From contig JAIDUH010000007.1 in the NCBI GenBank assembly GCA_029060285.1, positions 1 to 41,798 on the forward strand: 41,798 nt of DNA. The letters are read 5' to 3'. Shown here piece by piece: positions 1 through 41,798 of this stretch. Source of the stretch: Muribaculaceae bacterium (lineage in GTDB: Bacteria > Bacteroidota > Bacteroidia > Bacteroidales > Muribaculaceae). Positions within the stretch are counted from its first letter, which is position 1. Each line of letters opens with the position of its first letter. The position numbers were made by a program, and so were the translations under genes. The notes under the pieces were generated by a model. The model saw only the letters and a program-made list of their open reading frames with translations, was not told the origin of the DNA and searched no databases.

Positions 1-166
1 ATCGTGACTGATGAATGAAGCGGAAGATGCCGTAAAGATGGCGGAAGCTTGATAAAAAGAATTTATCCTTTCATATTGTTTTGATATTATTATATTCGTA
101 AATAAGTCGAAACAACTTCTATGTGAGAACTAACAAGATATTTGCTGAATAGTTATTCATTCTTTT
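1..166. other. Left edge, no supported gene
   Basis: This stretch lies downstream of the stop codon of the first minus-strand gene. Only very short open frames are visible. One plus-strand frame ends in TGA at 16-18 and could be the tail of a gene that starts outside the window, but that cannot be shown. From about 55 the sequence is AT-rich. I see no convincing terminator hairpin. Confidence 0.5.
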
Positions 167-1741
167 TTATCTGGAGTGATCGTTTATGACCACGTCTTTT
201 ATCTCTACTGTCTGGTCAAGCACTTTGATATGTGGAGTGATAAGTAAGAAATACCCGTATCCCGGACAGAAGAATCTGTCTGTTCTGAAACGTGAAGGTA
301 CAATTTCTCCGTTTTCTGCAATGATACCGATTCTTTGGAAAGAGTCTACATCAAAATCTTCCGGAATCACAATCCATCCGTTGTAGAGCATTGCTCCGGG
401 TGTCATCTCGGAATTTCTGGAGCGTTCAGGAGAAAATCCTTTCATGGATGTGGGAAGTATCACCATATTATTATTCGGCGAGTAGTACATGCGCATGAAC
501 TCCTTTGGCACCTTCTCATGAAATTGCCTGATTGAAGTTTTGAAAAGCGTGATGTCAGCTTTCGGGTATGTAAGATCATAATAAAAAGTCCCGTCTGCCG
601 ACTCTTGATAGAGTGTTGTTACTTCAGCATACTCTTTACTGCATTCTCGTTGTCTGATGTCTGCAAATATAAGGTGAATCATAGAAAACCCTCCTGTGAT
701 AATTCCTACGATCCATTGAAATGCTACATGTGGGAGTCTTGCTTCCGGAGTAGAGGAAAGAATATATCCGCATCCCAATGCGCTGAAGAGCATTACCGGT
801 GCTCCTGTACGAGGACCGGTGTAATATTTAAAGAAAACACCTGCTGAGGCTATAGCCGCAAAGATAAAAAGAATCAAGGCCTTGGAAGAATATATATTTT
901 TTCTTCTTTGGCCGTTCGTCCCCATCCATAACAGGAAAATTACAAACGCAATAATAAACATCAATGCCGGACCGAGCTGCATCAAAGCCTCCTTATATGT
1001 GAATTTCATCAAGAAATTAGTCTCTCTCTCGCTCCTTTGCCAAAATACGGGGGAAAGAATTGTCATGCAAGTGCCGGCACATACTGATATCCATGCAATT
1101 ATTTGTTTTCTTGACAATTGTTTATGGTTAAGTAGAAGGCAGATGGTGATGGCAGCGCTTAGTGGAGCTCCAAACCCTTCGTGCATCCATCCGGCAATGA
1201 ACATCAACATGCATGCAAATCCAAATTGCATTCCTTCATATTTATCGACATTTAAATAGCAGTATATGGCAACTACTGCGGCTGCCGCCGCCCATAAGTA
1301 ATTGATGGCGTACGTGACGAGCGTCAAGTAGTCATACCAAGGGAAGGCAATTACAATCGTTGCATAAATCAGCCAGCTGACAATTGAGCCGAAGCGTGTG
1401 CCCGTGATGCGGCAAGAGATTGTTATTAAAATAAAAACCATAAGTCCGCTGATGATGCCGAATATCCATTTTGGAGCCAAATATAGAAATGGCAAGGAAA
1501 GGAAGTTACCGAGTCGTCCCGACTGAGTCTCCCATATCCAGGGTATTCTTTCGATCATGATTTGCCATAATCCTGGTCCCGCACTATGCCCTTTCATTGG
1601 AATCATGAACAAAAGATCATCAGCTCCCGGTGGAGTAAGGGAAATAAGCAGAGCGAAAAGAATACTGCTGATAATGGCAACGCAGGTGAAAAAGTGGTTC
1701 TGCGCGATATATTGTTTGCTATTAGAAGATTTTGATAACAT
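167..1741 (-). CDS. Polytopic membrane protein, DUF6056-like
   Basis: This 524-residue protein has many hydrophobic segments in its first 370 residues and a soluble C-terminal part of about 150 residues. The first predicted membrane segment is followed by a PPGADDLLF stretch and later GRLGN, a layout typical of Bacteroidetes DUF6056-type proteins that resemble GT-C glycosyltransferases. An acidic pair just after the first membrane helix is what GT-C enzymes use, but activity is inference. It lies 51 nt downstream of the flippase-like gene on the same strand, so the two are probably co-transcribed. That pairing suggests work on a lipid-linked sugar or surface glycan. The ATG start precedes a plausible first transmembrane helix. 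Family assignment is from memory of the pattern. Confidence 0.65.
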   Translation of the reverse strand: MLSKSSNSKQYIAQNHFFTCVAIISSILFALLISLTPPGADDLLFMIPMKGHSAGPGLWQIMIERIPWIWETQSGRLGNFLSLPFLYLAPKWIFGIISGLMVFILITISCRITGTRFGSIVSWLIYATIVIAFPWYDYLTLVTYAINYLWAAAAAVVAIYCYLNVDKYEGMQFGFACMLMFIAGWMHEGFGAPLSAAITICLLLNHKQLSRKQIIAWISVCAGTCMTILSPVFWQRSERETNFLMKFTYKEALMQLGPALMFIIAFVIFLLWMGTNGQRRKNIYSSKALILFIFAAIASAGVFFKYYTGPRTGAPVMLFSALGCGYILSSTPEARLPHVAFQWIVGIITGGFSMIHLIFADIRQRECSKEYAEVTTLYQESADGTFYYDLTYPKADITLFKTSIRQFHEKVPKEFMRMYYSPNNNMVILPTSMKGFSPERSRNSEMTPGAMLYNGWIVIPEDFDVDSFQRIGIIAENGEIVPSRFRTDRFFCPGYGYFLLITPHIKVLDQTVEIKDVVINDHSR

Positions 1742-1792
1742 TTTTTGCCTGACTGATTATAGTCGACAAAAGTAATAATAATTTATGATTTG

Positions 1793-2866
1793 TCAAAGTG
1801 ATTTTTTCCTTTTTGTCGCAGCGATGTAGATCATCGAAAATATGCCTAATAATATTGTCATGACAGTCTGGGTGCTCCATGCCACTATTGAGAATGCGGC
1901 TGCATCCGTATGTCCTACTCCATATAGCATCAAGGCATACATGACTGCAATGTTCCATGGTCCGAGTCCTCCGTTGCTTGGGATTGCCATGCTGAACGAT
2001 CCGAATACAAATGCCACCAATCCCGGAAGCAAACCGTAGGCATATCCCGGGTGAGTCAGAAGGTCTCTTGTGAATGGAAATGCGAAGAATACAAGATATA
2101 TCTTAAGGAAGTAGCATACCCAGATGGCAATTGTCAGGAATAGGTAGGTCCATCTTCCTTCCATGGTGAATATTACCTTGAATCCTTGCCACATTCTTGA
2201 GATGCTCAAATTGATACCCTTGAAGAATTTTGAATCCTTATATTTCAGGTCACATAAAACAAAGATGATGGCGGCAATTCCGATTCCTGTCCATAATTCC
2301 CATTTCGAGAGTACGTCCTCGATATCGCGTCCGAATGAATACTGGTTGAAGAAATGTGTGAGAGCGGGATTGGCTACAATAAGAGCCAGTCCGAGTAGCA
2401 ACACTATCATTACAAAGTCTGAACTACGGTCTGCAAGATCGGTGCCAACTACGGTTGACAATTTGGCTTTTTCACGACGCACTACATAGACGCATCTCCA
2501 GGCCTCCCCAAGATAAGGCACAAGAAGATTGATGGCATATGCTGAAAAGATAGAGACACTTTCTGACGTCACAGACATTCTTGGTATTCCGGCAGCACGC
2601 AGCTGATAACCCCATCTTATTCCCCTTATGGAATAAGAAAGCATCGTCAGCAGCATTACGAGAAGCAGCCACCAGTAGTTGCAGTCATGCGATGTGATGC
2701 TCCACACCTTATGGAAATCGACCTTACGGGACATCCATATTATCATTACTGTGGAGATGCCTAATGGAACTATTATTTTAAATATCTTCTCGACAGTGTC
2801 TTTCCACTTTCCTTTTATATCGGCAGTATTCCCTGGCTTGTTTTCGGTAATGTCACTTTTTGTCAT
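1793..2866 (-). CDS. Flippase-like membrane protein (LPG synthase TM / UPF0104 family)
   Basis: The 357-residue protein has an N-terminal cytoplasmic tail of about 25 residues followed by six to eight hydrophobic segments. The motif IPSNGGLGPWN near residue 295 and the early SIRGIRW are hallmarks of the lysylphosphatidylglycerol-synthase transmembrane region family (UPF0104, TIGR00374). The C-terminal catalytic domain of MprF is absent, as in most Bacteroidetes members. Members have been linked to lipid flipping or supporting glycolipid synthesis, but the substrate here is unknown. The gene precedes the DUF6056-like gene by 51 nt. It sits 92 nt downstream of the LytTR regulator stop, and I see no clear promoter in that gap. 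Confidence 0.85.
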   Translation of the reverse strand: MTKSDITENKPGNTADIKGKWKDTVEKIFKIIVPLGISTVMIIWMSRKVDFHKVWSITSHDCNYWWLLLVMLLTMLSYSIRGIRWGYQLRAAGIPRMSVTSESVSIFSAYAINLLVPYLGEAWRCVYVVRREKAKLSTVVGTDLADRSSDFVMIVLLLGLALIVANPALTHFFNQYSFGRDIEDVLSKWELWTGIGIAAIIFVLCDLKYKDSKFFKGINLSISRMWQGFKVIFTMEGRWTYLFLTIAIWVCYFLKIYLVFFAFPFTRDLLTHPGYAYGLLPGLVAFVFGSFSMAIPSNGGLGPWNIAVMYALMLYGVGHTDAAAFSIVAWSTQTVMTILLGIFSMIYIAATKRKKSL

Positions 2867-2958
2867 AATCGGTCATTTTTTATTAAAACCGAATAACATA
2901 ACTATTAGTTTAAAATAAGCTGACTGATTATATAATTATACAGATTGACGATTTTACC

Positions 2959-3744
2959 TCAAATATCGTAAAAGCGATCCATCAGTTCCTTTCTGTAGGT
3001 CTTTGATATCTTGATTTCTGTTATGTTGTCGAGAGGTGGCAGAAGCATGCAGTCATTCCCGTTTATTATGCCTATGTAGCGCACATTCACTATAAAGTGT
3101 TTATGTGTCCTTACGAAATCAGGACCGAATCCGAGGATGGTTTCTGCTGTAGTCTGGCGTTTTAATATGATCCGCTTAAGGCTATAGAATACGCACTCCC
3201 ATATTTTTCTTTCGGAAAGATATCTGAAGTATACTATGTCTGCCGGATTGACAATTACCTTTGAGTTAGTTACAGATGTGATGGAAAGCAGTTTGGCTCC
3301 ATTCGTATTTGTAAGGCGACCGGAAGAGGTGTCCATTGGCTTGCTGTGTCCTTCTCCAAGGTCGTTTTGAAGGCTACGAAATCTTTTGATGATCACGTCA
3401 AGTTCAGAAGCTTCAAAAGGTTTAAGCAGGAAGTCGAAGACCCGGAGCGAGAGTGCATCATGGATATAGCGCTGATAGCACGTGTGGAACACTACCTTGG
3501 TGTTTTCCGGTAGCGTTGTGTCTTCATACCATGACAAGCCGTTTCCCTCGGTAAAATTCATATCTAAAAACAGCAGGTCAGGTTGGAGCTTGTCTATGAG
3601 CTCTTCTCCTTCTTGCAGAGTCTCTGCAATGGCGCAAAGCTCCACATCTTTACGATTGGAAAGTTCTTCCGACAGAAGTTTTATGCTCGGTAAGTCGTCA
3701 TCAATTATTATCGCTTTGATTTTTGATTTTTTATTATCGTTCAT
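2959..3744 (-). CDS. LytTR-family response regulator
   Basis: This is a 261-residue two-domain regulator. The receiver domain (about 8-130) carries the acidic cluster IIIDDD, a phospho-acceptor Asp near residue 61 in LLFLDMNF, and the conserved Lys in LLKPFE. The C-terminal part (about 150-255) matches the LytTR DNA-binding domain, with the typical VRTHKHFIVNVRYI segment. It is presumably phosphorylated by the adjacent kinase and binds direct-repeat promoter sites. Its ATG lies inside the 3' end of the kinase gene (4-nt overlap), so translation is probably coupled. No target operon is evident from the window. Confidence 0.95.
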   Translation of the reverse strand: MNDNKKSKIKAIIIDDDLPSIKLLSEELSNRKDVELCAIAETLQEGEELIDKLQPDLLFLDMNFTEGNGLSWYEDTTLPENTKVVFHTCYQRYIHDALSLRVFDFLLKPFEASELDVIIKRFRSLQNDLGEGHSKPMDTSSGRLTNTNGAKLLSITSVTNSKVIVNPADIVYFRYLSERKIWECVFYSLKRIILKRQTTAETILGFGPDFVRTHKHFIVNVRYIGIINGNDCMLLPPLDNITEIKISKTYRKELMDRFYDI

Positions 3745-5756
3745 GGTTTGAGATTGTTTGGAATGATCATGGTGGCTAAATATCCTTTTTGTCCGTTATG
3801 CTCAGCATTTGTGTCCAAATGAAATGATGTCTGATCCCTATTGTGTTCGTTTATAAGTCGGATGGTTTCTAACAGCACTTTAAGTCCGGTTCCTCCCTTC
3901 TCGACATTGGCATGTTCTGTTCCGCAATTGTTGAAGACGCTTACTGAAATTTGGTTTTCACTCGTATTCCTCACAGATATAAGCAGCTTCCTTTCAGTTT
4001 CCGGGGCAAGTGTCGGGAAACCATGTTTGAAAGCATTCTCCACAAGTATCTGGAGTGTCATGGAAGGGAACATAAAGTCTTGATTTACTCCGTCTTCAAT
4101 GCTGCAACAATAGTCTAAGGTATCCCTGCCGTCGTCGCTGATCACCTTTATATAGTCATCCGTGAATTTCAGTTCCTCTGAGAAGGGAACGAGTATTTCC
4201 GAAGCGATGATTTGCTGCCGACGGATGAGATGTACTAATGCGTCCAGATGTGAAGGCTTGCCGCTCTTCTTGTTATAGAGCTCGTGGTTGAGGGCATTGT
4301 ATATGAAGTGAGGTGTCACGCGGCTTCTGAGATTTTCTTGTCTGAGGCTTATGATTTTTGTCATCATCTTCTGTTCGCGTTTACGCATGTTGGTGCGCCT
4401 TACCACATAAAATAGGATAAGTGCAATTATTATTGCAATTGCGATTGCGATTACTGCCATCAGCTTGTAGATGTTTGCTTGCTGGCGAGTGGCGCTCGCC
4501 TCAAGGTCCAGTATTCTGCGGTCGCGCTGATAACTGGCGTTAAGGGCTGATATCTGCTGCTTGAGTTTCTCTGATCTCAGGGAGTCGTTGAGATGGTCAT
4601 GCCTGCATCTTGTCACATATGCCATCCTGTTATTGCCGACGCTGTTATACAATTCTTCCAGGGCTTTTAGGCGCGCCAAGTGCTGTTCAAGCCTGAGGGT
4701 GTCGGCTTCAGGATGTATCTTTGCCAGATTGATGCCTTTTTCATATTCCCCTTTTGCCATAGCCACGCGCATCTGGAGAGTATGGACATAGGAGGTCACG
4801 ACAGGATTGGGTTGTTCTTCTGTGAAGAATCTTGCAGCTGAATCAAGAATTTCGGTGGCAATGCCGATTTCTCCAAGCCTGATATGCGAATCAGCGAGAT
4901 TGACATCTGTAAACATCTTTTCCCATCTTGTGCCGGGCACAGAGTCAAGCATTTTTCTAAGGCGGGTGAATATCTTATTGGCCTCCTCATAATCTTCTCT
5001 ATAGTAAAAGTCATTGCCATAACCGGTAAGTGTATTAAACTTATCATATTGGCTCATAGATTCAAGAATGCTCATTGACTTTTCCCACCAGACCTCGCTG
5101 TTGTCAAAGTCGCGCATATCGGTAAGCACGGAAGCAATGCCATTATACAGAGGTATGTAATGCACTGTTTCGAGTCCGATTGAGTCTGCGGCAGTGATTG
5201 CTCGATGGTAATAGAATGCCGCGCTGTCGAGAGCTGCAGACATTCTCAAGGCATTTGCATAATTGCTGTAAGCCTGGGGAAGGTCTTCCTTGATCCCTGA
5301 CATTTCCACATTATCGACAGCCTTGCGAAGATATAATGCGCTGGAATCAGGATTGAAGTAATACTGGTCATAATAAGCTCCATGAGTTTGATACGCCTTT
5401 GCAAGCAGTCGTGCTCTTTCTTTTGATAGCTTCTGGCGTTCAAGCCATATGATTGCCGAGTCGGAAGATGTCAGCACAAGCGGTGCGTTGCCTTGGTAAT
5501 AGGAATTGACTCCTTGTTGCACCATCGCCTCACACCAAAGTGCCGAGTCTTTTCTTGCGAGCGCCTCCTTTTTCAGAAGGTCTGTCATTTCAATGGCCAT
5601 TGATATGTTTCCCGCCCTCAGGGTGTCATTGATTTCGGCTATGACGGGAATCATCATAGATGAATCTCTCTCTTTTTTACATGAAGATATGTTAGCCAGC
5701 AAAATTGCCGACATAAACAATTGAATCCAGACAGGCTTATATATTGTGAATTTCAT
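3741..5756 (-). CDS. Lipobox-bearing TPR sensor histidine kinase (LytS/His_kinase type)
   Basis: The product has an N-terminal signal with a Cys in NISSCKK, a long alpha-helical region with TPR-like repeats, one transmembrane helix rich in Ile and Ala, a His_kinase domain with TPHFIYNALN around the phospho-acceptor His (about residue 480), and an HATPase domain with ILVENAFKHG and GGTGLKVL. The ORF track begins at a TTG (5789), but that TTG lies inside a TAATTTTG promoter element, so I place the start at the ATG 5756, directly before the signal sequence. The TPR region would be periplasmic and the kinase cytoplasmic. It overlaps the response regulator gene by 4 nt, forming a classic two-component pair. 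The signal sensed is unknown. Confidence 0.9.
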   Translation of the reverse strand: MKFTIYKPVWIQLFMSAILLANISSCKKERDSSMMIPVIAEINDTLRAGNISMAIEMTDLLKKEALARKDSALWCEAMVQQGVNSYYQGNAPLVLTSSDSAIIWLERQKLSKERARLLAKAYQTHGAYYDQYYFNPDSSALYLRKAVDNVEMSGIKEDLPQAYSNYANALRMSAALDSAAFYYHRAITAADSIGLETVHYIPLYNGIASVLTDMRDFDNSEVWWEKSMSILESMSQYDKFNTLTGYGNDFYYREDYEEANKIFTRLRKMLDSVPGTRWEKMFTDVNLADSHIRLGEIGIATEILDSAARFFTEEQPNPVVTSYVHTLQMRVAMAKGEYEKGINLAKIHPEADTLRLEQHLARLKALEELYNSVGNNRMAYVTRCRHDHLNDSLRSEKLKQQISALNASYQRDRRILDLEASATRQQANIYKLMAVIAIAIAIIIALILFYVVRRTNMRKREQKMMTKIISLRQENLRSRVTPHFIYNALNHELYNKKSGKPSHLDALVHLIRRQQIIASEILVPFSEELKFTDDYIKVISDDGRDTLDYCCSIEDGVNQDFMFPSMTLQILVENAFKHGFPTLAPETERKLLISVRNTSENQISVSVFNNCGTEHANVEKGGTGLKVLLETIRLINEHNRDQTSFHLDTNAEHNGQKGYLATMIIPNNLKP

Positions 5757-5786
5757 GGCAGATATTGATTCGTTACTTACAGATTG

Positions 5787-5794
5787 CAAAATTA
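5787..5794 (-). promoter_or_regulatory. -7 element of the kinase/regulator promoter
   Basis: On the minus strand the sequence reads TAATTTTG, a perfect match to the Bacteroidetes TAnnTTTG element. It lies about 30 nt upstream of the chosen ATG at 5756. No good TTTG is visible at the -33 position, so the call rests on the -7 box and its position. Confidence 0.55.
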
Positions 5795-5931
5795 ATCAAT
5801 TTTGTTGATTTTTTGAATGTTCCTGTCTTATATTTGAAGTCGTATTGATAAAAAAATTGTCGGTTCAGTTCCATTTTTAGTCATGTTGACGCCTGTTATT
5901 GGCTTTTTGGCTTAAAAATGAAATTTTAGAG

Positions 5932-5963
5932 GTTGGGTATTAGGAAATATTTTTATACCTTTG
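5932..5963 (+). promoter_or_regulatory. Promoter of a short transcript upstream of the tRNA
   Basis: TACCTTTG at 5956-5963 matches TAnnTTTG exactly. GTTG at 5932-5935 lies 20 bp upstream and matches three of four bases of the -33 TTTG. Transcription would start near 5969, with only a short unit ahead before a terminator at 6061-6095. Confidence 0.55.
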
Positions 5964-5998
5964 CATGTCAAACGTAAGCAAAACGCATCTCAATCAAA

Positions 5999-6070
5999 AT
6001 GTACTTATTTGTTTCAACCCTAAGCTTATATGCACTTTATGAAATGCTTAGCTTGCTAATAAGGGAGTGA
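5999..6070 (+). CDS. Possible 23-residue hydrophobic micro-ORF
   Basis: ATG at 5999 opens a 23-codon frame rich in Leu, Tyr and Ser and ending in a charged RE pair. It could form one short membrane helix. Its stop falls in the internal loop of the terminator hairpin, and it lies within the promoter-terminator unit 5932-6104. No Shine-Dalgarno sequence is visible, which is not unusual in Bacteroidetes. A second frame from ATG 5964 gives 25 less hydrophobic residues. It was too short for the ORF track, and coding status is unproven. Confidence 0.2.
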   Translation: MYLFVSTLSLYALYEMLSLLIRE

Positions 6071-6104
6071 CAGACAAACCATCTGTAGCTCCCTTTCTTA
6101 TTTC
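6061..6104 (+). terminator. Intrinsic terminator before the tRNA
   Basis: AAGGGAG (6061-6067) and CTCCCTT (6089-6095) form the outer stem, CAGA and TCTG the inner stem, and a TCTTATTTCC tail follows. It would separate the upstream short transcript from the tRNA. Confidence 0.6.
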
Positions 6105-6174
6105 CTTCGCCCATGCTTCCTGCATCAACTCTTGCACCTTGCAAAATAAAAAATCAAAAAAAACTGCAGAAATA

Positions 6175-6206
6175 TTTGCACAATACAAAAATAATTCTTA
6201 ACTTTG
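6175..6206 (+). promoter_or_regulatory. tRNA promoter
   Basis: TTTG at 6175-6178, a 20-bp spacer and TAACTTTG at 6199-6206 match the Bacteroidetes housekeeping promoter perfectly. The tRNA starts 18 nt after the -7 element. Confidence 0.85.
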
Positions 6207-6223
6207 CACTCGCAAAACGCGCA

Positions 6224-6297
6224 GGTCCTATAGCTCAGTTGGTCAGAGCACCTGACTCATAATCAGGGAGTCCTTGGTTCAAGCCCAAGTGGGACCA
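6224..6297 (+). tRNA. tRNA with CAU anticodon (elongator Met or Ile2)
   Basis: The 74-nt sequence folds as a cloverleaf. The acceptor stem is GGTCCTA with TGGGACC, the anticodon stem is CCTGA/TCAGG around the loop CTCATAA (anticodon CAT), and the T-arm is CTTGG TTCAAGC CCAAG. The discriminator is A, and CCA is not encoded. CAU can specify elongator methionine or, after lysidine modification by TilS, isoleucine AUA; I cannot decide from sequence alone. It is not initiator-like in its start. Its 3' half is the integration target of the adjacent island. Confidence 0.95.
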
Positions 6298-6306
6298 CAA
6301 ATTAGA
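6255..6306 (+). repeat. attL core (tRNA 3' end)
   Basis: These 52 bases, from the anticodon loop to nine bases past the tRNA, recur at 15792-15843 with a single change (C6295 to G). They form the left boundary of the element and keep the tRNA intact. Confidence 0.85.
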
Positions 6307-6420
6307 AATCAAGCAGTTTCGACTAATGTCGTAACTGCTTTCTTTTTTATCTTGAACACAAATCTGAACACAACTCCGCGCCAACTCTATTTTACCATGT
6401 CTTACTATGTCTTGTGTTCA
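6264..6420 (+). repeat. Left copy of a 157-bp direct repeat
   Basis: This segment aligns without gaps to 15904-16060 at roughly 88 percent identity by eye. It contains the tRNA 3' end, a terminator hairpin and the paired TGAACAC motifs. Being longer than the 52-bp core, it implies that the chromosome right of the island already carries the left end of a related element. Confidence 0.8.
6311..6349 (+). terminator. tRNA terminator (element-borne)
   Basis: AAGCAGTTTCGAC pairs with GTCGTAACTGCTT (one T/T mismatch), followed by TCTTTTTTA. The counterpart at 15951-15980 has a perfect stem, with changes clustered in the loop. It probably ends the tRNA transcript. Confidence 0.7.
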
Positions 6421-6668
6421 TGGTACTAGGTTCAAAGAATAGCTTTAGTCTATCTCCAACATTCGTTCCATTTCATGAGCCATAATAGATTAAGATCAAA
6501 AAACTTTATTACTATCTGGAGTGTTCTTTTTAAGAATGATTACAGTCTATAATTCTATTGTAAAGTAACCTTTATGAGAGTCTTTAAAGTATTCTTAAAC
6601 TAATTTGCCTTTTGAATTATAGTGAAGAATCTAAATATTTACTAATTAAAGTTTTAATATATATTGAA
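6421..6668. other. AT-rich intergenic stretch in the island, no gene seen
   Basis: No open frame of note, clear promoter or hairpin is visible on either strand between the left-end repeat and the broken small gene at 6669. The base composition is strongly AT-rich, as in the genes that follow. Confidence 0.5.
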
Positions 6669-6905
6669 ATGAAACATATTAGGGATGTTCTATCTCAAAA
6701 TCAAGAATTCTTTGCCTATGAATAAGGTTTTGATGCATCATATTCCTTTTATGCAGTCTTACCAATAGATAATAAGTGTAGATTTGTAGAGTATACAATA
6801 GCATACAAAAAGTTAGAAATTAGTAGTTTCATACTCTCAAAATCAGAAGCTATAGACATCTTGAAGAAATGTCAACGCATTGATAAAACCTATTTAAATA
6901 TTTAA
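6669..6905 (+). pseudogene. Small unknown gene with in-frame stop
   Basis: ATG at 6669 opens a frame that hits TAA at 6723-6725 (codon 19) and then stays open in the same frame for 59 more codons to TAA at 6903-6905. The downstream part has normal coding texture (mixed charged and hydrophobic residues, a Cys, many Lys), so the whole looks like a 78-codon gene with a nonsense mutation. No usable start codon follows the internal stop. It ends 2 nt before the next gene, as in an operon. It was absent from the ORF track because each piece is short. I recognise no family. Confidence 0.5.
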
Positions 6906-6907
6906 AG

Positions 6908-7345
6908 TTGTTTGAGTCTATTTATTCACACATAGGATACACAGTAATCGCCTTGACAAATCTAATAATCTTAGATAAAGAATTAATCGATTTAGATTTC
7001 TCTGATGTTACGAAACTCGAATTTTATGTTAGCTCATACACTCCATATGACAGTAATAGAGTTTCAGAATCAAGAATTTCTTTTTCAAAAAGAGATGATT
7101 ATGTATTTATAGAACAAAACTACTATGATGGTTGTCCTGTGGAATGTGTGCCTGATTATCCCTTTTGGGAAGTAAAAATAAGTGTGAAAGGAATGTCGTT
7201 TGACAAACGTTATGCAACACCAATATCAGAAAAGACATATAATATTTTTGATGCAACCTTAGTTGATGGTATAGGAGTATGGATGGAATTATGCAGATCT
7301 ATAGATAGATCATATACAGATATAACGAAGAGTAAAAATGAATGA
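6908..7345 (+). CDS. Hypothetical protein, AT-rich island cargo
   Basis: This 145-residue soluble protein has no signal peptide or membrane segment and no family I recognise. It is mixed in charge, with many aromatic residues and a CPVECVPDYPFWEV stretch. The track start is TTG at 6908, 2 nt after the preceding broken frame. No in-frame ATG appears early, so TTG or translational coupling is plausible. The stop overlaps the next start (ATGA), indicating a three-gene unit. Small AT-rich soluble proteins in clusters on mobile elements are often immunity-type or accessory proteins, but no toxin is visible here and I assign no function. Confidence 0.6.
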   Translation: MFESIYSHIGYTVIALTNLIILDKELIDLDFSDVTKLEFYVSSYTPYDSNRVSESRISFSKRDDYVFIEQNYYDGCPVECVPDYPFWEVKISVKGMSFDKRYATPISEKTYNIFDATLVDGIGVWMELCRSIDRSYTDITKSKNE

Positions 7346-7704
7346 ATTTTATCAATATAATATTTATAACAGCATATATGGAAAGGATTTACACTTATAG
7401 TAACGAACAGCAACGAGATGCAGAAGAAATCAAGTTGGATATTGCTTCTGCTATAGAAAAACTTCCTGCTTTTGTAGAGTTAATGAAATTTATTTATGAG
7501 GGAAGTAAAGGATTGAATGTTGAAATCAAAGGAAAGAGTATTGATGATGCTTTCGATTGCATAATTGATCGGAATAAGGTCTTTATAAAAACAAGCAACT
7601 TGTCAAAGCAGGATAAAGAAAATGAGATAAATAGAATGGAATGCGAATTGAAATTAATGAAAGAAGCGTTTAAAGACTCTTTGAAACTAAAAATTAGCTA
7701 CTGA
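7342..7704 (+). CDS. Hypothetical helical protein, island cargo
   Basis: The 120-residue product is rich in Lys, Glu and Ile. The part after residue 13 looks almost wholly alpha-helical, with a possible coiled coil near the C-terminus (KQDKENEINRMECELKLMKE). The ATG at 7342 overlaps the previous stop by 4 nt, which favours that start. A second ATG at 7378 would remove a short hydrophobic N-terminus and is possible. No family is recognised. Its codon use is AT-rich, like the two genes before it. Confidence 0.6.
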   Translation: MNFINIIFITAYMERIYTYSNEQQRDAEEIKLDIASAIEKLPAFVELMKFIYEGSKGLNVEIKGKSIDDAFDCIIDRNKVFIKTSNLSKQDKENEINRMECELKLMKEAFKDSLKLKISY

Positions 7705-7770
7705 TCATTAATGTTGTCTGGCACAAGCCGAATTTGCGATGCATTTATAAAAAATGGGCTTATTGAAATG

Positions 7771-8305
7771 TTATAATTTAGGCATCGGGTTTGACGAGCT
7801 GGAAGATGAAAAAACTCCTGTCCCGGAACCTCTCATCTGCAACCAAAAGATCTTGACCATTGAGTTGAATGCCTCAGCAGAGGCGTTTGTGGTACGTCTT
7901 AGAAATAGTTCAGGATCATCGGGGCATGTTTGAAAGTCATGATGACCAACGTGAAGTTTGGATTGTCAAGAGCCGATACCTTTTCATATACTGGCTCATC
8001 AGTTTCATCACGGTTGTCCGTTTTGTTTTCCTATTGAAGAACCCACGCAGTTCCATTTCAAGTTCTTAGACCTGCCTGAGCATGGGATAGTACATGAAAA
8101 GAATGTTTACGCGGTGCTTGCGTATGTCATACCATTTGTTGCTGGCCATCATCGTCGCATGTTTACTTTTGGTCAGGATCTGGCGCAGGATCTCTCCTTT
8201 GAGTATGTCTTTGGTATCTGTGACATATCGCGGCGTTATCTTTGGAGATCAGCTGACGGCGGATATTAATGCGGATCTTAGCGATAGCATTTATAGATAA
8301 GTCAA
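7771..8305 (-). pseudogene. ISAon1-like (ISL3-type) transposase remnant, C-terminal part
   Basis: Minus-strand translation across shifting frames gives recognisable pieces of a Bacteroidetes ISAon1-family transposase in the right order: an IRINIRRQL-like segment near 8260, KSKHATMMASNKWYDIRK near 8130, and TTNASAEAFNSMVKIF near 7870, the last matching the conserved TNASAESFNAKIK block. At least two frame changes and internal stops separate them, and the N-terminal half is missing. No terminal inverted repeats are visible. This is a dead insertion-sequence fragment. The plus-strand ORFs listed here are shadows. Confidence 0.6.
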
Positions 8306-8309
8306 CAGG

Positions 8310-8545
8310 TGCGAGCTGACGCCCTCTACGCAGAAGCCTACGCAGAAGTAGATGCATATATGCGGGCGCACTTTCTCATTGTACCGGTAGCTATAGGCCT
8401 TGTGCGAAGTTCGAGCTTGGAGTTGATGACCGGCGATAGAACCGACTCAATACGATCCATGATTGAAAAAATTCCACCAAAAGGTTTGAGTTTCTCGGAT
8501 TTTATTGCTATCTTTGCTACATCAAGTGAGATTTTTCGCTCTTTG
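8310..8545 (-). pseudogene. IS1380-like transposase remnant, N-terminal part
   Basis: On the minus strand, IKSEKLKPFGGIFSIMDRI followed by a shifted frame with RYNEKVRPHICIYFCVGFC matches the N-terminus of Bacteroidetes IS1380-family transposases (KLTPFGGIFSIME ... YSEIIR ... YFCGGSC). The frame breaks after roughly 60 residues. The sequence then runs into the ISAon1-like fragment, so two unrelated insertion-sequence relics are fused here. Only a small N-terminal portion of the roughly 430-residue protein remains. Confidence 0.55.
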
Positions 8546-8673
8546 GCTTTGCAACACAAAGATAAGTAAAAAATCCGACATGGCAAAATACTGAGCAACT
8601 TATTGTTACTCAGCAACCTTATTGATATTTTACAAATTTAGTTGCGGATTTAAGGATATATATTTATAAACTC

Positions 8674-10113
8674 ATGAGTTCCATTGTAAAATTTTTAACC
8701 GATCTTGATTGCGAGTTATGGATTGATCAATCTAAGATTGCAGACCTGTCTAAAGAGATTATCTATAAGCACACTCTCACTTCCGGGAAGTATATTTTAG
8801 ACTTTAGGTATAAAGGAAAAACTCTTAAATATATTGATTATATCATCGCTGATGATACAGAGGATCTTATAAAAGTTAAACTAACTAAATCTTTAACTAT
8901 AGAGGTTAAGAATTCTCTTAGAATGTTATATGGATGTCTTTACCCAGAGGGGACAATGATTTATGGAGATATTATGAAAATAGAAGTGAGTTTCGATGGA
9001 GAGAATTGGGAAGAGTATAAATACACAACAAAGTATACTTTGCCTATAAACCAATGTGGGTTAACGTTAAAATTTACATATGGAACTTCTTCATATGACT
9101 ATGAAAAAAAAGAAAGCTATGACTGGATCGGTAAAATTTATCAAGAATCATTTTTTTTTGAAAAAAACGGAGACTTCTACTTTGAATGGGGTCTTAAAAA
9201 ACAGAAACTCATATCTTCTTTAAATCCATATTCTTTTAAATCCCTCTCTAATTATGAAGGATTAGACACTACAATCGAGGTTAATATTTCATGGTTGAAT
9301 ATAGACAAGATAAATTGCTTCTTTACAAAAATTAATAATCAATGGTTTATTTCTACCGTATTAAATGATAAGGCATTTTCACAGCCTATGCCTCTGGATG
9401 ATAATGTATCATCAATTCGCGGTGTAGATCTCCCATATCTACTTATAGAATCAAACAGTAAACTCTCTATTTATGATTTAGATAATAAAAAACTGTTATT
9501 CCCGTATGAGTTTGAACAAATATATAATGAGCATTACGACTACGACGGTAATATCAAACACTTCTGTAAAATAAATCAATATCAAAACTTCAAAGTTTCA
9601 AAAAACAAATTAGTAGGTCTTGCTGATACTAAAGGGAATATTCTTATTTCTCCTCAATATAAAGAAATATACCGGACAAGCATTGGGCTAGTAGGAGTAA
9701 CCTTGGGAGATTCAAGATCATGGGTAGTGTTAAATTCTGGCAAACGATTTGATAAGTTATTTAGTTTTGACTTTACACATTCAGGAGAGATTATTGAAAG
9801 TACGCCAGACTTGGGTATTACGCTATTCTTTGTAAAAGATGGAGAGATAGGATGGTGGAATAGTGAAGGTGTGGAATCTAATGTAATGGTAGATGAGGTA
9901 AAAAGTGTGGGTATGAACCCTCTTGAGCTTGAGAGATTTAAAGATGATGAATTGTTTTATGCGAAAAAACAGGGTAAATGGGGTTTAATTTCAAGGATTG
10001 GAGGGGTGGTAATTCCCTTTCTACATAATGAAAATTTTGGCTTTACCTTTGAATGTGAGCAAGTTTCAAAAGGATATAAAATGATACATGAATCTTTTTC
10101 CATAAAACTATAA
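8674..10113 (+). CDS. WG-repeat protein, AT-rich cargo
   Basis: The 479-residue protein starts with FLTDLDCELWID, resembling the PEGA-like N-terminus seen on Bacteroidetes WG-repeat proteins. It then has a middle beta-rich region and degenerate WG repeats: one around residues 310-335 with KLVGLADTKGNILISPQYKEI, one near 395 with GEIGWWNSEG, one near 435-455 with QGKWGLISRIGGVVIPF. WG repeats are thought to form beta-propeller-like or repeat folds for binding; the function is unknown. There is no signal peptide. The gene faces opposite to the mobilization genes, and its stop is about 35 bp from the point where the relaxase similarity ends, so its arrival probably removed the rest of the relaxase. 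A clear promoter is not visible. Confidence 0.75.
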   Translation: MSSIVKFLTDLDCELWIDQSKIADLSKEIIYKHTLTSGKYILDFRYKGKTLKYIDYIIADDTEDLIKVKLTKSLTIEVKNSLRMLYGCLYPEGTMIYGDIMKIEVSFDGENWEEYKYTTKYTLPINQCGLTLKFTYGTSSYDYEKKESYDWIGKIYQESFFFEKNGDFYFEWGLKKQKLISSLNPYSFKSLSNYEGLDTTIEVNISWLNIDKINCFFTKINNQWFISTVLNDKAFSQPMPLDDNVSSIRGVDLPYLLIESNSKLSIYDLDNKKLLFPYEFEQIYNEHYDYDGNIKHFCKINQYQNFKVSKNKLVGLADTKGNILISPQYKEIYRTSIGLVGVTLGDSRSWVVLNSGKRFDKLFSFDFTHSGEIIESTPDLGITLFFVKDGEIGWWNSEGVESNVMVDEVKSVGMNPLELERFKDDELFYAKKQGKWGLISRIGGVVIPFLHNENFGFTFECEQVSKGYKMIHESFSIKL

Positions 10114-10507
10114 AAGTATACTTATCATAATAAGACATTGCTTGTAGATGATGGGCATAGACAAAGTAAGGCTGCTTGTCGTACCCTATGCCTTTCATCA
10201 GCTCACGGGCAACGCCGGTAAGTTCCTGCGGTGTCATAGTGCGTCCTTCAACGGATGCCGACACATGAAACTGAAAACGGTCGGTATTTGTATTGCCGTA
10301 GGTCTTTGACCTCTCTTTCAGGTAGCGTTCCACCTCGGAAGCTGCGTCAAGTCCGAAACGGTGCATGGTCTCGACTGTGTGGCGCAGTCTTTCGCTTACA
10401 TTTGCCATCAACATCAGTTCGGCAACACCGGCCGCAACCTTATCTTCATTGTATTTTGCACCGGGGAAACCTCCACCTTTTACATCACTGAGCTTCTTGA
10501 CAATCAT
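10043..10507 (-). pseudogene. mobB: Truncated relaxase (MobB-type mobilization nuclease)
   Basis: The first 120 residues match Bacteroides relaxase/mobilization nuclease proteins: MIVKKLSDVKGGGFPGAKYN, RHTVETMHRFG, RFQFHVS and QPYFVYAHH. Tyr19 is a candidate nicking tyrosine. Family members continue through the DTDNNHVHI metal-binding motif and a long C-terminus, but here the similarity stops right after YAHH at about 10148. The remaining residues are out-of-family and run into the WG-repeat gene on the other strand. The protein cannot be an active nuclease. A GGGAGT ribosome site precedes the ATG, and the gene follows the MobC-like gene by 11 nt. Confidence 0.8.
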
Positions 10508-10518
10508 ACTCCCTGGAT

Positions 10519-10902
10519 TTATGATTTGAGCATTTCATACAGATAGCGCAACATATCCTGAATAATCTTCATCTCTCCACCGAATTGACTGAAGGGAAGA
10601 AGGTCGTTGGCGGTAAAGACAAGTGGCGACATCTTCATCTTCTCGTTTATGCACTTGACAGCCTGATTATGATTGACACCTATTCTGTCAATCTTTTTAA
10701 TGGCAGTTGAAATAAGTGCTATAAGTTGAGGGTTGGTTTCAGATGGCTCCGATGACGTGACTTCCTCGGAATATTTTAGCGAAGCACAGCGGATCAGCGC
10801 ACTAATATTCCCGCCGAAATAGGTAGAGGCTTTTTCTCGCATTTGTCTGTGTATAGTTTCATCGACTCTCGTATTTATGGTGATTTCTTTTTTCTTCGAC
10901 AT
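10519..10902 (-). CDS. MobC-like relaxosome accessory protein (often called MobA in Bacteroides)
   Basis: From the ATG at 10902 the product is 127 residues and begins MSKKKEITINTRVDE, a ribbon-helix-helix-like start. A basic helix follows, then SALIRCASLKY and a C-terminal helical region with NHNQAVKCIN, a pattern of MobC-family mobilization proteins that bind oriT next to the relaxase. The track start at 10995 adds 31 residues that read through short repeats (YSN, ITQYHN) and is unlikely. The gene lies directly upstream of the truncated relaxase. With the relaxase broken, this protein has no intact partner in the window. Confidence 0.75.
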   Translation of the reverse strand: MSKKKEITINTRVDETIHRQMREKASTYFGGNISALIRCASLKYSEEVTSSEPSETNPQLIALISTAIKKIDRIGVNHNQAVKCINEKMKMSPLVFTANDLLPFSQFGGEMKIIQDMLRYLYEMLKS

Positions 10903-11660
10903 GATATTATGGTATTGAGTAATTGAATGATTTTGTAATTGGAGTATCATAGTATTTGAATATTGAAGCATTGCATACTTCAGACACTCCGTCATTGGAA
11001 TATTGTATCATCAGACTATTACATCATTATGGTATCGGTTACATTGACTGCGGTTCCTCGGTCACTTTATCCAAAATACCGGCGTTATCAGTAGCGTTCT
11101 CCGACAAACTGAGGTTCATCGGTTACTTAATCCGATTAACCGATATTGCCTTATTCGAACAACCGAAGTGTTTCGGTTCTTTAATCCCAAACATCAAAGT
11201 CTGCGAGTTTCGAGCGGAATTAACCCTCACCTCGGGGGAGGCGGATTTGCCGTTGTGTATACAATCGGCATATCTTGCAAAGCAAGGTTGACCTCCATTT
11301 CATAGCCCGTGCAACAACCATATTCTCGCTCTCACGTCTCGTCCAGACCTTCATTCAATCCAAAGTACCCAGGTTTCCCGTTACCTTGGTTAAACCATCC
11401 TGAGTTTCTCGGTACCTGAGTTTGAACAACCTCGGTTTCTCGGTTACATAAACAGACTGACTGATAGATTAAGGTATTAGCATACTCAGCTCATCGGATA
11501 ATCTTTTACTTCGGTATTGTCAGATTTGAATAATGAAGTATTGTTGTATTCCGATGATTCGTTAATGTGATAACTCAGTTCGACAAAGTCTCAAAATCTC
11601 ATAGTATCACAGTAGGGAAGATAATTTCACTTCCCTCTGATGATACAGTATCCTCTTCGA
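10903..11660. other. Non-coding repeat-rich region upstream of the mobilization genes
   Basis: This 758-bp stretch has no credible gene; the 111-residue plus-strand ORF is a shadow of repeats. It carries degenerate repeats around TCGGTTAC, with AT-rich ATTGAAT/GTATC repeats nearest the MobC-like gene and a second set near 11360-11455. Two adjacent hairpins lie at 11249-11286. In mobilizable elements this is where oriT is expected. Confidence 0.5.
11236..11286. promoter_or_regulatory. Candidate oriT hairpins
   Basis: GCCG-TTGT-GTAT-ACAA-T-CGGC (11249-11269) forms a near-perfect hairpin with one bulged T. CTTGC-AAA-GCAAG (11274-11286) forms a second hairpin four bases later. Both lie about 350 bp upstream of the MobC-like start, within the expected position for an origin of transfer. 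No nic site can be identified by eye. Confidence 0.3.
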
Positions 11661-11975
11661 TTAACTAATATGGTTGGGCTTTGTATTAGCAGATGCCAGC
11701 TGTAAGGCAAGATCTGCGTTAATCACAATCTTTCGGCCAACTTGGGTGATGGCCTTGTCTATTACTCCGCTTTTCTTAATACGGATTGCAGTTGCTTTGC
11801 TGCAACAGAAGATGTCGCATATTCCGGCGATGCCGTAAACGTAACGTTTTTCCGATGGAGTCTCCTTGGTGGTTTCAGTATGGCTGCTAGTGTCGGCTGT
11901 TTGTCGTGAGAGGAACAGTAGCTCTTCCCCGGTCATCTGCCACACAGGTTTTGATAGAAGATTTTCTATTTTCAT
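11661..11975 (-). CDS. DUF3853 family protein
   Basis: The 104-residue protein begins with SKPVWQMTGEELLFL and has KRYVYGIAGICDIFCCSKATAIRIKKSG followed by ITQVGRKIVINADLAL, which is the DUF3853 pattern. The middle segment looks like a MerR/excisionase-type helix-turn-helix, so DNA binding is likely. Such genes are common between integrase and mobilization genes in Bacteroides mobilizable elements and may control excision or mobilization; that role is inference. Its leader (11976-12130) contains five 18-bp tandem repeats and a 16-bp perfect palindrome, suggesting regulated expression. Confidence 0.85.
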   Translation of the reverse strand: MKIENLLSKPVWQMTGEELLFLSRQTADTSSHTETTKETPSEKRYVYGIAGICDIFCCSKATAIRIKKSGVIDKAITQVGRKIVINADLALQLASANTKPNHIS

Positions 11976-12006
11976 GGGTGGAAATTTTTAAGTGTGGGAA
12001 AAAGAT

Positions 12007-12096
12007 CGCCAAAGGAACGTAGGGCACTAAAGGAACAGAGGTCGCTAAAGAAACAGGTGTCACTAAAGAAACAAAGGGTGATAAAGGCAACGTGGA
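12007..12096. repeat. Five 18-bp tandem repeats in the DUF3853 leader
   Basis: Units start at 12007, 12025, 12043, 12061 and 12079. The shared core is about CNCTAAAGNAACANNGGN; units 2-4 are closest and units 1 and 5 more diverged. Read on the minus strand they encode hexapeptide repeats of the VSLV/VPLA kind in a 67-residue frame that overlaps the DUF3853 start. The array could be protein-binding iterons or a repetitive leader; the period (18, divisible by 3) permits either. Confidence 0.75.
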
Positions 12097-12110
12097 GTAT
12101 GGCCATACTC
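12095..12110. promoter_or_regulatory. 16-bp perfect palindrome, candidate operator
   Basis: GAGTATGG followed by CCATACTC is a perfect inverted repeat. It lies 15-30 nt downstream of the transcription start expected from the minus-strand TAATTTTG at 12133-12140 and abuts the fifth tandem repeat. That is a typical position for a dimeric repressor site. Confidence 0.5.
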
Positions 12111-12132
12111 ATTTTGTCCCCATGAGACTCTG

Positions 12133-12140
12133 CAAAATTA
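12133..12140 (-). promoter_or_regulatory. -7 element of the DUF3853 promoter
   Basis: The minus strand reads TAATTTTG, a perfect TAnnTTTG match, about 158 bp upstream of the DUF3853 start. No clear -33 TTTG is seen at 20 bp. Confidence 0.45.
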
Positions 12141-12502
12141 CAATAGACTTTTCTTATGTGAAGAAAATCTGAACACTTTTCTTAAATAAAACGTATGATT
12201 TTATTTTTGCCATGAAAAACTCAGAAATACAAAGTTGTCGTAATCTGCAAGTTGATAGATTCAAATTTTTGTTCCATAACACTTTGCGGATTTATTGGCG
12301 ACGTGATAAAATTTCGGTGTAGCCAAAAAGGTGACGATAAGATGTTCCATTGGACCAAAATGGGCATAGATAGAAGTTGCCCCAACAAGATAGATGATGA
12401 AGAAAAAGATTAGAATCTTTAGTTCTACACTATAATGTCAGACTTCGTATTGGAAAAAATGTGACATAGAACAAAAATGTCAGTATATTCAAATGGAACA
12501 GC
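12141..12502. other. Intergenic stretch in the island, no supported gene
   Basis: Only short frames occur. A plus-strand TATTTTTG at 12202-12209 directly precedes an ATG opening a 36-codon frame (12212-12322), but there is no -33 element and no family resemblance, so I do not call it a gene. Confidence 0.4.
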
Positions 12503-12537
12503 AGGGAGAAAAAGGCTTCAAATTCCCTTTTCTCCCT
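12503..12537. terminator. Hairpin downstream of the ATPase gene
   Basis: AGGGAGAAAA (12503-12512) pairs perfectly with TTTTCTCCCT (12528-12537), and GG/CC extends the stem after one mismatch. It is about 75 bp past the ATPase stop on the minus strand. It lacks a clean terminal U-run, so it may be a terminator or a 3'-end stabilising stem. Confidence 0.5.
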
Positions 12538-12613
12538 TTAAGCCTACGAAATATAATATTCACTTTGTCCACTCATCAGCGTCATAGGAGGATACAGATG
12601 TTACTTGGTGCAT

Positions 12614-14029
12614 TTATTGGAATAGTATATCCGATGTAAAGCTTGTGTCTATCCCATACGAATATTCGTTTTCTGCCAAGCCTTCAAATGTCAACATTGT
12701 CAGGAATATTGACTTATGAGACTTTAACGAATTTTGCAAACGCATACGCTTATTTTCAAGATTTTCAAGGTATTTCTTTGAGATGGCAAATCTTCCCTTT
12801 GTGAATTTTATCTCAATGATATTGATTGCCTTGTCATTACGGTCGATTAGCAAATCTATCTCAGCACCTGGTTGTCCATCGGATGGCAGAGCACGCCATG
12901 AACATTCGCTTGTCAACACTCCTTGAATCCCCAACGCTCTTTTTATGAGATTTGTATGTTGGAGACACGTCCTTTCAAACGCATGACCGCTCCAATTATT
13001 ATATTTCGATGTTCCTTGGATTTTTGACCAATAGTCTTCATCATAAAGCGTCTTTTTTGATAAAAACCGGAAATGGAACAATGTGAAGTTGTCTATTAAC
13101 TGAAATAACGCATTTTTTGTCTTCGAACCAATAGCATTGTAACGTCGTATGAACCCGCTTGATTCAAGTTCCTCCAAATAAATCTTTATGCGGCCCGTAT
13201 CCGGCAGTGATGTCTCACGTATTATTTCTTCGCGGGTCATTCCAACTTTTTTGTTGCCAAGTGCGGTAATCACCGCCATATATGGCTCCGGGTTCTTAAA
13301 CAACGAGGAATATAATTCCTTGAATTCATCTTTGAGCTTTGCTTCTCTTGCAAAGAACAGTGCGTTAATATTGGAAACAAGACTCTGTCCCCGTTTTAAC
13401 AGTGACCAATAGTAAGGTACTCCTCCTAATATCATATATGCCTCCACTAATACCTTGCGCGGCATATTGAGTCGCTGAGATTTTGAATACTCCTCACACT
13501 CGCCCAATGTAAATGGCCGTAGATATATTTTATCAGAAAGCCTGTTATGTAAACCACCCTTGTTGTGGAATATCTTATTAACGACCCACGATGTTGCAGA
13601 GCCACAGATTATAAGCAGAATGTCCTTCCTCGCGGAAGCCCATCCATTCCAAAAATTTTCAAAGGCTGGTAGAAAACTTGATTTCGGCCCATCCATCCAT
13701 GGTAGTTCATCAATGAACACAATCTTCTTTCCCTTTTGCAAGCCATTGAGATAATCTGACAATTGACCGAACGCTTCTATCCAATTTACCGGAATTTTCT
13801 TGACTGAGGCTCCATGCTGTTTCAGCGCCATATGAAAATTTTGAAGCTGAGCTTTGGTAGATACATTATAGATCCCTGAATAAGAAAATGAAAATTTGCC
13901 ATCGAATGTTTCCCTTACAAGAAATGTCTTGCCAATGCGCCTCCTGCCGTATATGGCAATAAATTCAGACCTATCCGATTTATATGCATCGGTCAAAGCC
14001 CTTGCCTCATCTTTTCGTCCAATCAACAT
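12614..14029 (-). CDS. AAA ATPase with C-terminal nuclease-like domain (ATPase_2/DUF234 type)
   Basis: The 471-residue protein has Walker A GRRRIGKT at residues 28-35 and Walker B KKIVFIDELPW near 101-111. A winged-helix region follows around 255-305 (MTREEIIRETSLPDTGRIKIYLEELESS by pattern), then a C-terminal PD-(D/E)XK-like segment GAEIDLLIDR...IIEIKF. This is the ATPase_2 plus DUF234 arrangement, widespread in Bacteroidetes and archaea. The C-terminal domain probably is or was a nuclease. The biological role is unknown; defence or element maintenance are possibilities. It has its own promoter (TAATTTTG at 14060-14067) and is separated from the integrase by a strong inverted repeat, so it is an independent unit inside the island. 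Confidence 0.85.
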   Translation of the reverse strand: MLIGRKDEARALTDAYKSDRSEFIAIYGRRRIGKTFLVRETFDGKFSFSYSGIYNVSTKAQLQNFHMALKQHGASVKKIPVNWIEAFGQLSDYLNGLQKGKKIVFIDELPWMDGPKSSFLPAFENFWNGWASARKDILLIICGSATSWVVNKIFHNKGGLHNRLSDKIYLRPFTLGECEEYSKSQRLNMPRKVLVEAYMILGGVPYYWSLLKRGQSLVSNINALFFAREAKLKDEFKELYSSLFKNPEPYMAVITALGNKKVGMTREEIIRETSLPDTGRIKIYLEELESSGFIRRYNAIGSKTKNALFQLIDNFTLFHFRFLSKKTLYDEDYWSKIQGTSKYNNWSGHAFERTCLQHTNLIKRALGIQGVLTSECSWRALPSDGQPGAEIDLLIDRNDKAINIIEIKFTKGRFAISKKYLENLENKRMRLQNSLKSHKSIFLTMLTFEGLAENEYSYGIDTSFTSDILFQ

Positions 14030-14059
14030 ATCTTAGTCCGTTTTTATTTTTATCCGGTG

Positions 14060-14067
14060 CAAAATTA
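14060..14067 (-). promoter_or_regulatory. -7 element of the ATPase promoter
   Basis: The minus strand reads TAATTTTG, 30 bp upstream of the ATG at 14029. The 5' UTR would be about 25 nt. Confidence 0.55.
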
Positions 14068-14080
14068 CAAAATAAAATTT

Positions 14081-14131
14081 ACATCACAAGACGGAATCGC
14101 AATTATTTTTTGAGATTCCGTCGCTTGATGT
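14081..14131 (-). terminator. Long inverted repeat, probable integrase terminator
   Basis: ACATCACAAGACGGAATC and GATTCCGTCGCTTGATGT form a long stem with a small bulge around an AT-rich loop. On the minus strand it is followed by AAATTTTATTTTG. It lies 75 bp past the integrase stop and just upstream of the ATPase promoter. Confidence 0.65.
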
Positions 14132-14205
14132 ATCTGGTTTGCGCAATATATGCCGTTAAAACATAACCAATATATGAAATGGTAAAAGGGAAAATATCTG
14201 TATTA

Positions 14206-15555
14206 TCATGTAGATGGCACGATGAAGATTTTTTCATTAAAAGCCTGCATCATCGCTGGAGTTACATTGGAGATGTAACCTGCGAGAAGAGCCGACACTT
14301 CAGATGTAGCGTGCCCTACGGCATAGTCGATGTATGCAGTCATAACGCCATGATGTGCCAGAGCTGAAATGAAGGAATTGCGGGCATATTGTGGTGTGAC
14401 ACATTGGATGCCGAGCGACTCACATACATCCTTGATGTTCTTTGAAATTCTACGGTTGAAGTCGTGTACACGGATTGCCTTTTGTTCATCCGTAACAGCA
14501 TTTAGAAAGATGTCAGGAAAAACAAGCTCACCGGGATTATATGGCGAGGCATATTCATCAAGCAGCTGGCGCAATTGAGGAATAATCGGTACTGATGTTT
14601 CATCAAGCTGCTTGCCGATAGGTTTATTCGCTCTGTCAATCTTGGAGCGTATAAAAACAAACTGCGGATAGTTCTGCTTGACTGCTGCTTTCTCAGTCCA
14701 TACGAGTTTAGCCATATCAATGGTATTCATTCCGTTTAGACAATACAAGAGCAGCCAACGTCCTACAGCACGGGCATATTTCGATTGCTTATCAGGTGAA
14801 GCAAGCCAATAGTCCCAAAGTTTCAATACCTCCTCCACTGTCAAGGCATTCAGACGGCGACGATTTCCGGCATGGATTAGCCCTTTAAAGTTCGGAGCAA
14901 TCATTGTATGTCCGTCCTTCTGTGCCTGATTGAATACTGCCCGAGTAGCACGAAGGATTACCATTCTGGTATCAAGAGAAAGAGGCATATCCGTGCCATT
15001 ACGGGCTTTCTGTTCATCAAGCCATTTAGAAAAGCGTGTGATTATTGCGGTATCTACTGCACCGAGTGAAATCGGCTTATCCTTGCGGAACAGTTTGAAC
15101 CAGTCAAGAGCAGACGAATACATGGCACGTGTTTTTACCTTCTCTTTCGAGGCACCAAGAGCCTCCCAATAAGAAAATGTATCGTCTGCCTTCATTGTCT
15201 TTTCCGTTACCTTACCTTCCGATCTTTCCATATGGCTTTTGAGGTCGGCAACCGAAAAACGATTTAGCAATATAAGTTCATCCGCTTTAGCACATACCTG
15301 ATCAAATATCTTTCGGAGACCTTTCCTGGTTTCAATAGCGGAATTCGATTTAGAGAATAACGCTTCGTATTCCTTGATTGACGATACCTTGACCCCGGTC
15401 GCAAAATATCGTCGTACCCTCTGATGGGTGACGCAGACCGTCAACGGCACAGGTTTACCTGTATCGAATTTATATCTATTGTCCGTGGCAAGAACGATGT
15501 ATATTGTCGCTCCTGCGAATCTTCGTGATTCATCACTGAAAAGAGCCTTATTCAT
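14206..15555 (-). CDS. int: Tyrosine recombinase (site-specific integrase)
   Basis: The 449-residue protein has an N-terminal arm-binding region, a SAM-like core-binding domain (about 125-230) and a catalytic domain. Visible catalytic features are CLNGMNTIDMAKL in the box I position, TPQYARNSF carrying the second Arg, VGHATSEVS, and the nucleophile Tyr in LAGYIS. As in many Bacteroides integrases such as IntDOT, the usual box I Arg is replaced (here Asn in GMN). The residue after the second Arg is Asn where His is common. It sits at the right end of the island, reading inward, 236 bp from attR. TTGAACAC-like repeats lie upstream of its start and recur at the left end. Confidence 0.93.
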   Translation of the reverse strand: MNKALFSDESRRFAGATIYIVLATDNRYKFDTGKPVPLTVCVTHQRVRRYFATGVKVSSIKEYEALFSKSNSAIETRKGLRKIFDQVCAKADELILLNRFSVADLKSHMERSEGKVTEKTMKADDTFSYWEALGASKEKVKTRAMYSSALDWFKLFRKDKPISLGAVDTAIITRFSKWLDEQKARNGTDMPLSLDTRMVILRATRAVFNQAQKDGHTMIAPNFKGLIHAGNRRRLNALTVEEVLKLWDYWLASPDKQSKYARAVGRWLLLYCLNGMNTIDMAKLVWTEKAAVKQNYPQFVFIRSKIDRANKPIGKQLDETSVPIIPQLRQLLDEYASPYNPGELVFPDIFLNAVTDEQKAIRVHDFNRRISKNIKDVCESLGIQCVTPQYARNSFISALAHHGVMTAYIDYAVGHATSEVSALLAGYISNVTPAMMQAFNEKIFIVPST

Positions 15556-15561
15556 ATTGCC

Positions 15562-15661
15562 GTGTTCAAGATTGTGTTCAAGTTTCTATCTAATCTCTCA
15601 AACCCATCAAAACAATCAGGGAGGGTGTTCAGATAATAGCTTTTGAACACCATTTGAACAC
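15562..15661. promoter_or_regulatory. Integrase arm-type site cluster (right end)
   Basis: GTGTTCAAG occurs at 15562 and 15574, spaced 12 bp apart. GTGTTCAG is at 15625, and TTGAACAC is at 15643 and 15654. The same word pair occurs at the left end (6352-6359 and 6364-6371, 12 bp apart). Short direct repeats at both ends of an element beside its integrase fit arm-type binding sites. They lie between the integrase promoter and its start, so they could also autoregulate it. Confidence 0.5.
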
Positions 15662-15688
15662 AACTCCAAAGTTTCAAGAGGTCTCATG

Positions 15689-15720
15689 TAAAATTACAAA
15701 ATTCTTTTAACACTTGCAAA
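15689..15720 (-). promoter_or_regulatory. Integrase promoter
   Basis: On the minus strand, TTTG (15717-15720), a 20-bp spacer and TAATTTTA (15689-15696) match the Bacteroidetes promoter except for the last base. The 5' UTR would be about 128 nt and contain the arm-type repeats. Confidence 0.5.
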
Positions 15721-15791
15721 TATCTAACATTCAAATCTCTAATTAATCATAAAGAATCACGAAGTTTCTTATAAAATCATACTATCCACCT

Positions 15792-15843
15792 ACTCATAAT
15801 CAGGGAGTCCTTGGTTCAAGCCCAAGTGGGAGCACAAATTAGA
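15792..15843 (+). repeat. attR core
   Basis: This matches 6255-6306 at 51 of 52 positions. It contains only the 3' part of the tRNA, as expected at the right end of an element integrated into the tRNA gene. The sequence diverges sharply just after it. Confidence 0.85.
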
Positions 15844-15868
15844 GTCGCTATTTTTAGCGACTTTTTTT
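15844..15868 (+). terminator. Intrinsic terminator right of attR
   Basis: GTCGCTA and TAGCGAC form a 7-bp stem with a TTTT loop, followed by seven T residues. This is probably the chromosomal tRNA terminator, displaced from the tRNA by the insertion. Confidence 0.75.
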
Positions 15869-15871
15869 GTA

Positions 15872-16060
15872 AGAGCACCTGACTCTCCTTGTCCATCATT
15901 TGGCAGGGAGTCCTTGGTTCAAGCCTAAGTGGGACCACAAATTAGAAATCAAGCAGTTACGACAACAATCGTAACTGCTTTTTCTTTTGTCTTGAACACA
16001 AATCTGAACACAACTCTGCGTCAACTCCATTTTGCCATGTCTTCCTATTGTCTGTGTTCA
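15872..16060 (+). repeat. Fossil tRNA fragment and second left-end copy
   Basis: AGAGCACCTGACTC (15872-15885) matches the tRNA at 6245-6258. Then 18 unrelated bases replace ATAAT, and from 15904 to 16060 the sequence follows 6264-6420 without gaps at about 88 percent identity. It includes a perfect-stem terminator (15951-15980) and the TTGAACAC/CTGAACAC pair. It cannot make a tRNA. It looks like the left end of an older related element left behind in the chromosome. Confidence 0.7.
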
Positions 16061-16210
16061 CGATAGTGTGTCCAAATATTGCGTTAAGCCGTCACTCCCC
16101 AAAGCACAAGATTGTGGTGCGAACGCAGTGAGCACATCCTTATGGCTTTAACATCCAGATTCTCATTTTAGCTTCATCGTAGAAATCCTCGAAAATAAAT
16201 CGTAAAAACT
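16061..16210. other. Intergenic stretch right of the island
   Basis: No gene is visible. GTTAAGCC near 16083 and GGCTTTAAC near 16144 can pair around a loop of about 50 nt that itself contains GTGC/GCAC complements. A structured remnant is possible, but support is weak. Confidence 0.3.
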
Positions 16211-16242
16211 ATTGCCGGAGCGTCCGGGATTGATTAACTTTG
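16211..16242 (+). promoter_or_regulatory. Promoter of the rhodanese-prmC-recX unit
   Basis: TAACTTTG at 16235-16242 is a perfect -7 element. ATTG at 16211-16214 matches three of four -33 bases with a 20-bp spacer. The 5' UTR to the rhodanese ATG is about 93 nt. Confidence 0.6.
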
Positions 16243-16340
16243 CAGTATGAATGTCAATCGCTCGGATCATATTTCCTTGCGTTTGAGTAAATCATAGGTT
16301 TTCGACTCAGAAAGTTGGATAAAACACATTTACTTATAAT

Positions 16341-16739
16341 ATGCAGTTTTTTAGAATATTTTTTTCATTAATAGCAGTTTTGATTATGGCAACGTGCAGT
16401 GTTAAAGCAGAGAATCCGGATTTGGAGACGGTCTCTACAGAAGAATTTAAAAATCAGCTTACTGAAGATCCTTCAGCATATCTTCTTGATGTACGGACTC
16501 CGGAGGAATTTGCTGAAGGGCATCTTGCAGGAGCTCATATCCTCAACTGGCTTGATCCGGAGACATTTCAAAGAGATGCAAAGGACCTCGACAAGTCGAA
16601 GACCATCTACGTCTATTGTAGAAGTGGCCGGCGAAGTCATGAGGCTGGCAGCTATCTCGCTGAGCATGGCTATCATGTAGTGGATATGGAAGGTGGCATA
16701 CTTGCATGGGAGAAAGATGGATTCCCTGTCTCAAAATAG
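16341..16739 (+). CDS. Exported rhodanese-domain protein
   Basis: The 132-residue protein has an N-terminal signal peptide ending near SVKA, so it should be periplasmic. A Cys at residue 20 (IMATC) is not a good lipobox. The single rhodanese domain spans about 30-130, with LDVRTPEEF, GHLAGA and the active-site loop YCRSGRRS containing the catalytic Cys. The CRSGRR loop suits sulfurtransferases of the PspE/GlpE type that carry a persulfide; the acceptor is unknown. It is the first gene after the island and lies 35 nt before prmC, with a good promoter upstream. Confidence 0.93.
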   Translation: MQFFRIFFSLIAVLIMATCSVKAENPDLETVSTEEFKNQLTEDPSAYLLDVRTPEEFAEGHLAGAHILNWLDPETFQRDAKDLDKSKTIYVYCRSGRRSHEAGSYLAEHGYHVVDMEGGILAWEKDGFPVSK

Positions 16740-16774
16740 AACGGTCTCGAATGTATTTATAGTTAATTGCGGTT

Positions 16775-17620
16775 ATGACGGTTAGAGAGGAGTTGCTGGA
16801 TGTAAGGAAGCGTCTGGATGGAATTTTCGACAGGAGGGAGCGCGAGGCTGTAATCTTGTTGGTGTTTGATTATGTAAAAGGTTGGGGTAGGGTAGATTTG
16901 ATTATGAATGAGGGCAAGGATTTGTCTGATTTTACAAAAAATGAGATCGACCGTATTGTCGACCGTCTCATACTTGGCGAACCCATACAATACATTACCG
17001 GCAAAGCACGCTTTTTTGGCATGGATTTCAAGGTAAGTCCAGCTGTGCTCATCCCTCGTCCTGAGACAGAAGAACTTGTGGATTGGGTATTGAAAGACTA
17101 TGGTTCGGTTTCCGATCTGTCCGTACTTGATATTGGCACCGGCTCCGGTTGTATAGCCATATCGCTTGCCCGGAATCTTCCATTTGCAGAAGTCTCTGCT
17201 CTTGATTTCAGCGAGTCTGCCATAGGGCAAGCTGAGGAGAATGCAAAAGACTTCAAGGTGAAAATAAGATTTATCAAAGCTGATATGTATGGAGGGATGC
17301 CTGCTCCCGGGTCTCTTGATGTCATTGTAAGCAACCCTCCTTACATCACTCCGGATGAAGCCGTTGACATGGAAGTGCGTGTCAAGGATTTCGAACCTGC
17401 TGACGCCCTCTTTGTCACTTCTGATGATCCCATTCTGCCCTATAAGCGTATTGAAGCTATTGCGGATCGCGGTCTAAGACAAGGGGGTGCTGTATATATG
17501 GAGCTTAATCCTCGCTTTGCTGATGATGTCGTGGCATACTTTAAATTGAAAAACTGGCAAGAGGTAGAGTTGAGAGTAGACTCGTATGGGAAAAAGAGGA
17601 TGATAAAGGCTGCCAGATAA
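16775..17620 (+). CDS. prmC: Release factor glutamine methyltransferase
   Basis: The 281-residue protein has an N-terminal helical domain (about 1-90), which recognises the release factor, and a Rossmann methyltransferase domain. SAM-binding DIGTGSGCIAI lies near residue 119 and the substrate-glutamine motif NPPYIT near 187. RPETEELV precedes the SAM motif, as usual. PrmC methylates the GGQ glutamine of RF1 and RF2 using S-adenosylmethionine, in the cytoplasm. Length and motifs are normal. It is followed after 27 nt by recX. Confidence 0.97.
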   Translation: MTVREELLDVRKRLDGIFDRREREAVILLVFDYVKGWGRVDLIMNEGKDLSDFTKNEIDRIVDRLILGEPIQYITGKARFFGMDFKVSPAVLIPRPETEELVDWVLKDYGSVSDLSVLDIGTGSGCIAISLARNLPFAEVSALDFSESAIGQAEENAKDFKVKIRFIKADMYGGMPAPGSLDVIVSNPPYITPDEAVDMEVRVKDFEPADALFVTSDDPILPYKRIEAIADRGLRQGGAVYMELNPRFADDVVAYFKLKNWQEVELRVDSYGKKRMIKAAR

Positions 17621-17647
17621 TTTTCAATGTTAACTCCCTTTTAGATT

Positions 17648-18124
17648 ATGAAAAAAACTCCAACTGCTGAAGAAATGCTTGTTAAAATGGCAGGTCTTTG
17701 TGCCGGAGCTGAGCAATGCACTGCCGATATCCGTCAAAAGATACTGAAGCAAGGCTTCTCTACTGAAGAGGCAGAGAAGATGCTTGCATACTTAGGGGCT
17801 AATAAGTATATTGATGACGCTCGCTATGCCCGAGCTTATGCCGTAGACAAGGTGCGTTTCTCTGGCTGGGGGAAGATGAAGGTCAGGATGGGACTTCGTG
17901 CCAAAGGCATGAATGACTCGTTGATCAGTCAGGCGCTCGATTATGTGCCTTCGGAGGAATACTGCGATGCTCTTGAAAAGGTGCTCATGTCTAAGGCCCG
18001 TAGCCTTGATCTTGCAGATGTCAAGGATCGGCAGAAGCTCTATAGGCATTTGGCATCACGTGGATTTGAATCTCAACTGATCATCTCTGCTATGCGCAAA
18101 TGCATTAAGTCTAAAACTTCATGA
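17648..18124 (+). CDS. recX: RecX-family regulator of RecA
   Basis: This 158-residue, all-helical protein has the characteristic DDARYARAYAVDK and RFSGWGKMKVRMGLRAKG segments and tandem three-helix repeats. RecX binds within RecA filaments and limits strand exchange. In most bacteria recX is near recA, but in Bacteroidales it commonly lies elsewhere; here it sits between prmC and comF. The length is usual. Confidence 0.92.
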   Translation: MKKTPTAEEMLVKMAGLCAGAEQCTADIRQKILKQGFSTEEAEKMLAYLGANKYIDDARYARAYAVDKVRFSGWGKMKVRMGLRAKGMNDSLISQALDYVPSEEYCDALEKVLMSKARSLDLADVKDRQKLYRHLASRGFESQLIISAMRKCIKSKTS

Positions 18125-18172
18125 CGAATCGTTAATAATTCTGCTAACCTTTCTGCTAAACTCGGCAATCCT

Positions 18173-18859
18173 ATGGAATTTTTGCGTGACATAGCTGATT
18201 TCTTTCTTCCGCGTACATGTCATTTATGCGGATGCCTGCTCAGGGATTCGGAAAATGTTTTTTGTGTCAGATGCGTAGAGACTCTTCCTCGGTCGCTCTA
18301 TCATCTTATGCCCTTGAATCCCATGGAACGTCGCTTCGCGGGGATAGTCCCGTTCGTCAGGGCTACCGGTCACTTCATCTACTCCCGCAATTCAGAACTT
18401 GCCGAAGCCATCCATGATATGAAATATCGCCGGTTTCCGTCTGTCGGCCGACGCCTTGGCGAAATCGTCGGCGAGGAGCTGAATATGGCTGGCTTCTTTG
18501 CAGGCGCGGATTGCATAGTGGCTGTTCCCATGCACTGGTGGAAAAAGGCCAAGCGTGGATATAACCAGGCTGATTATATCGCTGAAGGTCTGAGTCAGGC
18601 CTCGGGGTTGCCAGTGGTCAATGTCATTAAAGCCTCAAGGGCCCACAAGACTCAGACCGCAATGACTCTTGAGCAACGCCTTGCAAATCTCTCGGGTTCC
18701 TTCAAGGTAATAGATCCGGAAGTATTAAAAGGAAAAGGCGTTGTGCTCATTGATGATGTCTGCACTACTGGCTCCACCCTGCGTGCCCTTGCTGAAGAAA
18801 TATCTTCCGCAGTTCCCGGCTGCCGGCTCTTTCTCCTCTCCCTCTGTGTCACTGTCTGA
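18173..18859 (+). CDS. comF: ComF-family phosphoribosyltransferase-like protein
   Basis: The 228-residue protein has an N-terminal zinc-finger-like pair CHLCGCLL and CVRC (residues 16-37) and a phosphoribosyltransferase fold with the PRPP-binding loop VLIDDVCTTGST near 192-203. KRGYNQADYIAEGL is the family signature. ComF/GntX proteins act in DNA uptake or in processing imported DNA in competent bacteria; in Bacteroidetes the role is unproven. It is 48 nt downstream of recX and probably closes that unit. Confidence 0.93.
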   Translation: MEFLRDIADFFLPRTCHLCGCLLRDSENVFCVRCVETLPRSLYHLMPLNPMERRFAGIVPFVRATGHFIYSRNSELAEAIHDMKYRRFPSVGRRLGEIVGEELNMAGFFAGADCIVAVPMHWWKKAKRGYNQADYIAEGLSQASGLPVVNVIKASRAHKTQTAMTLEQRLANLSGSFKVIDPEVLKGKGVVLIDDVCTTGSTLRALAEEISSAVPGCRLFLLSLCVTV

Positions 18860-18915
18860 TTTCCTTTCCCGCCCTAAATCAAGAGTACAAGAGAATTAAA
18901 AAATATTTAAAAATA

Positions 18916-18947
18916 TTTGCAGAATTGTCAAGATTGTCGTAAATTTG
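18916..18947 (+). promoter_or_regulatory. pyrE promoter
   Basis: TTTG at 18916-18919, a 20-bp spacer and TAAATTTG at 18940-18947 match the Bacteroidetes consensus exactly. The 5' UTR is about 55 nt. Confidence 0.8.
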
Positions 18948-19008
18948 CGTTATAATTGGGAGAATATGTTGATTTGGTGTGTTCCTTTCTCCTCTAAAAT
19001 AAGATATT

Positions 19009-19659
19009 ATGAATACTCCTGACAAAATGCTTGCAGAAAAACTTCTGCAAATCAGTGCAATAAAGCTTCAGCCTTCCAGCCCGTTCATATGGAGTTCGGG
19101 TTGGAACTCGCCGATCTACAACGACAACCGCAAGGCATTGTCGTATCCGGACGTTAGAAATTTTATTAAGATAGAAATGGCTCGGCTCATCATGGAAAAC
19201 TTCCCGGATGTCGATGCCATTGCATCGGTGGCCAACGGTGCGATTGCATTTGGCCTCCTTGCAGCTGATGCCATAGGTCTTCCCTTTGCCTATGTTAGGG
19301 ATACCCCGAAAGATCATGGGCTTGAAAACACCATTGAAGGGAATCTGAAACCGGGATGGAAAGTAGTCGTGATAGAAGACCTTATCTCCACCGGTGGCAA
19401 TTCCTTGAGAGCAGTGGAAGCTGTCAATAATGCCGGATGTGAAGTGATCGGTATGGCTGCTTTGTTCAACTATGAATTCCCCATTGCATTGAAAAGGTTC
19501 CGTGAGGCGAATCTTAACGCGGTGGCACTCTGCACATACACCACGATGCTCGAGGTGGCAGAAAAAATTCATTTCATAAGCAACGAAGAGGCTGAGACGC
19601 TGCGTGATTGGAGAAAGAACCCCGGTTCATGGGTCCCAAACCTTCCGGATCCCTTCTGA
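19009..19659 (+). CDS. pyrE: Orotate phosphoribosyltransferase
   Basis: The 216-residue cytoplasmic enzyme converts orotate and PRPP to orotidine monophosphate in de novo pyrimidine synthesis. The PRPP-binding loop is KVVVIEDLISTGGNS (about 119-133). Conserved SPFIWSSGWNSPIYNDNR at the N-terminus binds orotate, and RDTPKDHG is the flexible catalytic loop, with Lys in its expected place. The length is normal. It has its own promoter and is followed by an SRPBCC gene after 36 nt. Confidence 0.97.
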   Translation: MNTPDKMLAEKLLQISAIKLQPSSPFIWSSGWNSPIYNDNRKALSYPDVRNFIKIEMARLIMENFPDVDAIASVANGAIAFGLLAADAIGLPFAYVRDTPKDHGLENTIEGNLKPGWKVVVIEDLISTGGNSLRAVEAVNNAGCEVIGMAALFNYEFPIALKRFREANLNAVALCTYTTMLEVAEKIHFISNEEAETLRDWRKNPGSWVPNLPDPF

Positions 19660-19695
19660 CCCATTAGATTATAACCCTTAAACACTAAACCAGAA

Positions 19696-20130
19696 ATGGC
19701 AACATATAAAAGTGACGAAGTCCCTTTGAAGGCTTCAGCTCAAAGCGTCTTCGATCGCCTGAGCAATTTTGGATCGCTTAAAAATCTTCTTGCTCAAGTT
19801 CCTGAAGATCAGATTCCTGCTGATAAAAAGGAAATGTTTAATAGCATCCATTTGTCTGACGATAGCATCGAACTCCCCGGTGGCCCTGTAGGTTCTATTC
19901 GTCTGAAAGTCGTTGAGCGTACGTCTCCATCACGCATCACGTTGAAAGGGGAGGGCACCCCTGTGCCTCTTCAGCTTCAACTTGACATCCATCCTGTAGA
20001 TGAAGCGTCTTGCCGTGCCCAGGCTAAGGTAGATCTCGAGATTCCTGCAATGCTCCGTCCGATGATTTCTGGCCCGATGCAGAAGATGACCGAGCAGTTT
20101 GCAAGTGTTCTCCGTTCCATCCCATTTTGA
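19696..20130 (+). CDS. SRPBCC (START-like) superfamily protein
   Basis: The 144-residue soluble protein opens with YKSDEVPLKASAQSVFDRLSNF, the usual start of the polyketide-cyclase/START-like helix-grip fold. It ends with a long amphipathic helix (MQKMTEQFASVLRSIPF) that closes the ligand pocket. No catalytic residues can be assigned. It probably binds a small hydrophobic ligand or is structural. The 36-nt gap after pyrE suggests co-transcription, a pairing often kept in Bacteroidales. Confidence 0.8.
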   Translation: MATYKSDEVPLKASAQSVFDRLSNFGSLKNLLAQVPEDQIPADKKEMFNSIHLSDDSIELPGGPVGSIRLKVVERTSPSRITLKGEGTPVPLQLQLDIHPVDEASCRAQAKVDLEIPAMLRPMISGPMQKMTEQFASVLRSIPF

Positions 20131-20203
20131 TATCAGTCTATTACCCATACGTTAGAGCTGTTTTGCCTAATGCTGTGGTCAATCCAATTGTGCATCATGA
20201 ATT

Positions 20204-20776
20204 ATGCATCATGCATCATGTATTGATAAAGTATTGACAGATTCCCTATCCTTTCTGAAGAATGGTAGTATCTTCTTGTCGCTGATAGCTTTGCTGTCGG
20301 CGTTTTCGGCTTGCAATCAAGTCGACGATGATCGCATCCCGTCCTTGCCCGTCTATGTCGGTCTTTCTGATATTGGTCTGTGGAATGCCTATGGCGTGTC
20401 TGGCGTAGGTGTGTCAAGAAATTTCATCAATTGGCAAGGCACTGTCAGTCCGGCGGGATTCCCTTATAATGCCAACACGTATGTCGGTTTTGGAGGTGTC
20501 CTTTTGATAGGGGGAGTTGATCCTTTCACTGCTGACCCCAATGTCCCTCTTGCCTACGACTTGGCATGCCCCGTAGAATGTAGTCCTACTGTCAGGGTTG
20601 GGATTGACCGGGATAATTTGGAAGCAGTCTGTCCGGAATGCGGTTCTCGATATGATGTGGTGACTGCCGGAGGTGCCCCCGTTGCAGGGCCTGCTCTCAC
20701 CGGTAAGTATAAATATGGATTGCGTCGCTATGTATGTTCCCCTGCTCAAGGAGGCGGTTATATAATTCATAATTGA
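20204..20776 (+). CDS. Lipoprotein with Rieske-like fold and four-Cys motif
   Basis: The product has a hydrophobic leader ending LSAFSAC, a good lipobox, so it is probably a lipoprotein facing the periplasm. The mature part contains ACPVEC, then about 16 residues later CPECGSRYDV and GGAPVAGPA. The second block mirrors Rieske box II (CPxHGSxFD ... G.P..GPA), but the His ligands are absent and four Cys are present. It may bind zinc or a [2Fe-2S]/rubredoxin-like centre, or be a structural relative. The first codons lie in an ATGCATCAT repeat, so the true start may be later. It ends 1 nt before the LysE-type gene. Confidence 0.6.
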   Translation: MHHASCIDKVLTDSLSFLKNGSIFLSLIALLSAFSACNQVDDDRIPSLPVYVGLSDIGLWNAYGVSGVGVSRNFINWQGTVSPAGFPYNANTYVGFGGVLLIGGVDPFTADPNVPLAYDLACPVECSPTVRVGIDRDNLEAVCPECGSRYDVVTAGGAPVAGPALTGKYKYGLRRYVCSPAQGGGYIIHN

Positions 20777-20777
20777 A

Positions 20778-22280
20778 ATGGAAGAGCTTCTGTTGATGAT
20801 ATTGCGTGGATTAGTGATTGGAGTGGTGGTTTCGGCTCCAATGGGGCCAGTGGGCATCTATTGCATACAGCGAACTCTCGACAAAGGTCGTCTTTCAGGT
20901 CTCTACACTGGTGTGGGAGCTGCTGTTTCTGATCTGATCTATTGCCTGCTGACGGGATTCGGAATCTCTTTCATCGAAGATTTTATCAACATTCATCGCT
21001 CTCCCATTCAGCTTCTCGGTTCAGTGGTGCTGATTTTCTTCGGCATTTGGCTCATCAGGAAGAAGCCTGACGATTCTATAGCTGCTGATGCCGACCATGG
21101 TGCCCCTTCGCGTGAGGGCGACATTCTTAAGGGGTTTGCACTGACATTCTCCAATCCTCTCATACTCTTCCTCATCATTGGACTTTTTGCCCAGTTCAAT
21201 TTCGTCATTGAAGGAATGAAATTCTATCACTATATCCTCGGTTTCGTTGGCATCATAGCCGGGGCTTTAGGATGGTGGTGGCTTGTCACTCATTTTGTCG
21301 ATAAGCTGCGTGGTCATTTCACTCAGCGTACAATGAAACTTATCAATAGAGTGATAGGCAGTATTATCCTTGTTTTTGCTGCTGTTGGGATATATTCATC
21401 TACATCCTCCTTGCTTTCAGCTGAAAACTATTTCCCGAACCATATGTCAAATTCCGTGTTGGAATCATTTCGCGTGGCCGATCATTCCATGAAAGGATGG
21501 TATGTTTTGTTTCCCTATGATGATGGAGCAGAATTGAGGCTATATGTCACTCCGGTGTCAGAAAAAGATCCGTTCGGAGATTCGAGTGTTGACGCTCTTC
21601 GGGTGGAGGCAATCCAATATTCTTCAGGAAATTCCGAAGGTGAAGTGTTGGCGTCAGCCATCGTCTCTCATGGAGTGGATCCCTATCGCGGGAAAAATGC
21701 ATGGCGAATCATGAGGAACGGCCACCAGTGGAATGTCTTTGCCGGAAACAGGGAGTATAATCACATTCTTGGCTTCCAATCTCCACAACGCATTTCCGGC
21801 AGCTCGGAAATTATTCCGATAAAACAGGGTGGAATAAGTGTCACGGAACGCACATCTTTCAGTATGCCAGATCAATTGTCCGACTCTTCAGAGCCGGATA
21901 TTTTTATGATGTTGGATCAGTTGTCTGCCAAACGCACTGATCTCCCCGGCATCTATTCGCTGTTCGACTTTGAATTTGATGAGTCCTACGCCCGTTCCGG
22001 TGGCTCTTATCGGCTCGCGGTCGTTCCTGTCGATGATTCAGATACTTTCGACATCTATTATTTGGATGGAGCCAAGGTCAATGCTCCCCTTTGGTCGGCC
22101 GGGATGAAAAAGGGTAAGCTTTTGCCTACTCCTTTTGCCAATGTTTTTAATGTAGAGTGGAGAGATGGTGAAGGCGAATTGCTGAGCCATGATATCCAGG
22201 CCGAATATGATCCTCTTGCCCTTTCATTGGTCATTAAGTTTCCTTATCAGAATAGCTCAATGCGATTCAGGAAAGAATAA
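20778..22280 (+). CDS. LysE-family transporter with extra C-terminal domain
   Basis: Residues 1-210 have six hydrophobic segments and the LysE/RhtB signature: SAPMGPVGIYCIQRTL near the start, GVGAAVSDLIYCLL, and NPLILFLIIGLFAQF. This indicates an amino-acid or small-metabolite exporter of the inner membrane. Residues from about 215 to 500 form a soluble, beta-rich region I do not recognise, with aromatic and acidic residues. LysE proteins are usually about 210-230 residues, so this is more than double length. No frameshift is seen and the frame is continuous. The gene follows the Rieske-like lipoprotein by 1 nt. Confidence 0.75.
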   Translation: MEELLLMILRGLVIGVVVSAPMGPVGIYCIQRTLDKGRLSGLYTGVGAAVSDLIYCLLTGFGISFIEDFINIHRSPIQLLGSVVLIFFGIWLIRKKPDDSIAADADHGAPSREGDILKGFALTFSNPLILFLIIGLFAQFNFVIEGMKFYHYILGFVGIIAGALGWWWLVTHFVDKLRGHFTQRTMKLINRVIGSIILVFAAVGIYSSTSSLLSAENYFPNHMSNSVLESFRVADHSMKGWYVLFPYDDGAELRLYVTPVSEKDPFGDSSVDALRVEAIQYSSGNSEGEVLASAIVSHGVDPYRGKNAWRIMRNGHQWNVFAGNREYNHILGFQSPQRISGSSEIIPIKQGGISVTERTSFSMPDQLSDSSEPDIFMMLDQLSAKRTDLPGIYSLFDFEFDESYARSGGSYRLAVVPVDDSDTFDIYYLDGAKVNAPLWSAGMKKGKLLPTPFANVFNVEWRDGEGELLSHDIQAEYDPLALSLVIKFPYQNSSMRFRKE

Positions 22281-22325
22281 GGAATGATGTCGGATGTTAA
22301 TAGGATAGAGTCAATCCAGGTTTCC

Positions 22326-23645
22326 CTACCAACTTCCGGATGCACCGCCGCCACCGGTTCTTCCTCCTCCGAATCCGCCGCCAAACCCGCCGCCGAAGCC
22401 TCCTCCGCGTCTGCGTGAAGCCGCTCCGAGGGCTGCTGCGGCTGCCATTGCGGCTGCCATGTCTTTCTTTGGAATCCTGAACCCTTTGTCATCCTGATTG
22501 CCACAATATTCGCAACGATATTGCGAAACTCCTTCCCCTTCCGAATGATACGTAGGTTGGCGCAATGTCCTGTTGCCGATGAAATGATATGCCCTTGTGC
22601 CGCAATGAGGACAATGGGTATATTGGGAATTGCGGACCGGGAAGGCAGCCACTTCAGTGTTGCCGCATTTTTCACACTTATGCACATCATAATGCACCGA
22701 GCCTATCTTTTCTTCGAATTGCTGGCTCGGGGTCAATGAGCCTAAAGCCTCTTTTCCCTTCAGAAGCTGCATCTTCCCTCCGCAGAGATCGCATTTGCGG
22801 TTCCCATAGCGGGCCTTGCGGTAATGATATAGAGCCAATAGATAGAAGGGTAGTGCTGTCAGTAGGGTCCCGATTGAAAGAAATCCGAGTAGGGTGAGGC
22901 TCGATCTCCATTCAAAAGCCTTCTCCGAAACCGACTTCATCTTTCGTGCCTTGATTCTATGGGAAATATAGATTCCTGCTGCAAGGAGCCATAAGATTCC
23001 GGCTATAGCCCATAAGAATCCCATCAGGGTTTCTTTGCTCACCGGCGCTTCGTCAATCCCTGAATAATGGTCGGGCAGACCGGAACGCAATTCTTCAGCA
23101 TATTCAGGATCCGTCATTATCTTGGCTATCATTTCTGTGGCTTCTTCCACTGCGCAGTCAAGGCAATCCTTCCTCATGTTGGGCACTACCGCCTCTCTGA
23201 TGATCTTTCCGCAGGTAATGTCAGGTAAAACTCCTTCAGCTCCATAACCTGTCTGGATTCTCACTTGGCGGCTGTCAGGAGAGATGAGCAGGAGCACCCC
23301 GTTGTCATTGTCTTTCTTGCCAAGTCCCCATTTGGTAAATACTTTCTCAGAGAAATCCTCTATAGAATAATCTCCAATTGAAGGCACCACAGCCACTGCC
23401 ACTTCCGCCGTAGTTTCTTCTCGTAGCTGATGAAGTCTGGCATTGACCTGACTTTTTGTAGCAGCGCTCATTCTTCCTTCCGGATCAGCCACATACTCAT
23501 ATCGATTGGCCAAATTAGGATTGACTATATCATCCGGCTCATAATCCCGCCCAAACGCCGGGAAATGCCCGGCAAGACACAGCATCAGGAGCACCCAAAC
23601 TCCGACCGCCTTCCCCCGTTCCAAGATTCTTATATTTATCATCAA
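22326..23645 (-). CDS. TPM-domain protein (YgcG-like) with Gly-rich tail
   Basis: The 439-residue protein has an N-terminal signal peptide (cleavage near residue 32) and a TPM domain at about 48-180 with VNARLHQL and the GLGKKDNDNGVLLLIS block. One membrane helix near 215 and another near 260 follow. Next is a region with several CxxC pairs (CDLCGG, CEKCGN, CPHCG, CEYCGN) that probably bind zinc, then a Gly-rich tail ending GGASGSW. TPM proteins have been linked to photosystem repair in plants and to membrane processes in bacteria; the function here is unknown. It is convergent with the LysE-type gene. Confidence 0.85.
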   Translation of the reverse strand: MMINIRILERGKAVGVWVLLMLCLAGHFPAFGRDYEPDDIVNPNLANRYEYVADPEGRMSAATKSQVNARLHQLREETTAEVAVAVVPSIGDYSIEDFSEKVFTKWGLGKKDNDNGVLLLISPDSRQVRIQTGYGAEGVLPDITCGKIIREAVVPNMRKDCLDCAVEEATEMIAKIMTDPEYAEELRSGLPDHYSGIDEAPVSKETLMGFLWAIAGILWLLAAGIYISHRIKARKMKSVSEKAFEWRSSLTLLGFLSIGTLLTALPFYLLALYHYRKARYGNRKCDLCGGKMQLLKGKEALGSLTPSQQFEEKIGSVHYDVHKCEKCGNTEVAAFPVRNSQYTHCPHCGTRAYHFIGNRTLRQPTYHSEGEGVSQYRCEYCGNQDDKGFRIPKKDMAAAMAAAAALGAASRRRGGGFGGGFGGGFGGGRTGGGGASGSW

Positions 23646-23659
23646 TATCTTCTACTTAA

Positions 23660-23798
23660 AGTTGATACTCAATAATTAATCGTCAATCATTAATTCTCAA
23701 TAATTAATCGTCAATCATTAATTCTGAATAGTTTATAGTTTATAGTTTATCGTTGATCGTTAATCGTTAATAGTTGATCGTTAATCGTTAATCGTTCC
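23660..23798. repeat. Intergenic 7-bp repeat array
   Basis: CAATAATTAATCGTCAATCATTAATTCT occurs twice nearly in tandem, then GTTTATA repeats, then GTTAATCGTTGATC-type repeats with a 7-bp period. The array fills the gap between the TPM gene start and the dgt stop, ending 3 nt from the stop codon at 23801. It is similar to the array at 25807-25883. Confidence 0.75.
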
Positions 23799-23800
23799 CC

Positions 23801-25123
23801 CTACACTGCCGGCAAAGTATGCCCGTTGAGCGTCCTGAATAGGTCAAGCGCATAGACATCTGTCATAGCCGAAACATGGTCTACCACTCCCTGAAGTCTC
23901 GTGTTGAGATTATCCGAGCGCACATTGTATTGATGAGGCACTTTCTCGAGAAGCAGGCGGGAGTAAGCTTTTTCAGGAGCTACTACTGCTCCTACAAGAT
24001 TCTCCATCAGGTAAGTGATGATGCGGTTGCCGGCCAGTTCAATGTCGATTACTTGAGGTGCATTATAGATTTTATTCCATGCTGTCTCGCTGCAGACGGC
24101 ATATGCTTCGCTAAGTCTTCCGGGAATATTCGCGGTCAGTGAGCCATGATAGTCTCCGGCAAGTATTTCTGTTTCATGGTCGGTGAATTCCTTGGAGCAA
24201 CCTCCTACAAGAGCTCCGATCACTTTAGATCTCATGTATCCCACTTGCTCATTAGGGTCATCAAGCCGCCTCATGGAGTCGATCATATGCAGCTGTTCTT
24301 TCTCTCCGAAAAAATTCAGCAACAGATCCTTCACTTCCGATGTAGAAAGGATCTTCAGCTTGTGGGCATCTTCAATATCCATTATTTGATAGCAGATGTC
24401 GTCGGCTGCCTCCATGAGGAAAACGAATGGATGTCGGGCATGCTTGCCGTGTTCTGTTTCCGGTATTCCGAGTTCTTCTGCCACTTGCAGATATATGTCT
24501 TCTTCAGTCTCAAAATATCCGAACTTCCCTTTCTCCCCTGCTTGCGTGGAAGCAAACGGATATTTCACCACAGATGCAAGTGCGCTGTAGGTCATGGCAT
24601 ATCCTCCCTTGCGACGCCCCTCAAACTGATGGGTGAGAAGCCGGAATGAATTGGCGTTCCCCTCAAAATGTGCAAAGTCGCTCCATTGGTGGTCGGTAAG
24701 CAGTGGCTTAAGAGCAAGCCCGGCTCCCTCGGTGAAGAAACTGGATATGGTTTTTTCTCCATTGTGGCCGAATGGGGGATTCCCAAGATCGTGGGCAAGA
24801 CAGGCTGTCGCTACAATATCGCCCATATCTCTGAGCTTTGCGGTGTCTATGTTAAACCCATGCTTGTCAATCAGAATATTGGTCACCTCATTGGCCATGG
24901 ATCGTCCTACGGATGATACCTCCAGGCTATGTGTCAACCGGTTGTGTACAAATATTGACCCAGGCAGAGGAAACACCTGGGTCTTGTTCTGAAGCCTGCG
25001 GAAGGGCGACGAGAAAATCAGCCGGTCGTAATCACGTTGGAAGTCAGAGCGGGTATGAAGTTGCGGATCGTGGTATTGTTCGAGACCAAGTCGCTTGTCG
25101 GAGATTAATTTATTCCAGTCCAT
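23801..25123 (-). CDS. dgt: Deoxyguanosinetriphosphate triphosphohydrolase-like protein
   Basis: The 440-residue HD-domain enzyme has FSSPFRRLQNKTQVFPL near the start, RLTHSLEVSSVGRSM for the first His, CLAHDLGNPPFGHNGE for the HD pair, and HPFVFLMEAADDICYQIMDIED for the downstream Asp. These are the dGTPase family motifs. It hydrolyses dGTP or other dNTPs to nucleoside and triphosphate, limiting dNTP pools. Its minus-strand -7 element lies only 4 nt before the ATG, so the mRNA may have almost no 5' leader. It is divergent from the small lipoprotein gene. Confidence 0.93.
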   Translation of the reverse strand: MDWNKLISDKRLGLEQYHDPQLHTRSDFQRDYDRLIFSSPFRRLQNKTQVFPLPGSIFVHNRLTHSLEVSSVGRSMANEVTNILIDKHGFNIDTAKLRDMGDIVATACLAHDLGNPPFGHNGEKTISSFFTEGAGLALKPLLTDHQWSDFAHFEGNANSFRLLTHQFEGRRKGGYAMTYSALASVVKYPFASTQAGEKGKFGYFETEEDIYLQVAEELGIPETEHGKHARHPFVFLMEAADDICYQIMDIEDAHKLKILSTSEVKDLLLNFFGEKEQLHMIDSMRRLDDPNEQVGYMRSKVIGALVGGCSKEFTDHETEILAGDYHGSLTANIPGRLSEAYAVCSETAWNKIYNAPQVIDIELAGNRIITYLMENLVGAVVAPEKAYSRLLLEKVPHQYNVRSDNLNTRLQGVVDHVSAMTDVYALDLFRTLNGHTLPAV

Positions 25124-25127
25124 AATG

Positions 25128-25135
25128 CAAAATTA
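25128..25135 (-). promoter_or_regulatory. -7 element just upstream of dgt
   Basis: The minus strand reads TAATTTTG, then CATT, then the ATG. With a start site 5-7 nt past the element, the transcript would begin at or next to the start codon. No matching -33 TTTG is seen. Confidence 0.5.
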
Positions 25136-25179
25136 GTGATTTTATTTGTTAAAAAATCTTTCGATATTGATTTTTTTTG

Positions 25180-25187
25180 TAATTTTG
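25180..25187 (+). promoter_or_regulatory. -7 element of the small lipoprotein gene
   Basis: TAATTTTG on the plus strand is a perfect match. It lies 70 bp upstream of the chosen ATG at 25257. The -33 region is T-rich without a clear TTTG at the right spacing. Confidence 0.5.
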
Positions 25188-25238
25188 CGGAGTTTTTCAA
25201 AATAATGTATGAACTGCATTAGTCAAAATTACTATTAT

Positions 25239-25250
25239 GGAGGAGAGAAG
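25239..25250 (+). promoter_or_regulatory. Strong ribosome binding site deciding the lipoprotein start
   Basis: GGAGGAGAGAAG ends 6 nt before ATG 25257. Such a strong Shine-Dalgarno-like run is rare in this window and supports the shorter start. Confidence 0.6.
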
Positions 25251-25256
25251 GCATGG

Positions 25257-25784
25257 ATGCTGATGTTCTCCGTTATGCTTATTGTGCTGATTTCCTGCGG
25301 TAATAAGACCCCTGGGATCTCTTTTGAATCGTCGTCGCCTGAAGAAACCCAGTTTCATGCCGACAATGATATTGCTATGACGGTATGCTCCATTGTGGAT
25401 GCTGTCAGGGTAGGGGAGAGCCTCGTCAACGACGACTATGACTTCGACGGAATCTTGACAGATGGGCAAGGTACCCCTCTTTATACCGATTTGGAAGGCA
25501 ATCCCGGAGAATGGAAAGTGCGGGTAGTGAGTCAGGATGAGGCGCTGATCAGCAATCTTCACCTTGGCGACCTTTTGACCCAAGATCTGCGCAATTATAT
25601 TCTTGGAGCCTTGAATCTCAACAATGCGGATCTCGTGACGGCCTACATCAATCCCAAGAATGAAGATGAGTTCATCTGGTTGTATGACATAGGAGATGTC
25701 AATGTATCATTTTCGGAAATCCCCACCAAATCTCCTTCCGGCCTCGAAGGCATCATAATGTCCATCTCCATCTCAAAAAAATAA
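25257..25784 (+). CDS. Hypothetical lipoprotein
   Basis: The track start at 25209 adds a poor N-terminus. The ATG at 25257 is preceded by a strong GGAGGAGAGAAGG ribosome site and opens directly on a signal sequence with lipobox LISC, so I choose it (175 residues). The mature part is acidic and contains DDYDFDGILTDGQGTPLY and later a beta-rich region. I recognise no family. It is probably anchored in the periplasm or outer membrane. The gene is alone between divergent dgt and convergent DUF2851. Confidence 0.75.
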   Translation: MLMFSVMLIVLISCGNKTPGISFESSSPEETQFHADNDIAMTVCSIVDAVRVGESLVNDDYDFDGILTDGQGTPLYTDLEGNPGEWKVRVVSQDEALISNLHLGDLLTQDLRNYILGALNLNNADLVTAYINPKNEDEFIWLYDIGDVNVSFSEIPTKSPSGLEGIIMSISISKK

Positions 25785-25806
25785 CAATCTTTCCTCCACC
25801 CCCATT

Positions 25807-25883
25807 CAATAGTTAATAGTAGATCATTGATCGCCAATCGTTAATCGTCAATCGTTAATCGTTGATCGTTAATCGTTAATCGT
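25807..25883. repeat. 7-bp repeat array running into the DUF2851 stop
   Basis: GTTAATC-type heptamers (GTTAATCGTTGATCGTTAATC and variants) fill the gap between the convergent lipoprotein and DUF2851 genes. They continue into the DUF2851 reading frame, supplying its stop codon (25869-25871) and the last codons. The array is closely related to that at 23660-23798. Confidence 0.75.
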
Positions 25884-27155
25884 TGCCCTAAGCACTTGAT
25901 GGCCGAATCGGCAGCGCAGGCACTCATGTCGGTCGCAATATTCTTTCCTGAGATGTATCAGGGCCTGTGAAGTCCCTGCGTCTTTAGGCTTGAATCCCAA
26001 ATGTTGCCAGTTTCTGATTATTGCATTTTGCTCTGGAGGTAGACCTGTCAGAAGCGCTATGGCAGCTTCTTTTAGTTCATGGTCTGAGTGTATCAGGGCG
26101 TGGGCATATAGAAGAGGCGCTCCTACATTTATCAGCAAGATGTTGATGCTCCCCTCTGATAGGGAAGGAGGGTTTGCATCCGTCTGTGCATCACTTCCGA
26201 ATGTCAGGCGTCTGCTCCAATATGGATCCACCTTCCATTTGAAAAGAGGTCGCAGCTTGTCTTCATCCCCCTTGGTATCCAATATGCGTTTGAAAAGGTC
26301 AGGAGTTTCTGCAAAGGCTTTCGCTAAAAGGGCAATCCTTCTGTATGGAAGGTTTTGGGGTCTTGTCCTTGCGAATTTCCATGAAGCTTTCGGGATAGGA
26401 TGCAGCGAGTATTTGCGGGATAGGAATTGATATTCCCTGCACATCACCTGATATCTCATGTCCCCTCTATGCAGCATAGGGTCAAGAAGTCCGGCCTGGC
26501 CGAAGAATATCGCCTCCATTTGCAATATGTTGTCTGAATGTCGGCGAAGATGATTGAGGTTGATGCTTTCGGCAAGCATCTCGAAAGGTATGGCATTAAG
26601 CCCGAATCCAAGAGCTCGTGCCAGCGTCTTGAAGCACGCCCGGTTCCAGTCTCCGTTAGTCGTCCTCAGGATTTCTTCGATTCGTGCTGCCTTATGCTGA
26701 AGTCGCTCTATGGTCAGAGTCTCAATCCAGTCCGATCGTCTGAGAGAGTCCACCTTGTGCAGCTCTTGCGAACATCTTATCTCTGGAGTGCCGCCGGTCA
26801 GATAAGCGAAAGTCTTGTAGAAATTTTCCGGAAGGGTCACTTTCATTTGGGCTATCTCTGTGCCGTCTTTTCTCCTTATTCGAGTGTCGCTGGAAGCCAC
26901 CACATGGAGGATGACATTGTCATAGGCAGGGTCATTGTCATGTCCGTGGCGATGCCAGTCTGATGCCCTCATATGGATTTCGATATTCCCTGCCCAGGTC
27001 TTGCCTTCGATCTTGACCTTCGCGTTGAAGAAGTCCGGACCCGAGTCTTTGTTCAGGATCCCCGGATCTATCACTCTGACTCTTTCCCCGCTCTCAAGCA
27101 GGAAAGGAAGCCCCAGCATCCGGTTTGACCATAACAGTTGGAATATCTCTTCCAT
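25869..27155 (-). CDS. DUF2851 family protein
   Basis: The 428-residue protein begins EEIFQLLWSNRML and has DPGILNKDSGPDFFNAKVKI, WAGNIEIHMRASDWHRHGHD and a C-terminal CDRHECLRCRFG motif, which is the DUF2851 pattern restricted largely to Bacteroidetes. The N-terminal GPDF...EIH arrangement resembles a PD-(D/E)XK-like core, so nuclease ancestry is possible, but activity is unproven. The last four residues (TIND) and the stop derive from the 7-bp repeat. It lies 3 nt downstream of the outer-membrane-like gene on the same strand. Confidence 0.88.
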   Translation of the reverse strand: MEEIFQLLWSNRMLGLPFLLESGERVRVIDPGILNKDSGPDFFNAKVKIEGKTWAGNIEIHMRASDWHRHGHDNDPAYDNVILHVVASSDTRIRRKDGTEIAQMKVTLPENFYKTFAYLTGGTPEIRCSQELHKVDSLRRSDWIETLTIERLQHKAARIEEILRTTNGDWNRACFKTLARALGFGLNAIPFEMLAESINLNHLRRHSDNILQMEAIFFGQAGLLDPMLHRGDMRYQVMCREYQFLSRKYSLHPIPKASWKFARTRPQNLPYRRIALLAKAFAETPDLFKRILDTKGDEDKLRPLFKWKVDPYWSRRLTFGSDAQTDANPPSLSEGSINILLINVGAPLLYAHALIHSDHELKEAAIALLTGLPPEQNAIIRNWQHLGFKPKDAGTSQALIHLRKEYCDRHECLRCRFGHQVLRATIND

Positions 27156-27158
27156 TGG

Positions 27159-28181
27159 TCAGAAGCGGTAGGAGATGCGGAAGTCAATCGTCGGAAAGAC
27201 CGGAACGGCCCTCATAAGGTCCATATATGATCCCACCTTGCCTCGGAGGTCTATGAGGTCATTGAGCACTGTGCCGTCGTGTGTGGTCACTTTAGGCACT
27301 CCTCCCCAGAATTGCACTCCGGCGTCAAAAGATGCTTGCCATTTCCCGTCAGGGCTCAATGCCCCTCCATATCCGAATCCGATGTAGGGGCGGAATCTGT
27401 TCACTTTGGCTTTAGCGCTGACAGTCCCGTCTTTGTCCGGCATCATCATATATGGAGAGCCGTCTTTGTAGTCTCCTACATGCACTCCAAGTTGTCCGAG
27501 TTCAAGCATCTTTTCTGTCAGAATGTCGGCTACTTCTGGATCGAGGTAGATGCTGCCGAATATCGGTTCGTCAATTATCTGGTCCTTGAAATCCGGTGAT
27601 GTTATCCCCTTGTAAAGTCGGTCATACATATTGAGGGCAAGCAGTGATGGCATTTCCGACATTACGTTGATGCTTTTCCCTACACAGTTGCCGCCTACGA
27701 AAAATCCGGCGGTGAAGTGCCAGTGACGGTTGTTTTTGAAAGGATATACGTCTACGAGAAGCCGGAATGTGGTCATTGTCGGCTTGGAGTCCATCTTGAT
27801 CTCCTTGTCGATTGTCATTCCGCTCATCCGGTACATGATATCCTGTATCCTGTCAAACTTGTTGTTGATTTGGCCGTCGACGTAGCTTTCCAGCCCGAAA
27901 GTCATGGGAATGGAGAATTGAGGCATCCAGTCCACCCCTGCTCGTAGCTTTGTCCATTCTGTCATAGGGGATGCAACTTCCAGTCCCAGGCCCGTAGTCC
28001 CTATGTTGGCAGCTATCTCTATCGTGTTGAATACTCCGTGCTCGTTCATCTTGTCGGCGAGTATACGGATGCGGTTTGGATATTCTTTATCCTCGCCGTG
28101 GGTGGAGTTTGAAAGTTGTGCGGAGGAGGAAATTGGTATCATTGCAAACGCAATGGCAATAAGCTTTGCTAAATATTTCAT
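27159..28181 (-). CDS. Putative outer-membrane beta-barrel protein
   Basis: From the ATG at 28181 the product is 340 residues with a clean signal peptide (KLIAIAFAMIPISSSAQ). The track start at 28283 adds 34 residues unlike a signal sequence and overlaps the promoter. The mature part has alternating hydrophobic strands, several GFGYGG and AGVDWMP-type turns and a C-terminal aromatic residue (DFRISYRF), typical of Bacteroidetes outer-membrane barrels. I recognise no specific family. It is followed by DUF2851 after 3 nt, so the two are one operon. Confidence 0.7.
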   Translation of the reverse strand: MKYLAKLIAIAFAMIPISSSAQLSNSTHGEDKEYPNRIRILADKMNEHGVFNTIEIAANIGTTGLGLEVASPMTEWTKLRAGVDWMPQFSIPMTFGLESYVDGQINNKFDRIQDIMYRMSGMTIDKEIKMDSKPTMTTFRLLVDVYPFKNNRHWHFTAGFFVGGNCVGKSINVMSEMPSLLALNMYDRLYKGITSPDFKDQIIDEPIFGSIYLDPEVADILTEKMLELGQLGVHVGDYKDGSPYMMMPDKDGTVSAKAKVNRFRPYIGFGYGGALSPDGKWQASFDAGVQFWGGVPKVTTHDGTVLNDLIDLRGKVGSYMDLMRAVPVFPTIDFRISYRF

Positions 28182-28224
28182 AGTTTTTGTCGTTTTCAAA
28201 TTATGTGACTTAAGAATCGCATCG

Positions 28225-28232
28225 CAAAAATA
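28225..28232 (-). promoter_or_regulatory. -7 element of the barrel/DUF2851 operon
   Basis: The minus strand reads TATTTTTG, matching TAnnTTTG, 43 bp upstream of the chosen ATG at 28181. Its position inside the longer track ORF supports the shorter start. No clear -33 box is seen. Confidence 0.5.
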
Positions 28233-28447
28233 GCAAATTATTTTGAAAGAATCCGCGAATTGTCTATAAAATTTCATTTCCATTGAATATTTTTGTCAAT
28301 AAATGTGTTTTATATAAAAGATATAAGAATCTCAACAGTTAAAAAGCATAATCAAAGGCATAGTAAAAAACATAATATTATAAATGCATTATTTGTCGGT
28401 TACCATCGACGAATCATTATGGATTATGAATTATGCATCATTAAAAA

Positions 28448-29377
28448 ATGAAAGATTATAAAAGAAAAAATATCGGAAAGGGTGGATGGGAACCAGACCG
28501 TATTCTGCGTCGGCAAAATAAAGGCGACGCAGAAGTGAAGCTCATGGAGTTTATGTCAGCGTCTCTTCCGGATGCAAAGCGGTCTGACATTAAGAAATGG
28601 CTTAAATTTGGTCACTTTGCGGTAAATGGCGTGGTGACTACGGCTTTTGACGCTCCTGTCTCTCCGGAAGGTGTAGTGGAACTTAACCTCACACGTCCTT
28701 TCGTGGTCTTCAGTCATCCTCGTCTTAAGATCGTTTACGAAGATGATGATATAATAGTGGTCGATAAAGGCTATGGCTTGCTTTCGGTAGGCACTGAATC
28801 TTCTAAGAGAAGCAACGTGGAGACTGCCTACAGCATACTCCGCGATTACGTGAAGTCCATACATCCTTCTAATAAGATATTCATAGTGCATCGTCTCGAC
28901 CGCGACACATCCGGCTTGATGGTGTTCGCCAAGAATGTAGAGGCTAAGGAAGCTCTTCAGCATAATTGGAACAATATGGTGCTCGAACGCAAGTATGTCG
29001 CCCTTCTTGATGGAGAGCTGTCTCCGGAGTCGGGTGAAATTCGTAGTCATCTTGCTGAGACCTCTCAGCATGAGGTCTATTCCACTGACGATGAATTTGA
29101 AGGGAAACTCGCTGTGACCCGCTATAAGGTCCGCCGTAAGGGTAAGGGACACACGCTTGCCGAGTTTTCACTCGACACCGGGCGGAAAAATCAGATACGT
29201 GTCCATGCCCGCGACCTTGGATGCCCTATTACCGGCGACAAGAAGTATGGCAACGGTTCTGGTCCTCTTCATCGGCTTGCCTTGCATGCCGAGACTTTGC
29301 GTTTTGCCCATCCTGTCACCCGGCATGATATGAATTTCACAAGTCCCGTACCCTCTCAATTTTATAAATATGTCTAA
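28448..29377 (+). CDS. RluA-family pseudouridine synthase with S4 domain
   Basis: The 309-residue protein has an S4-like RNA-binding region (about 28-90) and a catalytic domain with HRLDRDTSGLMVFAK carrying the catalytic Asp near residue 143, then GRKNQIRVH and ITGDKKYG. It isomerises uridine to pseudouridine in rRNA or tRNA; the exact position cannot be told from sequence. A short basic N-terminal tail precedes the S4 domain. Its stop overlaps the next gene by 8 nt. Confidence 0.93.
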   Translation: MKDYKRKNIGKGGWEPDRILRRQNKGDAEVKLMEFMSASLPDAKRSDIKKWLKFGHFAVNGVVTTAFDAPVSPEGVVELNLTRPFVVFSHPRLKIVYEDDDIIVVDKGYGLLSVGTESSKRSNVETAYSILRDYVKSIHPSNKIFIVHRLDRDTSGLMVFAKNVEAKEALQHNWNNMVLERKYVALLDGELSPESGEIRSHLAETSQHEVYSTDDEFEGKLAVTRYKVRRKGKGHTLAEFSLDTGRKNQIRVHARDLGCPITGDKKYGNGSGPLHRLALHAETLRFAHPVTRHDMNFTSPVPSQFYKYV

Positions 29378-30167
29378 TCACTTTGATTATATGCCAAAGC
29401 CCGACGGTTGGACGCCTCCGGAAGAAAATGTCCGGTCCGAGGTGGAGGAGGCTGAAGCAGTGGCGCCTGTTGCTGAGGCTGTAGCTGTTGAAGAGAATCT
29501 CGCCAAGCCTGTTTCTGACGTCCCCGTGCAGCCGGAAGACAATACTCCGTTGGAGCGTTTCGTCACTTTATGTGCCAATATCATATCATGGGTCTTCGTG
29601 CCTCTCCTTATGCCGGTCTATGGTATCATATTGATCTTTTCCTTGTCATTCCTGTCATTCGCACCATTCCATACAAAGCTTGTTTTCACGCTGATTGTGT
29701 TTGGTGCCAACTTCATAGTCCCCATGCTCCTTGTCCTTCTCCTCAAGAAGTTGAAGATGATAGAGGATATCGGGCTTAATGGCCGTCGTGAGCGTCTCAT
29801 ACCGTATATTATCACTATCATCTGTCTCTCAGGCACCGGGCTGTTTCTCTATCTGAAGATGGCTCCATTGTGGGTGGCGATGTTCTATGCCGGAGGAGCG
29901 TTGGCGGCACTCATTAATTTGTTGGTCAACTTCCGTTGGAAGATCAGTGCGCATGCTGCCGGCATGGCTGGAGTGGTGGCAATGCTCATACAGGTGATAA
30001 AGGAAGGTCCTTCGTCACAGGGCATGGAATGGTGGATAGTGGGAGCTATCATCACTGCCGGACTGCTCGGCAGTTCCCGCATATGGCTGGGACGCCACAC
30101 TCTCATGCAGGTCCTTGCAGGTACGGCCGTAGGTTTCCTGTGCGTCTGGACCCTCTCCCTGATCTGA
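29370..30167 (+). CDS. PAP2-like integral membrane protein with degenerate active site
   Basis: The 265-residue protein has an acidic, Ala/Val/Glu-rich N-terminal tail (about 1-65) and six hydrophobic segments. Late motifs recall the PAP2 phosphatase superfamily: WKISAHAAGMAG in place of PSGH, and SSRIWLGRHTLMQVLAG in place of SRxxxxxHxxxD. The final Asp is Gln here, and the KxxxxxxRP motif is not obvious, so the catalytic set is incomplete. It may be an inactive or divergent relative. It overlaps the pseudouridine synthase gene by 8 nt and is likely translationally coupled. Confidence 0.7.
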   Translation: MSNHFDYMPKPDGWTPPEENVRSEVEEAEAVAPVAEAVAVEENLAKPVSDVPVQPEDNTPLERFVTLCANIISWVFVPLLMPVYGIILIFSLSFLSFAPFHTKLVFTLIVFGANFIVPMLLVLLLKKLKMIEDIGLNGRRERLIPYIITIICLSGTGLFLYLKMAPLWVAMFYAGGALAALINLLVNFRWKISAHAAGMAGVVAMLIQVIKEGPSSQGMEWWIVGAIITAGLLGSSRIWLGRHTLMQVLAGTAVGFLCVWTLSLI

Positions 30168-30274
30168 GACTCTGCGAGCCCTCTGCCATTCTGCGTAAGA
30201 TAATATGTGCGTGAGATAAAATAAGTGTGTGAGATTTTCAGTACTCGCGAAATTGAATTATTAATTATTAAAGA

Positions 30275-30306
30275 TTTGTCTGTTTGGGAATTTTTTATTA
30301 ACTTCG
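30275..30306 (+). promoter_or_regulatory. Promoter of DUF3467-cysS
   Basis: TTTG at 30275-30278, a 20-bp spacer and TAACTTCG at 30299-30306 match the Bacteroidetes promoter with one change in the -7 box. The 5' UTR is about 80 nt. Confidence 0.6.
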
Positions 30307-30391
30307 CATCTTGCAATGCGGCTTGTACCTGTTCTTGTGGTTCGCATTGATAGTTCATAGTTAATAATTAATAATTTATAGTTAGATAAAA

Positions 30392-30691
30392 ATGGCACAA
30401 GAAAACCAAAACCAAAATCAGCTCCAGATCCAGCTCCGTCCCGAAGTGGCAGATGGCAAATACTCCAACCTCGCTATGATCGGCCATGGCCCCAATGAGT
30501 TCCTCATCGACTTTATATTTGCAGCTCCGGGCATGCCGCAGGCTCCCGTTGTCAGCCGTGTCATCATGAGCCCTGAAAATGCAAAGCAGCTCCTGCGTGC
30601 TCTCAACGAGAATGTGCAGAAATATGAAGCTAACTTCGGTGTCATCTCTCCTCGTCGTCCTGGTCAGAACCCCAACTTCAGCAATAACTGA
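30392..30691 (+). CDS. DUF3467 family protein
   Basis: The 99-residue protein has a Gln/Asn-rich start and the core [18 protein letters not shown] followed by [18 protein letters not shown], which is the DUF3467 pattern. Members are small, conserved cytoplasmic proteins of unknown function across Bacteroidetes. The stop codon overlaps the cysS start (TGATG), so translation of cysS is probably coupled to it. Confidence 0.9.
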
Positions 30692-32163
30692 TGCTCTACA
30701 TCTATAACACCCTGTCCCGCATCAAGCAGCCGTTCAAGCCCATCCACGAAGGGCATGTCGGCATGTATGTATGTGGCCCTACTGTATATGGCGACGCGCA
30801 TCTTGGGCATGCACGTCCCGCCATTACATTCGACATACTCTTCCGCTATCTGAAGCATCTCGGTTATAAGGTGCGTTATGTGCGCAACATCACCGATGTC
30901 GGCCACCTTGAGCATGATGCAGATTCCGGCGAAGACAAGATTGCTAAAAAGGCGCGCCTTGAGCAATTGGAGCCGATGGAAGTGGTGCAATATTATCTCA
31001 ACCGTTACCATCATGATATGGAAGCTCTTAATGTGCTTCCCCCAAGCATTGAGCCTCATGCTTCGGGCCATATCATTGAGCAAATCGAATATATAAAGAA
31101 GATACTTGAGGCCGGGTATGCTTATGAAAGCCAAGGCTCTGTATATTTCGACGTTGCAAAATACAACAAAGACCATCATTACGGCAAGTTGTCAGGACGC
31201 AATATCGATGATCTCCTGTCTACTACCCGCGAACTTGACGGACAGGACGAAAAACGCAACCCTCTTGATTTCGCACTCTGGAAGAAAGCCGCTCCCGAGC
31301 ATATCATGCACTGGCCATCTCCTTGGAGTGAAGGTTTCCCCGGGTGGCATCTCGAATGTTCCACTATGGGTGAGAAGTATCTCGGAGAGGAATTTGACAT
31401 ACACGGTGGCGGCATGGACCTCATGTTCCCCCACCATGAGTGCGAGATAGCTCAGAGTGTGGCGGCAAAAGGTCACGACACTGTCCGCTATTGGATGCAC
31501 AACAACATGATCACCATCGCCGGAAAGAAGATGGGCAAGAGCTACAATAATTTCATCACTCTTGAGCAGTTCTTCAAAGGAGAGCACCCATTGCTCACGC
31601 GTCCATACTCCCCTATGGTCATCCGTTTCTTCATCCTGCAGGCGCAGTATCGCAGCACAGTGGATTTCTCCGACGCGGCCCTTGAGGCGGCAGACAAGGC
31701 TCTTCAGAAGATGCTTGATGGGTATCGCCGTCTGCAAGCTCTCGTGCCGGCGGAAAAGTCGAGCGTGGAGCTGCCTGATTTCGCCGCAAAGTGCTATGAA
31801 GCAATGGACGACGACCTCAATACACCGATGGTGATTGCCGAACTCTTCGAAGCCAGCCGCTACATCAATCAGGCTACCGACGGCCAGATTTCCCTCGACG
31901 AAGCCGACATCAAGAAGCTGAAGGATCTCTTCAATACCTTCCTTATCGACCTGCTTGGCATTCGTGTTGAGTCAGCTGCCGGCGAATCTGACTCAAAGGC
32001 CACAAAAGCCTTTGAAGGGGCAGTCGATCTGTTGATGGATGTCCGCAAAAACGCAAAGGCAGCCAAAGACTGGGCCACCAGCGACTTCATCCGCGACCGC
32101 CTTGCCGCCCTCGGCTTCGACGTAAAAGACACCAAGAACGGCGTCGAATGGAAAATCAAATGA
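30691..32163 (+). CDS. cysS: Cysteinyl-tRNA synthetase
   Basis: The 490-residue enzyme charges tRNA-Cys. It has [18 protein letters not shown], which carries a zinc-ligand Cys and the HIGH-type motif, and later WHLECSTM and HHECEIAQ with further zinc ligands. [10 protein letters not shown] is in the KMSKS position, with Gly for Ser as in some Bacteroidetes enzymes. Helical DALR-type and C-terminal regions follow. The length is normal. The ATG overlaps the DUF3467 stop by 1 nt. Confidence 0.97.
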
Positions 32164-32243
32164 TAATTTAGAATTTAGAATTTAGAATTGGTCGTTTGTC
32201 TTTCGATTTTCGAAATTCAGCATTATTCTAAATTCTAAATTAT
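32163..32243. repeat. 19-bp perfect inverted repeat between cysS and ispG
   Basis: ATAATTTAGAATTTAGAAT at 32163-32181 is perfectly complementary to 32225-32243, with a 43-nt loop. The arms are themselves built of 8-bp AATTTAGA repeats. The right arm ends 6 nt before the ispG ATG, so in RNA the stem would cover the ribosome-binding region. It has no U-run terminator character. Confidence 0.8.
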
Positions 32244-32249
32244 ACGGAT

Positions 32250-33902
32250 ATGTATAATTATAAAAGGAGAAAAAGCAGCGTTGCCAAAGCCGGCAATGTT
32301 GAAATAGGAGGCGACAACCCCATCCGCATCCAGTCGATGTGCAACACCAACACCAACGACACCGAGGCAAGCGCAGCGCAAGCTCGACGTATCGCCGATG
32401 CCGGTGGTGAACTTGTGCGTCTCACTACTCAAGGCGTGAAAGAAGCCTCCAACATGGCAAATATCAAGAAAGCTTTGCTTGCGGATGGCTGCTACGTTCC
32501 CCTCGTGGCTGATGTCCACTTCAATCCGAAAGCTGCTTTTGAAGCCGCCACCACTTGCGACAAGGTCCGTATCAATCCCGGCAATTTCGTCGACGCTGCG
32601 CGCACATTCCGGAAATTGGAGTTTACAGATGAGGAATATGCTTTGGAGCTTGAAAAGATTCGGGCGAAATTCGTTCCTTTCCTTAATATATGTAAGGAGA
32701 ACGGCACCTGTGTCCGTCTTGGCGTCAACCATGGTTCCCTTTCCGACCGTATCATGAGCCGATATGGCGATACTCCTGCCGGCATGGTGGAATCTGTGAT
32801 GGAGTTTCTCCGAATAGCCCGAGAAGAGGATTTCGACAATATTGTAATATCGGTGAAAGCTTCCAATGTCACTGTAATGGTGGCTACCGTCCGTCTGCTT
32901 GTCGAGGCGATGGATGCTGAAGACATGCATTTCCCTCTCCATCTTGGTGTCACTGAAGCCGGCGACGGTGAAGATGGTCGCATCAAAAGCGCTGTTGGTA
33001 TCGGCACCCTCCTTGCTGATGGAATAGGTGATACCATCAGGGTGTCTCTAAGCGAAGATCCCGAGAATGAGATCCCGTTGGCCATCAAACTTCGCGACTA
33101 TATAGCCTCCCGTTCAGGCCACGACCCCATCCCCGTCCCGGACCATGTCCTCCCCGGCAAACCCCGCGACCACGCTGTCCCATTTAATAGCATACGCCAC
33201 TCCTCGCCCGTCACTCAAAGCCAGACTCAATCTGTCGTCGACTTCCCCGTCATGGATGTTGACTTCACCCTCCAGCCTGACTGGCATTATGTCTCCACAT
33301 CCATGCAGCCGAAGCTCTTTGACGATGAGCTTCCGATTGTGTTGACTACATCCTCCGACAATCGGCCCGGCGCAATCAAAAGTTGGATCGACCGATTTGT
33401 GGCAATGGGAGGCAAGAATCCTGTAATCGTCATGATGGGATTCCTCACCACTGACCTTGAAACCCTCCAGATTGAAGCTGCAGCCGACTTCGGTCCTCTC
33501 TTGCTCGATGGCTATGCTTCAGGTATCGGAATTGTAGCGTCTGAGAAATTCTCCAAAGAAGAGGTGAAGAGTGTCGCTCTCGGCATATTGCAGGCAGCCC
33601 GTCTTCGCATTTCGAAGACTGAATACATTGCATGCCCCGGTTGTGGACGTACTCTCTTTGATCTCCAGAAAACCTTGGCTGAAGTTAAGGCTAATACTGC
33701 TCATCTGAAAGGTCTGAAGATTGGAGTAATGGGATGCATCGTCAATGGTCCCGGTGAGATGGCTGATGCTGATTATGGCTATGTCGGCGCAGGTCCCGGC
33801 AGGGTCTCCATATACAAAGGCAAGGAACTTGTCAAGAAAAACATCCCTGCTTCTGAAGCCCTCCCTGCCCTCCTCGCCCTGATAGAATCCGATCGCAAAT
33901 AG
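32250..33902 (+). CDS. ispG: 4-hydroxy-3-methylbut-2-enyl-diphosphate synthase (large Bacteroidetes type)
   Basis: The 550-residue enzyme catalyses the penultimate step of the methylerythritol phosphate isoprenoid pathway. The N-terminal TIM barrel has IRIQSMCNTNTNDT and VPLVADVHFNP. The C-terminal [4Fe-4S] domain has ACPGCGRTLFDL and MGCIVNGPGEMADADYGYVG, containing the three Cys and the Glu ligands. Between them (about 275-420) is the extra domain found in the large IspG of Bacteroidetes, chlamydiae and plants. The length is near the norm for this type. A hairpin may mask its ribosome site. Confidence 0.96.
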   Translation: MYNYKRRKSSVAKAGNVEIGGDNPIRIQSMCNTNTNDTEASAAQARRIADAGGELVRLTTQGVKEASNMANIKKALLADGCYVPLVADVHFNPKAAFEAATTCDKVRINPGNFVDAARTFRKLEFTDEEYALELEKIRAKFVPFLNICKENGTCVRLGVNHGSLSDRIMSRYGDTPAGMVESVMEFLRIAREEDFDNIVISVKASNVTVMVATVRLLVEAMDAEDMHFPLHLGVTEAGDGEDGRIKSAVGIGTLLADGIGDTIRVSLSEDPENEIPLAIKLRDYIASRSGHDPIPVPDHVLPGKPRDHAVPFNSIRHSSPVTQSQTQSVVDFPVMDVDFTLQPDWHYVSTSMQPKLFDDELPIVLTTSSDNRPGAIKSWIDRFVAMGGKNPVIVMMGFLTTDLETLQIEAAADFGPLLLDGYASGIGIVASEKFSKEEVKSVALGILQAARLRISKTEYIACPGCGRTLFDLQKTLAEVKANTAHLKGLKIGVMGCIVNGPGEMADADYGYVGAGPGRVSIYKGKELVKKNIPASEALPALLALIESDRK

Positions 33903-33904
33903 CA

Positions 33905-34080
33905 ACAGAAACCTCAGCCCCTGAGTATAGCACAGGGCGTACGACCCGTTCGTCCCTACCTTCTTCGCGCCCATGCGTGAGCATGGTCCGAATCCTTCCG
34001 TATATTCAATTCTCCTTAAGGAGCCTCCCGCGGGACCAAGCGTGATGTTCCCGACGGAAAGACATCTCAAATTAAAAAGC
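33905..34080. other. GC-rich palindrome cluster between ispG and the collagen-like gene
   Basis: Within about 150 bp lie several short palindromes: CCATGC-GTGA-GCATGG (33971-33986, with a GNRA-type loop), CTCCTTAAGGAG (34012-34023) and TCCCGCGGGA (34026-34035). A CCCTG/CAGGG stem lies near the ispG stop, and TTCCG/CGGAA flank the later palindromes. The block is GC-rich against an AT-rich flank. It could be a structured RNA or a dispersed intergenic repeat; no family is recognised. The minus-strand ORF across it is an ispG shadow. Confidence 0.4.
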
Positions 34081-34162
34081 AGCGGTAAAATATAAAAAAT
34101 ACTAAAACTTTATCTATACTTTGTTGTTATACGTTGTATAGTGGAAAAAATTTTGCAAAATA

Positions 34163-34195
34163 TTTGTGAAATTTGAAAAAATTATATTAATTTTG
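34163..34195 (+). promoter_or_regulatory. Promoter of the collagen-like lipoprotein gene
   Basis: TTTG at 34163-34166, a 21-bp spacer and TAATTTTG at 34188-34195 match the Bacteroidetes consensus. The 5' UTR is about 135 nt. Confidence 0.7.
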
Positions 34196-34337
34196 CATTC
34201 GTTTATAGTGAATGTCAAAATATGAGATGTCCCAGGCTCGCTTGCAATGAGTTTTGTCAGGTGCTCGTCATTGATTCCACGCGTAAAGGTAAAAATATAA
34301 CAACTAAATAATTATCAATAACTTAAAACTACTGAAG

Positions 34338-36611
<2,274 letters not shown>

Positions 36612-36627
36612 GTTTTGATTGATTCGT

Positions 36628-36653
36628 GTCCGGAGCCGTCTCCGGTTCCGGAC
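36628..36653 (+). other. Intercistronic hairpin
   Basis: GTCCGGA and TCCGGAC form the outer stem and GCCG/CCGG complements pair inside. No U-run follows, so it is unlikely to be a strong terminator. It may be a processing or stability element between the lipoprotein and OmpA-family genes. Confidence 0.5.
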
Positions 36654-36698
36654 CGATACTGAAACTAATCGGAAACCCAAATATTAAAGAATTCAATT

Positions 36699-37826
36699 AT
36701 GAAATTAAATAAAATTCTTCTCGCTGGTGCTATGCTTTTCGCTGGAGCTTCTGCTATGGCACAAGAAACCATCACCGAGTATTCATATGTTCCCAACTGG
36801 TATATCCAGGGACAATTCGGTGGTCAGGAAACTCTTGGCGAATCATCTTTCGGCCACCTCTTCAACCCCAATGCTCAGATAGCAGCCGGCTACAACTTCA
36901 ATCCTTACATTGGCGCTCGTCTCGCTGTCAACGCTTGGCAGTCTAAGGGTGCTCTCAATGATTTCACAGGCAAAATTGGCAATGGCCACTGGAAATGGAA
37001 TTATGTAGCTCCTACTGTTGACGCTGTTGTAAATCTTACAAACCTCATCGGCGGTTATGATCCATATCGTCTTGTTGACGTTGACCTTATTGCCGGTATC
37101 GGTGCTAACATCGGTTTCAACAACAAGCAGGCTAACGAATACAGCCAAAAGCTCGTTAACGCAGGTGCTGATAAACTTGGTCTTCTCTGGGACGGCACTA
37201 AGGCTCGTTTCGTAGGTCAGTTCGGTTGCGACCTTAACTTCAATGTTTCTGAGCATGTTGCTCTTGGCATTGAGCTTATGGCTAATGTACTTCCTGACGG
37301 TTACAACTCTAAGAAGGCTGGCAACGCTGACTGGTATTTCAATGGTCTCGCCGGCATCAAGTATACTTTCGGTCCTAAGTACAACAAGACTACACGCACT
37401 GTAGAGGTTCCTGTTCAGCAGCCTCAGATCATCGAGCGTATCATCGAGAAAGTTGTAGAGCAGGCTCCTGTCACCAACGTCATCGAGGAAGTTAAGCCTG
37501 AAATGCTTCGTCGCGACATCTTCTTCCGCATCAACACTGCTACTATCACTAAGGAAGAAATGTACAAGGTCAACGAAGTTGCTCAGTTCCTTAAGGATCA
37601 CCCCAATGCTAAGGTTGTCATCACAGGTTATGCTGACAAGGGTACTGGTACACTCGCTATCAACCTCCGTCTCAGCAAGCAGCGTGCTGAAATCGTAGCT
37701 AACACTCTTAAGAAGAACTATTCTATCGCTCCTGACCGTATCATCGTGAAGAGCATGGGCGAAGCTGAAGAGCAGCCTTATGCAGATCCAGTTGACAACC
37801 GTGTAGCTATCTGCGTTTGCGAATAA
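36699..37826 (+). CDS. OmpA-family outer-membrane protein
   Basis: The 375-residue protein has a signal peptide ending AMAQ, an N-terminal eight-stranded-barrel-like region (about 25-225) and a linker rich in Glu, Val and Pro with IIERIIEKVVEQ. The C-terminal OmpA domain (about 260-375) has VVITGYADKGTGTLAINLRLSKQRAE and the usual Asp and Arg peptidoglycan-binding positions. Codon use is strongly biased toward a few codons, suggesting high expression. It should link the outer membrane to peptidoglycan. It follows the collagen-like lipoprotein and ends at a strong terminator. Confidence 0.93.
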   Translation: MKLNKILLAGAMLFAGASAMAQETITEYSYVPNWYIQGQFGGQETLGESSFGHLFNPNAQIAAGYNFNPYIGARLAVNAWQSKGALNDFTGKIGNGHWKWNYVAPTVDAVVNLTNLIGGYDPYRLVDVDLIAGIGANIGFNNKQANEYSQKLVNAGADKLGLLWDGTKARFVGQFGCDLNFNVSEHVALGIELMANVLPDGYNSKKAGNADWYFNGLAGIKYTFGPKYNKTTRTVEVPVQQPQIIERIIEKVVEQAPVTNVIEEVKPEMLRRDIFFRINTATITKEEMYKVNEVAQFLKDHPNAKVVITGYADKGTGTLAINLRLSKQRAEIVANTLKKNYSIAPDRIIVKSMGEAEEQPYADPVDNRVAICVCE

Positions 37827-37886
37827 TTAAAAAAATCTTCGCTTAGGATACAATATATGATGCATCCATAGCGTTATCGAAAAGCA

Positions 37887-37925
37887 CATCCGTCGTGTCA
37901 GAGTGCACGACGGATGCGTTTTATT
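37887..37925 (+). terminator. Intrinsic terminator of the OmpA gene
   Basis: CATCCGTCGTG (37887-37897) pairs perfectly with CACGACGGATG (37906-37916), followed by CGTTTTATT. The 11-bp GC-rich stem and T-run make this the clearest terminator in the window. Confidence 0.9.
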
Positions 37926-37951
37926 AAGTAAAATAACCTCAATAATTGCTT

Positions 37952-39133
37952 ATGAAAAGATACTTACTCTTCTTTTTTGCCACTGCTGCGTGTCTTTCGG
38001 CTTTTGCTGAATTGGGCGGGAACGGATATTATCGTGTCCAGAATGCTTTGACAAAGCGATATGCCTTTCTCTTTGACAATAAAGGACGCGTAGATGATAA
38101 GACCACGACTGCAGACGTGCAATCCCTTCAGTTGTTTAGCGGTTTCTTGAGAGCATCTTCAGATCCATCATCGATATTTTATGTAGAATCGGCTCAAAAT
38201 GCAGGACAAGGCTCTTATTATGACATTGCCGGTCAGGGTACAAGTGTACATGGTTTTCTTAACGAATACGTGAAGATTATTAAAGGTAAGACTTATGATA
38301 ATCAGCAAGCATATTATGCATACGTTATGAGGAGTGGAGTAGCTAAATATTTAGGTGATCGTCAACCTGATGTATCTATTGAACATGGATTAGCTACTGC
38401 AGACGGGGAAAAAGATATGCGCCTTTGGTATATTCATCCTGTCGATGCTTCATCCGATGATTGCTATTTCGGAATTGCTCCCACACTCACTGCCGGAGGG
38501 AAATATTATTATCCGCTTTATGCTGATTTCCCATACTCTGCATATTCCGAGGGTGTCAAATTCTACTATGTTGCCAAAGTCGACCATCGTGTGGGTATTG
38601 CAGTTCTTAAGGAAGTGGAAGGTACGGTCCCTGCAGGAAAAGCTGTGATTGTGGAGTGCTCGACTCCTCTTGCCACTTCTAACCGCCTTAACGTCGGAGC
38701 TTCCGGCAATATGGCTGATTTGACCGACAGCAAGCTTGCCGGTGTCTACTTCGACAATGATGTCAAGCCTACCAACTTTCATTATAATCGCACTCCTTAT
38801 GACAAGCAGACGATGCGCACTCTCGGTATAGTGGATGGTAAATTGTCGTTCGTTGTTGGTAATGAAGAATTCCTTCCCAGAAACCAGGCATATCTCCAGC
38901 TGTCAGATGAAAAACAGTATAAGGTTGCCAACTATACCCTGATGAGTGAAGAAGAGTACGCTGAGGCTACCCTTTCCGTTGATGTCTTGCCTGTAGGTGC
39001 GACTGTCGATGTATATAGCCTTGACGGCAGGCTCATTAGTTCCGGCATTTCAAAAGCTGATGTGCATTCTCTTGGCAAAGGATTATATATCATCAGAGGG
39101 AATGGAATATCAGAGAAGATGGCGGTGCATTGA
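37952..39133 (+). CDS. Secreted protein with type IX sorting-like C-terminus
   Basis: The track starts at a TTG; the ATG at 37952 opens directly on a signal peptide (KRYLLFFFATAACLSAFA), so the product is 393 residues. The mature part starts with GGNGYYRVQNALTKRYAF, seen in Bacteroidales extracellular proteins, and is beta-rich. The last 70 residues (LPVGATVDVYSLDGRLI ... LGKGLYIIRGNG) look like a Por/type IX secretion C-terminal sorting domain. No catalytic motif is recognised. It is a separate unit between two terminators. Confidence 0.75.
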   Translation: MKRYLLFFFATAACLSAFAELGGNGYYRVQNALTKRYAFLFDNKGRVDDKTTTADVQSLQLFSGFLRASSDPSSIFYVESAQNAGQGSYYDIAGQGTSVHGFLNEYVKIIKGKTYDNQQAYYAYVMRSGVAKYLGDRQPDVSIEHGLATADGEKDMRLWYIHPVDASSDDCYFGIAPTLTAGGKYYYPLYADFPYSAYSEGVKFYYVAKVDHRVGIAVLKEVEGTVPAGKAVIVECSTPLATSNRLNVGASGNMADLTDSKLAGVYFDNDVKPTNFHYNRTPYDKQTMRTLGIVDGKLSFVVGNEEFLPRNQAYLQLSDEKQYKVANYTLMSEEEYAEATLSVDVLPVGATVDVYSLDGRLISSGISKADVHSLGKGLYIIRGNGISEKMAVH

Positions 39134-39171
39134 TGTATTCAAACAATATATCCTTTTCTATGTTATATAAA

Positions 39172-39213
39172 GTGGGGACGCTCGGGAACGAACCTGATGC
39201 GTCCACAATTTTT
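39172..39213 (+). terminator. Terminator of the secreted-protein gene
   Basis: GTGGGGACGC pairs with GCGTCCAC (one bulged G) around a 17-nt loop, followed by AATTTTTAT. It lies just upstream of the helicase gene, so part of the helicase leader may overlap it. Confidence 0.7.
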
Positions 39214-39230
39214 ATAAAAACACAGAAATT

Positions 39231-41165
39231 ATGGAAGAGCAACAAGATAAGGAAATGAAGACGTTTGAAGACCTTGGCGTTGACCCTCGTCTTCTTAAGG
39301 CTATCGGTGAACTCGGTTTTGAGCATCCGATGCCGATACAAGAAATGGTGATCCCTCACCTCATTTCTAAGGAAGGTGATGTAGTGGGTCTCGCACAGAC
39401 CGGCACCGGTAAGACTGCGGCATTCGGTCTTCCTCTGCTTCAGAGGATTGACCCCGATAGTGATGCTACACAGGCTCTCGTGATTGCACCTACCCGTGAG
39501 CTTTGTCTCCAGATTGCAGGTGACTTGGCTGACTTTGCCAAATATCTAGACGGTGTGAAGATTATCCCTGTATACGGAGGGAGCAGTATCGACTCGCAGA
39601 TAAAGGCTATACGCAAGGGCGCACAGGTCATTGTTGCTACGCCGGGGCGTCTGATCGACCTTATTAAGAGGGGAGTGGTGAAGCTGGAAAAAGTCAATAC
39701 AGTGATCCTCGACGAAGCCGACGAGATGCTCAACATGGGCTTTATCGATGATATCAACGAGATCCTTTCGCATGTGCCCGAAGATCGCAAGATGCTGATG
39801 TTCTCAGCTACCATGCCTAAGGAGATTGCGGCTATTGCCCGTAATTTCATGAAGGAGCCGGTTGAATTCGTGGCCGGAAACAAAAATGAAGGGGCGAAAA
39901 ATGTCAAGCATATCTACTATATGGTCAAGGCGCACGACAAGTATCTTGCCCTGAAACGTGTTGCTGACAATAATCCCGATATATACGGAATAATCTTCTG
40001 TCGCACCAAACGTGAGACTCAGGAGATTGCCGATAAGCTGATAGCTGACGGCTATAATGCCGATTGCCTTCACGGCGACCTCTCACAGGCTCAGCGGGAC
40101 TTGGCTATGAAGAAATTCCGTGATCATGTCACTCAGCTGCTTGTTGCTACCGACGTGGCTGCCCGTGGACTTGATGTTGATGACCTTACTCATGTCATCA
40201 ACTATGGGCTTCCTGATGATGTGGCGGTCTATACCCACCGTTCCGGCCGTACAGGTCGTGCCAACAAGACCGGTGTGTCGGTTGCTATCATCCACTCTCG
40301 CGAGCGCAGCAAGCTCCGCGAGATTGAAAAGAGAATCGGCAAGACTTTCGAATATAAGAAAGTCCCGACGCCCGACCATATCATCGAGAAGCAGATCTAC
40401 AACCTCGCCGACCGTATTGAGCGCGTGGAAGTGGACGATGCCCAGATCGAACGTTTCCTTCCCGGTGTGCGTAAGAAACTGGAATGGCTGTCTGAAGAAG
40501 ATCTCCTTAAGAGAGTGTTGTCGCTTGAATTCAACAGGCTACTCGAATACTATCGCGATATGCCCGACATCGACCTGAATGCAGACGCAAAGAAAGAAAG
40601 GTCAGAACGTGGCGACCGGAAAGATAAGAAGGGAAGAGAGAGAAGCGGAGAGCGGAGAGAAAGAGGCGATAAAGATCGTCGTACTGCTGAAGATGGATAT
40701 GAACGCCTGATGGTAAATATCGGTAAGGCGCAGGGATTCTTCCCCGGTAATCTTATGGACCTCATCAATCGCTCAGTGGTAGGATCAAAACCGGAAATCG
40801 GTCGCATCGACCTGTTGCCTGAATATACTCTTTTCGATGTCAGGAAGCAGGATGCCCGTAAGGTGGTGGATGCACTGAAAAACTCTGATTTCTTCGGTCG
40901 CAAGATTAAGGCAGAGTTCGCTACCGATCGTGATTATGCCCGTGAAGCTAAAGACCGTGTGAAGAAATCCGAGCTTAAGAAGGCTAAGGCGGAGAGCGGA
41001 GAGCGCAGAGGCAGGAAAGCTGCCAAGACAGCCCGCACGGATTATGATATGTCGCTTGCCGGACCCTCTAAACCAAAGAAGGAAAAAAAAGAGAAGAAGA
41101 GCAAGAAAAGCGACTCCGGTAAGCCGAAATATAACGGAAACTATGATATATTCAAGAAAAAATGA
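39231..41165 (+). CDS. deaD: DEAD-box RNA helicase with RNA-binding C-terminus
   Basis: The 644-residue protein has the full DEAD-box set: a Q-motif (FEHPMPIQ), AQTGTGKT at 55-62, PTRELCLQ, TPGRLIDL, LDEADEM near 163, SATMP, and HRSGRTGRA near 340. After the two RecA domains come a helical extension, a charged Arg/Lys/Glu/Asp linker and a DbpA-type RNA-binding domain (about 495-570, VNIGKAQGFFPGNLMDLI). A Lys-rich tail ends the protein. This is the DeaD/CsdA type, acting in ribosome assembly and cold adaptation. The stop overlaps the next start by 4 nt (ATGA). Confidence 0.95.
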   Translation: MEEQQDKEMKTFEDLGVDPRLLKAIGELGFEHPMPIQEMVIPHLISKEGDVVGLAQTGTGKTAAFGLPLLQRIDPDSDATQALVIAPTRELCLQIAGDLADFAKYLDGVKIIPVYGGSSIDSQIKAIRKGAQVIVATPGRLIDLIKRGVVKLEKVNTVILDEADEMLNMGFIDDINEILSHVPEDRKMLMFSATMPKEIAAIARNFMKEPVEFVAGNKNEGAKNVKHIYYMVKAHDKYLALKRVADNNPDIYGIIFCRTKRETQEIADKLIADGYNADCLHGDLSQAQRDLAMKKFRDHVTQLLVATDVAARGLDVDDLTHVINYGLPDDVAVYTHRSGRTGRANKTGVSVAIIHSRERSKLREIEKRIGKTFEYKKVPTPDHIIEKQIYNLADRIERVEVDDAQIERFLPGVRKKLEWLSEEDLLKRVLSLEFNRLLEYYRDMPDIDLNADAKKERSERGDRKDKKGRERSGERRERGDKDRRTAEDGYERLMVNIGKAQGFFPGNLMDLINRSVVGSKPEIGRIDLLPEYTLFDVRKQDARKVVDALKNSDFFGRKIKAEFATDRDYAREAKDRVKKSELKKAKAESGERRGRKAAKTARTDYDMSLAGPSKPKKEKKEKKSKKSDSGKPKYNGNYDIFKKK

Positions 41166-41798
41166 CGTTATCCTTCAATAAGGCAGCGGTTGTAAAGACG
41201 TTGTTGATGTTTATGTGCCTCGTGACTACCGTCACGGGGTATGCTGATGTGAAAGAATCCCAACCCCTTACTGCCTCCAAGGTCTTTGCTGAGATCCCTC
41301 TTGAAGTCTTGGATATGCTCCGGCAATCGACTCGTCTGGACATGATCGACTACTATAGTCAGGCGGATAGTCTGGTGACGGTGCAAGATGCTCTTGGCGG
41401 TCAAAGCCGTCTTCAGCAAGTGGAATCCGACTATCTGAAAGTGTCGGTGACTCCCGTCAGCACACTCGAGATAAAGCTTCTTCCTGCCAAAAAGGATCAG
41501 ATCATTATGACCCTCTATACAGTGGGAAATGATTCTCTTGCTAGTGACACCCAAGTCAAGTTTTTCGATTCCGCTTTGAAACCCCTCTCTACCGAAAAGT
41601 ACTTGAAAACCCCGGTTCTCAAAGATTTCTTCACACTTAAGAACTCAGGTCTAAGTGCATCTGAGGTAGCTGAAAAGATCCCCTTTGAGGCGATCGTCTA
41701 CTCTACAGGTCCGGGCGATACCCCGCTGACCGCCACCCTGACCACCCTGAAAGCCATCTCCAAGGAAGACCGCGACCTCCTGACCCCCCTTCTTGCCC
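41162..41798 (+). CDS. DUF3256 family exported protein (partial, cut by window edge)
   Basis: The ATG overlaps the helicase stop and opens a frame with no stop to the window end, 212 codons. It has a signal peptide ending near GYAD, then FAEIPLEVLDMLRQSTRLDMIDYY, an SDYLKVSVTPVSTLEIKLLP segment and ASDTQVKFFD, the DUF3256 pattern of small Bacteroidales secreted proteins of unknown function. It was missed by the ORF track, probably because its stop lies outside the window. The minus-strand ORFs listed here are shadows. Confidence 0.85.
   Translation, partial: MTLSFNKAAVVKTLLMFMCLVTTVTGYADVKESQPLTASKVFAEIPLEVLDMLRQSTRLDMIDYYSQADSLVTVQDALGGQSRLQQVESDYLKVSVTPVSTLEIKLLPAKKDQIIMTLYTVGNDSLASDTQVKFFDSALKPLSTEKYLKTPVLKDFFTLKNSGLSASEVAEKIPFEAIVYSTGPGDTPLTATLTTLKAISKEDRDLLTPLLA

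Follow-up and report, generated by a model that had tools for sequence, protein, structure and literature searches.

A probable small RNA gene and its likely control by a divergent LytS/LytTR sensor system in gut Muribaculaceae

Introduction

Does the short gap between a sensor kinase operon and a tRNA-Met gene carry a gene of its own, what does it specify, and what controls it? The question is raised by the window, here meaning the whole 41.8-kb contig of a Bacteroidales MAG that was analysed, the named near relatives of which are mostly Muribaculaceae MAGs (record labels: Muribaculaceae, Porphyromonadaceae, Muribaculum, Bacteroides). The gap is 467 bp long and is flanked by the minus-strand kinase operon on one side and the plus-strand tRNA-Met on the other. 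A first-pass annotation had placed a short autonomous transcript ahead of the tRNA, specifying either a small RNA or a tiny membrane peptide. Comparison with related genomes indicates that the unit is probably a small non-coding RNA gene, conserved in gut Muribaculaceae and switched on by the adjoining LytTR sensor system, a reading that is drawn from sequence analysis.

Structure of the locus

The features of the locus are collected in Table 1. The informative neighbour of the unit is the divergent LytS/LytTR operon (nt 2959–5756, minus strand) on its other side, which was missing from the first-pass annotation. Genes past the regulator, including that for the LPG-synthase-type membrane protein, are the same only in the closer group of the loci compared (L117–L132); in the distant relatives of that comparison the conserved part consists of the kinase, the regulator and the upstream unit.

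Table 1. Predicted features of the small RNA locus and its surroundings (nt positions in the window)
Feature	Position	Strand	Remarks
LPG-synthase-type membrane protein	1793–2866	-	follows the regulator gene in the operon
Response regulator with LytTR DNA-binding domain	2959–3744	-	Pfam PF00072 and PF04397; gene order same in relatives
LytS-type sensor kinase with TPR repeats	3741–5756	-	Pfam PF06580 and PF13424; orthologues adjoin every homologue
-7 box TAATTTTGC of the divergent kinase operon	5786–5794	-	conserved in alignment of relatives
Half-site R1 (putative, LytTR-like)	5859–5868	+	21-bp tandem array
Half-site R2 GTCATGTTGA (putative, LytTR-like)	5880–5889	+	21-bp tandem array
Half-site R3 GGCTTTTTGG (putative, LytTR-like)	5901–5910	+	period 21 bp, same as YpdB
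-7 box TACCTTTGC of the small RNA	5956–5964	+	TAnnTTTGY in 14/14 aligned genomes
Small RNA gene	5965–6103	+	covariance model, 9 genomes, E <= 2e-20; block conservation
UUUCAACC, proposed base-pairing seed	6012–6019	+	invariant in the 9 close homologues
Conserved CUUGC just 5' of terminator	6052–6056	+	related ACTTGCA-type blocks in more distant homologues too
Intrinsic terminator	6061–6103	+	hairpin 6061–6095, U-rich tail 6096–6103; hairpin kept, sequence replaced in relatives
tRNA-Met	6224–6298	+	

The sequence TTTTTATACCTTTGCA provides a perfect Bacteroidota -7 box at nt 5956–5963, and a TTG near nt 5933–5935 forms the -33 element, in agreement with the promoter consensus of this phylum (TAnnTTTG with a -33 element; PMC7366714). 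The terminator hairpin, AAGGGAGTGACAGA-N7-TCTGTAGCTCCCTT (-17.1 kcal/mol), is followed by TCTTATTT. A generic sigma-70 and terminator scan detected neither signal at the small RNA; the promoter was missed because the Bacteroidota type is outside the coverage of the scan, and the terminator probably because of an internal stem mismatch. With the start placed from the -7 box, the predicted transcript runs from about nt 5967 to 6103 (~137 nt). The closeness of promoter and terminator, which could be chance in a single genome, is conserved across 14 genomes and so is not fortuitous; the bounded unit of the first-pass annotation is thus real, and having its own promoter and Rho-independent terminator it has the make-up of the autonomous intergenic small RNAs of Bacteroidota. 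The fold of the whole unit is better than those of dinucleotide shuffles (z = -3.6). An internal stem that had also been proposed (CTAAGC/GCTTAG) can be drawn, but it does not form in the minimum free energy fold and is lacking in some relatives.

Homologues and distribution

A DNA search of 111 same-genus genomes was made with the unit alone as query, the tRNA being left out as tRNA matches swamped the results. It returned copies in G108 (87% identical), G127 (84%), G107 and G109, all divergent from an orthologue of the window's kinase. With the kinase as query, 16 close orthologues (52–83% identical) and five remote ones were recovered in addition to that of the window. Upstream of these orthologues, a matching arrangement is seen in the DNA of G126, G111, G005 and G124; in G130, G115, G102, G032 and G133 it is present in diverged form. 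In the latter five, operator, promoter and terminator persist and the RNA body has largely diverged, so that core conservation is a property of the closer group. Three further loci (G122, G012 and G086) stop at a contig edge.

A covariance model built from nine sequences matched those nine with E-values of 2e-25 to 2e-20, as expected of its own source sequences; the informative results are that each genome carries a single copy and that nothing better than 0.048 was found beyond the nine in the 111 genomes. All nine RNA copies are divergent from an operon for a LytS-type TPR kinase and a LytTR regulator, and neither the kinase search nor the covariance search of the 111 genomes found the RNA without the kinase. 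Across 198 sampled family genomes, which include few same-genus carriers, a kinase search at 1e-60 recovered only the window's own gene. An order-wide search for the promoter plus UUUCAACC pattern gave three unrelated, chance-like matches in 392 other genomes, and the Rfam 15 covariance models, applied at the gathering threshold, matched only the tRNA, placing the RNA in no Rfam family.

Putative operator array and proposed control

The alignment of 14 genomes is free of gaps over about 95 bp on the 5' side of the -7 box, a stretch carrying three tandem 10-nt half-sites with a period of 21 bp that are in register in 13 of the 14 (examples from relatives are GTCTACTTGG and GGCCTTTTGG). In G133 the array lies one base out of position with respect to the box, and in G032 the R3 half-site is weak. 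Self-similarity peaks at a lag of 21 (0.48 identity, 13 genomes), a value reached in none of 5000 column permutations. Measured from the inferred start of the small RNA, the centres of the half-sites lie about 60, 81 and 102 bp upstream, with R3 alone at about -60 and the R2-R3 pair at about -71. LytTR regulators bind repeats of 9–11 nt separated by spacers of 11–13 nt, and the site of YpdB is GGCATTTCAT-N11-GGCATTTCAT, with a period of 21 bp (PMC4847170). Tandem repeats and spacers within these ranges, lying upstream of a promoter, are what the array consists of, and from this geometry and the neighbourhood we infer that the adjoining LytTR regulator binds it. Among the remote kinase orthologues, L078 (G120) and L079 (G015), 39–42% identical, are preceded by a promoter and a strong hairpin about 100–160 nt further on, and three similar half-sites occur there at 21 + 20 bp (e.g., GGCGAGTTAT, GGCGTTTCAT); the layout may therefore be older than the RNA sequence.

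When the array pattern was searched for in nine genomes, it matched this locus in seven (G005 and G109 are one base off the strict pattern) and showed no excess elsewhere, occurring only at the level of a reversed control, so that this locus appears to be the chief target, if not the sole one. A tentative reading, held at somewhat below even chances, is that of a LytTR system with essentially one direct output, the divergent small RNA, acting through a three-half-site operator present only at that locus; if true, responses downstream of the sensed signal would be post-transcriptional. The predicted operator, between two divergent promoters, may also autoregulate the kinase operon.

That position could let the array act on either promoter, and the small RNA could be real yet constitutive or governed by another factor, with the LytTR operon a mere neighbour or the repeats serving the kinase promoter alone. 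This is unlikely, as the spacing between the array and the small-RNA promoter is fixed and free of gaps in 14/14 genomes, whereas the kinase-side stretch varies in length and sequence, and the exclusive association of RNA with kinase also speaks against it. It is considered likely that the RNA represents a new small non-coding family, is under LytTR control and makes up a single module with the divergent LytS/LytTR two-component system. Onto the observed anatomy, conservation, exclusive neighbourhood and operator geometry of this module, a phosphorelay can be drawn in which the TPR sensor kinase would phosphorylate the LytTR regulator. The latter would then bind the three head-to-tail half-sites 21 bp apart and activate the sigma-ABfr-type promoter. 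Transcription would yield the ~137-nt RNA, ending at its own terminator, and the exposed UUUCAACC stretch (UCAACC) could base-pair with target mRNAs.

Conservation within the RNA

Comparison with G107 and G109 shows an uneven distribution of identity. The core (nt 6001–6058, the UUUCAACC block up to the terminator) is 81–86% identical, the 5' part of the RNA 31–37% and the terminator 42–45%; outside the RNA, the values are 93% for the -7 box, 59–69% for the operator and 53% for the between-promoter stretch next to the kinase promoter. The terminator has been swapped for another hairpin, GGGGACGC...GCGTCCCC in G107/G109 and GGAACG...CGTTCC in G111/G005/G124, which suggests selection on the transcript ending there rather than on the sequence. 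Consensus folding, a check proposed for the stems, returned no covarying fold beyond the terminator, and only four pairs within it, since the terminators lack base-by-base homology; no claim of covariation is attached to this result.

Across 11 representative RNAs, UCAACC is found 10 times where shuffles give 0.46, an excess of about 20-fold that reflects conservation and not independent events, since the RNAs are related. CAACC is predicted to be mostly unpaired in 9/9 homologues. Pairing of UUUCAACC with mRNAs is given roughly even chances. A target search with the seed complement GGTTGAAAYAAATA, allowing one mismatch, gave counts equal to those of a reversed-pattern control and no recurrent gene, an outcome that carries no information at such a short seed length. 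The RNA might instead bind a protein and titrate it through UCAACC, a variant of the last step of the proposed scheme that is compatible with a short, single-stranded motif and with the two copies in G111. Titrating RNAs usually carry many copies of their motif. Most homologues have a single UCAACC, making titration an unlikely function.

Leader and coding alternatives

The unit could also act in cis, as the leader or attenuator of a gene further along, either the tRNA or a former gene, and tRNA-Met does follow on the same strand in the window and in G108. This is very improbable: a separate -7 box, TAACTTTGC, lies just 5' of the tRNA, and at the loci with enough flank (L122, L123, L125, L126, L127, L129, L130, L131 and L132) no tRNA was found and the next large gene past the RNA is convergent, which argues that the unit is not a leader. 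A leader of the tRNA was accordingly rejected. The description of the transcript as lying ahead of the tRNA is correct for the window; the tRNA is, however, an incidental neighbour, having its own promoter and being absent from more distant loci.

The 23-codon hydrophobic frame that had led to the suggestion of a membrane-peptide mRNA is present as described (ATG at nt 5999, MYLFVSTLSLYALYEMLSLLIRE, TGA at nt 6068–6070 inside the terminator hairpin), and a 19-codon version is kept in G127, but a peptide can practically be dismissed, as six of the eight relatives lack the ATG (G107, G109, G126, G111, G005 and G124), the frame of G108 stops after 10 codons, and core indels put the frame out of register, conservation being stronger for the nucleotides than for the frame. 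The micro-ORF was rejected on the missing start codons and the early stop. No reading frame is shared among the eight relatives, in keeping with the small RNA class. Conservation of promoter, core and terminator, together with convergent downstream genes in most relatives, upholds both the short autonomous transcript and the remark that no ORF caller would annotate the region. That the unit specifies a real non-coding RNA is held with high confidence.

Comparison with known systems

The closest analogue in layout is the agr/RNAIII system of Staphylococcus aureus, in which the operon of a LytTR regulator (AgrA) lies beside a divergent regulatory RNA (PMC7602753), and the direct repeats bound by AgrA, with centres near -60, precede both promoters (PMC4227749; PMC7602753). 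The likeness is one of layout only. RNAIII is 514 nt long, heavily structured and encodes delta-haemolysin, whereas the RNA described here is ~137 nt, is without a conserved frame and has no sequence relation to it. The agr locus has peptide-signal genes; here the sensor is of the TPR type and no peptide gene was seen. With no homologous RNA in Rfam, no peptide-signal genes, and an operon of kinase, regulator and unrelated membrane proteins, the locus does not belong to agr. VR-RNA under VirR of Clostridium perfringens offers a further parallel, VirR being likewise of the LytTR type. The VirS/VirR two-component system has regulatory RNAs in its regulon (PMC7602753), but VR-RNA is 386 nt, was not found described as a divergent neighbour of virRS, and comes from a different phylum.

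YpdA/YpdB of Escherichia coli with its target yhjX provides a LytS/LytTR pair with tandem 10-nt repeats, a 21-bp period and a single target (PMC4847170); the YpdB target is a protein gene with two half-sites, and the present one would be an RNA gene with three. GibS and MasB of Bacteroides thetaiotaomicron represent the class of intergenic small RNAs, often with a sigma-ABfr promoter and a Rho-independent terminator (PMC7366714; PMC10994844). They were compared by sequence through Rfam only. MasB belongs to the Cur regulon, and LytTR is not mentioned in PMC10994844. By class, the RNA belongs with the ordinary intergenic small RNAs of Bacteroidota that have a sigma-ABfr promoter and terminator; its family is absent from Rfam 15.

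No paper in the open-access literature searched connects small RNAs of Bacteroidota with a LytTR system. In a gut family that is dominant but little studied, the locus offers a concrete pair: a sensor, and as readout a promoter whose operator is defined. Confirmation would mean that an agr-like layout of LytTR operon and divergent regulatory RNA arose outside Firmicutes too.

An apparent integrated element at the tRNA gene

The stretch just 5' of the tRNA (nt 6143–6219, including the TAACTTTGC box) has similar counterparts in many same-genus genomes. A repeat of the tRNA-Met 3' end occurs at nt 15787–15843 (97%) and 15904–15950, adjoining a minus-strand tyrosine recombinase gene (nt 14206–15555; PF13102/PF00589). 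An element of about 9.5 kb (window nt 6224–15950) appears to be integrated in the tRNA gene, and a PF01637-type ATPase (nt 12614–14029) is encoded within it, beside the recombinase.
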